64,000 nt of DNA from Pseudomonas lijiangensis (GTDB lineage Bacteria > Pseudomonadota > Gammaproteobacteria > Pseudomonadales > Pseudomonadaceae). Below, in pieces: positions 1 through 64,000 of this stretch. A model generated the notes under the pieces. It was not told where the DNA came from. It did not search any database and worked only from the letters and a program-made list of their open reading frames with translations. Within the stretch, counting starts at the first letter, position 1; each line of letters begins with the position of its first letter. Both the position numbers and the translations under genes were made by a program. The stretch covers positions 3,111,001 to 3,175,000 of the forward strand of contig NZ_CP076668.1 in assembly GCF_018968705.1 (NCBI RefSeq), written 5' to 3'.

Positions 1-3000
1 ACCAGAGCCTTGAAAGATGCCCTCGATCATCTGGTGGCCCGCCACGAAGGGCTGCGCACCACCTTCAAGCGCATCGCAGATCAGCCGGTGCAGGTGATTG
101 CCGCGCCCGACAGCGGTTTCAGTCTGACCGAACACGACCTGCGCGCCCTGCCTTTCGAGGAGGCGCAATCCAGTGCGGCACGTATCGCCCAGCGCGAAGC
201 GGCAGCACCTTTCGACCTGCAGCAAGGACCACTGATTCGCGGCAGCCTGATACGCCTGGCCGATGACGAATACCGCTTGCATATCACCCAGCACCACATC
301 ATTTCCGATGGCTGGTCCGTGGGTGTTCTGGTCAGGGAATTCGCGCAGATCTATGAAAGCTTCAGCCAGGGCAATACCCCATCGCTGAAACCATTGGCGA
401 TCCAGTACGCCGACTATGCCGCCTGGCAGCGTGAAACCCTGGCAGGCCCGCAACTGGCCAGTCAGCTTGAACAATGGCGCGAACACCTCAGTGGCGCACC
501 GACCCTCCTGAACCTGCCTGCCGACCGGCCAAGACCGGCGCTGCAAAGCTATCGCGGTGCCGATGTACCACTGGCCCTGAGCCCGCAACTGCTCGCCCAG
601 GTGGAACGCTGCTGCAAACAGCACGACGTCACGCTGTTCATGGTCCTGCTCAGCGCCTGGTCGGTGCTGATGGCGCGGCTGGGCAACGAGCGCGATGTGG
701 TGATCGGCGTGCCGACCGCCAACCGTGGCAATGCGCAGGTCGAATCCCTGATCGGCTTTTTCGTCAACACGCTGCCGGTACGGGTGCAATTGCAGGACGG
801 TCCGAGCGTCGCGCAACTGCTGGCGCAGGTCCGGGACACGCTGCTGGCCGTCCATGAACGTCAGGAAGTGCCTTTCGAGCATGTGATCGAAGCCCTGCAA
901 CCGCCTCGCTCCCTGAGCTACAACCCGCTGTGTCAGGTTGCCCTGTCTCTGAACAACACCCCGGACGATGGCCCGCTGAACCTGCCGGGCCTGACCCTCA
1001 CGGCACTGAATCAGGCTCAGGAAACCTCGCAGTTCGACCTGATGCTGTCCCTGGCGGAAAACGCCGGAGAACTGGGTGGTGCCATTCAATACGCCACCGA
1101 CCTGTTCGACCGTGCAACCGTGGAACGCTTTGCGCAATCCTTCCAGGTTCTGCTGGAAGCCTTTGTCCGCGACAGCGAACAGTCAGTCATGGCCTTGCCG
1201 CTGCTGACGCCTGCCCAGCGAGAAGCGCACCCGTCACTGCGCCCTCCTGTGGCAAGCTTCAACACGCCTGCCCTGATTCATCAGCGCTTCGAACACATGG
1301 CGGAACAACAGCCCCACGCCATCGCGCTGCAATTCGCAGAACGTCAGGTCAGCTACCAGGAACTCAACCGCAGGGCCAACCGCATCGCCGGGCAATTGCT
1401 GGAGCTGAACGTCAAACCTGACGACCGCGTCGGCATTCTCGCCGAACGTGGCGTGGACATGCTGTGCGCCATTCTCGGCGTGCTGAAAGCCGGTGCTGCG
1501 TATGTGCCGCTCGACCCGGCCTATCCTCAGGCGCGCCTGAATTATCTGCTGGAAGACAGCCAGCCGGTGGCCCTGCTGGCCCAGCCTGCAAGCCTGGATG
1601 CCCTGGGTGATCGCCCCGAGATTGCGCTGATCGAACTCAACCCGCAAACCAGTCCCGGAACGGCCACGGACGCGACCCTGGATCGCAACCCGACACCGGA
1701 CCTTGGCCCGCAGCATCTCGCCTACGTGATTTACACCTCCGGCTCTACCGGATTGCCTAAAGGCGTGCTGGTGGAGCATGGAAATGTGGCGCGGCTGTTC
1801 GATGCCACGCAAGCCAGCTTCAGTTTCGGCAGCGACGATGTCTGGACGCTGTTCCACTCCTTCGCCTTCGACTTCTCGGTCTGGGAAATCTGGGGAGCCC
1901 TGGTCTACGGCGGCAAGCTGGTGATCGTGCCCACCGAGCTGGCACGCTCGCCGGACGACTTCCATGCGCTGGTCTGCCGTGAGCAGGTCACTGTGCTGAA
2001 CCAGACGCCAAGCGCCTTCCGCCAGTTCATCGAAGCCGCCGGGCGCAGCCATGAAGCCCACAGCCTCAAGGAAGTGATTTTCGGGGGTGAAGCCCTGGAT
2101 GTTCGCACCTTGCGCCCATGGGTCCAGAACACGCCGCTGACCCGCACCCGACTGGTGAACATGTACGGGATTACCGAAATCACCGTGCATGCCACCTTTC
2201 ATGCTGTCAGCCAGGCTGAAATCGATGCAGGCGATAACGGCCTGATCGGCGAACCTTTGCAGGACCTGTGCCTGCGCATTCTGGATGCCTTCGGGCAGCC
2301 GGTGCCGGTCGGTGTCGAAGGTGAAATCTACATTGGCGGCGCCGGTGTCGCTCGCCATTACCTGAATCGCCCCGAACTGAATGCCGAGCGCTTCATCGCC
2401 GATCCGTTTTCCGCCAGCCCCGCAGCACGCCTCTACCGTACCGGTGACGTGGCACGCTACCGGGCCGATGGCGAGGTTGTTTACGTGGGCCGCAACGACT
2501 CACAGATCAAGATTCGCGGTTTCCGTATCGAACTGGGCGAGATCGAAGCCCGTCTGCAAGCCTGCGACGGCGTGCGTGAAGCCGTGGTGATCGTGCGTGA
2601 AGATGCGCCCGGTGATAAACGTCTGGTGGCTTACCTGATCGCCCATGAACAGGCGACGCTGGAGTCGTCGGCACTGCGTTCACAACTGGCCAGTACCCTG
2701 GCCGAGCATATGATCCCGAGCGCTTTCGTGCCCTTGTCGGCCTGGCCGCTGACCACCAATGGCAAGCTGGATCGTAACGCATTGCCCGCGCCGGATCGCA
2801 CCGCAACGGCAACCCGCGACTACGAAGCCCCTCAGGGCGCGCTGGAAATTGCCCTGGCCTCGGCCTGGCAGGAACTGCTGGGTATCGAGCGAGTGGGTCG
2901 CGAAGATCACTTCTTCGAGCTGGGCGGACATTCGTTCCTGGTGATCAGCCTGATCGAGCGCCTGCGCCAGAACGGCATTGTGCTGGACGTGCGCAGCGTC

Positions 3001-6000
3001 TTTGCCGCACCGACACTCAAGGCCATGGCGGCGGTGCTGTCCACCGATACCGGGACTGTCAGCGCTTCTATCCCGCCGAACCTGATCCCTGACGGCTGCA
3101 CGGAGATCACTCCAGACATGCTGCCGCTGGTCACGCTCACCCAGGCGGAGATCGAGCAGATTGTGGCGGACGTGCCAGGTGGTGCAGGCAATGTCCAGGA
3201 CATCTACCCGCTGTCGTCGCTGCAGGAAGGGATTCTCTTCCACCACCTGTTGCAGAACCAGGGCGATGCGTACCTGATGCGCACCGTGGTGAAATTCGAT
3301 CAGCGCGAGCGTCTGGACGAGTTTCTGGCTGCGCTGCAAAGCGTGATCAATCGTCATGACATCCTGCGCACGGCCCTGCGCTGGTCCGGCCTGCCGAAAC
3401 CGGTGCAGATCGTGCAGCGCCAGGCAACGCTGCCGGTGAACGTGCTCGACAGCAGCCAGGCTGCCGATCCGTTGCAGATGCTGCACGAACACACCGACAC
3501 CCAGACCCTGAGTCTGGATCTGCAACAGGCGCCGCTGATCGCGGCCTACATGACCTGGGACAGAACCCGGGAGCAATGGCTGCTGGCGCTGCTGGATCAC
3601 CACCTGATCAGCGATAACGTGACCCTGCGCCTGATCATGTCGGAGATCTACGCCATCCTGCATGGCGAAGGTCACAGCCTGCCGCCGTCCCATCCTTACC
3701 GGAACTTCATTGCCAAGGCGGCCATGGTTTCCCAGGAAGAGCACGAAGCCTATTTCCGCAAACTGCTGGGCGACGTCGACGAAACTACCGCACCTTATGG
3801 CGTGCTGGATGTTCAGAGCAGCGGTGCCGGCAATACCAAGGCGATCCGCTACCTGAGCGACGAGGTCAGCGCAGCCGTTCACCGCGTGGCCAAAATCCGT
3901 GGCGTGCCCAACTCCGTGCTGTTCCATGCGGCATGGGGACTGGTAGTCGCGGCCACCAGCGGGCGCGACGATGCGGTGTTCGGCACGGTGTTGTCGGGCC
4001 GCTCCCAGGGGGCCAGCGGTGCCGACCAGGCACTGGGCATGTTCATCAACACCCTGCCAATGCGCATTCGCCTGGAGCAAAGAAGCGTCAGCGACATCGT
4101 CCAGGATGCCTATCAGCAATTGAGCGAACTGCTGACCCATGAGCAGGCATCACTGGCCCTGGCCCAGCGTTGCAGTGCGGTCGATGCGTCGATGCCGTTG
4201 TTCACCGTCATCCTCAACTGCCGCCATGGCGAGATGATCACCGCCGATGGCAGCAATATCGCGGAATTCGACAAGTGGGACGGTATCCAGTTCGAGGCGT
4301 CGGAAACCCACACCAACTACCCGATCGAAATTGCCGTGGCGACTGAAAACGGTGCGATTTCGCTGACCTCCCAGACAGTGGTCGGCATCGACCCGCAACG
4401 GATTGCCGATTATCTGGCGCAGGCAGTAACCGTGCTGGTGGAAGCGCTGGAGCATACGCCGCAACGTCTGGCCGATACCCTCGATATCCTGCCTGTGGCA
4501 GAGCGCCAACTGGTGCTGGACGGTTTCAACCAGACCGCCAGCGACTTTGGCAGCCCTCGTCCCTTGCAGACCCTGTTCGAGGAGCAGGTTCAGGCTCAAC
4601 CGGACGCCATTGCCTTGGTTCACGAGCAGACACAACTCACCTATGCCCAGCTCAACCGTCGGGCCAACCAGCTGGCCCAGCGTCTGCTGTCCCACGGCAT
4701 TGAGCCGGAACAGCGGGTTGCCATCTGCGCGGAACGCGGCACCGAGATGATCGTGGCCCTGCTCGCCGTGCTCAAGGCCGGCGGCGCTTATGTGCCCATC
4801 GACCCGGATCACCCGACCGACCGTATCGCCTTTATCCTCAAGGACAGTAACGCTCAGGCTCTGCTCTGCCAGCAGGCTCTGATTGCTCACTTGCCTGACG
4901 AGCAAAGCCGTCCAGCGCTGATCCTGCTCGACGAACATGACCTTGCATCGGTCGATAACGATCCGCAGTACGACAGAAACATCGACCCTGCCGACCTCGG
5001 CCTGACCGCCGAAAACCTGGCGTATGTGATCTACACCTCCGGCTCCACCGGACAGTCCAAGGGCGTGATGGTCGAGCACCGTTCGGTGTTCAACTTCAGC
5101 CAGGTGATGGCGCGGACCACCCACGCCCATTGCCCGCCACAGGCCAATGTGGCGCTCAATGCCGGGTTCTACTTCGACATGTCCATCAAGGGCATCGCCC
5201 AGCTGTTCTTCGGACATCGTCTGATCATCATTCCGCCATTGATTCGTGCCAGTGGCCATGAACTGCTGGATTTCCTCGAAAAACATCAGGTCCATGCCTT
5301 CGACTCCACGCCTTCGCAACTGGATACCCTGCTGGCAGCCGGTCTGCTGGAGCGTCGCAGCTACCAGCCGATCAGCGTCCTGCTGGGTGGCGAAGCCCTG
5401 AATGCCGCGACCTGGGACAAGCTGCGCCAGAGCCGGAACATTCACTTCTACAACATGTACGGCCCGACCGAATGCACGGTGGATGCTTCCCTGGGGCTGA
5501 TCAGCGAACTGGGCGATCGCCCGAGCATCGGCAAGCCGCTGTCCAACATGCAAGTGCTGGTACTCGACAAGCGTGGCCAGCCCGTGCCGGTGGGCGTGAC
5601 CGGCGAGTTGCATATCGGCGGTGCCGGTGTGGCCCGCGGCTACCTGAACAATCCGCAAATGACCGCAGAACGCTTCTTCAGCAACCCGTTCTCCAGAGAG
5701 CAACAGGCTCGCTTGTACAAGACCGGCGACCTGGGTCGCTGGAAAGCCGACGGCAGCCTGGAATACGCCGGACGCAACGACTTCCAGGTCAAGATTCGCG
5801 GTTTCCGTATCGAACTGGGTGAAATCGAAAGCGCACTGCTGACCTCAGCGGCAGTGCGTGAAGCGGTGGTCATCGCTCGCGAAGACAATCCGGGCGAAGC
5901 CCGTCGTCTGGTGGCCTACGTTTGTGGTGAACCGACCTCTGCCGAGGAATTGCGCGCCCTGCTGCTCCAGCGTCTGCCGGAATACATGGTGCCCAGCGCC

Positions 6001-8814
6001 TTCGTGCAACTGGAATCCATGCCGCTGACCGCCAATGGCAAGCTCGACCGTCGCGCCCTGCCCGCTCCGGGTCAGGAATCGCTGGCCAGCCGTGCCTATG
6101 AAGCGCCACAGGGCGAAGTGGAAGAAGCCATTGCCAAAATCTGGCAGGACCTGCTGCATGTGGAGCGAGTCGGTCGCAACGATGGCTTCCTGGAACTGGG
6201 TGGCCATTCCTTGTTGGCAGTGCAGTTGCTCTCGCGGCTGCGCCGCAAGCTCGGTACCCGGCTGACCCTGCGTGAGCTGTTCGACGCCCCGACCGTACGC
6301 GGTCTTGCTGCAAGGGTGGAATCGGCATCGTCCGAGCAAAGCCAGACCATCCCGCTGGCCAACCGCAAGGAGAAGCTCGCCCTGTCGTTCTCGCAACAAC
6401 GGTTGTGGTTCCTGGATCATCTGGACCCGGCAGCCGGTGCCGCCTACCACCTGCCCGTGGCCCTGCGCCTGAGTGGACAGCTGAACCCCGAAGCCTTGCA
6501 GGCCGCCCTTGACCGTCTGGTGGCCCGCCATGAAAACCTGCGGACTTCGTTTGCACTGGTCGATGGCCAGCCGGAACAGAAAATCGCACCGGCGGACCGT
6601 GGCTTCACACTGACGCGGCACGACCTGCGCTCGTTGTCGGCCACAGAACGTCAACAGGCCATCGAGCAACTGGGCGAAACCAATGCCAGCACGCTGTTCG
6701 ACCTCAGCAACGGACCGCTGCTCAGAGGTTCTCTGGTGCAGACTGGCGACCATGAGCATCTGCTGTTCATCACCCTGCACCACATCATCTCGGACGGCTG
6801 GTCCAACAGCGTTCTGGCCCATGAGATCAGCGTGCTTTACAGCGCATTCAGTCAGGGCCAGAAGGACCCGCTGCCGGCCTTGCCACTGCAATATGCCGAT
6901 TACGCCGTCTGGCAACGGCAGTGGTTGCAGGGTGCTGCCCTGCAGGCCCAGACCGATTTCTGGCACAAGCACCTGCATGGCGCACCCGCCTTGCTGAACC
7001 TGCCCCTCGACCGGCCTCGTCCGGCGGTGCAGAGCTATGCCGGTGGCATCATCGACTTCGCCCTGCCCGACGGGTTGAGCGAGCAGTTGCGTGCCTTCAG
7101 TCAGGCACAGGGCACCACCCTGTTCATGACCCTGCTCGCGGGCTGGTCGACCCTGATGACTCACCTCAGCGGCCAGGACGACGTGGTGGTCGGCACACCG
7201 GTCGCCAACCGCCAGCGTACCGAGCTGGAGCCTCTGATCGGGTTCTTCGCCAACACCCTGGCCTTGCGGGTCAAGGCCGAGCGTGAGACGAGCGTCTCCC
7301 GGTTGCTGGTCGGTATCAGGGACTTGACCCTGGCGGCCTTCAATCACCAGGATCTGCCTTTCGAGCAAGTGGTCAGCGCGTTGCAGCCCACCCGCAGCAT
7401 GAGCCACAGCCCGCTGTTCCAGGTGATGCTCAGCCTCAACAACACGCCTCCCGCACCGCTGACGCTGCCGGGCCTCGAGATCGAGTCGCTGGAAAGTGCT
7501 CACCACACCACCCAGTTCGACCTGTCGCTGTCCCTCACCGAAGACCAGGGCACGCTGTACGGCAGCATGCAGTACGCCAGCGACCTGTTCGATACCGCAA
7601 CGGTGCAGAACATTCTCGATCTGTTCACCCTGAACCTGGAGCATCTGATCGCCGATGCCCGGCAACCGGTCGGCAAGTTGCTGGAGCAGTTGCCAGCGCT
7701 GGAGCGCGCCGGGAACGCGCCGCATCAGCCTGCCTCGCTGGATGCACAGGAAGCAGAAGCCTTGCCTTATGAAGCACCCCAAGGCGATACGGAGCTGGCC
7801 ATTGCAAGCATCTGGCAGGAGCTGTTCAAGACAGAGCAGATCAGTCGTCACGATGATTTCTTCAAGCTGGGCGGCATCTCGCTGATGGCCGTGCAAATGA
7901 CCTCAAGGCTGCGCAAGGTGCTGGGCAAGTCCATCGCAGTCCGTGACCTGTTTGTCGAGCCTACCGTGGCCGGTTTCGCCCGGACGCTGGATCAGCAGGC
8001 TGGCCAGGGCACGCGGAGCAATCTGGTGCCGATCCGTCGCAACGGCAGCCAGCGCCCATTGTTCCTGGTCCACCCGTTGGGCGGCGAAGTGCAATACGCC
8101 CGGGACCTGGCACCGGAGCTGGATATCGACATACCGGTCTACGGACTGGCGGCCAGTGGCTTCGCAGCCGGTGAAAAAACGCCGACCACGATCCAGGCCC
8201 TTGCCGCCAGCTACCTGACAGCAATTCGCGCCGTGCAGCCCAAGGGGCCTTACCGGATTGCCGGCTGGTCCGCTGGCGGTCTGATCGCCCACGAAATGGC
8301 GCATCAGGCCATTGCCGCAGGCGAAACCGTCGAGTTCCTGGGGATTATCGACACCTCGGTCCACAAGACAGCGCCTGCCGAGCAACCGATCAGCGAAACG
8401 CAGTTCCTGCTGGAATGGCTGCCCGAAAGGATCGAGCCAAGCATCAGGCGTGAGCTGGATGCCCATGCCGCCGCCAACCGGATCGATCAGATGCTTGCGC
8501 TTTGCCTGGCCAATGACCTGTTGCCGCAGGAGCTGGGCAAAGACATCGACGCCCAGTCACTGCGCACTCACCTGAAGGTTGCCCATGCCATCCGTCAGGC
8601 GGTCGATGCCTATGTCAGCCCGGTGACGGCAGTGAATGTATCGCTGTTTACCGCCAGGGATCAGGAGCGTGTCGATGCATCACTGGGCTGGAGCGAGCTG
8701 CAGGGCGACCGTGTGCAGATCACTCCGCTGCGCGGCGAGCACAACACGCTGGTGAAGGCGCCCTACGTCAGAGCTCTGGGCGAAGCCATCACTCTGGCCT
8801 TGAAGCGTCTATAA
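1..8814 (+). CDS. Non-ribosomal peptide synthetase, C-terminal part (C-A-T-C-A-T-C-T-TE), 5' truncated
   Basis: The frame is open from base 1, so the start lies outside the window. Domains in order: C1 (to about 1240, HHIISDG near 292); A1 (about 1270-2780, TSGSTG near 1735); T1 (serine codon 2932); C2 (about 3190-4480, with HHLISDN near 3598 in place of HHxxxDG); A2 (about 4560-6060); T2 (serine 6208); C3 (about 6370-7640); T3 (LGGIS, serine 7879); thioesterase (about 8010-8811, GWSAGG serine 8269, GEHNT histidine near the end). The ten specificity residues I read are DFWNIGMVHK in A1, the classic Thr code, and DMKDLGMVDK in A2, close to the Glu code DAKDLGVVDK and so an acidic substrate. 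C3 is followed directly by a carrier with no A domain. Known: SyrE of P. syringae ends the same way, adding Thr (to Dhb), Asp (to 3-OH-Asp) and 4-Cl-Thr, the last loaded in trans by SyrB1/SyrC. I infer the end of a syringomycin-family synthetase. Confidence 0.93.
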
Positions 8815-8829
8815 CTTCCAGCAGCATCG

Positions 8830-8860
8830 GCGGCCTGGCGCAACAAACGCCAGGCCGCCA
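8830..8860 (+). terminator. Hairpin after the NRPS gene
   Basis: A perfect 12-bp inverted repeat (GGCGGCCTGGCG and its complement) with a 7-nt loop lies 15 bp after the NRPS stop codon. No strong T-run follows, so it may stop transcription only partly and let some through to the cupin gene. Positions may be off by one base. Confidence 0.6.
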
Positions 8861-8887
8861 TTCTCTGGATTGAAGCGAGGGCTTTCT

Positions 8888-9262
8888 GTGAATGGAGTAT
8901 CTGCAACGGCCATCAACTTTGCCGAAAAGTTTTCCCTGTTTTCGGAGCAATGGACACCCAAGGTCATCGCGCAGATGAACGACTACCAGTTCAAGCTGGT
9001 TAAGGTCGAAGGCGAGTTTATCTGGCATAGCCATGCCGATACCGATGAAGTCTTTATCGTCATTGAAGGCGAGCTGGAGATTCACCTGCGCGATGGCAAG
9101 GTCACTCTGGGAGCGGGAGAAATGTATGTAGTCGGCAAAGGTATCGAGCACAAGCCTTGTGCAACGCGGGAAGCCAGGATTCTGCTGGTCGAACCCCGTG
9201 GTGTCATCAATACCGGCGAGCATACCGGAGAGATGACGGCCGAGAACGATCGCTGGATCTGA
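8888..9262 (+). CDS. Small single-domain cupin protein
   Basis: A 124-residue protein made almost entirely of one cupin barrel. Motif 1 appears as [19 protein letters not shown], with two histidines and a glutamate suited to bind a metal. Motif 2 is weaker, around [18 protein letters not shown], with the usual histidine. I chose the GTG start at 8888 because GAGGG sits six bases upstream; an in-frame TTG at 8870 is possible. The gene follows the NRPS by about 70 bp, beyond a hairpin, and is bounded by a second hairpin. Close relatives are usually annotated only as cupin-domain or mannose-6-phosphate-isomerase-like proteins. A role as a small-molecule-binding or isomerase enzyme linked to the lipopeptide is possible but not shown. 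Confidence 0.8.
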
Positions 9263-9267
9263 AACGT

Positions 9268-9290
9268 GCTCCCGCACACTGCGCGGGAGC
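9268..9290. terminator. Hairpin between convergent genes
   Basis: GCTCCCGC (9268-9275) pairs with GCGGGAGC (9283-9290) across a 7-nt loop. It lies between the cupin gene and the convergent membrane protein gene. It could end transcription from either side, though the T-runs are short. Confidence 0.55.
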
Positions 9291-9310
9291 CTTCAGCCTG
9301 AAGCTCTGGG

Positions 9311-10336
9311 TCAGGAAACCACCGCCTTGACGGGCGGCTGGGTACGACGTCCCAGTACACCGGCACCTGCGGCCACCAGACCGGAAATCACCATGGTGAT
9401 CAACAGCATCCAGGCAGCCTGGGAAACCCGTTTGGCAGTCACTTCGGCGGCTTCACGGGCTTTCTGTTCGGCCTGGGCTTTCAACTCCTCATACCTGGCA
9501 TAAGCCTCGCGATAACTGGCCTGAGCCTGATCGACAATCTGGTTGGCCTCTTCATCGGTCTTGTTGCCACGGGCCTTGATCAGATTGACCATGGCCTGGC
9601 GGTCGGCTGCATCCCAGACCTGATCCCCCTTCTCCTTGATGCGATCCATCAGGCTACCCAGTTGCTCATCGGCCTGCTGAGGGTTCTGCGCACCTTGGCG
9701 GGCAGTATTCTGCGCGTCCTGCTGGGCGGAGTCGGCTTCCTGCCGGACAGTGTCAGGGTTCAGCTCCGGCTTGCCGGTCTGGCGCATGGCCGTTTCGATT
9801 TCCCCCTGAATATCGTTGAGGTTGAAGTCGATACCTTGCGCACGCAGTTGTTCCTGAATCCTGTCACCCAGCGCAGGCGCGACCTGAGCGATGCCGCTGC
9901 CCAGTGCCGACATGCCGCTGCCCGCCAGATTCAAGCCACCGCGCACCACGCCCGTGACAGCGCTGGACACCAGATAGACCGTGATCAGAGAAACGCTGGC
10001 CCACACCAGCAAACCATGGAATGCACCCTCGCGTTGGGCCAGGCGTCCTGCTGCCCAGCCGCCGACGAACAACGAGATCATGGAACTGGCGACCAGCCAG
10101 ATACCGGCGCCGGTGCCGATCCCGGACATGGGGTTGGCTTCCTCGATCGGATCGATGCTGGCACTGCCGATAGCCGTGCCCAGCAGGTTCAGGAGCAATG
10201 AAACAACCATGGCCAGCACGACACCGGCCAGTATCGCACTCCAGGAAATACGCTTGAGCACTGGCGCAATGGTATGAGCATCCTGATGGACATAGGCGGG
10301 ATCAGCGCCCGGAGTAATACGGTCATCGCGAATCAT
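9311..10336 (-). CDS. Membrane protein with three or four TM helices and a coiled-coil region
   Basis: A 341-residue protein starting MIRDDRITPG; AAGGA lies just upstream of this ATG, while the longer open frame to 10441 has no good ribosome site. Visible parts: a short cytoplasmic N-terminus, two or three hydrophobic helices (ISWSAILAGVVLAMVVSLLLN; GIWLVASSMISLFVGGWAAGRLA; LLVWASVSLITVYLVSSAVTG), a long Ala/Gln/Glu-rich stretch likely to form coiled coil, and a last TM segment (WMLLITMVISGLVAAGAGVLG). The glycine-rich pattern GGWAAGRLA is typical of a family widely annotated as hypothetical membrane protein in Pseudomonas. The function is unknown. It is monocistronic and convergent with the cupin gene. 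It is probably unrelated to the NRPS. Confidence 0.8.
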   Translation of the reverse strand: MIRDDRITPGADPAYVHQDAHTIAPVLKRISWSAILAGVVLAMVVSLLLNLLGTAIGSASIDPIEEANPMSGIGTGAGIWLVASSMISLFVGGWAAGRLAQREGAFHGLLVWASVSLITVYLVSSAVTGVVRGGLNLAGSGMSALGSGIAQVAPALGDRIQEQLRAQGIDFNLNDIQGEIETAMRQTGKPELNPDTVRQEADSAQQDAQNTARQGAQNPQQADEQLGSLMDRIKEKGDQVWDAADRQAMVNLIKARGNKTDEEANQIVDQAQASYREAYARYEELKAQAEQKAREAAEVTAKRVSQAAWMLLITMVISGLVAAGAGVLGRRTQPPVKAVVS

Positions 10337-10600
10337 GGTGGTAGTCCTTGAAGTCAGTGGCAGAACACGCAAGAAGTCTGCGCTTGGTTCAGTGACCTGA
10401 AGGCGAGCCAGGAAGTTTAATACTTCCGTCGAATAATCCATAAATAAGTAAAGACGTTACAACGGGTGTTTCATATAAGCGCAGCGAGACGGTTCATTGA
10501 TATTACAAACTGCGTTCATTCGTTATTAAAGTACTCCGCACAGTAACTTTTCTAACAATATTGTAATAGTCAGCTCACCTTCCCGTTAGGATCCGCACCG
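10337..10600. other. AT-rich intergenic region
   Basis: A non-coding stretch of about 260 bp, AT-rich from 10440 to 10570. It must hold the promoter of the divergent membrane protein gene (minus) and probably that of the candidate small RNA (plus). I cannot point to clear -35/-10 boxes. Confidence 0.4.
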
Positions 10601-10760
10601 TATCATCACCCTCACGACTGGTCAGCGCCGATGAGAAATCTCGCGCCGAACAGATGAAGAAGTCGGAAGGCTGAAAATAGCGTTGTAACTTCACCTTTAT
10701 GGCCATACGACTCCTTTGGTAAAGGTGAATCTTCAAGCGTCCTCAGGGACGCTTTTTTTT
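10600..10760 (+). ncRNA. Candidate structured small RNA ending in a strong terminator
   Basis: No convincing ORF is present. The region holds a GAGAAATCTC hairpin in a GCGC-flanked stem near 10626-10645. A perfect 10-bp stem follows (TTCACCTTTA at 10690-10699 with TAAAGGTGAA at 10720-10729), and then a textbook rho-independent terminator (AGCGTCC/GGACGCT stem and eight Ts ending at 10760). There is no upstream gene on this strand for the terminator to serve, which suggests a free-standing sRNA. The 5' end is a guess. I cannot assign it to a named Pseudomonas sRNA. Confidence 0.5.
10735..10760 (+). terminator. Rho-independent terminator
   Basis: A 7-bp stem AGCGTCC/GGACGCT with a 4-nt loop, immediately followed by a run of eight T residues. 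It is the clearest intrinsic terminator in the window. Confidence 0.85.
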
Positions 10761-10771
10761 GCGCCGGGATA

Positions 10772-10834
10772 TTCGCGAATGAATTCGCTCCTACTCATTA
10801 AAATGGAATTCTGTAGGAGCGAATTCATTCGCGA
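10772..10834. repeat. REP-type inverted pair, family with core GTAGGAGCGAATTCATTCGCG
   Basis: Two 23-base arms (10772-10794 and 10813-10835) are reverse complements at 22 of 23 positions and are separated by 18 bases. The core, GTAGGAGCGAATTCATTCGC, is a common Pseudomonas extragenic palindrome. It lies just past the end of the Rieske gene on the minus strand and may act as its terminator or mRNA stabiliser. Confidence 0.85.
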
Positions 10835-10854
10835 TAAGCACACTAAGTACGCCA

Positions 10855-11856
10855 TCAAAGCCAGATATCCAATTGCCGCTCTTCAAAAACCAACGGTTGT
10901 CCATGTTCCAGCAAACACCGGATCCCCGGGCCGAGCAGATCCTGAGGACCATCCAGCGGCGTCACCGGAAATGCCTGGAAACGTCGCTGATTGGCGCTGA
11001 CCTGCTGGAGGATCTGTCGGTCCTGGCGCAGGATGACCCGAAACGCCTTTTGCAGAACGAGGCGTTTGATCGCAGCCGGCAGCCAGCCTTGTGCCGTGGC
11101 AATCCGGGCAAACACGCGGAGTTGTCCATCGCCACACGGAGTCAGCCATGTGCTGGCCAGCAGGCTGAGGCCGTCGTGGCGATCGCGATATTCGATTTCC
11201 GCCAGGCCCGGCAGCCGGAAGCGCCCCATGCTGCTGCCCCGCTCACCTTCAAGCAGTCGCGAGATCAGCCCTGACTGCTTGCCCTCCTCGCTGTACAGCG
11301 CCTCGATGCCATCGGCCAGTGGCCGCACCCTGGCGCTGATTTTCTGCCGTTTGCGGTCGTGGCGTATCCAGCCGGCGTGGACGAAATGAGTATGGAACCC
11401 GTCGAGGAAGTTTTCCGCAGCGTCCTGCAGCGAGCACTGCACACTGTCCGTGATCCAGAACGTGTCGAGTGGCTGCTTTTGTTCGGCAGGCGCAACCGGC
11501 GGCATTGCAGGAGGTTGCCCGCTGAGGCAGACCCACACCAGACCATGGGCTTCGCAACAGGCCAGGCTGTCGAGCAGCGGCTTGCTGCCTGGAGCATGCT
11601 CGGTGCCGGGCACGCGGGTGCAACGTCCGTCAGCGGCAAATCGCCAACCGTGATAAGGGCATTCGATCTGCCCGTCACGGACCTTGCCCGCGCTCAGGGG
11701 CGCAAAACGATGCGGGCAGCGATCCGGCAGCGCAGCGGCGCGACCGTCTTCAGCCCGGAAAAGCACCAGCGGCGTGTCGTGTAATTGGCACGCCAGGGGC
11801 GCGCTCTTCAATTCGTGACTGAGCGCGACCGGCCACCACTGGGCAAGAGGATTCAT
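10855..11856 (-). CDS. Rieske [2Fe-2S] non-haem iron oxygenase
   Basis: A 333-residue protein beginning MNPLAQWWPVA; its ATG overlaps the upstream stop by 4 bp (ATGA). The Rieske cluster ligands are visible as C47-P-H49 and C66-PY-H69. The mononuclear iron site follows as ENFLDGFHTHFVH, giving E148, N149, D152, H155 and H160. This is the layout of aromatic-ring-hydroxylating and O-demethylating oxygenases of the VanA/PobA-like group. Such enzymes need a reductase, and none is encoded nearby, so electrons would come from a general ferredoxin reductase. As the last gene of the seven-gene operon it probably makes a late oxidative change (hydroxylation, dealkylation or desaturation) to the cluster product. 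The substrate is unknown. Confidence 0.88.
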   Translation of the reverse strand: MNPLAQWWPVALSHELKSAPLACQLHDTPLVLFRAEDGRAAALPDRCPHRFAPLSAGKVRDGQIECPYHGWRFAADGRCTRVPGTEHAPGSKPLLDSLACCEAHGLVWVCLSGQPPAMPPVAPAEQKQPLDTFWITDSVQCSLQDAAENFLDGFHTHFVHAGWIRHDRKRQKISARVRPLADGIEALYSEEGKQSGLISRLLEGERGSSMGRFRLPGLAEIEYRDRHDGLSLLASTWLTPCGDGQLRVFARIATAQGWLPAAIKRLVLQKAFRVILRQDRQILQQVSANQRRFQAFPVTPLDGPQDLLGPGIRCLLEHGQPLVFEERQLDIWL

Positions 11857-12992
11857 AACTTGAGCTTCTTCATCAGGGGCACGCCAATGCCATGCAGCAG
11901 GCAACTGAGCAACGTCCACACCAGCCGACGGCCCCAAGACAGATGGGCAACGCGGATCAGGCTGTATTCGATCTGGGGCTGACCACCACGCAAGCGCTTG
12001 AACCCGGCGGCACCGGAACTGAAATTCAATACCTGACGCCGTTTCGCAGCTTCCAGCAGGCACAGGCAGGTCAGTTGCCGATACAAACCCGTCTTTTGCG
12101 GCAGAGCCGTGTCATAGCCCACGATGGGAGTGCTCAGGGTTGTGTCATTGGCAAACCAGCCCAAGGCGCCGTCGATACGTCCGTCAGGCCTGCGCAGAAC
12201 GCGGATATCGAGCCAGCCTTCACTCTGGCCGCGCTGCATCCAGCGGGCGCTGTAGTGCGGATTCAGGATGCAGTACTTTTCCAGATAAAGCAGGTTGTAG
12301 AGATGTTCGATACGCTGAAAATCCGCGTCGCTCAGTACTGAGCCCGGCACGACTTCGTAGGGCGCGCGTCGCAAGAGCGTGGTGTCCATGCCCACGTTGT
12401 GGTGCTTGAGAAATTCAGCCTCGTCCCCTGCCCGGCCATCGAACAGATAGACCTGACGACTGGGAATGCTCAGGTAGCCGAGGGTTTGCAGATGCTCTCG
12501 CAATTCCCGGTTGCTGAAGTCGTTGATGGAGCGAAAGCACAAGGCATGATCCGGGAAAGCCTGCTGCAAAAAGGCGCTGATCGCCGGCAGTTCGGCGACA
12601 TTCCACTGGGCCGGGTAAAGATTGGTGGACAGCAGCCAGTTGTTGACCTGCACCAGCCTGTCGACCCTGGCCGCCCTCAGCAGCAGGTCAACGCTTCGGG
12701 TCAGCAACTGCAATGGCCAGGTCAGCCAGGGTCGGCCAAGGCGCTTGAGTTCTTCCCGGGCATAGCCGCTGTAGGCCGTGCGGGGGGAAACCACGTAGCA
12801 GTTATCGTCAGGTTCATTGCCATCGTTGATGCTGACCGGAAACGCCTGAGTACCGGTGTCGAGCAGCGCCATGCGGGTGCTGACATTGCCGATCAGGCCC
12901 GCGGTGGCGCAGGCGCGGACATAATGCCGGGCATGGCTGTCGTCCGGGTTGGCCTGCTCGCTGAGGAGTTGTTCCGGGAATAGCAGCTTCAT
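11853..12992 (-). CDS. GNAT/FemAB-like N-acyltransferase
   Basis: 379 residues from MKLLFPEQLL; its ATG overlaps the ATP-grasp stop by 4 bp. The C-terminal half has the look of a Gcn5-like acetyltransferase fold: a strand-rich region around GRIDGALGWFANDT, then GLYRQLTCLCLLEAAKRRQVLNFS, where the acyl-CoA-binding loop and helix should be. The N-terminal half resembles the extra domain of FemAB-type or double-GNAT proteins. It would move an acyl or aminoacyl group to an amine. Set between an ATP-grasp ligase and a Rieske oxygenase, it probably caps or couples an amino group in the cluster product. The family call comes from pattern only and the donor is unknown. Confidence 0.65.
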   Translation of the reverse strand: MKLLFPEQLLSEQANPDDSHARHYVRACATAGLIGNVSTRMALLDTGTQAFPVSINDGNEPDDNCYVVSPRTAYSGYAREELKRLGRPWLTWPLQLLTRSVDLLLRAARVDRLVQVNNWLLSTNLYPAQWNVAELPAISAFLQQAFPDHALCFRSINDFSNRELREHLQTLGYLSIPSRQVYLFDGRAGDEAEFLKHHNVGMDTTLLRRAPYEVVPGSVLSDADFQRIEHLYNLLYLEKYCILNPHYSARWMQRGQSEGWLDIRVLRRPDGRIDGALGWFANDTTLSTPIVGYDTALPQKTGLYRQLTCLCLLEAAKRRQVLNFSSGAAGFKRLRGGQPQIEYSLIRVAHLSWGRRLVWTLLSCLLHGIGVPLMKKLKL

Positions 12993-14143
12993 CGTGGACG
13001 CTCGTTCAGCGCCTGACCGTTCCACTCGATATCCGCCGTGGAAGCTGCCAACAGACCGCAGCGCCGGGAAACGGAGCGAGAGATGATTTCTGCAAGGCTC
13101 AACACTTGAGCGCCCAGCGGCCAGAAGTCGCCTTTCTGTACGACCACATCCCGGGCCGCGTGGTAATCGCGCCAGAACGCCTTGCTCAACAGCCGTTGCG
13201 GGGCCGCCAGCAAGAGCATGGCCAGTGCGATCATGCGCGGATCACCCGTCGGCTCCAGCACCTTCTCGCAGTTTTCGTGCAGGCTGCTCACTAGAAAGCT
13301 GCGCTGATCGTCGAACAGATGCACGCCGCTGGTCGCTCGCGGATTGCACTCCAGCACATGGAACCGGCCCTCGCGGTCCTCGATAAAGTCAAAGCCCACT
13401 TGCCCGGTGTAGCCGGTTTCCTGGCCGAACTGTTCCAGAAACTGGCGCACGGCTTGCGGCGCGGCGGGCTGGAAGTAGATCCCCGAGCCACGCCCCACCC
13501 GGTAGCGCGGCTGGTAGCAACTGTGGGCGCGCAGTTCGCCATCGATCAGCACGCTGAAACTGCAGAACTCTTGCCCGTCGATAAAACGCTGCGCCACCCA
13601 GGGTGAAGCGTTGTCGGGTTGAACCTTGCTCAACTGACTGGCCGACGGGCGAATCAGGGTCTGGGAAGCAAAACGCGAATACGCCGGTTTGAATACCCAT
13701 TGCCCGGCTTCAGCAGCCAGGGCCAGCACGGCCTGACGATCCGTCAGCAGTCGGGTTTCGGGAGCCGCCAGCGCCCAGCCCTGGGTCATGGCTGCGAACC
13801 GGCCTTTATGATGCAGGCGGTGCAACAGTGCAAAGTCACTGGTCAGAACACGGCACAGCGGGGCCAGCCGTTCAAGACCGTGAGACAGGTAGAACACTTC
13901 TTCGCAAGTGGGCAGCAGCAAGTCGATGCCCTGGGTTTCGATCACTTTCGCCAGGGCCTCGATCCAGGCGGCCGGGTCCTGTCTTGGCTCCGGCAGGCGC
14001 ACGAACTGCTGTGCCGAGCGGCTGAAACGGCTGAGTGGCTGGCCCAGAGAATCGCCGACGATCACATGCCATCCGGCTTCGTCAAAAGCCCGCGCCCATT
14101 CCAGACAGGCTGGCGCACGCGCCCCGAGAATCAGTACGCGCAT
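12989..14143 (-). CDS. ATP-grasp ligase
   Basis: 384 residues from MRVLILGARAPACLEWARAF. GAGGG sits six bases before the ATG, and the start lies 13 bp inside the end of the adenylate-forming gene. The N-terminal pre-ATP-grasp domain starts with a Rossmann-like LILGARAP strand-loop. The ATP-grasp body shows VFKPAYSRFASQ (nucleotide-binding lysine) and later GFDFIEDREGRFHVLECNPRATSG, in which the E and N of ECNPR are the usual magnesium ligands. ATP-grasp enzymes activate a carboxylate as an acyl phosphate and join it to an amine, thiol or other carboxylate. A carbamoyl-phosphate-synthase-like or amino-acid-ligase role fits the sequence. In this operon it would form an amide bond without an NRPS. 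Confidence 0.8.
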   Translation of the reverse strand: MRVLILGARAPACLEWARAFDEAGWHVIVGDSLGQPLSRFSRSAQQFVRLPEPRQDPAAWIEALAKVIETQGIDLLLPTCEEVFYLSHGLERLAPLCRVLTSDFALLHRLHHKGRFAAMTQGWALAAPETRLLTDRQAVLALAAEAGQWVFKPAYSRFASQTLIRPSASQLSKVQPDNASPWVAQRFIDGQEFCSFSVLIDGELRAHSCYQPRYRVGRGSGIYFQPAAPQAVRQFLEQFGQETGYTGQVGFDFIEDREGRFHVLECNPRATSGVHLFDDQRSFLVSSLHENCEKVLEPTGDPRMIALAMLLLAAPQRLLSKAFWRDYHAARDVVVQKGDFWPLGAQVLSLAEIISRSVSRRCGLLAASTADIEWNGQALNERPR

Positions 14144-15489
14144 GGCAGGCCCTCGGGCAATTGCAGCAGTTTCAGACGTCGACGCTTGGCATGTGGCGGT
14201 GGCGCCTGCCAATGACCAAAGCTCAACCCGGGTGGCTGCAAGGCGTGATCAGCGCACAGAGCCTGAAAGCTGTCGGTCAGGGCCTGGCACAGGCTGGCGT
14301 GATCGTCGCGAGCCAGCAAGTTGACTTGCCAGTGCAGGCCCTGCTGATGGATTTCATATTCCTGAAGCGCCGTGCCATGCATCAGCAAGGCGCGGCGCAT
14401 GACATCGGGATAAAGCGCCTGCAACCGGTCGCCTGCAAGGCTGGGCAGCCAGAGAATGTCATCGGCACGGCCTTCGACAGCCGCAATCGCCCGCTCGACT
14501 CGCCCACAAGGGCAAGGTGCCTGGGCGACACGCAGAATGTCATTGAGCCGGTAACGCACGATCATCTGCGTGCGCCGGGAGAAGTCGGTGATGATCGGCT
14601 GAAAGCGCGTGTGTCCGGCATCCAGCCATTGCGGTTCGATATGCAGGTGGCTTTCGTTCAGGTGCAAGGTGCCCTGCTCGCAGGTGTAACCCAGAAAACC
14701 TTCACTGGCCTGATAGATCTGCTGCGGTGCGACACCGAAGGCCTTGAGCACGGCATCGGCATCATCGCTTTCGAGCACTTCGGCCACCGACAGGATATGC
14801 GTGGGCCTTATCGTCAACCGCCCGCTCAGCCTGGCCTCGGCCAGCCCCCTCAATACCGTGGCCGGGGCCACCAGCACATCGGGGTTCTGCGCATTGAGGC
14901 GTTCAAACGATGCCTCGAGGCCCAGGGTCAGGTCGTGAAAGGCAAAGTCGATACGGCGACTGGACAAGGTGGTGTAGAGACGGCTGTTGGCGCGCAGGAA
15001 AAAGGCAATTCCCAAGGGCTCGCGCCAGAAGCACAGCAAGCGCGGCAGAAAGCGACGCGGCAGGGTTCGCGCCAACAGGATGCCAGCCCAGCGCTGACGC
15101 TCCAGTGCACTGACCAGAAACACGCCCTGATTGCCGGAAGTGCCGCTGGAAAGCCCCACCGTCATATCGCCCAGGGTCGGGCTGAAGTCCCGTGACTCCT
15201 CTGCCTGACGTGCAATGGGCAAGACCTGTTCCAGGCTCAGGCCGCGGGTGTTGAACCCGGCAAAGTCGCCCATCAGAGTGGCCTTGTCCATCAGCGGTAG
15301 GTCCGCCAGATCGCTGATATTCAAGCCTTTGAAACGCTGGGCCTGGGGCAGCACGTTTTGCAAAAAGTGCTGCAGCTGTCGGGCCTGCCAGGCTTCCAGT
15401 TGCTCACGGCGGGTGAAGCGCAACCGGTAGCGGCTGTTGATGAAACTCAGGGCGCTGCACAGAGCCCCCATCAGTTTTTCACTGCTCAT
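14131..15489 (-). CDS. PaaK/F390-synthetase-like adenylate-forming enzyme
   Basis: 452 residues starting MSSEKLMGALC; the gene overlaps the hydrolase upstream by 11 bp. The phosphate-binding loop of adenylate-forming enzymes is visible as GLSSGTSGNQGVF, followed by RPTHILSVAEVLE, an ASEGFLGYTC core and YRLNDILR with the conserved aspartate. A CPCGR cysteine pair, typical of the phenylacetate-CoA ligase/coenzyme-F390 synthetase branch, comes next. It matches what databases call F390 synthetase-related protein or putative adenylate-forming enzyme. It should activate a carboxylic acid as an acyl-AMP and pass it to CoA, a thiol or an internal nucleophile. With the ketosynthase III and SDR of the same operon it may hold the place that OleC, the beta-lactone synthetase, holds in olefin pathways. 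That comparison is inference. Confidence 0.8.
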   Translation of the reverse strand: MSSEKLMGALCSALSFINSRYRLRFTRREQLEAWQARQLQHFLQNVLPQAQRFKGLNISDLADLPLMDKATLMGDFAGFNTRGLSLEQVLPIARQAEESRDFSPTLGDMTVGLSSGTSGNQGVFLVSALERQRWAGILLARTLPRRFLPRLLCFWREPLGIAFFLRANSRLYTTLSSRRIDFAFHDLTLGLEASFERLNAQNPDVLVAPATVLRGLAEARLSGRLTIRPTHILSVAEVLESDDADAVLKAFGVAPQQIYQASEGFLGYTCEQGTLHLNESHLHIEPQWLDAGHTRFQPIITDFSRRTQMIVRYRLNDILRVAQAPCPCGRVERAIAAVEGRADDILWLPSLAGDRLQALYPDVMRRALLMHGTALQEYEIHQQGLHWQVNLLARDDHASLCQALTDSFQALCADHALQPPGLSFGHWQAPPPHAKRRRLKLLQLPEGLPCAY

Positions 15490-16333
15490 GAGCGAATGCC
15501 TCCCAGGCCTGGGTGCAATGGGACGGCAGCACCGCCACGGCCGGCTCTCGACGAATCAAAGTGCCAAGGTCGCTGTAGGTCTGGCGGTATTGCCTGGCAT
15601 CGTGACTGACAAAGTGCAGCGCGGGCCAGGCTGGCAGGCGCTCGGCACGGCAGGCGGGCACCGACCAGCAGGCGTCGGCCACCAGAAACACCGGACGCCC
15701 ATCGGCATCGGGGATAAACAGACCAAGCTGGCCTTCACTGTGCCCCGGCAGCGGCACGCCGATCAGGCTGCCGTCGCCCAGCAAATCCAGGCCCTGGCTG
15801 AAAGGTGCCATCCATTGGGGCAGCGCAACCTTCGTGCAGTGGTCGGCAAGCGTCACCCGTGAGCCGAAATCGTCCGGCAACAATGCGGGCAAATGACCGC
15901 CCAAGGTGGCGCGCCAGCGAGAGCCGCGCAGGCTTTCGATCTGTCGGCGGTCGGCATCCAGCGCAATGAACGATGCCTTGGGAAAATCCCTGAGTCCCGC
16001 GATGTGGTCGCTGTGGAAGTGGGAAATGATCAGGGTACGAATGTCATCCGGGTGAATACCGAACGCGTGCAGTTGAGCCAGCAGTTGCTCCTGCACGGGC
16101 AATTGCACAGGCACTGCACTGCGATACAAGCGCTCGGGCAGCTTCTGGGTCGCCTTGAAAAAATGCTCGGCGTAACCGGTGTCGTAGAGTATCCAGCCCG
16201 CATCGGGGTGGCGAATCAGGCCGCACAGTGCAGGGAAACGGGTCGACGCAATGCGTCCGCCACGATCGGCCATGCATTCCAGGTGTCGGCACCAACCGGC
16301 GCGCAAGACGTTGAGGCTGACGGTACGGCTCAA
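15479..16333 (-). CDS. Metallo-beta-lactamase fold hydrolase
   Basis: 284 residues if translation starts at the TTG at 16333, which overlaps the upstream TGA and has GGAG seven bases before it; no ATG fits. The metal motif HFHSDH (H105, H107, D109, H110) is intact, with a further histidine at PLPGHSEGQLG and an aspartate at VADACW. It has the lactonase/glyoxalase-II type layout. Members hydrolyse lactones, thioesters or phosphodiesters. In a pathway with a ketosynthase and an acyl-activating enzyme, it most simply acts as a thioesterase or lactonase that releases or edits the acyl intermediate. No signal peptide is visible, so it should be cytoplasmic. Confidence 0.82.
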   Translation of the reverse strand: MSRTVSLNVLRAGWCRHLECMADRGGRIASTRFPALCGLIRHPDAGWILYDTGYAEHFFKATQKLPERLYRSAVPVQLPVQEQLLAQLHAFGIHPDDIRTLIISHFHSDHIAGLRDFPKASFIALDADRRQIESLRGSRWRATLGGHLPALLPDDFGSRVTLADHCTKVALPQWMAPFSQGLDLLGDGSLIGVPLPGHSEGQLGLFIPDADGRPVFLVADACWSVPACRAERLPAWPALHFVSHDARQYRQTYSDLGTLIRREPAVAVLPSHCTQAWEAFAHEQ

Positions 16334-17337
16334 CCTTGTGCTCCTTGCCGGGCCAGCCACCACTGGGCGTGCTGGCGAATGCCCTCTTCCTGAGTCATGA
16401 CGGGTCGATAACCCAGTTCGTTGCGAATAGCGTCGAGGTTCAGGGTCTGACTGAATGCCAGCACGCCAGCGCCATAACGGGTCAATAGCGGCTCGCCGCT
16501 GCCCGTCAGCCGGGCGCGGGTTTCCAGTACCCGCGCCACGGTGTCCACCAGTCGCCAGGGCAAATGACGGGTGCGCAGGTTCAGGCGAAACTGCTCGGCG
16601 ATACGCTGCAGCAAATCCTCGAAAGCCAGCGGCGTGCCGTTACTGACGTTATAGGTGCACACGGCCCGAGGCAGCGGCTGGCTCAGGCTCAGCTCCACGG
16701 CATGCACCAGATTGTCGACGCAGGTCAGGTCCAGTTGCGCCTGACCGCCACGCATCAGCGGGATTCGCCCACGCTGCATGACCCGCAACAGGCGCGGCAA
16801 CAATGTGCCGTCCCACGGGCCGAAGACCGCACGCGGGCGCAGGATCACCGCTTCGGTGAGCCCTGCTTCATGCACTCGAGTTTCGGCCAGTGCCTTGCTG
16901 CGGGCGTATTCGTTGACCGCCGGTGGCAGCGGATCGTTTTCGCGAATGTCCAGACGATCACGAAAGGCAAAGTACAGACTGGGCGTCGATAGATGCACCA
17001 GACGCTTCACCTCGTTAATGCGACAGGCCTGGAGCACTTCATCGGTGGAATCCAGATTGGCCTGGGTAAAGGCTTGCGGCGTTCCCCAGGGTGAAGACAA
17101 TGCCGCGCAATGAACAATGGCGTCACAGCCTCGGGCGGCTTCGCCCAGTGCAGTGGCGGCCTCCGGTGTGCCGTGCTGCAAGGGAAGCCAGCTCACGGCA
17201 CCGGGGCTGTGGCGAATGACCTCGGCGGCTGCCGCTGGGTTGCGACCGCTGAACTGCACCTCGAAGGCCCGGGAGGCCAGTCGCCAGACGATATGTCGGC
17301 CAATGAACCCGGTACCGCCGGTAACCAGAACTTTCAT
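16330..17337 (-). CDS. Extended SDR, NAD(P)-dependent epimerase/reductase (OleD or 3-beta-HSD-like)
   Basis: 335 residues; the stop of the ketosynthase and this ATG touch. The Rossmann motif GGTGFIG (residues 7-13) and the catalytic S120, Y144 and K148 (YARSK) are all present. The closest described relatives by pattern are 3-beta-hydroxysteroid dehydrogenase-type proteins and OleD, which reduces 2-alkyl-3-ketoacids made by OleA. Its place directly after an OleA/FabH-type condensing enzyme supports reduction of a beta-keto product to a beta-hydroxy acid. It has no membrane segment. The family is certain; the substrate is inferred from the neighbour. Confidence 0.87.
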   Translation of the reverse strand: MKVLVTGGTGFIGRHIVWRLASRAFEVQFSGRNPAAAAEVIRHSPGAVSWLPLQHGTPEAATALGEAARGCDAIVHCAALSSPWGTPQAFTQANLDSTDEVLQACRINEVKRLVHLSTPSLYFAFRDRLDIRENDPLPPAVNEYARSKALAETRVHEAGLTEAVILRPRAVFGPWDGTLLPRLLRVMQRGRIPLMRGGQAQLDLTCVDNLVHAVELSLSQPLPRAVCTYNVSNGTPLAFEDLLQRIAEQFRLNLRTRHLPWRLVDTVARVLETRARLTGSGEPLLTRYGAGVLAFSQTLNLDAIRNELGYRPVMTQEEGIRQHAQWWLARQGAQG

Positions 17338-18356
17338 CAGTACTCCAGGATCATGCCGCCAAGCGAAAGGCCCGCGCCGGTGCCGATCAGCATCAGCGTC
17401 TGGCCACGCAGGATACGCTGGTCGCGAATGGCGATGTCCAGCGCAGTGGGCAGCGAAGCGGCCACCTGATTGCCGTGCCGGGCAAAGATGTCGATGACCT
17501 TGTCCGCTTCAAAGCCCAGGCGTCTGGCCGCATGGTGCAGCGCTTGCTGGCTGGCCTGATGAGGGATGACCCAGTGAATCTCATCCTGAGCCAGTCCGGC
17601 CTGGGTCAGCAGTTCATCCATCAGCGTGGGCAAGTGCCTGGCGGCCAGGCGATACACGTCCTTGCCCTGCATGGCAAAACTGGTCAGCGGCTCGAACGGC
17701 GTGTCGATACGACGCGGGTGAAAACGCGAGCCACCGGCAGGGATCTGACACAGGTGCGCGCCTTCGGAAAAGGTCTTGAGGCTGGAGGCAAGGATCTTCG
17801 GCCCACCATCACTGACGCCCAGCACCACGGCGGCCGCGCCATCGCCAAAAATTCCGCTGACTTCGACCTGCTGCCAGTCCAGACCGCAGGAAGCGATATC
17901 CGAGCACACCAGCAGAATGCGCCTGTAACGCCCGGCAATCAGGGGCCATGACAACGTATCGACGGCGGCGAGAAAGCCCAGGCAACTGGCATTGATATCC
18001 ATGGCTGGAATGCCGGACTGGCCAAGACCCAGTTCGCGGTGCAGCAAGGCGGCGTTGCATGGCAGGCCCTGATCCATGGTGCCGCTGGCGCAGGCGATCA
18101 GGTCGATCTGTTCCAGCTCGACACCGGCCGCACGCAAGGCATGGCGCGCCGCAATGGCGCCAAGGCTGGCGGCGGTTTCGGTGCGGCTGGCGACATGCCG
18201 TTGGACCACGCCGCTGATGCGCTCCACACTCCCCGCCACCAGACCCAGCTCGACATCGAGTTCGGCACTGGTGACCACCCGTTCAGGCACAGCGTGCCCG
18301 GAACCCAAAATGACCACAGGTCGTGGCGGGTGTGGCAAAAGCGGTGAAGTCTGCAT
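17337..18356 (-). CDS. 3-oxoacyl-ACP synthase III family condensing enzyme (FabH/OleA-like)
   Basis: 339 residues with the full catalytic triad: C125 in INASCLGF, H266 in IPHQAS and N296 in HGNQVAASLP. It is thus an active thiolase-fold decarboxylating or non-decarboxylating condensing enzyme. It is the first gene of the seven-gene operon, so it probably supplies the carbon skeleton by joining two acyl thioesters, or an acyl-CoA and malonyl-ACP. It is not the housekeeping fabH: the context is biosynthetic and no other fatty-acid gene is adjacent. No acyl carrier protein is encoded in the operon. The start is the ATG at 18356; the ribosome site is weak. The promoter should lie in the 88 bp before it or ahead of the upstream lipoprotein gene. 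Confidence 0.88.
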   Translation of the reverse strand: MQTSPLLPHPPRPVVILGSGHAVPERVVTSAELDVELGLVAGSVERISGVVQRHVASRTETAASLGAIAARHALRAAGVELEQIDLIACASGTMDQGLPCNAALLHRELGLGQSGIPAMDINASCLGFLAAVDTLSWPLIAGRYRRILLVCSDIASCGLDWQQVEVSGIFGDGAAAVVLGVSDGGPKILASSLKTFSEGAHLCQIPAGGSRFHPRRIDTPFEPLTSFAMQGKDVYRLAARHLPTLMDELLTQAGLAQDEIHWVIPHQASQQALHHAARRLGFEADKVIDIFARHGNQVAASLPTALDIAIRDQRILRGQTLMLIGTGAGLSLGGMILEY

Positions 18357-18387
18357 TCAAATTCCGTTTGGCGAGGATAAAGCATCG

Positions 18388-18417
18388 CCTGTTAAGGCGG
18401 CGGAATAGGCTAACAGG
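18388..18417. promoter_or_regulatory. Inverted repeat in the leader of the seven-gene operon
   Basis: CCTGTTA (18388-18394) and TAACAGG (18411-18417) form a 7-bp stem between the lipoprotein gene and the ketosynthase gene. It could be an operator, or a weak hairpin separating the two genes. There is no T-run. Confidence 0.35.
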
Positions 18418-18444
18418 TTATTGATGGATATACGCGCTGTAAGC

Positions 18445-18834
18445 TTACAGTGTCGGCTTGGGCACGGGCGTGTCTGGAATCGACTTGGCGTTCTTGGGTT
18501 GTTTCGGACAGCCTCCGGATATGCCCCATTTGGTAATAATGCCCCCTTCAACAAGGAAGCGTTGAACACATCGGGAATATCTGGGGTTATCTCCACTCGC
18601 GCCTGCAAGCCAGACATATTCATAAGAAATCATGCTGGCTGCACCTCCCGCCATTGGAAAGCTGTTCTGCGGGGTACCCCAGGACATGATCAGATCGTCC
18701 AGGGACGAACCTACCCAGGACGCCTGCACGTCATCCGTCGTCTGAAAACGCTGGTTATTCAGCAGGTTTCCCAAAGGTGTATTGGCACAACCGCCAAGCG
18801 TCAGGGCCGACAGAACAATTATCAGGAACCTCAT
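18445..18834 (-). CDS. Small lipoprotein of unknown function
   Basis: 129 residues. The N-terminus MRFLIIVLSALTLGGC is a lipoprotein signal with the lipobox LGGC, so Cys15 should be lipidated and the protein held at the inner or outer membrane. The mature part is short and Gly/Ser-rich, with further cysteines at SRCVQRF and GGCPKQP that may pair, and a Pro/Lys-rich tail. I do not recognise a family. It lies 88 bp upstream of the ketosynthase gene on the same strand, so it could share its transcript, but the larger gap and the lipoprotein nature set it apart. Confidence 0.75.
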   Translation of the reverse strand: MRFLIIVLSALTLGGCANTPLGNLLNNQRFQTTDDVQASWVGSSLDDLIMSWGTPQNSFPMAGGAASMISYEYVWLAGASGDNPRYSRCVQRFLVEGGIITKWGISGGCPKQPKNAKSIPDTPVPKPTL

Positions 18835-19106
18835 ATCCCAAACTCCATTAGTTGTTACGACAGACTGGTTTTTCTGTCTCCGGATGAGGCGCTACAAGAA
18901 GTGCGCAGGCCGTTATACGGTCTGGCTGGCGGTCGGAAAATAGTACAGGTGTACTATTCAAGCAGGCTCGAAATCACTTTAAGTTGCCTAATACAATGAT
19001 TGACTGTGCAATACGTCAACTCATGTCCGGCTGTTAAGTACTATCATTTCAATTATCGCCAAACGCTCGAAGGTGAGCGGTTCCTGGTCTAAAAGGATGT
19101 CGCCGC

Positions 19107-21881
19107 GTGCTGCTCACTCTTCTGGAAATCGGGCTGGAAACGTTTGAATACTTGGTCGAGAACCCACCTTATGCCTGGCTCTTTGGCCTGTGCCTTGCTC
19201 TCCTGGCTCTGGGCATCTGGCTGAAGCAGCAAGTTGCAAGGCTGCGCACAGAATCCGTCAGGCAAAAAGAAGAGATCGACGCCCTGCAGCAACGCCTTGT
19301 TCGCCTGGAGTCGCCAACCGCCATGCCTGAAGCGGCACAGGCCACGGCGCCGCTTCCTGACGATACGATTATTGTCGCGACCCAGGACAGCGGGCCGGAA
19401 CTGATCTGGGACTTGCCGGAAGAATTGCCCGCCACTGCGCAACCCGAAGTTGGCATCAAGCCGACTGCGCAACCTGTTGCACCCGAACGTTCCAGGGCAA
19501 ACCCGCTGAATGCTGCGTTCGAGGCGGCAAAAAACTGGCTGCTGGGTGGCAATACCGTGCTGCGGGTTGGCGCAGTCGTGCTGTTCATGGGGCTGGCGTT
19601 CCTGCTGCGCTATGCCACCGAAGGCATGGTGGTGCCGATCGAAGCACGCTATGCAAGCGTCGCTGCCAGCGCCATGGCGTTGCTGGGCCTGGGCTGGTGG
19701 CTGCGTCAACGCAACGCCAACTTCGCCTTGATGATGCAAGGCACCGGAGTCGGCGTGTTGTACCTGACGGTCCTGGGTGCCATTCGGGTGCATGAGCTGC
19801 TGGACCCGAGCCTGGGCTTTGTCTTGCTGGTGGCGGTCATGCTGTTCTCGACCCTGCTGGCCGTCACGCAAAACTCGCTGGCGCTGGCCTGCGCCGCCAC
19901 GATCGGGGGTTTTGCCGCGCCCATCCTGTCGTCTACCGGCCAGGGCAGCCATGTCATGCTGTTCAGTTACTTTGCCCTGCTCAATGCCGGGATTTTCGCC
20001 ATTGCCTGGCTCAAGGCCTGGCGCCTGCTGAACCTGATTGGCTTTGTCGGGACCTTCGGTATCGGTTTCGCCTGGGGCTTGCGCTCGTACAAGCCGGAGC
20101 TGTTCTGGAGTGTCGAACCGTTCCTGATCCTGTTCTTCCTGATGTACCTGGCCATCGGCCTGCTGTTCGCCCGGCACAAACTGCAGGAGCGCAATGATGC
20201 GCCCGATGATGACAGCCGCGAATCGATGCTGCGCTGGTCCAGGCGTCAGGGCGACTATGTCGATGGCACGCTGTTGTTTGGTACGCCCCTCGCAGGCTTC
20301 GGTATGCAATATGCGCTGACCCGCGACATGGAGTTCGGCACCGCTTTCAGCGCGCTGGCGCTGGGCCTGCTGTACATGGGCATCGCTCGCCTGCTCTCCG
20401 GTAGGGCACCGGGTCGCGCGTTGTTGCTGGTGGAAACCTGCCTGGCACTGGGCGTCGTCTTCGCCACACTGGCGATTCCCTTGGGGCTTGGCGCGCAATG
20501 GACCACCAGCGCCTGGGCCATCGAGGGTGCGGCGATTTTCTGGCTGGGCCTGCGTCAGCAACGTGTGCTGGCTCGCGGCTTTGGCTTGCTGTTGCAGGTT
20601 GCTGCGGGACTGGCGTTCATTCACCAGATGTTCCAGTGGTACTCCCTGACGCTGCAAGGCGATTTCTGGACGCCCATGATCATCGCCCTCGCCGCCCTGC
20701 TCAGTGCCTTGTTCGTCCATCGCATCAAAGCCCTGCGTTACCTCAAGGACAGCGTGCTGTCAGGCATCCTGCTGGTCTGGGGCAGCCTGTGGTGGGGTCT
20801 GGCCTGTGTCATCGCGCTCATGCGTTTCTCGTCGCACACCCTGTTCCCGACCTGGTTGCTGCTGTCGGTGGCCGCGAGCATAGGCATATGGACCTTGCTG
20901 GCCCTGCGTTGGCGCTGGAGCGGACTGGCGGCGCTGAGCCTGTGGTTGACACCTGTCAGCCTGATCCTGCTAGTCGGCGCGATGACCGACACCCAACACC
21001 TTTTTGCCCATTGGGCCTGGGTGGGCTGGGGCGCATTGCTGGCCGTGCATCTGTTTTCCCTGCGCCGCCTGGCAGATCTCCTGCCCCGCAAGGCGCAGTC
21101 ACTGGCCCATATTCTGGGTTGCTGGTTGACCCTCTTCATCCTCAGCGTCGAGCTGTTCTACGGCATAGACATGCTGGTCAGCTCCAATGCCCCTAACAGC
21201 GCGTGGAACGCGATGGGCACATTGCTGCCCAGTCTGTACCTGCTTGCAATGGCCTCCAACAGAACCTGGATCTGGCCGGTGACCGACCATGCCAGGGCTT
21301 ATCGCGTGTGGGCCGCACTGCCCGTGGCGCTATTGCTGCTGGCGTGGTTCTGGCTGACCAACTCTTACAGCCGTGGCTACGCCGAACCTCTGCCTTATGT
21401 GCCCTTGCTCAACCCGCTCGATCTGACCTTGTCGTTCGCCCTGCTGGGGATCGTGAACTGGACCCGCAACAAGCTGCCACAACTCGCAATGACCGTACCC
21501 CGCGCCGAACGGCTGGCGGTAATCATCGCTGGCGCTTCGTTGTTCGCCCTGGTTACCGCCACGGTGCTGCGCACGGCCTGGCATTGGGCCTGGCACGAAA
21601 TCGACCCCATGCTGGATCAGGCGGTGCTGTCCATCGTCTGGACCCTGATGGCACTGGCCCTGATGATCGGCGGCCATATTCGCCGCCAGCGTGAGATCTG
21701 GATCACCGGCGCGCTGTTGATCGGCGTCGTGGTCGCCAAACTGTTCCTGGTCGAGTTGAGCGACCGGGGAGGCATGGCACGCATCGTGTCCTTTATCGGT
21801 GTTGGCGTTCTGCTGTTGGTGGTGGGTTACTTCGCCCCGCTTCCACCGAAAAAACCGTCAAACACTACGCAAACACATTGA
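19107..21881 (+). CDS. DUF2339 polytopic membrane protein
   Basis: 924 residues. The GTG start at 19107 has AAGGAT eight bases upstream. The N-terminus holds one TM helix (WLFGLCLALLALGIWL), then a coiled-coil segment (RQKEEIDALQQRLVRLE) and a Pro/Ala linker. From about residue 150 to the end there are some two dozen hydrophobic helices, beginning with NTVLRVGAVVLFMGLAFLLRYA, the hallmark opening of DUF2339. The family is found in many Gram-negatives, often beside a DUF3999 gene as here, and its function is not established. The two genes overlap or abut at 21878-21884, so they are surely one operon. A role in envelope or polysaccharide processes is only guesswork. Confidence 0.88.
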   Translation: MLLTLLEIGLETFEYLVENPPYAWLFGLCLALLALGIWLKQQVARLRTESVRQKEEIDALQQRLVRLESPTAMPEAAQATAPLPDDTIIVATQDSGPELIWDLPEELPATAQPEVGIKPTAQPVAPERSRANPLNAAFEAAKNWLLGGNTVLRVGAVVLFMGLAFLLRYATEGMVVPIEARYASVAASAMALLGLGWWLRQRNANFALMMQGTGVGVLYLTVLGAIRVHELLDPSLGFVLLVAVMLFSTLLAVTQNSLALACAATIGGFAAPILSSTGQGSHVMLFSYFALLNAGIFAIAWLKAWRLLNLIGFVGTFGIGFAWGLRSYKPELFWSVEPFLILFFLMYLAIGLLFARHKLQERNDAPDDDSRESMLRWSRRQGDYVDGTLLFGTPLAGFGMQYALTRDMEFGTAFSALALGLLYMGIARLLSGRAPGRALLLVETCLALGVVFATLAIPLGLGAQWTTSAWAIEGAAIFWLGLRQQRVLARGFGLLLQVAAGLAFIHQMFQWYSLTLQGDFWTPMIIALAALLSALFVHRIKALRYLKDSVLSGILLVWGSLWWGLACVIALMRFSSHTLFPTWLLLSVAASIGIWTLLALRWRWSGLAALSLWLTPVSLILLVGAMTDTQHLFAHWAWVGWGALLAVHLFSLRRLADLLPRKAQSLAHILGCWLTLFILSVELFYGIDMLVSSNAPNSAWNAMGTLLPSLYLLAMASNRTWIWPVTDHARAYRVWAALPVALLLLAWFWLTNSYSRGYAEPLPYVPLLNPLDLTLSFALLGIVNWTRNKLPQLAMTVPRAERLAVIIAGASLFALVTATVLRTAWHWAWHEIDPMLDQAVLSIVWTLMALALMIGGHIRRQREIWITGALLIGVVVAKLFLVELSDRGGMARIVSFIGVGVLLLVVGYFAPLPPKKPSNTTQTH

Positions 21882-21883
21882 TC

Positions 21884-23257
21884 ATGAGGATTACCTTCTT
21901 GAGTCATCAACCGCTGTTCAAGATCGTGCTGTGCAGCCTGGCCATGCTGGGCTCGCCCCTCGCCAGCGCTCAGGACAACCCGGCCGACTTTGCCAGCCAC
22001 ACGCCTTTGAAACTCAACGGCGGCGGCCCCTGGTATCGCATCGAACTGCCACTGACCGTGCAGCTCAACTCGCGTCAGAGTGCTTTGGGCGACTTGCGGG
22101 TCTTCAACAGTGAAGGCCAGGCTCAGGCTTATTCGCTGGCCTATGACCCGATTCAGCCACGGCAGGAACCGGCGCCGGTTTCAGTCAAATGGTTCCCGCT
22201 GTACAACAGCGCAGACGCTGCCGACAGCACCCCCAAAATCCGTGTTGAACGCAGTGCCAGCGGCACGCTGGTCGAAGTGCAGCCCCAAGGTGCCATTGAA
22301 GCGGGCGAAGAAGTGCTGCGCGGCTGGCTGCTGGACACCAGCGCCATCAAGCAGCCCCTGAAACAACTGATTCTGGACTGGAGCACCGAGCGTGAAGGCT
22401 TCCAGCGTTTCAGCATCGAGGCCAGCGATGACCTGCAACACTGGCAAGCCTGGGGTGAAGGCCAGGTAGCGCGCCTGTCGTTTGCCAACGATGTGGTGCA
22501 ACAGCGCCAGGTCAATCTGCCGGGTCGCAAGGCGCGTTATCTGCGCCTGTTGTGGAATACGCCAGACAGCGCGCCAACGCTGACTTCCGCGCAACTGCTC
22601 AGCGTCAGCAGCGACACACCGCAAGTGCCTCTCACCTGGTCGCAACCGCTGGAAGGCAGCCTTGAAAAACCCGGCACTTACCTCTGGCAATTGCCCGCAG
22701 CCCTGCCCGTCGAGCGCCTGAAACTCGATATCGCCCAGGCCAACAGCCTGGCGCCCGGCACCTTGTACGGACGACCGGACAGCAAAAGCACGTGGCAGAC
22801 GCTGGGCAACGGCCTGCTTTACCGTCTGACACAAAATGGTCAGGACGTGATTCAGGATGAAATACAGGCCTCCGGCACAGTGGTGCGGCAGTTGAAACTT
22901 GAAGTGGATGAACGCGGCGGCGGCCTGGGTAGCCAGCCACCTTCCTTGCGGTTTGCCGTACAGGCGCCTCAGGTCGTGTTTCTGGCACGGGGCAACGGCC
23001 CGTTCTCACTGGCGATCGGCAACCCGAGCGCCAAGCCTGCCAACCTGCCGCTGGCCACCCTGATCCCGGACAACAACGCCCGGAAGATGAGCAGCCTGAG
23101 CAGCGCCGAGCCGCTGAACGAACCGGTCAGGCTGGCACAGGCCGCCGAGAGCAGCATCGACTGGAAACGCATTGGTTTGTGGGCCGTACTGGTGCTGGGC
23201 GTGGCTCTGCTGGGCTGGATGGCCTTGAGCACCTTGCGTACGTCACCAAAGTCCTAG
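21884..23257 (+). CDS. DUF3999 periplasmic protein with C-terminal anchor
   Basis: 457 residues from the ATG at 21884; a TTG at 21878 overlapping the DUF2339 stop is also possible. A signal peptide is visible (MLGSPLASAQ cleavage region), then a large beta-rich periplasmic region with WYRIELPLTVQ near the start. A discoidin-like segment (YLRLLWNTPDSAPTLTSAQLL) follows, and a single C-terminal TM helix (IGLWAVLVLGVALLGWMAL). That makes it a periplasmic protein fixed to the inner membrane by its tail. It is the usual partner of DUF2339. Function unknown; the two probably form one complex. Confidence 0.85.
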   Translation: MRITFLSHQPLFKIVLCSLAMLGSPLASAQDNPADFASHTPLKLNGGGPWYRIELPLTVQLNSRQSALGDLRVFNSEGQAQAYSLAYDPIQPRQEPAPVSVKWFPLYNSADAADSTPKIRVERSASGTLVEVQPQGAIEAGEEVLRGWLLDTSAIKQPLKQLILDWSTEREGFQRFSIEASDDLQHWQAWGEGQVARLSFANDVVQQRQVNLPGRKARYLRLLWNTPDSAPTLTSAQLLSVSSDTPQVPLTWSQPLEGSLEKPGTYLWQLPAALPVERLKLDIAQANSLAPGTLYGRPDSKSTWQTLGNGLLYRLTQNGQDVIQDEIQASGTVVRQLKLEVDERGGGLGSQPPSLRFAVQAPQVVFLARGNGPFSLAIGNPSAKPANLPLATLIPDNNARKMSSLSSAEPLNEPVRLAQAAESSIDWKRIGLWAVLVLGVALLGWMALSTLRTSPKS

Positions 23258-23294
23258 ATTCGTGAAATCAGTTCCGCAGCATGGAAATTCCGCA

Positions 23295-24029
23295 ATGACT
23301 AAATTTGCCGCCCTGGCGCTGCTTTTCTTCCCTCTGCTGGCCTCTGCCGACTGTACGGATCAGTTGCAAGCCTGGGCCAACACCCTGAAACCCGACTTGA
23401 AGTTCGACAGCGAACGCGCTGTATGCAAGGTCAATCCAGCCAATCCCGGACAGATACTGGCGGCCCTGCCCTTTGCCGAGACGGTGGATGAAGAGGGTCA
23501 GGGTGACTATGGCCTTGGCGTGATCATGGCCGACGCTGCCAGTGGCAAGATCGTTGCCCGGCACTACCAGAGTGCTGCAATCACCTCGGACGCCATTTCT
23601 TTTGAAAGCCTCAGCCTGGACACTGCCCGCTATCAGCTGACGCCGCAGCTCAGGGCTTTCGGCGTGCGGATATCTTACGACGGCGCATCCAGGGTCAACC
23701 CTTTCGCCAGCACGACCCTGAACCTCTATGTGCTCGACGGCACACAATTGCGCCCGGTCATGAATACACTGGAAGTCAGCAGAAGCGGCGGCGAATGGGA
23801 CGGCATGTGCGACGGTGAATTCACCCGGACACTGCGCACCCTGTCCATGGCAAAGAAAAACAGCCATGGCTTTTCAAGCCTGGATATCGACGAGAAGGTC
23901 ATCCATACCCGGAACCAGCGCAAGGGTGAGGATTGCCAACGAACCGAGGGCAAACCTGCCAGTTCCAGACTCACTCTCGACTATGACGGCAGCCAATATG
24001 CTGTGCCGAGCGGCCTGTCATACCCGTGA
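23295..24029 (+). CDS. Secreted protein of unknown function
   Basis: 244 residues from MTKFAALALLFFPLLASA, a clear Sec signal peptide cleaved before DCTDQ. I chose the ATG at 23295 over the upstream 23262 because the signal peptide starts there. The mature protein has cysteines at DCTDQ, AVCKV, DGMCDG and EDCQR that may form two disulfides. No catalytic motif is visible. It follows the DUF3999 gene by 37 bp on the same strand and is probably its third operon member. I do not recognise the family. Confidence 0.75.
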   Translation: MTKFAALALLFFPLLASADCTDQLQAWANTLKPDLKFDSERAVCKVNPANPGQILAALPFAETVDEEGQGDYGLGVIMADAASGKIVARHYQSAAITSDAISFESLSLDTARYQLTPQLRAFGVRISYDGASRVNPFASTTLNLYVLDGTQLRPVMNTLEVSRSGGEWDGMCDGEFTRTLRTLSMAKKNSHGFSSLDIDEKVIHTRNQRKGEDCQRTEGKPASSRLTLDYDGSQYAVPSGLSYP

Positions 24030-24055
24030 AGCCAAGGCATACCTTTAACTTGTGG

Positions 24056-24144
24056 GAGGGGCCTTGGCCGCGACGACCTGCTTATAGGCAACACATTTTC
24101 AGCGCCTGAAGCTGATGATGAAGCTGTCGCGGCCAAGGCCCCTC
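24056..24144. repeat. REP inverted pair (GAGGGGCCTTGGCCGCGAC family)
   Basis: The arms at 24056-24074 and 24126-24144 are perfect 19-base reverse complements separated by about 50 bp. They sit in the convergent gap after the secreted-protein gene. The sequence type is a common Pseudomonas extragenic palindrome. Confidence 0.85.
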
Positions 24145-24250
24145 TCATCAAACAAAACTCAATACCATGAATTAAAACGTCTTTTTTGTGAGGCAGAAAC
24201 GTTCTCCGGTGTACATATCCATTAGCGGTATGTACTGGTTCTACCGGTTC

Positions 24251-24308
24251 CGCCTTTACGGCGGCCCCCTTTTGTTTCGGTGAGCCAAAGTGACACGCCG
24301 TAAAGGCG
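24251..24308. repeat. Inverted repeat CGCCTTTACGGCG / CGCCGTAAAGGCG
   Basis: Perfect 13-base arms at 24251-24263 and 24296-24308 flank a stretch with CCCCCTTTTGTTTCGG. This motif recurs in Pseudomonas intergenic DNA. Function unknown; it may be another extragenic element or a terminator-like structure. Confidence 0.7.
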
Positions 24309-24441
24309 CAAGGCGGCCTCAAGCCGAACACTCAGTCCGCAACACATGGCACCTGTTTGCTGCGCGACAGCGCGGCGCCGAGGCGGCGGGTAATCTCCCA
24401 CGGATTCATGCCGATCATGAAATCAAGGTACAAACGAAACG

Positions 24442-24531
24442 TGTGGGAGGCAGCTTGCTGGCGAAAAAAGCCTGAAACTGGCAGATATTCTGCGTCTGTA
24501 CGCTGAAGTCGCCAGCAAGCTGCCTCCCACA
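24442..24531. repeat. REP inverted pair (GTGGGAGGCAGCTTGCTGGCG family)
   Basis: The arms at 24442-24464 and 24509-24531 are perfect 23-base reverse complements, 44 bp apart. This is the most abundant Pseudomonas REP type, usually spread by a RAYT transposase encoded elsewhere. With the two elements to its left it fills the roughly 535-bp gap between convergent genes; I see no gene there. Confidence 0.88.
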
Positions 24532-24565
24532 AAGTGATTCATTGACCTTAACTGATCACCACAGA

Positions 24566-24961
24566 TCATTCTTTGGGCTGGAAGCTCACCTTGACCGGTG
24601 TGTTCGGCTTGTAAGTCCAGCTCCGGGGTCCATCACCCGGTTTGAACCCCGGATACCAGGCTCTGAGTTCGGTATCACTCGCCCATTGGAGTTGTAACTG
24701 ATCGGGTTTCGGAGATTCGGGGGTGTCGATATCAAACTGCGCCCAGGCTTCCACGGCGGATTGGCACGCTGCCGATACGCCAGCATCAAGAACGGAAACC
24801 TGTAGCTTTTCACCCCATGTCATGGACCCGCTCTCAGGGCACCGGCGAACTTCGACGTGATGCTTGCCATCGGGTGCAGGCAGACTGGAAACCAGTTCGT
24901 TGGGGCCGCATCCCGTCAGGGCAACGGACAGCAAGAGCAGGCATGGAATCGTTTTCTGCAT
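24566..24961 (-). CDS. magF: Small lipoprotein, last gene of the mag operon
   Basis: 131 residues from MQKTIPCLLLLSVALTGC, a lipoprotein signal with lipobox LTGC. The mature part is short, with C-terminal strands around SDTELRAWYPGFKPGDGPRSW. It lies 17 bp after magE on the same strand. In P. aeruginosa the mag operon (PA4492-PA4487) also ends with a small protein after the DUF2300 gene, so by position this is the magF equivalent. I have no sequence comparison to prove it. It may help hold the macroglobulin complex to a membrane. Confidence 0.6.
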   Translation of the reverse strand: MQKTIPCLLLLSVALTGCGPNELVSSLPAPDGKHHVEVRRCPESGSMTWGEKLQVSVLDAGVSAACQSAVEAWAQFDIDTPESPKPDQLQLQWASDTELRAWYPGFKPGDGPRSWTYKPNTPVKVSFQPKE

Positions 24962-24978
24962 CACAGCACTCCAGGGAT

Positions 24979-26598
24979 CTATTCCAGCAAAAGACGCCGG
25001 GCCAGGCCTTCGATATAGGTTTCATCCTGACCGTCAGGGTGTGCTTCAAAGGCCAGGTGCAGGTATTCATGGGTGAGGTCGAGGCGGTCCTGAAGTGACA
25101 GCACGCCACGCACGTAGATACGTTTGCGCTCACGGTCGACATAGGGGTTGCCGAAAGCCAGCTGGCAGACGGCAAATGTACTGACTTCGTTGTAGCCCGC
25201 TTCGCTTTCGAGTCGTTGACGCCAGCCCCGACGCTGGTTTTGCAGCCAGTCCTGGGCGGCTGGAAGCGCCCGGCAGGATGCGACCGGGTTGTCCCAGCGA
25301 CTGAGGCTGGTGCGCGGGTAGGCGTGCAACAGAATGGCGTCGTAACGCTGACCGGCCTCGGCCTGTTCCACAGCCTGCAGCCAGGAGAGCTTGTCGGAAC
25401 CGGGCTCAGTGGAGTGATAGGTGATATTGCTGCCGGCCAGCACCAGGTCGCTGGTCCAGGCCGCGATCTGGCGGGACTCCGCAGAGGCCGGGCGCGGGGC
25501 GACGCGCTGGCGATTGCTGCTGTCGTCGATGGCCAGACACTCGCCGTTACGACTGGCATTCTGCAGCAGGTAAGTGCGAATCGCGACGGCCAGGGCCTTG
25601 GCCGCTTCGGGCGGATTGGCCGAAGCTTCGCGCTGGAGCACACGGGCGACGTATTCCTCACGGTCCAGACGCGCCACCAGCTTGTCCTTCAGCAGAAAGA
25701 GTTCGCCGTCGCTGTGTATGTCCAGTTGATTGCCATTGGCGAACTCGACGCGATAATCCCCCAGCAAAGGCCCCGACTCCACAGCACGGCCAGCGGCCAG
25801 AACGCGCTCCACCGGATAGCGTGAAAACAGGTCCACTTCGACACAACGCCCAGGCTCCGCAGGCCAGCCTGCTGGCACCACCGAAGCGATGGCCTCGCTG
25901 TAGTTGCGCAAAACCGTCTGACTGGTGCCGCGCCCCTGGGCCCAGACAGGCGTGCCATCCACTGTCCAGCCGGCAAACCCGCCCTGACGCAGTCCGCTGT
26001 CGCGGTCCTCGAACCAGCTCCAGGTTTTCACCCGCAACCAGCCGCCCAGCTCGCCCACAACATTGCCGTCAGCGGCGTTCAGCACCACATCCAGCAATAC
26101 CCGCCTCGCCTGCTCCTGCGCTGGCAACACCGCCAGTATCCCGAGCAGTTCGGCCACAGGCACTTGTGTAGCAGGCTGCAACGACTGAAGACCGAGCAAC
26201 CATTGCGGGGCCTTGCGCGCTTGCCAGTACGAACGCCAGTCTGCTTCGGAAATGGCCAGGCGTTGCGGCTCGAAGTACAAGCCACAGGATTTAACCAGCG
26301 CCTGATCGCGCTCGACCTTGCCACCGGCCGTGCAGCAATACACTTCCTCTTTCGACTGGCCGCGACACTCATAGGCCGGTTCATGAGCATCGGTATCCAC
26401 CAGCCATGCATAGACAAAGAGTTTCCAGAGACTGCCCAGCGGGGTCTGCAAATCCGCAGGCAACGGCTCCCGCGACAGCAGTCGGGTCTGGCTCAAAGAC
26501 AGCAGCTCGCCCTTGAACCCCATCTGCAAGGGTTCTTCCTGCGCCGTTGCCAGCGCAGGGAGTAAAAGCAGTACCAGCCATGACAGACGCCGGATCAT
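24979..26598 (-). CDS. magE: DUF2300 protein (YfaQ/MagE) with SpoIID-like domain
   Basis: 539 residues from MIRRLSWLVLLLLPALATAQ, a signal peptide; the longer open frame upstream overlaps magD. Three sites stand out. Near the N-terminus S56-LW-K59 (LGSLWKLFVYAW) looks like the SxxK of penicillin-binding proteins. In the middle, REASANPPEAAKALAVAIRTYLL resembles the SpoIID/LytB peptidoglycan domain. Near the C-terminus THEYLHLAF gives an HExxH zinc-peptidase motif (H510, E511, H514). DUF2300 is the family of E. coli YfaQ. The gene follows magD by 1 bp. Known: P. aeruginosa Mag proteins form a complex around MagD and PBP1b. These motifs suggest direct contact with peptidoglycan; activity is untested. 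Confidence 0.85.
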   Translation of the reverse strand: MIRRLSWLVLLLLPALATAQEEPLQMGFKGELLSLSQTRLLSREPLPADLQTPLGSLWKLFVYAWLVDTDAHEPAYECRGQSKEEVYCCTAGGKVERDQALVKSCGLYFEPQRLAISEADWRSYWQARKAPQWLLGLQSLQPATQVPVAELLGILAVLPAQEQARRVLLDVVLNAADGNVVGELGGWLRVKTWSWFEDRDSGLRQGGFAGWTVDGTPVWAQGRGTSQTVLRNYSEAIASVVPAGWPAEPGRCVEVDLFSRYPVERVLAAGRAVESGPLLGDYRVEFANGNQLDIHSDGELFLLKDKLVARLDREEYVARVLQREASANPPEAAKALAVAIRTYLLQNASRNGECLAIDDSSNRQRVAPRPASAESRQIAAWTSDLVLAGSNITYHSTEPGSDKLSWLQAVEQAEAGQRYDAILLHAYPRTSLSRWDNPVASCRALPAAQDWLQNQRRGWRQRLESEAGYNEVSTFAVCQLAFGNPYVDRERKRIYVRGVLSLQDRLDLTHEYLHLAFEAHPDGQDETYIEGLARRLLLE

Positions 26599-26599
26599 G

Positions 26600-29500
26600 T
26601 CAGTTGACCTTGACCTGACCATAAGCGGGTTTCGTTTCCAGGGCCTGATTCTGCGGCGCATAGACCTGAGTGAAACGCACCGGCGGCAGCTTGAACTGGC
26701 CTTTTTGCGAGAAGCGCACCAGATGCCGTACCCGCAACTCGCCGCTCAGGGCGTCCACCGGAATGGCATAAGCCATTTGCCCCGGCTCAAAGCGGGCCTT
26801 TTCCAGCGCCGCCGGTTCGGTCCCGGCCTTGCCCTGCAACTTGATGCCCCAGGTGGTCCGTTCCACATCCGCGCCCGGTGGCAGCGGCACTTCGATCATG
26901 CCGTAGCGCAGCGGCTTGGCAGCCTTGCTGGTGATGATCACTTCGTCGAGGTAAAGGCTGTCACTGGACAAGGGCTTGCCATCGACCGCCTGGAGGCTGA
27001 ACTTGAACGCTTCGTCACCCGGCACAAGGCGCGACAGGCGACGGGTGATGGTCACCGCCATCGGATCGATTGCCGGTTGCCGGGTCTGATAGCTCAGCAA
27101 GGCCCGCAGCGGACGCTCCTGGGTCCCGGACAACGACAATACCGCAGGCACGGGAGTAGCGCCCTGCCAGATCCAGTACATTTCACCGCTGTCGCCGTAT
27201 CGTTTCTTCCAGCCTTCACCCGGTGCCAGAGCGATGGTGGGCGAAGCCTGCTCGATGCTGCGTTGCAACCAGCTCAAGGCCAGGGCCCGCTCCAGGGTCG
27301 ATTGCTGTGGCAGCAGACGTTGCAGCAAGGCATGGGCACGGCCCTGATCGAAGCCTTGCAGCGACAGGTTCAAGGCTTCGGCAAAGGGCTGGGAGCTGAC
27401 CGCCAGACGTTGCTGGGCATCCTGCAGTTGACGGCTGAAGGCCTCCGGCAATGTCACCTTGGACTGCTTGGCCAGAGAAGCGGTGAGCGCACGCGCCGCC
27501 GCCAGTCCCAGCGCAGAATCCGGGGCGCTCATGACGATGCTGTCTTCGCCACTGTCCAGCAGGTTCGCCTGAGGGCCCTCACCGGCTTTCGCCAGATCAT
27601 CCATCAGGCCGCCGAGCAATGTGTTGACCGGCAATTGCATTTGTCTGGCGAACGACAGGATCAGCGCACGCTGCAGCAAAGGCGTGTTTCTGGCCTGTTT
27701 TGCATACACCTCCAGCACCCGCTGCCAGTGTTCCGGCGGCAGTTGCAGCTCCAGGGCCTTGCTGGCGTGCCAGTCGGCGTAATAGGCGTAGGCGGTCAGG
27801 AATGCATCCGGCTCGACGTCATAACCCCACCATGTAAAGCTCGCCGAAGGACCGGCCATTTGCACCAGTCGCAAACGGCTGTTCTGCATGATCAGGCGCA
27901 GGCGATCCCTCACTTGCGGGTTCGACGACAGGATCGGATAGGCCATGCTCAGCGGCAACAAGCGGCTGGCCGTATGCTCGACGCCGCCATAGGGATAGCT
28001 CAGCAAATCGTCGAGTGCCGAACGGAACAACGCTTGCGGGCTGTCATCCAGGCGCAGGCGAATACCGGTTGCATCGTTCGGCAAGGTCAGCGGATTGTCG
28101 CCACTGATTGCGTCCAGACTCTGGTTTTGCGTCACCTGCCAGCCTTCACCGGTCGCGGTCAGGTTCACAGCCAGGGCATCGGCGACTTTTCCGTCCTGAA
28201 CCAGTTGCGCCGTCCACTCGCCACTGGCCAGTGCAAACCCTGGCAGCGCGATGTAGTTGATACCCTTGTTCAGGGTGACGGGCACACGCTGCTCGGCACC
28301 GGCGTAATGCGTCACCAGCTCGGCCTTGACGGGTTTATCCGCCTGGCTGAAAGCGAACACACCCAGATCAGGCTGGTCGCCTGCGCGGAACCGCGTCGGG
28401 CCGCTCCATTTCAGGTACAGCGGTTTTTCCGAACGTACAAACTGCTTTTTCTGCCCGACCTGACCGTTCTGATCGATGGCCCGGGCCGTGATGCGCCAGC
28501 GGGTCAGCGAGTCCGGCATTTTGAAGGTAAAGCGCGTCTTGCCGTTGGCATCGGTCACCAGTTCAGGCTCCCATGCAGCGGTGTCGACGTCCTCACGACG
28601 CGGCCGCTCCAGCACTTTCACGCCCCGCTCGCTGCGGTTGGCCTTGCCCGGCGCCGTCGGGCTGCCCGGCAATGCCACGTCATAGCTGATGAACGACAGG
28701 CTGGCACTGGTGCGCACGTTATTGCGGCGCGGGTGGTAGAAGAACTGGTCGATGGTCGGTGCGATTTCCGGTTGCAGCGCGTAGACCATTTCGTCTACCA
28801 CGCTGACCGTCAGGTGCGCCGGAACCGGTTTGCCAGCGAAGTGTGTGGTCAGGTCCACCGAGACGATATCCCCCGGCTGGTAGTCTTCCTTATCCGTGGC
28901 GATGGCGACGTCTATCTGCGGCGCAACCACCTTGATCCCGGCGTTCTGGAAGCTGTACTGGCCACCTTTGGTGTACAGGACCGAGAAGGTCAGGTTCGGC
29001 GCGAAGTTCTCCTTTACCGCAATCCGCGCACGGTATTGGGTTTTGTTGAGCTTCTCCATCTTCAGCCAGTCGCCGCCCTTGGACAGCAAGGCCGTGGCCT
29101 CGACCTTGTCACGCTCCAGGGACAGCAGCGCATCGCTGACCGGCTCGGGGAACGTGATCAGCGCCAGGGCTTCGTCGCCCACCTTGTACTCGGGCTTGTC
29201 GAAGATGATTTCCACGGTGCCCGGCACGGCCTTGACGCCGTCGCCAGTCACAGAATGCCCGGTGGCGCCCAGCAAGCGTCCATGCTCGTCCAGCAGGGTC
29301 AGGTTGTAGGTGCCCGGACGGTCGAAGCTCAGGCTGAAATCCTTTGCTGTAGCCGCAAGCTTGTCGCCGCCACTGGCCTGGTCTTCCAGACGAACCCATT
29401 TATAGCTGCTCGGCGTCACCGCCTTGACCGGCTCGCTGCCGCCTTCACTCTGATAGCTGAAAGCAACCTTCTCGCCCACGGCACTGAATCGCTGGGGAGC

Positions 29501-31174
29501 AGTGAGACGGAAACTGGCTGCGCCACGATCAATCAGGATTTCCCGGGTGGTCTTGACCCGATACGCCGCGCCGTCGCTGGCGAACACGGTCAGCATGTAG
29601 CGGCTGGGCTTGTCGGCAGCGGGCAGATCAAGAGGCGCATTGCCCTTGGCATCGGTGGTCAGTTCGGTGCTGGTCAGTTCCACCGGGAATTGCCCGAGGT
29701 ATTGCAGCTCGTTATCGACCGTGGACAACTGCTGGGCGCGCAGGCTCAGGGTCACCTTGGCATTGGCCACCGGCTTTCCGTCCGGATACAGAAGTACCAG
29801 ATTGCCCTTTACCGGCTCGCCGGTGCCATAGTCCTGCTTGGCCAGATTCAGCGACACTTCAAAGTGCGGCTTGATGTATTCCGCCACACGGAAGGCACTG
29901 CTATAGGCCTGATCCCTGTAGCTGAAACGCAGCTCATAGCCACCCGCCACGGCGTTGTCCGGCAACTGAAAACGTCCCTGGGCACCCGACACGGCGTCGA
30001 ATTTCAGTGGCAGCGATTGCAGTGCAGTTCCCGTGGCGTCGAGCACGGTCACGTCCACATCCGCAGCGGTCGGCGCAACGGAATCACGGGCGTTCTTGAA
30101 CTCGCGACCGACGATTTTCAGCGACACCCAATCACCGGGCCGGTACATGGGCCGGTCGGTAAAGGCATACAGCTTGGTGTCGTAGATTTCACTGTCGTAG
30201 TAGAAGTTTTCCGAAACGAAGACACCGCCCTCTTCGTCTTCACCGATCACGAACGAGCGTTCGGGGCTGACGTGTTTCAATCTCAGCAAGCCATCGGTGC
30301 CAGTCGCCCCGCTGCTCATCACGCCCAGGCCATCGGTCCACAGCACATTGACCTTGGCGGCCGAGCCGCCGTCCTGCTTGCGGGCGGCCCAGACCAGAAG
30401 CTCGTCACCGGAAATCTTGCTCACGGCCACGGTATTGGAAACGAAGACCATGGTCGTGGCGCGGTACTTGCCGATCAGCGCCTCCACCAGATACAGACCC
30501 GGCTTCAACTGACCCAGCGGGATATAGACGTTACCCGGCACGACCGTGACGAACTTGCTGGACGAACCGCTCAGGTCAACGCCAGCCGGTGGCTGGATCG
30601 GCTTTGCTTCCCACAGCGGATAACGGAACTGGCTGACCACCGGTAGGCCGGGGATCAGGGCAAATTGGGGTTGAGCCTCGAAAGGTGTAGGCGCAGCGAT
30701 GGCATTGCCCATTTTCAGTTCAGGCACTTCCTCGGTCACCTGCTTGCGGGACTCGTAGGAAAACGCTCTCTGCATCACACGACGGGACGTGCGATACCAG
30801 TTGTCCCACAGGTAAGCCAGGGTGTTGGACAAGCCTTCGCCCTTGAACTGGCCTTCACTGACCACGCGGTGCAGGTTCTTCTGCCGCTTGAGGAAATCCA
30901 GCGGCTTGTCGATGCGGTAGACGCGAATGTCTGCGCCGCCGTAAGGCTCCATGCGAAACCGGCGATAGTCACGTCCCGGCGCTTCCAGGCGAACCAGCGC
31001 CTGTTCATTGCTGGAAAAACTGCTGTCCGCCAGCAGGAAAAAGCTTTCACCGGGCACCGGGCTATAACCGCTGGGGGCGACGCTGTCCTCGGCGTGGGCA
31101 TTGGCCACGGGGATCAGCAGTGCCAGAAGCAATGAAATCAGAGAGCAGATACGCAGCATGCGGGCACCGGTCAT
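26600..31174 (-). CDS. magD: Bacterial alpha-2-macroglobulin, YfaS/MagD type
   Basis: 1524 residues. The ATG at 31174 overlaps the magC stop by 4 bp; a longer open frame upstream overlaps magC. It has a signal peptide ([20 protein letters not shown]), a string of macroglobulin beta domains with the MG2/MG3 signature [14 protein letters not shown], and the A2M family block [28 protein letters not shown] in pieces. The C-terminal alpha-barrel domain follows. At the thioester position the sequence reads YPYGGVEHT, not CxEQ, so no internal thioester can form. This fits the second bacterial class (E. coli YfaS, P. aeruginosa MagD). Known: MagD traps proteases through a bait region and is linked to PBP1b. 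It is periplasmic and central to the operon. Confidence 0.93.
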
Positions 31175-31809
31175 TGGGTGAGAAAGTTGAGTCGATAGAC
31201 GCCGATGAAATTGGGGTTGGCAGCGTCGGGTATCCATCGGGTGTCCTTCCATGTCATGAGTTGCTGCAGGCTCGCGGAGCGCATGCCGTTGTCAGTGGGG
31301 GTTGTGGTGCCGGTGTGATAGGCGATGTAGCGGCCCATCCAGATCATCAGATGCTGGTCGTCGCCCTGATCGAAAAACATCAGGTCGCCGGGTCGGGCCT
31401 GGGTCACGTCGCGCCCTACCAGATGGCTGTTGAACTGGATCAATTTGATTGCATTCACATACGGGCCGACCTTGCCGCCACCTTGCTGCCATTGCTGGGC
31501 GAGCCCTCGCTGTGCTTCGCTCAGTTGCAGTTCAGGCGGCAGATAACGGTTCGACAGGCCATTGCTGCGCAGCCATTTGTCGTCATGAACCTTCAGCGCT
31601 TCGTTACTGGCGAAGCGCACCAGGCCGGCGCAATCCTGCTGATACCAGCGCGGACTGGGGCCCTGGGCCAATTGCTCCTGGGCGATACGCACGAACCAGG
31701 CACGAAACACCTGGGATTGCTGCGCATCGAGGGGCGGCACATCACTGGCAAAGGCCCGGCTGCCCAGCAGCATCGTCAACAGGACAAGTCCTCGAACAAG
31801 GGTGATCAC
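31171..31809 (-). CDS. magC: DUF1175 protein (YfaT/MagC), NlpC/P60-like fold
   Basis: 212 residues from the GTG at 31809, whose GTGA overlaps the magB stop; GGAAAG is just upstream. It has a signal peptide ([17 protein letters not shown]). The conserved pieces match an NlpC/P60 cysteine peptidase layout: C60 in [25 protein letters not shown] with H153, and YHTGT with H165. So it may cut peptide bonds in peptidoglycan or be a binding-only relative. DUF1175 is the family of E. coli YfaT. Its place between the DUF2138 and macroglobulin genes is the same in P. aeruginosa and E. coli. Confidence 0.85.
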
Positions 31810-33605
31810 AGGGCTTTCCACTCCAGCGGCAACCATTGCCAGTGGCCGTCGGGCTCGGTGCCTTCCGGCAGCGTGAGTGCGTACTTGCCGTAACCGCCGA
31901 GCTTGCGCAGCTTGGGAATCAGATGGGTCTGCGCGGCGTTATAAAACACCGGTTCCATGTCCTTGGGCAGGCTGCCCAGGGTTTCCTGCTGCATCAGTTG
32001 CGCCATGGAGCCGGGGTTGAAGTAGACCGGCACCAGGGAGTCCTTGGGCAATACATCGGCCAGCGGCGGGAAACGCTTGTCGAGGGTGCCGAGGGCTTTG
32101 TCCACGAGCTTGTCGTCGAGGGAAAACAGCAGCGTCGAGCCATGACGTGCCAGGCTGACTTTCATGAAGGCCTTGCCGGTGATGGCGTCCGGGTTCTCGG
32201 CATTGCGAGCCAGATACGGACCGAAGTTGGTGCTGACCTGACGTTGCCATTGATGGGTTTCGCCTTCCTGCTTCTCGATCACTGGGAATACTTTTTCGGC
32301 GACGTTGGCCTCATAGGCTCCGACCATGGAACCGAACAGGTTGCCCAGGTCTGCATCGAGGCTGGAGGCTTCCTTGGGCTTGAGGCTGGCAACCAGAAGT
32401 GGCGTGTACAGACGCGAGTCGGCGTACCAGCACAGGCCTGCCGAGTCGGAGATGTGTTCAGTCAGCGCCTGGGCCACAGCATCCTGCGCACCCAGCTTGA
32501 CCAGCAGCGGTTTCTGCTGGGTGGCCGCCAGCGGCAAGGCCACGCAGGCACTGGCGCCGATGGGCATAGCTTGCCAGATGGGTTTGAAATTCAGATCCGG
32601 CTGGTTCTCCAGTTCGTCCATGGCCAGGAAACTGTGCCAGCCCTTGTCGTCCATCTCGAAACGCAGGCCGGCGAAATTCGGGATAAAGCGCTGATACCCC
32701 ATGGCCAGAACACTGGAGTTGACCGACAGGCGTTGTTTGACCTCTGGTTTGCGTGGCTCCAGGCCAAAGGCTTCGGTGAACAGTTTGTCGCCGTTGAGCA
32801 ACGCGGCCATGGCTTCGGTGGAAACGCTGCCGGGTGCAAGCGAGGAACCGTTCTCCTGCTCGTCAGACGGGCTCATGCCGGAAGAGGTCGGTTCATGGGT
32901 GGCAGTGTCCGGCCCCACAAGCCTCGCCGGGTTGGACAGCACCACCAGCTTGTCGCCGTGGGAAGCGAATACCAGCGATTTGCTGGCGTTGTAGCTGAGC
33001 TGATAGAGCGGCACCTCGTCGGCACCCACTTTCAGCACGCCGATGTTGTTCAACTGAGTGTCGTACAACACCTTGAGCAGCGGCTCCAGGGTCTTGGCCA
33101 GGCCTCCGCGGTCCATGACCATCAGGAAATCCTTGAGCCGGCCATCCTTGCCACGCCACAGGGCGATATCCGCCGGTTGATCGAGAAGTTGCTCGATCAG
33201 GGTGTCCTGCAACTTCAGGTCGTATTCGTAGATGATTCTGCGCAGGCTGCCGATCAGGCCGAGGCGATCGGCATGGGTTTCGTAATAGAAGACGAAATCT
33301 TCGGTCAGGGTTTCCTTGAGGAACGGCACGGCCAGCAGGTCCCTGGGCAACTGGCTCAGGGACCGGGTTTCCAGCAGGCCGTCCGGACGGCTCATGCCCA
33401 GTTTGTCACTGGCAATTGCAGCCACCGGCACCTTGGGTTTGTGCATGAACCAGCCCATGGCACCGGCCACTCCAGCCACCAGGCACAACCCCGCCAGCAG
33501 CACTGGCCCGCGACGGGAAGATTTGACAACAGGCGTTTCGGCAGGCTGGGGAACCGCTGTTGAAGTCGAGTTATCGCTCATGTTCACAAAACCCAATTCA
33601 TCCAT
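31806..33605 (-). CDS. magB: DUF2138 protein (YfaA/MagB)
   Basis: 599 residues at most. The start could instead be the ATG at 33581 (MSDNSTST), since neither has a strong ribosome site. A single TM helix near residue 40 ([22 protein letters not shown]) anchors a long periplasmic domain. The bulk is the DUF2138 region, with segments such as [23 protein letters not shown] near the front and [23 protein letters not shown] near the end. E. coli YfaA and P. aeruginosa MagB belong here. It lies 12 bp after magA. It probably is the membrane anchor or scaffold of the Mag complex; no catalytic motif is visible. Confidence 0.85.
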
Positions 33606-33617
33606 GGGACGGGATGA

Positions 33618-34412
33618 TCAATAGTTGAAAGTCTTGACCAGCAGCAGGTCACCGATGGCACGCAGAGGCACGATGAAGGTCTCGCGCTTTTCATCGACGG
33701 TATTTTCGTTGAGCACCAGGGTTATCTGTGAAGTGATGACTTCCTGTTTGTTACTGGCTTCATCGAAGTTGTAACCCCCGTTGCCGAAGTTGCCCCAGTA
33801 GTTCACGTAGATCAGGTAAGTGCCCTGCATGGGAGCGGTCATGGTGAACATTTCCGGACCGGGCCCGTCGACGCCGTCCGGGTCCAGGCCGCCACCGTTG
33901 GTCAAGGCCGTGTGCCCGAAGAACGCATGCTGCCCGTCAGGCGTCACGATGTGCAGGTCGAGTTCGGCCTCCGGGTCGTCCCAGCCCAGCACAACGCGAA
34001 TCCGCGCCGGGGTTCGCAGGCTGTTGGCTTCATAGAACTGAACGCGCTTGAGAGACTTGCCTTCTGCACTGCGCACTTCAACACTGTTGGAGCCCGCACC
34101 AAAGGCATAAGGCCGGGCGAAACGCCCTTCTTCGTCGGTATACAGATTCAATGGGTTGCCATTGACCGAGAGCACATGAGGCCCGCGCTGTTTGCCGATG
34201 GCCTTGAGCTGCCCTTCGATCATGGTGCGATTGCGCTCCATGCCCCGGTCGATGGGGGGCGTGGGATAAGCGACACGAGGGTTTTCACTGCGGTCCAGAA
34301 GGCCGTGGTAGCGCCAGCCGCCCACGGGTTCCGACAGCGTGGCCGACGGTTCGGCCCATGCGGTGGTTGCCCAGGCAAACGTGGCCATGAGCGTTATCAA
34401 ACTACCTTTCAA
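33618..34412 (-). CDS. magA: DUF2135 protein (YfaP/MagA)
   Basis: 264 residues starting from TTG at 34412, with GGAG eight bases before; the result is a good signal peptide ending AWATTAWA. The mature protein has an N-terminal beta-rich part that includes a carboxypeptidase-regulatory-like segment (RGPHVLSVNGNPLNLYTDEEG). The DUF2135 core follows: RVVLGWDDPEAELDLHIVTP, an aspartate-rich DPDGVDGPGPE loop that could bind calcium, and TYLIYVNYWGNFG. It is the first gene of the mag set, 55 bp after the secreted protein gene at 34468. The family is found in E. coli YfaP. The exact role within the Mag complex is not known. Confidence 0.85.
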   Translation of the reverse strand: MKGSLITLMATFAWATTAWAEPSATLSEPVGGWRYHGLLDRSENPRVAYPTPPIDRGMERNRTMIEGQLKAIGKQRGPHVLSVNGNPLNLYTDEEGRFARPYAFGAGSNSVEVRSAEGKSLKRVQFYEANSLRTPARIRVVLGWDDPEAELDLHIVTPDGQHAFFGHTALTNGGGLDPDGVDGPGPEMFTMTAPMQGTYLIYVNYWGNFGNGGYNFDEASNKQEVITSQITLVLNENTVDEKRETFIVPLRAIGDLLLVKTFNY

Positions 34413-34437
34413 GGTAAGCTCTCCAGGAAAATCATGA

Positions 34438-34454
34438 CGTCTGAAAGGCAGACG
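34438..34454 (-). promoter_or_regulatory. Short hairpin before magA
   Basis: CGTCTG (34438-34443) and CAGACG (34449-34454) form a 6-bp stem in the 55-bp gap between the upstream secreted-protein gene and magA. It is too weak to be a firm terminator. It may reduce read-through or shape the leader. Confidence 0.3.
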
Positions 34455-34467
34455 AAAATCCGGGCAT

Positions 34468-35010
34468 TCAATTGATCACGGCACCCGACGGCGCAGGCTC
34501 GTCAGGTATGGGCTCATCAGGAACAGGGCCTATGGGGAAGGTACCCATATCGGCGATGTCACCCGCTTCTGACGGGCAACCGCGGCCATCCGTGGTCGTA
34601 ACGACGATCTCGCCATCGAGATACCAGTACGCCATGTTGTTGTCGTCTTCTTCGTAATAACAGAGTGCAGTGCGGCTGCCATCCAGCGCCGCAAGAATAG
34701 CCCAGTTCACGGAACCACCACTGCGACGATCCCAGCCTGAAGCCAGCAAGCGATCGCCGACCTTGAGGATCGGGCTGATCATGTCTTCACCCAGCACCGC
34801 ATCGCTGACCGTGGCCGAAGGTGCCGCCTTGATCACGGCGGCGCGAACGTCAGGGTCCTCGATGAAGGCGGTGCCATTCACCTTTTCCCATGGATACTTG
34901 CCGATATAAGCCTCAAGGGGGGTGTGCGTCTGTTCCTTCCCGGCAAGGGCCATGCCTGCGGCCCCTGAAAACAACACGCCCAGAACGGTCCCTGTAAGCA
35001 AGCGTTTCAT
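34468..35010 (-). CDS. Secreted protein of unknown function upstream of mag
   Basis: 180 residues. The ATG at 35010 has GGAAG four bases upstream. MKRLLTGTVLGVLFSGAAGMALAG is a signal peptide. The mature protein carries KYPWEKVNGTAFIEDPDVRAAVIKAAP, a short alpha/beta region, and ends in a Pro/Asp/Glu-rich tail with a repeated PDEP unit. Two cysteines (LCYYEE and RGCPSE) could pair. I do not recognise a family. It is on the same strand as magA, 55 bp upstream and past a weak hairpin, so it may be transcribed with the mag genes. Confidence 0.72.
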   Translation of the reverse strand: MKRLLTGTVLGVLFSGAAGMALAGKEQTHTPLEAYIGKYPWEKVNGTAFIEDPDVRAAVIKAAPSATVSDAVLGEDMISPILKVGDRLLASGWDRRSGGSVNWAILAALDGSRTALCYYEEDDNNMAYWYLDGEIVVTTTDGRGCPSEAGDIADMGTFPIGPVPDEPIPDEPAPSGAVIN

Positions 35011-35384
35011 ACCACTTCCTGATCAATACTGCGGTTCGGGAAAATCATCTTCGGCCTTCGCACCAGGGCCAATTCTGCCGGGAATCTACCCCCACAGATA
35101 ATCCCGGCCAATAGTACGGATGTGCTATCCCCGCATTTCAAAATCGCCCATTCCCTATCAATAGCTTGAACAGGCTCTGAGCGCTTTTTCATGACGCAAG
35201 GCAGCACGCTGCCGAAAACAGGCGGAGCCCGCCCTCAAAAAATGCCAATTACGAATAATAAAAATCGTATAAATCACAAAAATGTATATTAGCTTAAAAC
35301 CAAAAAGACTTTTACAGCCTCTTCTCAGACGAATAAGGTCTTAAAACCAGCCTGAAGCGCTGTTCGACTTGAAGAGGATTTCAC
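35011..35384. promoter_or_regulatory. Divergent promoter region
   Basis: This roughly 370-bp gap lies between the mag-side gene (minus) and the ABC transporter operon (plus). It is AT-rich from about 35240 to 35330, and holds a GGCGGAGCCCGCC hairpin near 35221-35233. Promoters for both directions must lie here, but I cannot mark boxes with certainty. A 66-codon reading frame at 35007-35207 lacks any support. Confidence 0.45.
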
Positions 35385-35447
35385 ATGCATCGCATTCAAT
35401 CTCAGGCATTGCCAGGCAACCCCGCGGACCAGGGGACGCAGCAATGA
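35385..35447 (+). CDS. 20-codon leader peptide coupled to the ABC transporter gene
   Basis: The ATG at 35385 has a strong ribosome site (AGAGGA six bases before). The frame runs 20 codons and stops at a TGA that overlaps the ATG of the binding-protein gene by 4 bp (ATGA, 35444-35447). The peptide starts MHRIQSQALPG, is polar, and has four Gln and no signal sequence. Its excellent ribosome site and exact coupling suggest real translation. It could be a regulatory leader, or simply a device to load ribosomes onto the next gene. No transcription attenuator hairpin is obvious after it. Confidence 0.5.
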   Translation: MHRIQSQALPGNPADQGTQQ

Positions 35448-37075
35448 TCAAACGCCCTCTTCTGCCGCGCCTGTTATTCGCCGCCGTCACGGCCACCACC
35501 CTGCTGGGTTGCTCACCTTCCGGTCAGGACAGCCAGGCAACCAAGACGCTCAAGGTCGCTTTCTTCAGGGATAACACCACGCTGGTCAGCCTCGACCCCT
35601 TCCAGGTCTACTGGCTGGAACACCGGGTCGTTCTGCGCAATGTCGCCGAATCATTGACCGATCAGGACCCGCAGACCGGCAACATCATTCCCTGGCTGGC
35701 AGAACGCTGGGAAGTGAGCGACAACGCGCTGGAATACACCTTCCACCTGCGCAAGGACGTGACGTTCAGTAATGGCACGCGCTTCGACGCTCAGGCGGTG
35801 AAAACGGCCTATGACTCCAACAAGGCTTTCGCCACCCAGTTGCCGACCACCTTCGGTGCGACTTATCTGGCGGGCTACGACCACGCCGAGGTGCTGGACG
35901 ACTTTACCGTCAAACTGGTACTGGCCAGACCCAACGCCGGTTTCCTGCAAGCCACGTCCACCACCAACCTCTCGATTCTGGCACCGGAATCCTACAAGCT
36001 CAGCGCCAAGGAACGCTCGCTGGGCGCGATCATTGGCACCGGACCTTTCGTGCTGGAGCGCTACACCCCGGAAAGCGGTCTGCGCCTGACCAAGCGCAAG
36101 GGCTACGCCTGGCCATCGGCCAATGCCCAGAACAAGGGCGAAGCGCACCTGGAGAACGTCGAAGTCAGTTACGTGCCGGAAGAAAGTGTGCGTAACGGCA
36201 AGTTCGTACAAGGCCAGGTGGATATTCTCTGGCCGCGCAACCCGTTCTCCGAAGTGGACCTGAATCTGTTCAAGTCCAAGGGCGCCACCATCCAGAGCCG
36301 TTCCCTGCCTGGCCCTGCCCTGAACATGTACCCCAACACCCGTGGCACGCGCATCCTGGCCGATCGCAATGTACGCCTGGCCTTGCAGAAAGGCATTGAT
36401 CGCAAGACTTACGCCGCCACCGTCTACAACCCGCAATTCCCGGTGGTTTCCAGCGTCTACGACATCACCACGCCTTACTACAGGAATCTGGGCGACAAGC
36501 TTGCCTATGACCCTCAGGGTGCCGAACGTCTGCTCGAAGAATCCGGCTGGCAGAAAAATGTCGACGGCTATCGCTACAAGGACGGCAAGCGCCTGAAGCT
36601 TTCCTACAACCTGTCGCCTGCCGAGAGCGCTGGCGATGTATTGATCCAGGATCAACTGCGCAAGATCGGTATCGAATTCAAGCTCAACGTCGTGACCACC
36701 GCCGAATGGGCGGCAGCCAACGCCGCAGGCAACTACGACCTGACATCGACCTACATGACCCGCGCCGACCCGATTGTCCTGCAAACCATCATCGATCCGC
36801 GCACCGCAAACAGTTCGACCCTGGCCACCAATCTTTACGAACCGCAAACACTGCCCAAGGCACTGGAGCTGTTCGATGCCGGGCTGACTGCCACTCGCGC
36901 AGAACAACGGGCACAAGCCTATGGCGACCTGCAGAACCTGCTGATCGACGAAGGCTCGGCGTTCCCGATTTATGAGCGAGTCTGGCAGGCCGCAACCGCC
37001 AAGAAGGTGCGCAACTTCCACTGGACCGCTGAAGGTTTTGCACTGTTCAACGACATCGAGATCGCTGCGCCATGA
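35444..37075 (+). CDS. ABC transporter periplasmic substrate-binding lipoprotein (family 5, peptide type)
   Basis: 543 residues from MIKRPLLPRLLF; the signal ends in a lipobox (TTLLGC), so the protein is a lipoprotein. The body is a typical SBP family 5 oligopeptide/nickel-type fold: ESLTDQDPQTGNIIPWLAERWEV near the front, YTFHLRKDVTFSNGTRFDAQAVK, and IGTGPFVLERYTPESGLRL. It is the first transporter gene of an operon with two permeases and a fused ATPase, all joined by ATGA overlaps or short gaps. The ligand cannot be read from sequence; peptides, opines and glycosides are all known for this family. The longer frame from 35369 is less likely since it lacks a ribosome site and moves the signal peptide inward. 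Confidence 0.9.
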   Translation: MIKRPLLPRLLFAAVTATTLLGCSPSGQDSQATKTLKVAFFRDNTTLVSLDPFQVYWLEHRVVLRNVAESLTDQDPQTGNIIPWLAERWEVSDNALEYTFHLRKDVTFSNGTRFDAQAVKTAYDSNKAFATQLPTTFGATYLAGYDHAEVLDDFTVKLVLARPNAGFLQATSTTNLSILAPESYKLSAKERSLGAIIGTGPFVLERYTPESGLRLTKRKGYAWPSANAQNKGEAHLENVEVSYVPEESVRNGKFVQGQVDILWPRNPFSEVDLNLFKSKGATIQSRSLPGPALNMYPNTRGTRILADRNVRLALQKGIDRKTYAATVYNPQFPVVSSVYDITTPYYRNLGDKLAYDPQGAERLLEESGWQKNVDGYRYKDGKRLKLSYNLSPAESAGDVLIQDQLRKIGIEFKLNVVTTAEWAAANAAGNYDLTSTYMTRADPIVLQTIIDPRTANSSTLATNLYEPQTLPKALELFDAGLTATRAEQRAQAYGDLQNLLIDEGSAFPIYERVWQAATAKKVRNFHWTAEGFALFNDIEIAAP

Positions 37076-38022
37076 GCCGTTACGTCCTTGGCCGGATTGC
37101 CCAGGCGCTGCTGGTACTCTGGGGTGCCTACAGCATCACTTATTTCATTCTGTATCTGCTGCCCGGCGACACACTGTCCATCATGCTCAGCGCCTCGGGT
37201 GTCGAGATCGATGCCCTGTCCGAACAGGACATCGCCCAGGCCAAACTGTATTACGGGCTGGATCGCGGCGTCTTCGAGCAATACATCGATCTGCTGTGGG
37301 GCGCGATCCACGGCGACTTCGGCAATTCGCTGACGCTCAACCGCCCGGTTTCAGAACTGCTGGTCGAGCGCTTGCCGCAAACTATGGCGCTGGCGGGCCT
37401 GGCCATTGTCCTGTCGCTGATCGGCGGGGTCGGCCTGGCTTACCTCACCGCGTATGTACGATGGCAGCCGTTGAAAGTTGCTCTGTCACGCCTGCCTTCA
37501 CTGGGCTTCTCGGTGCCGGTGTTCTGGATGGGGTTGCTGCTGATCCAGCTGTTCGCCTTCAGCCTCGGCTGGTTTCCGGCCACCGGCAATCAGGGCTTCT
37601 CCAGCCTGATATTGCCTGCGGTCACTCTGGCGATTCCCAGTGCGGCGGTTTATGCCCAGGTGCTGTTGCGCGGTTTTCAGGGGGTGTGGAAAGAACCCTA
37701 CATCATCACCGCCTACGCCAAAGGCCTGAGCCGCGCTCAGGTTCAGGCGCGCCACGCCTTCAAGAACTCAGCCTTGCCGCTGCTGACACTGATCGGCCTG
37801 CAGGTGGGCAATACCGTTTCCGGCGCAGTGCTGGTGGAAACCATCTTTGCCCGCGCTGGCGTCGGTCGTCTTGCCCAGGAAGCGGTACTGCGCCAGGACA
37901 TTCCGGTGGTGCTCGCCATCGTCGCCGTCTCGGCTGCCGCTTTCGTCGTGGTCAATCTGATCGTTGACCTGCTCTACCCCGCGCTGGATCCGCGCATCGC
38001 CCACACGCCAAAGGTCTCCTGA
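37072..38022 (+). CDS. ABC transporter permease, DppB type
   Basis: 316 residues, with six predicted TM helices. The ATG overlaps the binding-protein stop by 4 bp. It opens with VLGRIAQALLVLWGAYSITYFILYLLPGD, the typical DppB/OppB N-terminus, followed by YGLDRGVFEQYIDLLWGAIHGDFGNSL. The EAA loop, which docks onto the ATPase, is visible at AYAKGLSRAQVQARHAFKNSALPLL. It forms the inner-membrane channel with the next gene product. Confidence 0.92.
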   Translation: MSRYVLGRIAQALLVLWGAYSITYFILYLLPGDTLSIMLSASGVEIDALSEQDIAQAKLYYGLDRGVFEQYIDLLWGAIHGDFGNSLTLNRPVSELLVERLPQTMALAGLAIVLSLIGGVGLAYLTAYVRWQPLKVALSRLPSLGFSVPVFWMGLLLIQLFAFSLGWFPATGNQGFSSLILPAVTLAIPSAAVYAQVLLRGFQGVWKEPYIITAYAKGLSRAQVQARHAFKNSALPLLTLIGLQVGNTVSGAVLVETIFARAGVGRLAQEAVLRQDIPVVLAIVAVSAAAFVVVNLIVDLLYPALDPRIAHTPKVS

Positions 38023-38026
38023 CGCC

Positions 38027-38944
38027 ATGACCATTTTCGATACCCGCCTTGCACGTCTGGCTCGCGCTGTCAGCCACACTGAAACACCGCCTGCGGCCCA
38101 GTGGCGGCGGCGCAGCAGCCTGAGCCGGGCTTTCGATGCGGTCAGGCCACTGCTGCGTCGGCCCGGCTTTCTGCTGGCAGTGGCCATCGTGGCTTTCGCG
38201 TTGCTGGCCGCTGTCGCACCGACCCTGCTCAGCAGCTACGCACCCTACGCGACCTCGCCCGCCGACAAGCTGACGCCGCCCAATGCCGCGCACTGGTTCG
38301 GCACCGACGAACTGGGGCGTGATCTGTATACCCGCGTGGTGCATGGTTCCAGCCTGTCGGTGCAGGCCGCCTTGCTGGCAGTCGGCATTGCCATGGCCGG
38401 TGGTCTCAGCCTCGGGGTGATTTCCGGCTTTGCAGGCGGTCGCATCGATGCCGTGATCATGCGTTTCATCGATGTACTGCTGGCGCTGCCCGGCCTGTTG
38501 CTGGCTCTGGCCATCGTCACGGCCATCGGCTTCGGCACCATTCCTGTAGCCATCGCAGTGGGTGTCGGGATCATTCCCGGCTTCGCCCGCACCACCCGCG
38601 CCGAGGTGCTGCGCGTCAAGACATTGCCTTACGTCGAAGCGGCCAGGCTGGGCGGCGCAAGCTGGACCCGGACCTTGCTGCGACACATTCTGCCCAATGC
38701 CTGGGGCCCGGTTGCAGTGTTAGCCACCCTGGATTTCGGCGCTGCCATTCTGGCCACCGCCGGCCTGAGCTTTCTCGGCTTTGGCGCAGAACCGCCAGCC
38801 GCCGAATGGGGCACGCTGATTGCCAACGGCCGTCACTTCCTGATGACCGCGCCCTGGGTGTCGCTGCTACCCGGCCTGTTTCTGGTCGCCGTGGTGTTCA
38901 GCTTCAACCATATCGCCCGCACTCTGGAAGAGACTCAACGATGA
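38027..38944 (+). CDS. ABC transporter permease, DppC type
   Basis: 305 residues from MTIFDTRLARLARAV, four bases after the DppB-type stop. The N-terminal cytoplasmic tail is followed by a TM helix (PGFLLAVAIVAFALLAAVAPTLLS), then HWFGTDELGRDLYTRVVHG, the signature of DppC/OppC permeases. The EAA loop is EAARLGGASWTRTLLRHILPNAWGP. There are six TM segments in all. It pairs with the DppB-type subunit in the importer. Confidence 0.92.
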   Translation: MTIFDTRLARLARAVSHTETPPAAQWRRRSSLSRAFDAVRPLLRRPGFLLAVAIVAFALLAAVAPTLLSSYAPYATSPADKLTPPNAAHWFGTDELGRDLYTRVVHGSSLSVQAALLAVGIAMAGGLSLGVISGFAGGRIDAVIMRFIDVLLALPGLLLALAIVTAIGFGTIPVAIAVGVGIIPGFARTTRAEVLRVKTLPYVEAARLGGASWTRTLLRHILPNAWGPVAVLATLDFGAAILATAGLSFLGFGAEPPAAEWGTLIANGRHFLMTAPWVSLLPGLFLVAVVFSFNHIARTLEETQR

Positions 38945-40587
38945 CCGACACGCCACAACTGATCGACCTCCAGAACCTCAGTGTGACCTATCGCTTCAAC
39001 GGGCAGCTCACTCAGGCCGTGCGCAACGTCTCCTTTCAAGTAGCCCGAGGCGAAACCGTGGCGATTGTCGGCGAGTCCGGCTCGGGCAAGTCCACCATCG
39101 CCAACTCGATCCTCGGCCTGTTGCCGGATAACGCGACCATCACCAGCGGTGAGCTTCGGGTCGACGGCAACGACCTGAGCCACGCGTCTGAACGGGAGAA
39201 GCGCAGGGTTCGCGGCAGCATCATCGGTCTGGTGCCACAGGACCCGATGGTCAGCCTCAACCCGACCTTGCGTATTGGCCAGCAGATTGCCGAAGCGTTG
39301 ATCCAGGCTCACGGCCGCCGCTACCCGGCCATCGACGCCGATGTGGTTGAGTTGCTGGAACAGGTCGGCCTCGACAAGCCGGTGCTGCGCGCCCGGCAAT
39401 ACCCTCACGAGCTGTCCGGCGGCATGCGCCAGCGGGTGCTGATCGCCATCGCGCTGGCAGGCAATCCCCGCCTGATCATCGCCGACGAGCCCACCAGCGC
39501 TCTGGACGTCACGGTGCAACGCAAGATACTCGACCACCTGCAACGTCTGGTGGGCGAGCGAGGCATTTCCCTGTTGATCATCACCCACGACCTTGGCGTG
39601 GCAGCGGACCGCGCAGACCGGGTGCTGGTGATGAAAAGCGGTGAACTGGTGGAGCAAGGTCCGCCACGGCAGATCCTTGTAAACCCCGAACACAGCTATA
39701 CACGCGCATTGATTGCCGCCGCGCCGGCTTTCGGCCAGAGAAAAAGCCCGGCAGCACCCCGCTCTGCTTCGCCAGACACTAAGCCGTTGCTGACCCTGAG
39801 CAATATCGGCAAGACCTATCGCCTGCCTTACGTGAAAGGCGAAGACGCCGACTTCCAGGCCTTGCAGGACGTCAATTGCAAGGTTTATCCGGGACAGACG
39901 CTGGCCATAGTCGGCGAATCCGGCTCCGGCAAAAGCACGGCGCTACGTATCGCACTGGGCCTGGAAAAGCCGACTCACGGGCGAGTCCTGTTCGAGGACC
40001 GCGACGTCACGGACCTCGGCTGGAACGAGTTCAGGCCCTTGCGGCGGCGCATCCAGCTGGTTCAACAGAATCCGTTCGGTGCTCTCGACCCGCGCTTCAC
40101 CCTGTTTGAAAGCATCGTTGAACCGCTGGTTTCCTTTGGCCTGCTCAAGGGCCGTGCGCTGGAACAGGCGGCACGCCAGTTGATCGAGCGGGTTCATTTG
40201 CCGACGGCGTATCTGGACCGACTGCCCAGAGAGCTGTCAGGCGGACAGCGGCAGCGTGTTGCGATTGCCAGAGCACTGGCTCTGCAACCGGACCTGCTGT
40301 TGCTCGATGAACCGGTCTCGGCACTGGATGTTTCTGTGCAGGCGCAGATCCTCGACCTGCTCGTCGAACTGCAAAGTGAACTGGGCATCGCTTACGTGCT
40401 GGTATCCCATGACCTTGCGGTTGTCGCCAGCGTCGCGCATCAGGTGCTGGTGCTCAAACACGGCAAGACCGTCGAGCAAGGTCCGGCCAGCGATGTTTTC
40501 GAACGACCCGAGGCGGCTTACACCCAGGAGCTTATTGCCGCGATACCGGGTCGAAGCCTGGAGTTGCAGGCTGCGATACAGGATTAA
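38941..40587 (+). CDS. ABC transporter ATPase with two fused nucleotide-binding domains (DppD-DppF type)
   Basis: 548 residues; the ATG overlaps the permease stop by 4 bp. There are two complete ATPase domains in tandem. The first has [17 protein letters not shown] and [12 protein letters not shown]. The second, from about residue 280, has [17 protein letters not shown] and [11 protein letters not shown]. Each ends with the extended C-terminal part that oligopeptide transporters share. In E. coli Dpp/Opp these are two separate proteins; the fusion is common in glutathione- and opine-type systems (GsiA-like). It powers the importer made by the three genes upstream. No other gene follows before the convergent hydrolase. 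Confidence 0.93.
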
Positions 40588-40601
40588 TGCCCGCCTCAGA
40601 C

Positions 40602-41477
40602 TTACTCTGCAAATGGTAGTGAAAGGTAATGTCGGCCCAGCTCCGTCAGCGTTCCCTCGTTACTCAGCAGGCTTGAAAAATGCGGGTCATCGTTCATTCG
40701 CCCGGTGAACCATGCATAACGGAATACATCAGCCCGGCTCTCGCAGATGGCAACCATTTCGGTCATCTGCTGCTTCTGCTTTTCGAGTGAGTCGATCTGG
40801 ACACCATCCGGCACGGAATGCCAGTTGGCGAATTCGGTTACCCAGAACGGCTTTCCAAATCTGGACAGCCTGTCGAGCATTCCTGACAGGCCATAGTCGT
40901 ACCAGTGAAAGGCCAGGTAGTCGATTTGCGGCTCCCTGTTCTGATTCTGCGCTCGGTAGGCCGCATAGAACGCATCCAGCCATACGACCGGGTCCCCATA
41001 ACCGCTCATGGTTCCCCAGTTCATGGCGGGACCGACCAGCTTGACGCCGGTCTGGGCGGCTATCTGCTCCAGCCTTGGCCAGAACCGGGCTGCCGCTTCG
41101 GGAGTCATGTTCGCCTGATCCAGAAGATTCGGCTCATTGATGACCAACAGATAGCGAATAGCGGGATGTGCGAGCAGGTAAAGCTTCAACTGGCCGTCAT
41201 CGACATTCGCATTCCAGACCATGGGGATGAAGTCCACCCCGTACATCGATGCATAGTCATAAGACGCCAGCCGGTCGTGAGGCTTGGGGCTCCAGTTGTA
41301 CCACCAGCTGATTCCGGGAGCCAAAGCACTCAAGTCTGCTGGATACGCAATGTCATAGGCGATCCCGCGCTTTGCACTTTTTGTTGTGGCAGCCCAGGCA
41401 GATGCGCTCAATACCAGCATCAGCAGCACACAAAAGAATCGTGCGCAGCGTTGTCTTGCAGCGTTTTGCAAAAGCAT
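40602..41477 (-). CDS. Secreted glycoside hydrolase, GH128/Asl1-like
   Basis: 291 residues from MLLQNAARQRCAR; an ATG five codons upstream is also possible. A signal peptide ends at LVLSASAWA. The mature protein is a single TIM barrel of the Asl1-like glycosyl hydrolase type: GIAYDIAYPADLSALAPGISWWYNW near the start, LLVINEPNLLDQANMTPE with the likely acid/base glutamate, IDYLAFHWYDYG, and PFWVTEFANW with the likely nucleophile glutamate. Family GH128 enzymes cut beta-1,3-glucans. It ends convergent with the ABC transporter and is the first of two carbohydrate-active genes here. It would act outside the cell or in the periplasm, perhaps on plant or fungal callose-like glucan. Confidence 0.85.
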   Translation of the reverse strand: MLLQNAARQRCARFFCVLLMLVLSASAWAATTKSAKRGIAYDIAYPADLSALAPGISWWYNWSPKPHDRLASYDYASMYGVDFIPMVWNANVDDGQLKLYLLAHPAIRYLLVINEPNLLDQANMTPEAAARFWPRLEQIAAQTGVKLVGPAMNWGTMSGYGDPVVWLDAFYAAYRAQNQNREPQIDYLAFHWYDYGLSGMLDRLSRFGKPFWVTEFANWHSVPDGVQIDSLEKQKQQMTEMVAICESRADVFRYAWFTGRMNDDPHFSSLLSNEGTLTELGRHYLSLPFAE

Positions 41478-41499
41478 GGGCTGATCTTCCATAGATGAT

Positions 41500-41960
41500 T
41501 CAAAGGAAAGTCTTATTCAGATCTTCCAACGACAGAAACTTTTCCTACCCTGCTTCAGCCGGACTTCAAACCCTTAACTTATTCGCATTTCTTGAAAATC
41601 CACTACAGAAAGCTCTACAACTAACCTGTTGCAAAACCCAAACTAAACCATTCACAAACCTTTATTTAACACACAAAAAACTACCATTAAAATCAAGCTG
41701 CAACAGCATATCAGACCACTAAACCTAACAGCAATTAGGTTTACAAATTAGCAAAATAAATACAGAAAAAAGCGCAAAACAAGCAAAATAAACCAATAAG
41801 CAATCAAAAATAAGCAATAAAACACCAAAAAATAGAGATTTTTGCCTCTTAAATCCAGCATCAACCTCAAAAAAAAGCGCCAATAGCCATGCGCCAGCAT
41901 TTCCAACTAGCCTCATAAAATATAATTTCTCCCCCGCTGAACTTTTCATCCTCTTCCCGG
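41500..41960. other. Strongly AT-rich intergenic block
   Basis: About 450 bp with base use far from the 60% GC of its neighbours; several lines are near 70% AT. It holds an 8-bp inverted repeat (AAACCTAA at 41721-41728 with TTAGGTTT at 41735-41742). Two short reading frames (41495-41722 plus, 41725-41949 minus) are present. Neither has family features, though the minus one would encode two hydrophobic segments. The promoters of the divergent hydrolase genes must lie here. The composition hints at foreign DNA or a silencer-bound (MvaT/H-NS-like) region. Confidence 0.5.
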
Positions 41961-42042
41961 ACTTAACATGCGGCCTTCAGGCGGAACTTCTGTATTCCGC
42001 GATCAGCCGACTCCACACTTATCCTTTATCGAGACTCCATCG

Positions 42043-42294
42043 ATGACTAGACCCCTGCTGTCTGTTGTTAGCGTATTACTGCTGGGCGCCTCCAGTATCA
42101 GCCCGGTTTGGGCAGACTCTAAAGCGGTCGACACACATCACTCGGAACAAGCTGTTCGTGAACAGGTGGATAAACAAAGGGATCAACTTTCGGGTGCCAA
42201 CAAAATTGCCACGCCGGCTGAAAAAGGATCGGCCGCACTTCTGCAGGCCCCTGTAGATACAGAGGATGCACCCGCTCAGGTGCAGAAACCATGA
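42043..42294 (+). CDS. Small secreted protein upstream of the GH3 gene
   Basis: 83 residues. MTRPLLSVVSVLLLGASSISPVWA is a signal peptide; the mature part of about 60 residues is polar and alpha-helical (EQAVREQVDKQRDQLSGANK) with no cysteine. Its stop overlaps the start of the GH3 gene by 4 bp, so the two are co-translated. I do not recognise a family. It could be a periplasmic helper or only a coupling device. Confidence 0.65.
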   Translation: MTRPLLSVVSVLLLGASSISPVWADSKAVDTHHSEQAVREQVDKQRDQLSGANKIATPAEKGSAALLQAPVDTEDAPAQVQKP

Positions 42295-45047
42295 ACATCG
42301 GCTCCCATGATTCCCTCAACCTGCGCCTCCCTCACCCGCCAAAAAGGATGCTGCCCTTGTCAGCCTTCAAACACACACTGGGCTTGAGCATATTGGCCAT
42401 AAGCGTATCGCAGGCCAGTATTGCCATGGCCGTGACGCCCATGACCGGCAACGAGGTAGAAGCCCGTGTCGGTGCCTTCCTGGACAACATGAGTGTCTCG
42501 GAAAAGATCAACTTCACCCGCGTGGATGACGGGCGCATGATTCCGCGCCTGAGCAAGTGGGGGATGGAAGGTACCGTCGCGTATGACTCGGCGATGGGCG
42601 TGCATGTCAACAATGCGACATTCGGAGCCCAGTACCCGGCTCAATCCGCGCTGGCGGCCACCTGGAGCATCAACCGCGCCAAGGAGTTCGGCCTGGCAAT
42701 CGGGTACGAAACCCGCATCGCTGGCGGCCAGCAAATGCTGTCTCCGGGCGTCAACCTGTATCGCACGCCTTATGCAGGACGTACCGCCGAGTATGTGAGT
42801 GGCGAAGATCCATTCCTTGGCGCCGTGCTGGCCCCAGCCATCACCAACGGCATCCAGGTCCAGGGCATACAGGCTGCCGGCAAGCACTATGTGGCCAATG
42901 AACAGGAAGCCAACCGGCATTACGTCGATATCCGCGTTGATGAGCGCGCCCTGCGCGAAATGTACCTGCCCGGCTTCGAGTCGATGGTCAAGAACGCCAA
43001 TATCGCCTCGATCATGTGCGGCTACAACAAGATCAATGGCGACTATGCCTGTGAGAACCACCACCTGATCACGGACGTTCTCAAGGGTGAATGGGGCTTT
43101 CAAGGCTTCGTGATGAGCGACTTCAACTCGGTGCAGGATGCCTTCAAGGGTGCATGGGCCGGGACCGATATCGATATGCCGTCCGGCCTTCAATTCACCG
43201 AGGCCAAACTGCTTCCTTACCTGTGGAGCGGGCAACTGACTCAGAACGTCATCGACGACAAGGTCAGACGCAACTTGCGCGGCCTGGTGAGCTACGGTTT
43301 CGACAAGCAGTTGAACAAGGCCCAGACCCTGGAGCATCCGGAATACGGCATGCGTGCGGCGCTGAATATGGCCCGCGAGTCGACCGTGCTTTTGCGTAAT
43401 GAAAAGACCGCGAAGGGAACCCCTCTGCTGCCACTGGCCCGTGATGCAAAAATCGCCGTTATCGGTGATCTGGCCATACAGCCTCCGGCTTCGCCGTTCG
43501 GTACTGCAAATTCGCCACCCAACACCTACGTGACAGAACTCAGCGGCCTGCAGCAACTGGCTTCAACGAGTTCGAATATCGAGTACCTGCACGAGATGAG
43601 CCTCAACCCGAAGGCTTCTGTCTGGTATCAGCCGGGCACGGGCCAGAACGGCATCAGCAACGGCGGGGTAAAAGCGGAGTATTTCTCCAATACGGAGCTT
43701 TCCGGCTCCCCTGCCCTGACGCGTGTGGAACCGGGGGTCAACCTGAACTGGGTCACCAATACCAACGCCACCGATACCGGCACTACCACCGTTTCGGGCT
43801 TCAACCCCGCAGCCGGATCCTTCTCGGCACGCTTCACCTCCACGATCAAGCCGACCATTTCCGGCGAACACGTTTTCAAGGTTCGTGCTGATGGCGCTTA
43901 CAAGTTGTGGGTGAACGACGAGCTGGTTCTGGAAAACGATGGCACGCAACAGTCGTTCGATCTGATCAACGCGCTGGTGACCTCAGGCAAGACCGCCCGA
44001 CTGCAAGCCGGCAAGGAATACAGCGTGAAGCTGGAATATCGTCGTCTGCAAGGCAACTTCACGACGTTCCTCGGCGGCCTGGCTGGCGTTCAGATGAGCT
44101 GGGCGTCCCTGCGACCGCCCAAGGATCTTTCGCAATACGATGCAGTCGTCATTGCGGCCGGTACCAATCATGAATATGAAGGCGAGTCGATTGACCATGC
44201 CTACGAGCTGCCCGAGTACCAGTCTGACCTGATCACCTACACAACCAAGGCCAACCCGAACACCGTCGTCATCCTGCACAGTGGCGGCGGTCTGGATATG
44301 CAGCCTTGGGCCAACAAGGTCGGCGCCACTCTTCATGCCTGGTTTGCAGGTCAACAAGGTGGCCAGGCAATCGCCGAAATCCTGTATGGCAAGGTGAACC
44401 CTTCGGGCAAGCTGCCTATCACCATCGACAAAAAGATCCAGGACAACCCAAGCTACGCCTCGTATTCCGATCCAAAACAATATCGAGGTGACAACGCGCT
44501 GACCGAAATGAACTACAGCGAAGGCATTTACCTGGGCTACAGAGGCTATGACAAGAAGCATGCGAAGCCGCTCTACCCCTTCGGATACGGGCTTTCCTAT
44601 ACCAGCTTCGCGTACAGCGACCTGAAACTGTCGACCAACGTCATGACGCCGGGCAACACCATTGACGTGAAATTCACGGTCACCAACACCGGCGACAAGG
44701 CGGGCTTCGAAGTCGCGCAGTTGTACGTCCGCCCGGTGACACCAGCGGTTGACCGTCCGGAAAAAGAACTCAAGGGGTTCAGCAAGGTGTACTTGCAGCC
44801 GGGCGAAAGCAAGACCGTCAGCATCCCGATCGACTCGCGCTCACTGGCTTACTACGTGGACAAGACGGCCAGTTGGGATGTGGATGCCGGCAAGTTCAAG
44901 ATTCTGGTAGGGCCGGACTCAGAGACTCTGCCTCTGGATCGCACCTTGATCACACTGTATCCAGAGCACCTGACCACCCGCGACAGCAACCCGTTGCCGC
45001 TGCCGTTGCGCAAGGCCGTACAGGTAAGCGCCACCCAGGCATTCTGA
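42291..45047 (+). CDS. Secreted GH3 beta-glucosidase with PA14 domain
   Basis: 918 residues. A signal peptide lies near residues 20-48 (LGLSILAISVSQASIAMA), so the start could also be the ATG at 42348. GH3 N-terminal barrel: GMEGTVAYDSAMGVHV, the KHYVANEQEANR loop typical of GH3, and GFVMSDFNSVQDA with the likely nucleophile aspartate (usually followed by W, here F). The alpha/beta domain holds ARESTVLLRNE. A PA14 sugar-binding insert lies around residues 455-600 (KAEYFSNTELSG to LEYRRLQGNFTTFLGG). The C-terminus has the fibronectin-III-like domain (FTVTNTGDKAGFEVAQLYV). Such enzymes free glucose from beta-glucosides. The GH128-like neighbour suggests a beta-glucan degradation locus, and the TetR gene at 45064 may control it. 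Confidence 0.92.
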   Translation: MNIGSHDSLNLRLPHPPKRMLPLSAFKHTLGLSILAISVSQASIAMAVTPMTGNEVEARVGAFLDNMSVSEKINFTRVDDGRMIPRLSKWGMEGTVAYDSAMGVHVNNATFGAQYPAQSALAATWSINRAKEFGLAIGYETRIAGGQQMLSPGVNLYRTPYAGRTAEYVSGEDPFLGAVLAPAITNGIQVQGIQAAGKHYVANEQEANRHYVDIRVDERALREMYLPGFESMVKNANIASIMCGYNKINGDYACENHHLITDVLKGEWGFQGFVMSDFNSVQDAFKGAWAGTDIDMPSGLQFTEAKLLPYLWSGQLTQNVIDDKVRRNLRGLVSYGFDKQLNKAQTLEHPEYGMRAALNMARESTVLLRNEKTAKGTPLLPLARDAKIAVIGDLAIQPPASPFGTANSPPNTYVTELSGLQQLASTSSNIEYLHEMSLNPKASVWYQPGTGQNGISNGGVKAEYFSNTELSGSPALTRVEPGVNLNWVTNTNATDTGTTTVSGFNPAAGSFSARFTSTIKPTISGEHVFKVRADGAYKLWVNDELVLENDGTQQSFDLINALVTSGKTARLQAGKEYSVKLEYRRLQGNFTTFLGGLAGVQMSWASLRPPKDLSQYDAVVIAAGTNHEYEGESIDHAYELPEYQSDLITYTTKANPNTVVILHSGGGLDMQPWANKVGATLHAWFAGQQGGQAIAEILYGKVNPSGKLPITIDKKIQDNPSYASYSDPKQYRGDNALTEMNYSEGIYLGYRGYDKKHAKPLYPFGYGLSYTSFAYSDLKLSTNVMTPGNTIDVKFTVTNTGDKAGFEVAQLYVRPVTPAVDRPEKELKGFSKVYLQPGESKTVSIPIDSRSLAYYVDKTASWDVDAGKFKILVGPDSETLPLDRTLITLYPEHLTTRDSNPLPLPLRKAVQVSATQAF

Positions 45048-45063
45048 TGACAGGCATTCAGGC

Positions 45064-45714
45064 TCAGGGATGAGCCTGGATATCCTTGCCCAGACGACGA
45101 AGGTAAATATCGAAAACGGCCATGACATCCACGTCCTGCGGACATCTCAACCACTGGATCTGCAAACCGTCCATGACCGAGAAGATTTCCTGCGCCAATG
45201 CCTTCACATCGATGTCAGCACGAATCTCTCCCGCCTCTTTCAAAGCCGTCATGTGCCCGCGTGCGTGCTGGTGAGTGAGGTGAAAGCGTTCCTGATACCA
45301 GGCCCATGCAGGGTGAGCCTTGGACATGCTTTCCATATTCATGACCAGCGACGCCTGGCACTCGAAGGCATCTTCGATACTGAAACCCATGCTCTGCCTC
45401 AGGAACCTGAGGAAACCCTCAAGCGTCATCTCCATGGTCAGCTCATGAAATCGCGAGACGACCCTCTGATCCCTGCGCTCCAGAAGCGCGTTCAGCAGAG
45501 CCTCCTTGTTCGGGAAATGGTGCAGCAACCCTACGGTTGTAATGCCGACAAGTGCCGCGATATCGCGCATCGAGGCGCTGGAGTATCCATCCCGCGCAAA
45601 AATGACGGTGGCCGCATCCAGCAACGCCGTTCTGCGCATCTCACCCTTCGGCGCCCGACGACGCTTCGGCGCAGTCTCTTCAACCGATTCATTCCCTGAT
45701 TCGTCAACTGCCAT
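45064..45714 (-). CDS. TetR-family transcriptional regulator
   Basis: 216 residues. After a charged N-terminal tail (ETAPKRRRAPKGEMRR) comes the TetR DNA-binding helix-turn-helix, ARDGYSSASMRDIAALVGITTVGLLHHFPNKEALL in pieces. The C-terminal ligand domain is alpha-helical. The gene is convergent with the GH3 gene, 16 bp apart, and faces away from the small membrane protein. Regulators set beside a GH3 gene in this way often respond to the sugar released. No clear operator is visible next to the hydrolase. Confidence 0.85.
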   Translation of the reverse strand: MAVDESGNESVEETAPKRRRAPKGEMRRTALLDAATVIFARDGYSSASMRDIAALVGITTVGLLHHFPNKEALLNALLERRDQRVVSRFHELTMEMTLEGFLRFLRQSMGFSIEDAFECQASLVMNMESMSKAHPAWAWYQERFHLTHQHARGHMTALKEAGEIRADIDVKALAQEIFSVMDGLQIQWLRCPQDVDVMAVFDIYLRRLGKDIQAHP

Positions 45715-45858
45715 AAGGATCCGCTAACACACTCATTCAAACTGTCTCGACGTCTTGTAACGCCCGGCTCCATGGAGTCAGGCCAAGGAGGCGACACGAT
45801 ACGCTAGCGCTGCGGGCATCGCCAAACGACTGGAACGAAGGAAGACAGGAAATACGTA

Positions 45859-46065
45859 TCAAGGGATAACAAACAGCTGGAATATTGCAAAAACCATAAG
45901 CGCAATGACGGCAATGCCCATCAACGACGTCAGATTGGCCTGCAGGGTCTCGGAAAAAAAGGAACCTTTCACGGGATACTTTCCAAGCGTGAAAGCTTTC
46001 ATCACAGGCCAGCCGACAAAGTAGCAAATGGCTCGAAAAACGACTTCAACCAGTATGTCAATCAC
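45859..46065 (-). CDS. Small two-helix membrane protein
   Basis: 68 residues from a GTG at 46065 with AAGGAT eight bases upstream. It has two hydrophobic stretches (VEVVFRAICYFVGWPVMKAF and LMGIAVIALMVFAIFQLFVIP) joined by a basic loop GKYPVKGS. Small proteins of this shape are common orphans in Pseudomonas. Function unknown. It stands alone between the TetR and sigma-54 regulator genes. Confidence 0.6.
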   Translation of the reverse strand: MIDILVEVVFRAICYFVGWPVMKAFTLGKYPVKGSFFSETLQANLTSLMGIAVIALMVFAIFQLFVIP

Positions 46066-46168
46066 AGCCGACGATCCTTGATCTGCTTGAAAAGAGAACG
46101 GGCCAGTAAATTACCATTACCCCATGAATTGCCGAAGGCCTGATTGGCTGAATGTTGGTCAAACCAGC

Positions 46169-48160
46169 CTAACGAAAAGCATCGGCGCTAAGCCCGAACC
46201 GGTTCATTTTGTTATACAGCCCGCCCCGGGACACTTTCAGTTGCCTTGCAGCCAGCCGGATATTTCCGTTGGTGTGCTTCAGCGCATCGATGATCGCGTT
46301 CATTTCATGGGCTCCCAGGTCAGGGGCATCATTGTATTCAGACCGTGACGGGGGTTGCGGCCGTAGCGATGCCTGGATGATTTCCAGGGGCAGGTCACCT
46401 GGCTGGATCGATGCGGTTGCCGCCAGATTGGTAGCGCGCTCGAGGGTGTTTTCCAGTTCGCGCACATTTCCCGGCCATGAATACGCCATGAGCGCGTCCA
46501 GCGCCGGGGTGGAAATACCCGACACGGACTTGCGCAATGACTGCGCGCAGCGGTCGAGAAAGTGCTGTGCCAGAAGGGAAATATCCTCCTTGCGCATTCG
46601 CAATGGCGGCACCGTGAGGTTCAGGACATTGAGTCGATAATAGAGGTCTTCCCGGAACGCACCTTCAGCTACGGCCTGGCTCAGGTTGCGGTGGGTCGCT
46701 GCAATGATCCGGACATCCACCTGCCGGGACTTTCTGGCGCCGACGCGAGTCACCTCGCCCTCCTGTAAAACCCGCAGCAGGCTGACCTGAGCATCAAACG
46801 ACATGTCGCCGATTTCATCGAGAAAGATGGTGCCGCCATCAGCCAGTTCGAACTTGCCCGCAGAACCGCCACGGGCAGACCCGGTAAACGCGCCTTCAAC
46901 GTGACCGAACAGCTCGCTTTGCACCAGTTCCCGGGGAATGGCGCCGCAGTTGACGGCCACGAAAGGACCGCTGCTACGCTCGCTGGCATTATGAATGGCC
47001 TGCGCGAACAACTCCTTGCCGGTGCCGCTCTCGCCGAGGATCAGCGTGGTGGAATCGCTGCGACTCGCAATCCTGCCAAGGCGTAGCGCGTCCTGCATGA
47101 TTCTGGAGTTTCCCTGAATGCTGTCGAAGGTATAACGAGCCTGAGCCCCCATGATGCGGCGGGTGATTTCGCGGATGCGGCGGTTTTCACGCAGGGACAC
47201 GATCCGCCCGCCCTGCCCGGTCAGGCAGACCGAAACCAGGCACGCCAGTTGAGTGCCGTCGTGAAGCTGAAAGGTACAGTCCAGATCCCGTAACGCTTCG
47301 CCCTGACGCTGCATGATTTCTTCGTTCAGCTCGCTCTGCCCGAGTTGCAGGAACGGACGCTCCAGCAACTCAGGCCCGACCCGGAACAACTGGCGGGCAT
47401 AACGATTGAGCGCCTTGATACAGCCCTTGTCATCAAGAACCACCAGGCCTTCATTGAGCACCTCCAGAACGCTACGCTGCTCGTCCAGCAGCGTCTGCAA
47501 CGCCATCTGCCGCGAGACAGCCTCAGCCGCCGCCTGCACGGTGCCCAGGGTATGGAAATGAAACCATCCCGGCTCGGCTGTCAGGGTCAGGATCGCCAGG
47601 GTTTCACCATTGGCATTGCGAATCGGCGCGGCAGCGCAATGCATGCGACGTTGCCGCAAACCGTGGGCAAAGTTCTCCTCGGCCAGCACGTAGACCAGTC
47701 GATCCTCGGCAATCGCAAGGCCCGTGCAGTTGGTGCCCTGCACGGACTCGGACAGGCGACTGCCCACCGGCGTGATGTCCAGCCCGCAGAAACTCAGGGT
47801 CGTGCCTTGAGGATCGGTGAGGTTGATATGGCCTCTGGGGTTATAGGCGAGCAGACCGCGCATCACTTCCTGGGCGGTCTCGATCAACAAGGCGTTAACG
47901 CTCAGCTTTTCAGCCAGATCAGTCGGGGTGACGAACCGGTATTCGGCATCTTCGGGATCGATCCCCTGGTCGATGCTGCGCCGCCATGAAGCCCAGATCA
48001 CCGGCCTCACCACAGGATGAGGATCGACTCTGCCTGCAAGACACTCCCGCCAGGCCTGTTGCAGTTCGAGCATCGGCCCGTCGTTCAGGGCCAGCGGGCC
48101 GATGGCGGTGATGTAGTCCAGTTCATTCTGGGGCAGTGTCAGGAACGAATGATCGGCCAT
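46169..48160 (-). CDS. Sigma-54-dependent activator, AcoR type (GAF-PAS-AAA+-Fis)
   Basis: 663 residues. N-terminal GAF-like ligand domain with the AcoR-type opening (RPVIWASWRRSIDQGIDPE), then a PAS domain (VLEVLNEGLVVLDDKGCIKALN). The AAA+ core has GESGTGKE (Walker A), GTIFLDEIGD (Walker B) and the sigma-54 contact loop as GAFTGS where GAFTGA is usual. The C-terminal Fis-type helix-turn-helix is NIRLAARQLKVSRGGLYNKMNRFGL. Known: such activators bind paired sites 80-150 bp upstream of a -24/-12 promoter and respond to a small molecule. This gene is divergent from the dehydrogenase operon, with exactly such a site and promoter between them. The inducer is probably the substrate of that pathway. 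Confidence 0.92.
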   Translation of the reverse strand: MADHSFLTLPQNELDYITAIGPLALNDGPMLELQQAWRECLAGRVDPHPVVRPVIWASWRRSIDQGIDPEDAEYRFVTPTDLAEKLSVNALLIETAQEVMRGLLAYNPRGHINLTDPQGTTLSFCGLDITPVGSRLSESVQGTNCTGLAIAEDRLVYVLAEENFAHGLRQRRMHCAAAPIRNANGETLAILTLTAEPGWFHFHTLGTVQAAAEAVSRQMALQTLLDEQRSVLEVLNEGLVVLDDKGCIKALNRYARQLFRVGPELLERPFLQLGQSELNEEIMQRQGEALRDLDCTFQLHDGTQLACLVSVCLTGQGGRIVSLRENRRIREITRRIMGAQARYTFDSIQGNSRIMQDALRLGRIASRSDSTTLILGESGTGKELFAQAIHNASERSSGPFVAVNCGAIPRELVQSELFGHVEGAFTGSARGGSAGKFELADGGTIFLDEIGDMSFDAQVSLLRVLQEGEVTRVGARKSRQVDVRIIAATHRNLSQAVAEGAFREDLYYRLNVLNLTVPPLRMRKEDISLLAQHFLDRCAQSLRKSVSGISTPALDALMAYSWPGNVRELENTLERATNLAATASIQPGDLPLEIIQASLRPQPPSRSEYNDAPDLGAHEMNAIIDALKHTNGNIRLAARQLKVSRGGLYNKMNRFGLSADAFR

Positions 48161-48188
48161 TTGCAGCTCTCGAAGTGTTCATTTCTTT

Positions 48189-48210
48189 GACATGTCATTG
48201 TAGACATGTC
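48189..48210. promoter_or_regulatory. Likely binding site of the sigma-54 activator
   Basis: Two copies of GACATGTC (48189-48196 and 48203-48210), 14 bp centre to centre, together form the inverted repeat ACATGTC-N6-GACATGT. It lies about 70-80 bp upstream of the sigma-54 promoter and just before the activator's own start, so it may also autoregulate. Confidence 0.65.
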
Positions 48211-48276
48211 TTGCAAATAGACACTCTCGCATGCGTAAACAAAGAAATTTTCATTACATATCAAGCACTTGATAAA

Positions 48277-48291
48277 TGGCACAGGGTTTGC
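48277..48291 (+). promoter_or_regulatory. Sigma-54 (-24/-12) promoter
   Basis: TGGCAC-AGGGT-TTGC matches the sigma-54 consensus TGGCAC-N5-TTGC fully, with GG and GC at the required spacing. Transcription should start near 48303, about 50 bp before the dehydrogenase gene. It fits the divergent sigma-54 activator. Confidence 0.85.
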
Positions 48292-48357
48292 TCTCCCGTC
48301 CAGAGAGCGAATGAGTTCACTCGCTCGCCCCATCACAACAACAAGGAACGCATGCAT

Positions 48358-49374
48358 ATGAGCAAGATCATCCGCCTGGGACTCATCGGTGCAGGCCGCA
48401 TGGGCAGTTTTCACGGCCAGACAGCCGCCCTGCATATTCCGGGAGCCTGCCTGGCTGCCATTGCCGACCCGACACCGGGACAAGCCGCTCGCCTGGCTGA
48501 AAAATTCAATGTGCAGAAGGTCTACACCGACCCGCAGCACCTGCTGGATGATCCTGACATCGATGGGGTTCTGATTGCGGCTCCGGCCCGCAGCCATGCC
48601 GAACTGGTCATCGCCGCCGCCCGGGCCGGGAAAGGTGTCTTTTGCGAAAAACCCATGGCAATCACACTGGATGAAGCCGACCGGGCCATCGCCGCAGCCT
48701 CCGATGCCCGAGTGCCTTTACAAGTGGGGTTCAATCGGCGTTTTGCCAGAAGCTTTCGCCAGGCGCATCTGGATGTTGTCGCGGGCCGCATCGGCACGCC
48801 GCAACTGCTGCGCTCGGTCACCCGGGACCCGGCATTGAATAATCCGGCCGGCATCGGGCAGTGGGTGATTTTCCTGGAAACACTGATCCATGACTTCGAT
48901 GCCCTGCTCTACCTGAACCCCGGTGCCCGGGCCGTGGAGGTGAATGTCATGGCCGATGCGCTGGTGGCTCCGGCCTACAAGGACAAGGGACTGCTCGACA
49001 CCGCAGTGGTGACAATTCGTTTCGATAACGGCGCCATCGCCACTGCCGAGGCCAATTTCCAGGCAGTCTATGGCTACGATGTGCGGGGTGAGGTCTTTGG
49101 CAGCGCCGGCATGCTGACCATGGGCAGCGTCGCCCAGTCCGAACTGGTTCGTTATCTGGCCGATGGCATCCAGGCCGACACCCAGCGCATGGACACCGAC
49201 CTGCTGCGCGATGCCTACATTGCCGAACTCAACCACTTTGCAGACTGCCTGCGCACGGGTGAAAGACCACTGGCAAGCGGTGAAGATGCCCGAGCGGCAC
49301 TGGCCATTGCCCGCGCCTGCATCGAGTCAGTCCAGCAGGGCAAAACGGTACGGGTTGCAGGAGAACAGGCATGA
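48358..49374 (+). CDS. Gfo/Idh/MocA-family dehydrogenase (inositol 2-dehydrogenase-like)
   Basis: 338 residues from MSKIIRLGLIGAGRMG; an ATG two codons earlier (48352) also fits the AAGGA site. The NAD-binding motif is GLIGAGRMG, and the family motif CEKPM (FCEKPMAITLDEADRA) holds the catalytic lysine. HDFDALLYL carries the conserved H/D pair seen in inositol 2-dehydrogenases. It oxidises a cyclitol or sugar hydroxyl with NAD. Its stop overlaps the next gene by 4 bp. Control by sigma-54 and the AcoR-type activator is clear from the sequence; the exact substrate (myo-inositol, scyllo-inositol or another sugar) is not. Confidence 0.88.
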   Translation: MSKIIRLGLIGAGRMGSFHGQTAALHIPGACLAAIADPTPGQAARLAEKFNVQKVYTDPQHLLDDPDIDGVLIAAPARSHAELVIAAARAGKGVFCEKPMAITLDEADRAIAAASDARVPLQVGFNRRFARSFRQAHLDVVAGRIGTPQLLRSVTRDPALNNPAGIGQWVIFLETLIHDFDALLYLNPGARAVEVNVMADALVAPAYKDKGLLDTAVVTIRFDNGAIATAEANFQAVYGYDVRGEVFGSAGMLTMGSVAQSELVRYLADGIQADTQRMDTDLLRDAYIAELNHFADCLRTGERPLASGEDARAALAIARACIESVQQGKTVRVAGEQA

Positions 49375-50162
49375 GTTTCTGCCCCTTCACACTGGCCGTC
49401 AGCGCCGAAATGGTGTTTCTCGACCTGCCCTTCGTAGAGCGCGTCCGGCGCATCCATGAGCTGGGCTTCAGTGCCGAAATCTGGGACTGGACCACCAAGG
49501 ACATCGCGGCCTTGAGCGCTACAGGTGCTGACTTCACCTCCATGACCGGTTATATCTCGGGCAATCTGACGGATGCCGAAGGTATCCAGCGCCTGCTGGA
49601 AAGTGCCAGGGAATCACTGGCCGTTGCCGAGCGCCTGAACTGCCCCGGCCTCAACCTGCATGGCACCGGCCTGGACAACAAGGGCCTGCCGGTCAACCCT
49701 GTAAGCCATACCAACGGGCGCATGTGGCTGAACGCCTGCAAGACCCTGGAAAAAATCGCCCGGCTTGGCGAGGATCATTCCCGAGTCTTCCTGCTGGAAA
49801 ACCTCAATACCCAGGTTGACCATCCCGGCACGCCGTTCGCCAGGGCCGAAGACACGCTGGCCTTGATTGAAGCAGTGGATAGCCCGCACCTGAAAATGAA
49901 CCTGGACCTGTATCACGCGCAGATTGGCGAGGGAAACCTGATCGAGCTGATCCAGCGTGCCGGCAGCGCCATCGGCGAAATCCAGGTGGCGGATGTACCG
50001 GGGCGCATGGAACCCGGCACGGGCGAAATCCATTACCCGGCCATTGCCAAAGCCCTGCATCGCATGGGCTACAGCGGTGTGGTCGGCCTGGAAGGCTGGG
50101 CATCCGGCGACCCGGACATTGCGCTGCAGCGTTTTCGTCAGGCCTTTACCCTGGAGGAATGA
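49371..50162 (+). CDS. Hydroxypyruvate isomerase-like TIM-barrel enzyme
   Basis: 263 residues, ATGA-overlapping with the dehydrogenase. It is a sugar-phosphate isomerase/AP-endonuclease-2 type barrel: FVERVRRIHELGFSAEIWDW near the front, LLENLNT with the metal-ligand glutamate, MNLDLYHAQIGEGNL with the conserved aspartate and histidine, and GEIQVADVPGRMEPGTGEIHY. These match the Hyi/OtnI group, which converts keto-acids or keto-sugar derivatives. It probably acts on the product of the dehydrogenase. Hyi and inositol-path isomerases (IolE/IolI) share the fold, so the exact reaction stays open. Confidence 0.85.
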   Translation: MSFCPFTLAVSAEMVFLDLPFVERVRRIHELGFSAEIWDWTTKDIAALSATGADFTSMTGYISGNLTDAEGIQRLLESARESLAVAERLNCPGLNLHGTGLDNKGLPVNPVSHTNGRMWLNACKTLEKIARLGEDHSRVFLLENLNTQVDHPGTPFARAEDTLALIEAVDSPHLKMNLDLYHAQIGEGNLIELIQRAGSAIGEIQVADVPGRMEPGTGEIHYPAIAKALHRMGYSGVVGLEGWASGDPDIALQRFRQAFTLEE

Positions 50163-50176
50163 ATACTCAAAGGTCT

Positions 50177-50199
50177 TCCGGCCCAGGCACAGGGCCGGA
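50177..50199 (+). terminator. Hairpin between the isomerase and binding-protein genes
   Basis: TCCGGCCC (50177-50184) and GGGCCGGA (50192-50199) make a perfect 8-bp GC-rich stem with a 7-nt loop. There is no T-run. It may lower expression of the downstream gene or stabilise the upstream mRNA end. Confidence 0.5.
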
Positions 50200-50251
50200 G
50201 GCCTCGCTCACTTGATGAATTTCAACCCATAAGAACAAAAGGAAAACCATC

Positions 50252-51169
50252 ATGCGCCATTCGCTTGTACTTGCCTTTGTGACCCTGCTGTTCAGTCACG
50301 GGGTGCTTGCCGATTACCGGATCGGCGTCAGCATCGCCAGGATCGACGACAACTTCATGACTTACGTGCGCAACGGCCTGAACGATGCCGCGAAGAAAGA
50401 AAACGTGCAGATCCAGTTCGAAGACGCCCAGGGAGACGTGGTTCGCCAGCTCAATCAGGTCGAGGGGTTTATCAGCCAGAAAGTGGATGCGGTCATTGTA
50501 TTGCCGGTCGACACCGCTGCTGCCGTCAATATCACCCGAGCTGCCACCAGGGCCAGAATACCGCTGGTCTACGTCAATCGCCGACCCGACCAGCACACGC
50601 GGTCGGCCGGCGTTGTCGCCGTGGCGTCCCAGGATATCCAGGCAGGTCAGTTGCAGATGAAGTATCTGGCCGAAAAGATGGGCGGCAAGGGTAATCTGGC
50701 GATCATCATGGGTGATCTGGTGCAGAACGCGACCCAAGGCCGAACCGAAGGGGTCAAGCAGGTTTTGCAGCAGTATCCCGACATCAAGATCGTTGGCGAG
50801 CAGAGCGCTCTCTGGCAGCGTGACAAAGGCATGGACCTGACCAGCAACTGGCTGCTGGCCGGGGTCAAGATCGATGCGATCGTGGCCAACAATGATGAAA
50901 TGGCAATCGGCGCCGCCATGGCATTGCAACAGGCCGGGCAACGCTCGACACCCGTTGTCGGCATCGACGGCCTTCCCGACGGGCTTGCGGCCATCAAGCG
51001 CGGTCAATTGGCAGCCTCGGTGTTTCAGGACCCACAAGCCCAGGCCAGCAGCGCCATCACCGCCGCGCTACGGATGATCAAGGGTGAGCCCGTGGAGTCC
51101 GATATATGGGTGCCCTATCAGTTGATCAGGCCGGAGCAGGTATCGGAGTTCGCGCAACATTTCAAATAA
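50252..51169 (+). CDS. Periplasmic sugar-binding protein (RbsB/inositol-binding type), orphan
   Basis: 305 residues. A signal peptide (LAFVTLLFSHGVLA) is followed by the Peripla_BP_4 fold: YRIGVSIARIDDNFMTYVRNGL, VDAVIVLPVDTAAAVNITRAA, VYVNRRPD, and AIVANNDEMAIGAAMAL with the conserved ND pair, then VVGIDGLPDGLAAI. This is close in layout to ribose-, galactose- and inositol-binding proteins. AAAGGAAAA precedes the ATG. No ATPase or permease gene is next to it, so it must share a transporter encoded elsewhere or act as a sensor ligand. Its place after the dehydrogenase/isomerase pair supports a cyclitol or sugar ligand. Confidence 0.87.
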   Translation: MRHSLVLAFVTLLFSHGVLADYRIGVSIARIDDNFMTYVRNGLNDAAKKENVQIQFEDAQGDVVRQLNQVEGFISQKVDAVIVLPVDTAAAVNITRAATRARIPLVYVNRRPDQHTRSAGVVAVASQDIQAGQLQMKYLAEKMGGKGNLAIIMGDLVQNATQGRTEGVKQVLQQYPDIKIVGEQSALWQRDKGMDLTSNWLLAGVKIDAIVANNDEMAIGAAMALQQAGQRSTPVVGIDGLPDGLAAIKRGQLAASVFQDPQAQASSAITAALRMIKGEPVESDIWVPYQLIRPEQVSEFAQHFK

Positions 51170-51247
51170 CGCCGGGTCACGTGTTCAAGTGCTGCGGCAA
51201 ATCCTGAAAAGCTGGCTTTGCGGATGTCCGGAGCACTTGATCCCCCG

Positions 51248-51877
51248 TCACGTTTCGATCTGGCCTTGCTCTCGATGAAGATAGTTCTCAAGCAGAGTGA
51301 CGACTTCCGCAACAAACTGCGGGTTACCCAGCAAGGCGGGTCGATCGGCGGTCACGGTATGAATGATCGCGTGCGCAGAGATGCCCATCAGGTAGATCGA
51401 CAGCTCCGGGTCGGGCACGTTTTTCATGAAGGGCCTGAGCACATCAGCGAATTGCCTGCGCAACGGGTCCGCGTCCTGAGACTGCCTCACCGTATAGGGC
51501 AACTCTTCATGGATTGCCTTGTGTACTGCGGGTGCGACGCTGTGCTCATTGACCAGCATCTCGACAATTAGCGTCAGTGCGTCTCGAAGAGAAGGTTTTT
51601 GCGGCAACTCCTTCAATGCTTCAAGCAAGTCGCTGCGCGTTGCTGCCACATGGCGTCGCTGCAATTCGGCAATCACCGCCTCCTTGTTGGGAAAGAACTG
51701 GTACAGAGAACCGATATTGACACCTGCACGCTCTGCAATGGCATTGGTCGTCAGCCCTTCCCAACCCACCCGGGTCAGAATGTAAGTCGCTGCCTGCACA
51801 ATCGCATCGACAGTCGCCCGGGAGCGTGCCTGAGCCGGGACTTTCCGGGGTTTTACGGTCGTTCGGCCTTTGCTCAC
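51248..51877 (-). CDS. TetR-family repressor of the adjacent RND operon
   Basis: 209 residues. A basic tail is followed by the TetR helix-turn-helix (LTTNAIAERAGVNIGSLYQFFPNKEAVI). The C-terminal domain is helical, as in TetR_C-type regulators (LIVEMLVNEHSVAPAVHKAIHEEL). It is divergent from the nitroreductase-RND operon, with a palindrome in the 104-bp gap. The usual logic is repression of both its own gene and the pump until a drug or metabolite binds. Confidence 0.87.
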   Translation of the reverse strand: MSKGRTTVKPRKVPAQARSRATVDAIVQAATYILTRVGWEGLTTNAIAERAGVNIGSLYQFFPNKEAVIAELQRRHVAATRSDLLEALKELPQKPSLRDALTLIVEMLVNEHSVAPAVHKAIHEELPYTVRQSQDADPLRRQFADVLRPFMKNVPDPELSIYLMGISAHAIIHTVTADRPALLGNPQFVAEVVTLLENYLHREQGQIET

Positions 51878-51907
51878 GGGCTGCTCCGGAACATGAGTAT
51901 TTAAAAT

Positions 51908-51923
51908 GTAAGTATTAACTTAC
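51908..51923. promoter_or_regulatory. Palindromic operator between tetR and the RND operon
   Basis: GTAAGT-ATTA-ACTTAC is a perfect 6+6 inverted repeat in the middle of the divergent gap, 31 bp before the tetR start and 59 bp before the nitroreductase start. It has the size and place of a TetR operator. Confidence 0.7.
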
Positions 51924-51981
51924 GATTTCAGGGCATGAAAGCACAACCCCTCACGCCTACCCTGAAGAGCATTTTTTCATC

Positions 51982-52710
51982 ATGAAAATACCAGACACCC
52001 CAAGCTCCTGGTCCGGTTTCCAGGCTGCGAACCGCTTCCGCAGAGCCATTCGCAAATTCAATTCGACACCCATTGCAGAGGACGACATTCATGCGTTGCT
52101 GGCCGAGGCGACGTATGCTCCCTCAAGCGGAAACATGCAACCTTACGAATTGCACTGGGTTCGGGAGCCCTCTCTGAAAGCCCTGATTGCAGCAGCCTGC
52201 AATGGGCAGAAAGCGGCGGCCTCGGCGGCTGACTTCATCGTCCTGGTGGCCAGCCCCGCATTGGGTCTGCGTACCGCCAAAGCGCAACTGGAGCATGTTG
52301 AACACTGCGCAGCGCTGGGAGAAAACTCCAAGGCCTATTACCGCAAACAGACAGGGATGTTCCGCAAAATTCTTGGCATCGGCTCTTCAGCCCTCTGGTC
52401 ACCGCTTGTCTTTCTGGCGGCCCTGATTCGCCCGACCCTGTCCCTGATCCCGATAGGCCATATCGGCAGCCGTCAGTGGGCCGCACGAAATGCCATTTTC
52501 GCGGCTCAGACGCTCATGTTGGGCGCGGCTGCAAAAGGCATCGACTCGTGCCCGATGGAAGGCTTTTCCGCCTCTCAGGTTGCCGGCCTTCTCAAACTGC
52601 CACGAGGTTCCGTGATTCCACTCGTCATTGCCCTTGGGTATCGCGCAGATGACGCAAGGATCGAAGAACGCTGGCGCTTCCCGCTGACTGACATTGTGGT
52701 TTCACACTGA
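51982..52710 (+). CDS. Nitroreductase-family FMN oxidoreductase
   Basis: 242 residues. The FMN-binding start RFRRAIRKFNSTPIAEDDIHALLAEATYAPSSGNMQPYE is standard for the family, as is CPMEGFSASQVAGLLKLPRG and the closing VIALGYRADDARIEERWRFP. The middle part is longer than in minimal nitroreductases (ENSKAYYRKQTGMFRKILG and a hydrophobic stretch). It probably reduces a quinone or nitroaromatic compound. It is the first gene of an operon with an RND adaptor and pump (22-bp gap), so it may chemically disarm the same compounds the pump removes. Confidence 0.87.
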   Translation: MKIPDTPSSWSGFQAANRFRRAIRKFNSTPIAEDDIHALLAEATYAPSSGNMQPYELHWVREPSLKALIAAACNGQKAAASAADFIVLVASPALGLRTAKAQLEHVEHCAALGENSKAYYRKQTGMFRKILGIGSSALWSPLVFLAALIRPTLSLIPIGHIGSRQWAARNAIFAAQTLMLGAAAKGIDSCPMEGFSASQVAGLLKLPRGSVIPLVIALGYRADDARIEERWRFPLTDIVVSH

Positions 52711-52732
52711 ACCTCAGCAGCAGGCCACGATC

Positions 52733-53827
52733 ATGAATACGCTGTCTTTTATCTCGGCCCTGTGCAATCGCAAGTCCTTGCTGGCTGTTTCCTTGCTCGC
52801 AAGCGCTGTGTCAGGTGGCCTCCTTTTTGTCAGTGAGCACTCCATGGCGACTCAGCCATTGGCCCAGCCTGCCGTGGCCTTGACGGTCACTGTTGCGGTT
52901 GCTACTCAAGCCAAGTGGCCCGTCACGCTTGAAGCAAGCGGTGTGATTGCTCCCTGGCAAGAGGCCGTTATCGGTTCTCAAGTATCAGGCCTGAGGCTTG
53001 ATGAGATTCTCGTCAATGTCGGCGATCACGTCAGACGCGGACAACTGCTGGCCACCTTCGACTCCGAGTTGCTGGAAACCGACAAGGCCCGGCTCAAGGC
53101 CTCTTGGGAGCAAGCCGAAGCCAACCGCCAGCGCGCCCTGCAACTCAAAGGCACCGGGAGCCTCAGCGAGCAGGAAGTGCTTCAGTACCTGACCCAGGCT
53201 GACGTTGCGAAGGCCTTGTTGCAAAGCACCCTATTGCAATTGCGCTATGCCCGGGTCACGGCACCTGATGATGGTGTCATCAGTGCCCGCAACGCCACGC
53301 TGGGTATCGTCTCTGCAAGCGGGCAGGAATTGTTTCGCATGATTCGCCAGAGTCGCCTGGAGTGGCGAGGCGAGATGACTGCAATCCAGTTGTCCGGGAT
53401 AAAGCCAGGACAACGTGTCGACCTGACATTACCGGACGACACGTGCGCTACAGCTCTTGTGCGCCAGATAGCCCCCAGCCTGGATAGTCAGACCCGGCTT
53501 GGCATCGTGTATGCCGATATCGAGCCAGGCAGCGCAGCACGCGCCGGCATGTATCCACTGGGCAGGGTAACGCTGGCTGAAAGTCCTGCCGTCATCGTGC
53601 CTGCCGGCAGTGTGGCAGTGCGTGATGGTCGCAGCTATGTCCCCAAGCTGCCTGCTGGTGATCGTGTCAGCCTGCAAGCCGTCACTGTCGGACGCCGCCA
53701 GGGCGCTGAAGTGGAAATCACCTCAGGTCTGCGCGTTGGAGACAAGGTGGTCGTACAAGGTGCGGGCTTCTTGAATGAAGGCGATCGGGTGCATGTCGTT
53801 GCTGCACCTGATGTCACGAAGGAATAG
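52733..53827 (+). CDS. RND efflux periplasmic adaptor (MFP)
   Basis: 364 residues from MNTLSFISALC. The N-terminus carries one hydrophobic segment (SLLAVSLLASAVSGGLLFVS) with no lipobox cysteine, so it is held by a TM anchor. The barrel-sandwich/lipoyl halves are GVIAPWQEAVIGSQVSGLRLDEILVNVGDHVRRGQLLATF and YARVTAPDDGVISARNATLGIVSA in pieces, flanking a short coiled-coil hairpin. The beta-barrel domain follows. It links the RND pump to an outer-membrane channel. No outer-membrane factor gene is adjacent, so a shared one (TolC/OprM type) must be used. Confidence 0.9.
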   Translation: MNTLSFISALCNRKSLLAVSLLASAVSGGLLFVSEHSMATQPLAQPAVALTVTVAVATQAKWPVTLEASGVIAPWQEAVIGSQVSGLRLDEILVNVGDHVRRGQLLATFDSELLETDKARLKASWEQAEANRQRALQLKGTGSLSEQEVLQYLTQADVAKALLQSTLLQLRYARVTAPDDGVISARNATLGIVSASGQELFRMIRQSRLEWRGEMTAIQLSGIKPGQRVDLTLPDDTCATALVRQIAPSLDSQTRLGIVYADIEPGSAARAGMYPLGRVTLAESPAVIVPAGSVAVRDGRSYVPKLPAGDRVSLQAVTVGRRQGAEVEITSGLRVGDKVVVQGAGFLNEGDRVHVVAAPDVTKE

Positions 53828-53830
53828 ACA

Positions 53831-56800
53831 ATGAACTTTGCCACCTGGTCGATCCGTAACCCTGTTCCCGCCATTCTGCTTTTCATTCTTCTTTCTCTGG
53901 CTGGCATCCTTGGCTTTCGGACCTTGCCCATCGCCAATATGCCGGATATCGACCTGCCCACCGTCGTCGTATCTCTGACGCAGCCCGGTGCAGCTCCAGC
54001 TCAACTGGAAACCGAAGTTGCACGCAAGGTGGAAAACTCCCTGGCCACGCTGTCCGGAATCAAGCACATCACTACTTCCATCGTCGATGGGAAGGTCGCC
54101 ATCAACGTTGAGTTCGTCCTCGAAAAGAAGCTCTCCGATGCATTGATTGAAACCAAGGATGCCGTGGATAAGGTCCGCTCCGATTTACCCGACGATCTGG
54201 AGCAACCCTCCATCAGCGCAGTGCGCGTCGGGAGTGACGAGGCAACCCTGCTCTATGCGGTAGCGTCTTCACGGATGGATGAAGAAGCACTGTCCTGGTT
54301 TGTGGATGACGCACTCAACAAGACGCTGCTAAGCGTACAGGGCATCGGCAAGTTCGAGCGGATCGGCGGCGTCCAGCGCCAGGTGCGTGTAGAAGTGAAT
54401 CCGTCCAGTCTGGCAGCGCTGGGTGCTACAGCCGCCGAAGTATCAAGAGCCTTGAAAAATGTAGAGCAGGAATCTTCCGGCGGAAGAGGACAGATCGGGG
54501 GCACAGAGCAGGCTGTACGCACGATTGGCACCCTTCGTCAGGCTGAGCAATTGAAGAGTTTGCCAGTGGTGCTTGACGATGGTCGACGCATAAATCTGGA
54601 TCAGGTGGCCACTGTCAAAGATACCTATGCAGACCGCACACAGATCGCCACGCTCGATGGTAAAGCTGTTGTGGGGTTCAGAATATTCCGGGCCAGAGAC
54701 GTTGACGAAACACAGGTTGCAGCCGATGTGGACGAAGCGCTCCACAAGCTTCAGTCAAACAATGCAGGACTCAGCTTTGTAAGGATTTCCGGCACGGTCG
54801 ACTATACGCACGAACAGTACAAAGGCTCCATGCATATGCTTTATGAAGGGGCTTTGCTGGCAGTGCTGGTTGTCTGGTGGTTTCTGCGTGACTGGCGTGC
54901 CACTTTGATTTCCGCTTCCGCACTTCCCCTGTCGATTCTGCCTACCTTTCTGGCCATGAGCTGGCTGGGTTATTCGCTCAATACGCTGACGCTTCTCGCA
55001 CTGGCCGTCATCGTGGGAATCCTGGTAGACGATGCCATCGTCGAAATCGAGAACATTGAGCGTCACAGCCGAATGGGCAAGCCCGTCAAGCAGGCAACCG
55101 CTGATGCAGTCACCGAGATTGCACTTGCGGTCATGGCGACCACGATGACCCTGGTCGTGGTGTTTTTACCGACAGCCATGATGAGTGGCGTACCAGGCCT
55201 GTTCTTCAAACAGTTTGGCTGGACAGCCGTAATAGCCGTGCTCTCGTCACTGCTTGTGGCACGGGTGTTGACCCCCATGATGGCTGCCTGTCTGCTCAAG
55301 ACTCATGGTGTCGAGAAACAGGTACAGGAAGGCCGCTTGATGCAGCTCTACCTGAGTTGCGTGCGCTGGTGCCTGTTTCATCGTCGTCTCACGCTGGCGG
55401 GCACTGCCCTGTTCTTTGCTGGCTCGATCGCCGTGGTGCCCTTGCTTGAAACAGGCCTGATACCAGCGTCCGACAAGGGCTACAGCAATATCAACATTGA
55501 GTTGCCACCAGGCAGCAGTCTGGCTGATACCCGTGCGGTAACAGAGGCTGTGAGTCGTGCAATCACCGGCATTTCCGGGATTGAGCACGTAATGGCAACA
55601 GTCGGTGTTACCCAACCGGCAGGGCATGGCCAGAGTCAGGAGGCCGAACTGCGTCGTGCAATGATGACGCTGGTTCTTTCTGCTCGCGATACACGCCCGA
55701 CTCAGATCGATATCGAAAATCAGGTGCGCGCTGTACTGCGAGACGTGCCCGGTGCCCGTTTCTCACTGGGGACAGGGGGACTGGGCGAGAAGATGTCACT
55801 GATTCTCTCAAGCGATGACAAGGATGCGCTAAAAGCGACCGCTCAGGCATTGGAGCGACAACTGCGTGATCTCGATGGCCTGGCAAACATTACTTCGACA
55901 GCAAACCTCGAACGCCCCGAGATCGTTATTCGACCCAATGCTCGACAGGCTGCCGAGCGCGGTATCACCACATCGACCATCGGCGAAACGGTGCGCATTG
56001 CAACAAATGGAGATTTTGATGCACAGATGGCCAAACTCAATCTTGATAACCGGCAAATCGCAATACAGGTGCGTATCCCGGACGCTTCTCGGCAGAATCT
56101 GGAAACCGTGTCCAACCTGAGAGTGCGTGGTCGCGACGGCCTGGTTCCTTTATCGAGCGTCGCAAGCCTGACCCTGGAAAGTGGCCCTACCCAGATTGAT
56201 CGTTATGACCGACGCCGGTACGCAACGATTACGGCAGACCTTGGCCATATGCCTCTCGGTAAGGCCCTGGCAAGTGCCAAGGCTCTGCCGGCGATTCAGT
56301 CCATGCCTGCCAGTGTGCAATTGATTGAAACAGGCGATGCAGAAACCATGGCCGAATTGATGAGCGGTTTCAGTATGGCAATCGTTATCGGCGTGTTCTG
56401 TGTCTACTGCGTCCTGGTATTGCTGTTTCATGACTTTTTCCAGCCAATGACCATTCTTTTCGCCATCCCGCTTTCAGTAGGAGGGGCGTTTGTCGCCTTG
56501 TTACTGACCCGAGGCATGCTGAGCCTGCCGTCCATGATTGGACTGGTGATGCTGATGGGCATTGTGACCAAAAACTCCATTCTGCTTGTTGAGTACGCAG
56601 TAATGGGCATCAAGCGGCAAGGCATGTCTGTGCAGGATGCCTTGGTCAACGCATGCAACAAACGGGTACGCCCCATCGTGATGACGACCTTGGCCATGAT
56701 CGCCGGGATGCTGCCTATTGCGCTGGGCATGGGAGCTGATGCCAGCTTTCGTCAGCCCATGGCCATTGCGGTAATCGGCGGGTTGATGACTTCGACCGCA

Positions 56801-56905
56801 TTGAGTCTTCTGGTAGTTCCCGTGGCGTTCACCTGCGTGGATGACCTTGAACGCTTGATACACCGTTGGTTTGCTGGCTCAAGTACGCATAAGACTGTTC
56901 ACTGA
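53831..56905 (+). CDS. RND efflux pump inner-membrane permease
   Basis: 1024 residues; starts 3 bp after the adaptor stop. It opens with FATWSIRNPVPAILLFILLSLAGILGFRTLPIANMPDIDLPTVVVS in family style. Two repeats of six TM helices flank large periplasmic loops. The proton-relay aspartates are in GILVDDAIVEIENIERH and the matching lysine in GIVTKNSILLVEY. The MdtB/AcrB-like HAE group is the best fit; metal-ion type pumps differ at these sites. It should export drugs or hydrophobic metabolites. It is co-transcribed with a nitroreductase and an adaptor, under the divergent TetR protein. Confidence 0.93.
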   Translation: MNFATWSIRNPVPAILLFILLSLAGILGFRTLPIANMPDIDLPTVVVSLTQPGAAPAQLETEVARKVENSLATLSGIKHITTSIVDGKVAINVEFVLEKKLSDALIETKDAVDKVRSDLPDDLEQPSISAVRVGSDEATLLYAVASSRMDEEALSWFVDDALNKTLLSVQGIGKFERIGGVQRQVRVEVNPSSLAALGATAAEVSRALKNVEQESSGGRGQIGGTEQAVRTIGTLRQAEQLKSLPVVLDDGRRINLDQVATVKDTYADRTQIATLDGKAVVGFRIFRARDVDETQVAADVDEALHKLQSNNAGLSFVRISGTVDYTHEQYKGSMHMLYEGALLAVLVVWWFLRDWRATLISASALPLSILPTFLAMSWLGYSLNTLTLLALAVIVGILVDDAIVEIENIERHSRMGKPVKQATADAVTEIALAVMATTMTLVVVFLPTAMMSGVPGLFFKQFGWTAVIAVLSSLLVARVLTPMMAACLLKTHGVEKQVQEGRLMQLYLSCVRWCLFHRRLTLAGTALFFAGSIAVVPLLETGLIPASDKGYSNINIELPPGSSLADTRAVTEAVSRAITGISGIEHVMATVGVTQPAGHGQSQEAELRRAMMTLVLSARDTRPTQIDIENQVRAVLRDVPGARFSLGTGGLGEKMSLILSSDDKDALKATAQALERQLRDLDGLANITSTANLERPEIVIRPNARQAAERGITTSTIGETVRIATNGDFDAQMAKLNLDNRQIAIQVRIPDASRQNLETVSNLRVRGRDGLVPLSSVASLTLESGPTQIDRYDRRRYATITADLGHMPLGKALASAKALPAIQSMPASVQLIETGDAETMAELMSGFSMAIVIGVFCVYCVLVLLFHDFFQPMTILFAIPLSVGGAFVALLLTRGMLSLPSMIGLVMLMGIVTKNSILLVEYAVMGIKRQGMSVQDALVNACNKRVRPIVMTTLAMIAGMLPIALGMGADASFRQPMAIAVIGGLMTSTALSLLVVPVAFTCVDDLERLIHRWFAGSSTHKTVH

Positions 56906-56928
56906 AATAGTCATGAACTGCCAGACTC

Positions 56929-56964
56929 GAGAATTATTAACGCAAGATAATAATTCTCATATAA
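56929..56964. promoter_or_regulatory. AT-rich dyad resembling a Fur box, upstream of the ebo cluster
   Basis: GAGAATTATTA (56929-56939) and TAATAATTCTC (56948-56958) are perfect 11-base inverted arms with an 8-base spacer. The right arm sits in GATAATAATTCTCAT (56946-56960), which resembles Pseudomonas Fur boxes; about 12 of 19 bases match the E. coli consensus. It lies 15-60 bp after the pump gene and about 260 bp before eboD. It could equally be a weak terminator of the pump operon. Confidence 0.4.
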
Positions 56965-57220
56965 ATAAAGGGCAGCTCCATTAATGCGTGCTATCAACCG
57001 CTAAAAATACTTTTCATCCGTGACAGAATTTCCCATTCAAATTCTGTCATTTCACATACTTGCAAAACGCTAGCACTGAACTACATTGCTACTCATTCCA
57101 AGCCTGAGCGGTCAGGCGCCCTACCCGTTTGGTTGTAGAGACAGGAGTAATGCCGGCCCCGGATGCAGTTTGAAATATCTGACAAGGACACTCAGTCATA
57201 ACAATCAAGAGGGATGCTTG
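56965..57220 (+). promoter_or_regulatory. Leader region of the ebo cluster
   Basis: A non-coding stretch of about 250 bp. It holds a short hairpin GCCTGA-GCGG-TCAGGC (57102-57117) and a 7-codon reading frame at 57150-57173 whose ribosome site lies too close to its ATG. The ebo promoter should be here; no clear boxes. Confidence 0.4.
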
Positions 57221-59104
57221 ATGAAGCATAGTCCGTTGTACCGTGCACTCTCCAAAGCAGGAGTTGCCGGAAGTGGGTGGCTATCGTTGCTGTGCTTTTC
57301 GATTCTGGTCATCGCCAGTTTTCTGTTGTTTGGTGAGCAGATCGAACAATTCCTGACCGGTCTGAGCCTGACGATTCCGTCAGACCCCATTCAGAAGTTA
57401 AACCTCGCCCTCCTGTTGATTGCCCTGCTTGCGTTCGATGTCGTGCTGCCTGTGCCCTCCAGTATCGTGGCGCTGATGGCGGTGGCGTTGCTGGGCAGTA
57501 TCGGCGGTTATCTGGTCATTTTCATTGGGCTTTGTCTGGGTGCCGGAATGGGCTATGCCTTGGGGGCCGGTTACTTGCGGCTGCTGTCCAGGCGCCTGGC
57601 GGTCAACAAGCGCAGCAGCGGGCAACTGGCCTATCAGCTCAATACCCTGTCGCTGATCTGCCTTCGTGGTGTGCCGGTGCTGGCGGAAACTTCGGTGGTG
57701 GCCGCTGGCATGCAGCGCTATCCGCTGCGTCAGTTCCTGCTGGTCACGACTCTGGCCAATGCGGGGCTCGCCCTGGCCTACAGCGCCATCGGCACTTATC
57801 TCATGGAGAAGGACGCACTGCTGGTAACGATACTGGCCAGTATGGTCCTGCCCGGTCTGTTCATTGCCGGTCGCAGTCTGGTGAAAATCATCAAGAGCCG
57901 CGCTGCAAAAGACACCGACGGTCCTTTGCAGGGCCGTTTCGAGGTCAGCTACAACTATCCGGTGGTTTTTACCGATCACCTGTTCGACCCGAAAAATGAC
58001 TGCCTGCGGGCGCAACTCACTGCCGAGCAGCCGGGCCCGGTAACCGTGCTGATCTTTGCCGACGAGCAACTGCTCAAGTCGTCACCCCATCTGCTGCCGC
58101 AGATTGATGCCTACTTTGCCGCTCATGCCCGTGACCTGCGCTTGCAGACCGCGCCCATTGCGGTGCCAGCAGGTGAACTGAGCAAGACACCGCAAGTCCT
58201 GCATCAGCTCTATGAACACATGTTGCAGCACGGGCTGGACCGGCATTGTTATGTGCTGGCCATGGGCGGCGGTGCCGTACTGGATGCTGTGGGCTATTCC
58301 TGCGCCACCTTCCACCGTGGCATGCGCCTGATCCGTATCCCGACCACAGTGCTGGCCCAGAACGATGCCGGTATCGGCGTCAAGAACGGCATCAATGCCT
58401 TTGGCCAGAAGAACCTGCTCGGCGCGTTCTGCCCGGCCAATGCGGTGATCAACGACTTCCAGATGCTGCTCAGCCTGTCACAGCGTGACCGGATCGCCGG
58501 GCTGGCTGAGGCCGTGAAAGTTGCCGCCATCAAGGATTCAGCCTTTTTTCAGTGGATGGAGCAGCAAGCCCAGGCGCTGGCGACCTTTGAGCATAGCGCC
58601 AGCCGTTACGCCATCCGCCGTTGCGCAGAACTGCATCTGGGGCATATCACAGGCGCAGGCGACCCGTTCGAGCGGGGCAACGGCCGGCCACTGGATTACG
58701 GGCACTGGTCCGCCCACAAGCTGGAAAACCTGAGCCAGCACCGCTTGCGCCATGGTGAAGCGGTGGCCGTGGGCATGGCGCTGGACGCGCTGTACGCCAA
58801 TGCGGTGAAGCTGCTGTCGGACACCGATACCGAACGCCTGCTGCACCTGCTCGTGCAACTCGGCTTCAGCCTCAACCCGCCGGAGCTGTTGCTCAAGGAT
58901 GCCCAGGGTCGCTCGCTGATCGTGCAAGGCCTGGAAGAGTTCAGGCAGCACCTTGGCGGCCAGCTTTCCATCCCGATGCTCACCAGCCTGGGTGAGTCCA
59001 CCGATCTGCACGAAATCGATTTCGCGCTGATGGAGCAAGCCTTGCAGCGCCTGTCGTCCTACAGCACTTCGCCCCTGGGCTGGACCAAGAGTTGCCCTGA
59101 ATGA
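57221..59104 (+). CDS. eboD: Fusion of a VTT/DedA-like membrane domain with an EboD-type dehydroquinate-synthase-like domain
   Basis: 627 residues from MKHSPLYRALSKAG; AGGG lies eight bases upstream. Residues 1-220 hold five or six hydrophobic helices in SNARE-associated/VTT style (FDVVLPVPSSIVALMAVALLG; LGAGMGYALGAGYLRLLSRR; CLRGVPVLAETSVVAAGMQRYPLRQF). From about 228 (FEVSYNYPVVFTDHLFDP) comes a full sugar-phosphate cyclase domain: VLAMGGGAVLDAVGYSCATFHRG, PTTVLAQNDAGIGVKNGINAFGQKN, and the metal ligands E in LAEAVKVA, H in DYGHWSAHK and H in RHGEAVAVGM. EboD of cyanobacteria is the cyclase alone. It starts a six-gene ATGA-linked operon in ebo order. The cyclase may make a cyclitol-like group attached to or carried across the membrane; unproven. 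Confidence 0.85.
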   Translation: MKHSPLYRALSKAGVAGSGWLSLLCFSILVIASFLLFGEQIEQFLTGLSLTIPSDPIQKLNLALLLIALLAFDVVLPVPSSIVALMAVALLGSIGGYLVIFIGLCLGAGMGYALGAGYLRLLSRRLAVNKRSSGQLAYQLNTLSLICLRGVPVLAETSVVAAGMQRYPLRQFLLVTTLANAGLALAYSAIGTYLMEKDALLVTILASMVLPGLFIAGRSLVKIIKSRAAKDTDGPLQGRFEVSYNYPVVFTDHLFDPKNDCLRAQLTAEQPGPVTVLIFADEQLLKSSPHLLPQIDAYFAAHARDLRLQTAPIAVPAGELSKTPQVLHQLYEHMLQHGLDRHCYVLAMGGGAVLDAVGYSCATFHRGMRLIRIPTTVLAQNDAGIGVKNGINAFGQKNLLGAFCPANAVINDFQMLLSLSQRDRIAGLAEAVKVAAIKDSAFFQWMEQQAQALATFEHSASRYAIRRCAELHLGHITGAGDPFERGNGRPLDYGHWSAHKLENLSQHRLRHGEAVAVGMALDALYANAVKLLSDTDTERLLHLLVQLGFSLNPPELLLKDAQGRSLIVQGLEEFRQHLGGQLSIPMLTSLGESTDLHEIDFALMEQALQRLSSYSTSPLGWTKSCPE

Positions 59105-59985
59105 ACCAGACCTCCCTGAAAACCTGGATGACCCTGGGCCGTGTCTCCAATCTGCCGACGGTATGGACCAATACCCTGGCAGCCGCATTGCTGGCCAGTA
59201 GCGCTGGCGCCCTTGCCCCGCCTTCGTTTCTGGTCTGGGGGCTGCTGCTGGTCGTGCTGTCGCTGCTTTATCTGTTCGGCATGCTCTTGAACGACCTGCT
59301 GGATGCCGACTGGGATCAGCAACACGACAATCCGCGCCCCATTACCCTCGGGCTGGTCAGCCGCCAGCAAGTCGCACTGGCTGTCGGCGCACTGATTCTG
59401 GTGGCGGCCGTCGCGATACTGGGCCTGAGCCAGTTGATCGAAGAACCGGACTGGCTGCTGGGCAGCGCTGCGCTGTTGCTCGGCTTCATCCTGGCCTACA
59501 ACATTCTGCACAAGAAATACCCCCACAGCGTCTGGCTGATGGGCGCCTGCCGCTCGGCGCTTTACCTGACAGCGGCTGCCAGCCTCAGCGTACCGCCGGA
59601 ACCCATCTGGCTTTGCGCGGCATTATTGGGCGCCTACATCAGTGGCCTGACCTACCTGGCCCGTCAGGAACATCGCAACCAGTTGCTCAGCCGCTTCCCG
59701 CTGCTGCTGATGCTGAGCCCGCTGATCCTGGTCAGCTACGCCAGCAACGGCATGTTCTGGCTGGTGCTGCTGATCTGGCTCGTCTGGCTGGGACGCAATT
59801 ACTGGCGTCATCTGGCCAACCCGCAGCATCGTCAGGTCCGCGCGTTCATCGGTGCGGGTCTGGCTGCACTGCCACTGTTCGACGCCATGGTTCTGGCCCT
59901 GGCGGATCAACCCTGGGCCAGCCTGCTGTGCGTCCTGGTGTTCTTTCTGCTTCCTCGCTTCCAACGCTGGATCAAGCCCACATGA
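59101..59985 (+). CDS. eboC: UbiA-family prenyltransferase EboC
   Basis: 294 residues, ATGA overlap with eboD. Eight or so TM helices. The first Asp-rich motif is GMLLNDLLDADWDQQHDNPRPI, the NDxxDxxxD prenyl-diphosphate site of the UbiA family. The second is less regular than in UbiA itself. EboC in cyanobacteria is of this family. It would attach an isoprenoid or other lipid to a small aromatic or cyclitol acceptor at the inner membrane. Confidence 0.88.
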   Translation: MNQTSLKTWMTLGRVSNLPTVWTNTLAAALLASSAGALAPPSFLVWGLLLVVLSLLYLFGMLLNDLLDADWDQQHDNPRPITLGLVSRQQVALAVGALILVAAVAILGLSQLIEEPDWLLGSAALLLGFILAYNILHKKYPHSVWLMGACRSALYLTAAASLSVPPEPIWLCAALLGAYISGLTYLARQEHRNQLLSRFPLLLMLSPLILVSYASNGMFWLVLLIWLVWLGRNYWRHLANPQHRQVRAFIGAGLAALPLFDAMVLALADQPWASLLCVLVFFLLPRFQRWIKPT

Positions 59986-60737
59986 TCGAAATCGCCCCGA
60001 ATGGATTTGCGGCACTTGAACTCAGAGAAGAGATCCTGACCGACCAACTGCAGCGCTTCAGCCGCCACTTGCCGATGTCCGAGTTGCAGTGGTGGGACAG
60101 TGCGCTGCCACAGATTGCGCAAAACCCGAGTGCCGACACGCTGGTGCTTCTGAGCAGTCAGTGCAAACGTCAACTGGCTGAGCGGCCTGAGGCTGATGAC
60201 GCTGCATGGACCAAGGTGCAGCTAGCCCGCGTGCTGCTGCTGTCAGAAGCCCTCAAGCATCAGGAACCCGGCAAGCGCTCAGCGTTGCTGCGTCAGTTCT
60301 ATGCCTGGGGCGACGATCAGGAAAAGATTGCCATCCTCAAGGCCCTGGACTGGTTCGATGCCAGCGGGCAGTGCCTGGACCTGGCCCTTCAGGCCGGCCG
60401 CACCCACAACAGTCAGGTGTTTGCCGCCATTGCGCTGGATAACCCCTTCCCGTCGAGCCACTACAACGAGCGCGCTTTCCACCAACTGGTGCTGAAAGCG
60501 CTAAGCATGGGCCTTGATATCCGGCGCCTGCTGGGTCTGCCTGAAAGGCGCAGCAGCTCGCTGAACCAGCTTGCCCTCGACCTGCTGGAAGAACAGCTTG
60601 CCGCCGAGCGTCCGGTTTCAGTCGGCCTGGTTCACGTCATCGCTTTCGCGCTGCTCACAGCCCCCCAACACCAGAGGCTTGCCCAGTTGCGTCAGGCGCA
60701 ACGCCTGCCCGCCGAATGGGCCGGGCACTTTCGGTAA
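59982..60737 (+). CDS. eboA: EboA-like protein
   Basis: 251 residues from MIEIAPNGFAALELREEIL; ATGA overlap with eboC. All-alpha, no signal or TM segment, so it should be cytoplasmic. Conserved-looking pieces are LPMSELQWWDSALPQIAQ and AIALDNPFPSSHYNERAFHQLVLKALSMG in pieces. The EboA family has no known activity. It is identified mainly by its fixed place between eboC and eboB and by this helical pattern. In cyanobacteria EboA is needed for scytonemin export to the periplasm, along with the other Ebo proteins. Confidence 0.78.
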   Translation: MIEIAPNGFAALELREEILTDQLQRFSRHLPMSELQWWDSALPQIAQNPSADTLVLLSSQCKRQLAERPEADDAAWTKVQLARVLLLSEALKHQEPGKRSALLRQFYAWGDDQEKIAILKALDWFDASGQCLDLALQAGRTHNSQVFAAIALDNPFPSSHYNERAFHQLVLKALSMGLDIRRLLGLPERRSSSLNQLALDLLEEQLAAERPVSVGLVHVIAFALLTAPQHQRLAQLRQAQRLPAEWAGHFR

Positions 60738-60790
60738 CACCAAACCCGCATTCCCCAACGCTTGCCCTTTGCGCATTACGAGGATGTTCC

Positions 60791-61675
60791 ATGCCCAAGT
60801 ACTTCGATCCGCACATCCACATGGTAAGCCGTACCACGGACGACTATCAGAACATGGCCGCCGCCGGGATCACCGGGGTCATCGAACCCGCCTTCTGGCA
60901 AGGCCAGGCGCGCACCAGTGTCGGCAGCTTTGTCGACTACTTCGATATGCTGCTGGGCTGGGAACGCTTCCGCGCCAGCATGTTCGGCATCCATCATTTC
61001 TGCACCATCGGGCTCAATCCCAAGGAAGCCAACGACCTGTCGATCGCCTACGAGGTGCTGGATATCCTGCCTCGCTATCTGGTCAAGGACGGCGTGGTAG
61101 CCGTCGGTGAAATCGGCTACGACGATATCACTCCCGAAGAAGACCGTTTTCTCGCAGCGCAACTGGAGCTGGCCAAGCAGTTCCAGTTGCCGGTCCTGGT
61201 CCACACCCCCCATCGCGACAAGATTGGCGGCACCAAACGCACGCTGGCGGTGGTCCGCGAAATCGGCATTCCCGAGAACCAGGTCATCATCGACCACCTG
61301 AACGAGCTGACCCTGCCCCTGGTGATGGAAACCGACTGCTGGCGCGGCCACTCGATCTACCCCAACACCAAGATGTCGGAGCAACGCATGGTGGCGCTGC
61401 TCAAGGAGTACGGCACTGAAAAGATGGTGGTCAACAGTGCCGCAGACTGGGGCGTCAGCGACCCGCTCAAGGTGCCGAAAACCGGCCAGGCAATGCTGGC
61501 GGCCGGCTTCACCGAAGCGCAGGTCGAACACGTGCTGTTCCATAACCCGGTGGACTTCTTCGCCCAGAGCGGGCAACTGGACAAGGAACTGGTCAGCACC
61601 CCGATGCCCATCGATCAGCGTAAACAATGGCAGGAAAACTCGGCCCTGCGTGGTCAGGAACCGGTGGTCAAATGA
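60791..61675 (+). CDS. eboB: TatD-family metal hydrolase EboB
   Basis: 294 residues from MPKYFDPHIHMVSRTTDDY; AGGA seven bases before the ATG. The metal site of the amidohydrolase/TatD fold is intact: DPHIH near the start, GEIGYDD with the bridging glutamate, VHTPHRDK, and DHLNE. The C-terminal part ends VLFHNPVDFF. It is cytoplasmic, probably a phosphoesterase or amidohydrolase. The fourth ebo gene in the set and always present in ebo clusters. Confidence 0.9.
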   Translation: MPKYFDPHIHMVSRTTDDYQNMAAAGITGVIEPAFWQGQARTSVGSFVDYFDMLLGWERFRASMFGIHHFCTIGLNPKEANDLSIAYEVLDILPRYLVKDGVVAVGEIGYDDITPEEDRFLAAQLELAKQFQLPVLVHTPHRDKIGGTKRTLAVVREIGIPENQVIIDHLNELTLPLVMETDCWRGHSIYPNTKMSEQRMVALLKEYGTEKMVVNSAADWGVSDPLKVPKTGQAMLAAGFTEAQVEHVLFHNPVDFFAQSGQLDKELVSTPMPIDQRKQWQENSALRGQEPVVK

Positions 61676-62898
61676 GTGCCGCGTCCGGCTGGACCGCTGC
61701 CCAGATCGGCTATTGCAGCAACGTGCATCCCGCGCCCGGGCTGGCTGAGTTGTGCGCCTCCATCGAGCAGCATTTCCGGGGTGTACGCCAGCAGCGCAAA
61801 CTGACCGAACAGGAAAGCGGCCTGTGGATCAGTGCCCAGGCGGCTCAGGAGTTACAGGATGCAGCGGCGCGCAAAGAATTTCTGGCCGTATTGAAGCGCG
61901 CCGGAATGCGCCTGACGTCACTCAACGGCTTTCCCTACGGGCAGTTTCACAAGGGCGCGGTGAAAGCCGAGGTCTACCTGCCCAGTTGGGCGGACGCCGA
62001 ACGACTGACCTACAGCCTGCAACTGGCTGAAATTCTGGCCGAGGCCTTGCCTGCGGACTGCGATCAGGGCGTGATTTCCAGCGTTCCACTGGGTTACGCC
62101 GCCCACTGGAGCCCGGAGCGGCAGCAGCGTGCCGAAGAGTTGCTGGGGCACCTGACGTCTTCCCTGGCCAGCCTTCGGCACAAAACCGGCAAGAAGATCG
62201 TGATCTGCCTGGAAATGGAGCCGGACTGCGTGCTGGAAAACACCACCCAGGCCATCGAGTTCTTTCAGCGCCTGCAAGCCCGCGACCCTCATCATGAGCA
62301 TCTGGCGTTGTGCTTCGATGTCTGCCATCAGGCGGTCGTGTTCGAGGACTGTCATGAGTCGCTTGGCAGGCTGCGCGAAGCCGGGGTTCCGGTGGGCAAG
62401 ATCCAGCTATCCAATGCCATGATCTGCCATCTGCCCGCCGAAGACGACAGTCGCCGTGAACAGGTTCTCGATGCGCTGGGCGACTTTGCCGAAGCCACCT
62501 ACCTGCATCAGGTCAAGACCCTGGACCCACAAGGCCAGCTCAAAGCCTGGTCGGATCTGCCAGCAGCACTGGAGAACCCGGAGCAAAGCAGCGAGCTGAG
62601 GATTCACTTCCACGTGCCGCTGTTCAGCGAGCAATTGCTGTTGCCAGAACTCAGCGGCAGCCAGTTGGCCTTGAGCCAGACTTTCGATTTCCTGGCAGAG
62701 CACGCCGATTTCCGTCCGGTGCTGGAAGCGGAAACCTATAGCTGGAACGTCCTGCCTTCCGCCATCAGGCCACAGACCGAACGGGCCTTGCTGCTGGGCA
62801 TCGCGGCCGAACTGCAATGGGTCGAAAAGCAACTGCGCCAGCGCGGTTTACTGCTGGCCGATGCCCACAAGCAAAAGGCCTATGCCGATGCGATCTGA
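61672..62898 (+). CDS. eboE: EboE-like sugar isomerase/TIM-barrel protein
   Basis: 408 residues, ATGA overlap with eboB. It shows a xylose-isomerase/AP-endonuclease-2 type barrel: IGYCSNVHPAPGLAELCASIEQHF at the front, LTSLNGFPYGQFHKGAVK, CLEMEPDCVLENTTQAIEFF with metal-ligand glutamates, ALCFDVCHQAVVFED, and IQLSNAMICHLP. The family is known from ebo clusters as metabolite-traffic protein EboE. It would act on a sugar-like substrate; which one is unknown. Confidence 0.88.
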   Translation: MSAASGWTAAQIGYCSNVHPAPGLAELCASIEQHFRGVRQQRKLTEQESGLWISAQAAQELQDAAARKEFLAVLKRAGMRLTSLNGFPYGQFHKGAVKAEVYLPSWADAERLTYSLQLAEILAEALPADCDQGVISSVPLGYAAHWSPERQQRAEELLGHLTSSLASLRHKTGKKIVICLEMEPDCVLENTTQAIEFFQRLQARDPHHEHLALCFDVCHQAVVFEDCHESLGRLREAGVPVGKIQLSNAMICHLPAEDDSRREQVLDALGDFAEATYLHQVKTLDPQGQLKAWSDLPAALENPEQSSELRIHFHVPLFSEQLLLPELSGSQLALSQTFDFLAEHADFRPVLEAETYSWNVLPSAIRPQTERALLLGIAAELQWVEKQLRQRGLLLADAHKQKAYADAI

Positions 62899-64000
62899 CC
62901 TGTCGCCACTGCTGCTGATCAACGTGGTGGGCCTGACACCCGGCTTGCTGGGCGAAGCCACACCGCAGATCAATGCGTTGCTCAAGAATGCGCAGATGGC
63001 CAGCTTGCAGCCGGTGTTTCCGGCGGTGACTTCCACTGTGCAGGCGTCCATCCTTACCGGCCAGCCGCCCTCGAAGCATGGCGTTGTCGGCAATGGCTGG
63101 TATTTCCGCGATCAGGCCGAAGTCCGCTTCTGGCTGCAGCCCAACGATCTGATACAGGGCGAAAAGGTCTGGCACGCTCTCAAGCGTGAGCATCCGGAGT
63201 TTCGCAGCAGCCAGCTGTTCTGGTGGTTCAACATGTATGCCGACGTGGACGCCGCCATCACGCCACGTCCCCACTACCCCGCTGACGGCCGCAAAATGTT
63301 CGGTCTGTATTCGTCACCGGCGTCGCTGCACGAAGTCATCGAGCAGCAGATTGGCGAGTTTCCGTTTCCAGGTTTCTGGGGACCCGCCGCCGGTATCGCG
63401 TCCAGTCGCTGGATCGTGGATTGCGCCATGGCCGAATTCCGCATCAACCGGCCCAATCTGCAACTGGTCTATCTGCCGCACCTGGATTACAGCCTGCAAC
63501 GCCACGGGCCGGATCATCCGTCGATTGCCGATGAAGTGCGGGCCATCGACCATGAAGTCGGACGCTTGCTGGCCTTCGCCGAACAGCAAGGTGCCAAGGT
63601 CATGCTGCTTTCGGAATACGGCATAGAAGCGGTTCAGCAATCGGTGTCGATCAACCGGGTGCTGCGCTCGGAAGGCTTGCTGCAAGTGCGTCAGTCCCTG
63701 TCCTGGGAACTGCTGGATCCAGGCGCCAGTGCCGCCTTTGCCGTCACCGATCATCAGATCGCCCATATCTACGTGAAACGGGCGCAGGATATCCCCAAAG
63801 TCAAAGCCCTGTTGCAGCGCCAGCCAGGCATCGAGCAGGTGCTGGACAAGACAGAACAGCAGGCCTGGCAACTCGATCACCCTCGCAGCGGCGAGCTGGT
63901 GGCCATCGCAGAAGCCGGTTTCTGGTTCGATTACTACTACTGGTTCGATGATCGCAAGGCACCCGACTTTGCCCGCACCGTGGACATTCATCGCAAGCCC
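62888..64000 (+). CDS. eboF: EboF-like nucleotide pyrophosphatase/alkaline-phosphatase superfamily protein, 3' truncated
   Basis: The frame is open to the right edge (371 codons seen). The ATG at 62888 overlaps the end of eboE by 11 bp; one at 62882 is also possible. Family features: LLLINVVGLTPGLLG at the front, PVFPAVTSTVQASILTGQPPSKHGVVGNGWYF with the likely nucleophile threonine region, VYLPHLDYSLQRHGPDHP with the metal-binding D and H, LLSEYGIEAV, and IHRKP at the edge. EboF in other bacteria is of this type I phosphodiesterase/pyrophosphatase family and usually ends the cluster. It could remove a diphosphate from the lipid-linked product. Confidence 0.88.
   Translation, partial: MRSDLSPLLLINVVGLTPGLLGEATPQINALLKNAQMASLQPVFPAVTSTVQASILTGQPPSKHGVVGNGWYFRDQAEVRFWLQPNDLIQGEKVWHALKREHPEFRSSQLFWWFNMYADVDAAITPRPHYPADGRKMFGLYSSPASLHEVIEQQIGEFPFPGFWGPAAGIASSRWIVDCAMAEFRINRPNLQLVYLPHLDYSLQRHGPDHPSIADEVRAIDHEVGRLLAFAEQQGAKVMLLSEYGIEAVQQSVSINRVLRSEGLLQVRQSLSWELLDPGASAAFAVTDHQIAHIYVKRAQDIPKVKALLQRQPGIEQVLDKTEQQAWQLDHPRSGELVAIAEAGFWFDYYYWFDDRKAPDFARTVDIHRKP

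Follow-up and report, generated by a model that had tools for sequence, protein, structure and literature searches.

The window analyzed here, a 64-kb stretch of Pseudomonas lijiangensis DNA lying within a 5.87-Mb single-contig genome, carries on its minus strand, between positions 10855 and 18356, seven open reading frames arranged head to tail and reading leftwards from 18356:

17337..18356, minus strand: ketosynthase III (KS), FabH/CorB-like and not OleA, assigned by Pfam and NCBIfam models, solved relatives and active-site residues
16330..17337, minus strand: extended SDR, OleD-like reductase, assigned by a sub-cut-off match to NCBIfam OleD and by Tyr144 and Lys148
15479..16333, minus strand: metallo-beta-lactamase-fold hydrolase (MBL), proposed thioesterase; preferred start TTG 16333, longest open reading frame from 16363
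14131..15489, minus strand: PaaK-like adenylating enzyme of TIGR02304, 'F390 synthetase-related' (391 bits, cut-off 251.9)
12989..14143, minus strand: ATP-grasp enzyme, carboxylate-amine ligase type, assigned by a PRK06849 match and a structure model; preferred start ATG 14143
11853..12992, minus strand: tandem-GNAT protein with a Fem/MprF/Sbb17-like predicted fold, assigned by a structure model; preferred start ATG 12992
10855..11856, minus strand: Rieske non-heme iron oxygenase, VanA_C type, assigned by a family match and iron-site motifs; preferred start ATG 11856

With the starts chosen, all six junctions overlap, by 1, 4, 11, 13, 4 and 4 bp; the start codons of MBL, ATP-grasp, GNAT and Rieske were picked by eye close to each preceding stop. 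The layout agrees with an earlier note on this DNA, which had described a seven-gene head-to-tail operon with overlaps at every junction: the seven frames lie as placed there and overlap by 1-13 bp. In family-model searches, none of the seven proteins matched an NRPS, a PKS or a carrier protein, again as claimed before, nor did any match a membrane protein or transporter family. A simple consensus scan for sigma-70-like promoters found none, against 1.8 in shuffled sequences. A special role of the hairpin downstream of the operon was rejected because the genome contains 85 exact copies of its arm.

The closest homologues of the ligase come from Pseudomonas cichorii (98 and 97%). A phage origin of this gene was rejected, no match being present among 50,697 phage records, as was a recent plasmid transfer of the entire operon, for which no near match was found among 72,556 plasmid records, a set from which the window's own or very near genomes are possibly absent. 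A role in anti-phage defense was likewise discarded, as none of the seven proteins matched a PADLOC anti-phage model at E ≤ 1e-5.

Active sites and folds of the seven enzymes

Pfam and NCBIfam models place the KS in the FabH-type ketosynthase III family. Its nearest solved chains are 4v2p, annotated as 'ketosynthase' and which we take to be MxnB, and CorB (4yuc), the two scoring 209 and 210 bits, and the PQS biosynthetic ketosynthase 3h76 is also found among its solved relatives with 93 bits. CorB and MxnB are chain-joining ketosynthases which act on ACP-bound chains at the ends of PKS lines; their active-site Cys and His region is like that of the KS, whereas the operon contains no PKS. Cys125, His266 and Asn296 are kept in all 75 aligned KS sequences. 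Among curated models, NCBIfam OleD fits the SDR best, with 180 bits for a cut-off of 580, and the protein is thus termed OleD-like only; it has no PDB match at 1e-20, and its Tyr144 and Lys148 are kept in 69/69 aligned sequences. The nearest known relatives of the MBL are AHL lactonases, and its metal ligands (HxHxDH, second His, Asp and third His) are equally conserved (69/69). The ligase exceeds the curated cut-off of TIGR02304, a family whose name is an annotation only, and has weak, PaaK-type relatives in the PDB; its P-loop Gly116-Thr117 is kept in 86/86 and its C-terminal Lys435 in 84/86 sequences.

The ATP-grasp protein matches PRK06849 with 434 bits over a cut-off of 406. Its structure model (pLDDT 93.9) has the predicted ATP-grasp fold, matching GAR synthetase, PurK, CPSase-like proteins, biotin carboxylase and PylC, and the metal-binding Glu and Asn are kept in 57/57 sequences. 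By sequence, the GNAT assignment is very weak (PF13480, 16.5 bits, below the cut-off of 22), and a profile search of the PDB gave two matches with E-values of 0.13 and 0.27, none below 0.1. The structure model is confident (pLDDT 94.8, pTM 0.91) and displays a tandem-GNAT, Fem-like fold, whose best structural matches, over almost the full length, are the aminoacyl-tRNA-dependent Sbb17, FemX and MprF, albeit with 7-14% identity in ranks 1-18. This likeness of the predicted fold suggests that the GNAT protein may transfer an amino acid, possibly from an aminoacyl-tRNA. The nearest relative of the Rieske protein is dicamba O-demethylase, and its CxH and CxxH cluster site and N-x2-D-x2-H-x4-H iron site are kept in 21/21 aligned sequences. 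The family identities proposed in the earlier note are therefore borne out, by models for KSIII, SDR, MBL, F390/PaaK, ATP-grasp and Rieske and by the confident structure model for the weak GNAT label. Its suggestion that the second half of the operon could add an amino acid and oxidize the product fits the Fem/MprF/Sbb17-like GNAT fold and the intact Rieske and mononuclear-iron motifs.

Comparison with the Ole pathway

The first part of the operon had been likened to OleA-OleD plus an acyl-activating enzyme, with a hint of an Ole-type beta-lactone route. The operon and oleABCD do have in common a KSIII-family enzyme, an OleD-like SDR and a carboxylate-adenylating enzyme, and a beta-lactone or olefin pathway could be imagined in which the F390-like enzyme takes the place of OleC and the MBL that of OleB. 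Besides the OleD match of the SDR, this reading can call on four actinobacterial relatives which join an OleA-type, Glu-Pro KS, as in Ole, to an OleD-like SDR and an F390-like enzyme. According to the excerpted text of a study of OleA, the catalytic base of this enzyme is Glu117, followed by Pro, and the Glu mechanism is essential for condensation and, per its authors, unique to OleA homologues among characterized thiolase-superfamily proteins, two OleA candidates in the study itself being without the Glu; p-nitrophenyl esters are readily hydrolyzed by OleA, unlike by FabH (PMC7064751).

The window KS carries Leu98-Pro at this position, where the references L097 and L098 have Glu-Pro. Reference L097 is vouched for by its locus, a true ole locus where an OleC over the cut-off and an OleB-like dehalogenase adjoin (L132). 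A maximum-likelihood tree built on 44 rows places the KSs of the cluster in their own group of 29 rows (100/99), and a 96/88 branch parts them, together with four FabH-like rows (L104-L107), from the OleA-type rows, which were chosen by their Glu-Pro and among which L096-L098 were checked against a family cut-off. The window KS thus lies outside the OleA-type group. The ligase matches neither OleC model (NF045786, NF045785), no gene in the whole genome exceeds the NF045786 cut-off, and no OleB is encoded among the seven genes; a PaaK/F390-type ligase stands in the place of OleC, and MBL, ATP-grasp, Fem-like GNAT and Rieske are extras of the operon. Since Glu-Pro, OleC-type ligase and OleB are all missing and the KS forms a separate clade, we rejected membership in the Ole pathway and consider an Ole-like route improbable. 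Of the parallel drawn earlier, the OleD-like SDR stands; the OleA, OleC and OleB counterparts do not, and beta-lactone formation is therefore unsupported.

Distribution of the operon and exchange of the MBL with KS type

Scanning a genome collection with the ligase alignment yielded 568 confirmed relatives, of which the best 80 were used as loci together with eight plasmid loci and the window (89 loci, many of them close kin and not independent). Co-occurrence was counted on the 77 loci with at least 4.5 kb on each side, 12 shorter-flanked loci being left out. Near the ligase in these 77 loci (genomic ones from the best 80 of 568) we found the SDR in 76, the KS in 74, the MBL in 72, the ATP-grasp in 52, the GNAT in 42 and the Rieske gene in 24. 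A search for co-occurrence had been proposed in the earlier note: in this same set, all seven genes are present in 22/77 loci, and the core four (KS, SDR, MBL and F390) alone in 18/77. The three loci without a nearby KS are L011, L048 and L056. Among 20 separate loci, of which L113 probably represents the same genome as L094, the core four were found in 15; in the five coreless loci (L114-L118) the ligase falls below the TIGR02304 cut-off, as it does in L123 and L124, which have the full core nonetheless.

The core four occur in Pseudomonas, betaproteobacteria, Bacillota, Acidobacteria, Verrucomicrobia and Actinobacteria. Most Pseudomonas and many betaproteobacterial loci share the order KS-SDR-MBL-F390-GRASP-GNAT-Rieske; Bacillota display KS-GRASP-SDR-MBL-F390, mostly with a GNAT; and Acidobacteria, Verrucomicrobia and others have KS-MBL-F390-SDR, to which a GT21-type glycosyltransferase is added in several cases. 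The protein distances of the members are correlated pairwise (r 0.67-0.98 for 21 pairs), as expected of co-inherited genes, with common species history contributing as well. Conservation across phyla, these correlated distances and the kept catalytic residues exclude chance, and we regard the operon as real, conserved and coherent in function. Its occurrence over the family cut-off is patchy: with the center genome counted, 17/298 in the genus, 5/299 in the phylum and 3/345 in the actinobacterial class sampled. Among the loci examined, the compared flanking genes are common only to P. capsici and P. cichorii ICMP 3353, plus P. caspiana on one side, indicating that the operon lies at other sites in the remaining flanked Pseudomonas; outside Pseudomonas, one flanking gene has a 31% match in Undibacterium.

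The gene counts also bear on a catabolic or detoxifying function, in which the Rieske enzyme, the ligase, the KS acting as a thiolase and the MBL acting as a lactonase would degrade a compound. The proximity of the Rieske protein to dicamba O-demethylase and of the MBL to lactonases, as well as the PaaK-like ligase, would suit such an operon. However, a Rieske gene present in so few of the flanked loci is not core, a FabH-type KS with an ATP-grasp and a Fem-like GNAT are enzymes of synthetic types, and no transporter or reductase partner is encoded among the seven, so that we regard degradation as very improbable.

The presence of the MBL follows the type of KS. Among the 74 flanked loci with a KS (genomic ones from the best 80 of 568), 69 combine a Glu-less KS with an MBL and four a Glu-Pro KS with no MBL, and no mixed case was observed; L034, which has an MBL, was set aside owing to an alignment gap at the position. 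In all 15 further core loci, a Glu-less KS is again accompanied by an MBL. L046, L051, L062 and L069, the four loci with Glu-Pro, are all actinobacterial and may stem from one event. Three other actinobacterial loci (L087, L094 and L112) have a Glu-less KS and keep the MBL; the swap therefore tracks the KS type and not the phylum. OleA-type synthases release their own product. From the association of the MBL with Glu-less KSs we infer that it releases the product where the KS cannot; it is probably a thioesterase that frees the product of KS and SDR, which the ligase then re-activates. In L046, ATP-grasp and GNAT are fused in one protein, which ties these two activities together, and a P450 is found where others have the Rieske gene, indicating that the oxidation step is interchangeable; L062 also has a P450-family gene.

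A related core is present in 672 (about one in eight) of the 5426 complete E. coli genomes, ATCC 25922 included, and at least 80% of a longer stretch in 671/5426. After the core of E. coli KE48 come PAP2, a fatty-acid-hydroxylase-family protein (Pfam) and a desaturase, and after that of five Pseudomonas genomes (L125-L129) come genes sized like these neighbors. Judging by the PAP2, hydroxylase and desaturase neighbors and by the GT21-type genes, the products of these variants may be lipids; for the window's own operon type, a lipid product would be an extrapolation from them.

Proposed pathway and significance

We tentatively propose, at slightly below an even chance, that this is a dedicated, carrier-free operon making a small lipid-like, aminoacylated and oxidized beta-hydroxy-acyl product. 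The gene set, its overlaps, the intact active sites, their conservation, the missing OleA Glu and the correlation of KS type with MBL are direct observations, as are the predicted folds of GNAT and ATP-grasp; the substrates, the order of the steps and the product are inferred from them. The FabH/CorB-type KS would condense an acyl thioester to a beta-ketoacyl thioester, which the OleD-like SDR would reduce to the beta-hydroxyacyl thioester. The MBL-fold hydrolase, acting as a thioesterase, would free the acid, and the F390/PaaK-like enzyme would re-activate it to an acyl-AMP (or CoA). ATP-grasp and the Fem/MprF-like tandem GNAT would then act as a pair to attach an amino acid or amine, possibly with an aminoacyl-tRNA as donor for the GNAT, before oxidation of the product by the Rieske enzyme.

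A different outcome for the same enzymes would be a PQS-like signal or amide, with ATP-grasp and GNAT adding a polar amine and the product being a secreted signal and not a lipid. In the pqs system, pqsD encodes a FabH-type KS, pqsE an MBL-fold thioesterase and pqsA an AMP-forming ligase, so that pqsABCDE and our operon have in common the grouping of a KSIII, an MBL-fold hydrolase and an AMP-forming ligase in one operon. The 3h76 match of the KS and the lack of a membrane protein or transporter among the seven family matches are compatible with such a product. On the other hand, the operon ligase belongs to another family, an SDR is present, the PqsBC pair is missing, and ATP-grasp, GNAT and Rieske are added. 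The solved relatives listed for the MBL at E ≤ 1e-4 include no PQS enzyme, no anthranilate-type or cyclizing enzyme is recognizable, and the variants have lipid-modifying neighbors. We hold a PQS-like pathway to be unlikely, although it deserves more weight than the Ole-like or catabolic alternatives.

The carrier-free route to an aminoacylated beta-hydroxy-acyl product might, in a bolder and rather doubtful extension, represent one member of a wide class of carrier-free lipid pathways. Their core module would make, release and re-activate a beta-hydroxy acid, which in the window would be aminoacylated from tRNA by the ATP-grasp/Fem-like pair and oxidized by the Rieske enzyme, finished in E. 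coli, and possibly in some Pseudomonas, by PAP2, hydroxylase and desaturase, and elsewhere by glycosyltransferases.

No description of the gene set or of its product was found in titles and abstract openings of the open-access literature among the matches listed, which within that scope agrees with the earlier statement that no product has been described; in the excerpts of open-access papers using the F390 synthetase label, the gene appears in a table or list and no operon is described. For a core shared by many phyla, with a related version in about one in eight complete E. coli genomes, no function was found in this literature. As the operon contains no modular PKS, NRPS or carrier protein, tools seeking these could miss it. 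The swap between KS type and MBL provides a simple, testable rule for the release of the acyl product in such pathways, and the Fem-like GNAT hints at a possible transfer of amino acids from tRNA to a product outside peptidoglycan.

Flanks of the operon

Two features lie beyond the Rieske gene, the last of the operon:

10-8814, plus strand: large NRPS reading frame, continuing past the window's left end
10775-10832: perfect inverted repeat of 20 bp, directly downstream of the Rieske gene

The NRPS frame stops 2 kb downstream of the operon, and frames of this size are numerous in the genome. Since the 20-mer of the inverted repeat occurs 85 times genome-wide, the repeat is a dispersed REP-like element.

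A candidate regulator upstream of the ketosynthase

In seven of the compared loci (L028, L029, L037, L045, L053, L054 and L024), a family of proteins of ~250 aa is encoded directly upstream of the ketosynthase III (KS) gene, divergently in five of them. These proteins appear helix-turn-helix-like (judged by eye only) and are candidates for a regulator; the one member compared with NCBIfam, that of L037, matched no model.

Relatives of the operon in other genomes

Three loci carrying relatives of the F390-like ligase were mapped, with coordinates counted within each locus:

L046:10275-12560: fused ATP-grasp and GNAT, single 761-aa reading frame, Psychromicrobium
L011:7905-11493: F390-like ligase and ATP-grasp homologue, megaplasmid of P. 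amygdali pv. lachrymans
L012:5158-12039: related KS-SDR-MBL-F390 core, then PAP2, FA-hydroxylase and desaturase genes, adjoining narI, E. coli

Close to the Psychromicrobium fusion, a P450 is found in place of the Rieske enzyme. On the megaplasmid, the ligase neighbourhood lacks KS, SDR and MBL. The related core is present in 672 of the 5426 complete E. coli genomes, including those of ATCC 25922, ABU 83972 and NRG 857C. Finally, four Providencia proteins (P0147, P0150, P0152 and P0155) share 74-75% identity with the operon GNAT, a closeness that may point to a transfer of the operon into Enterobacterales.
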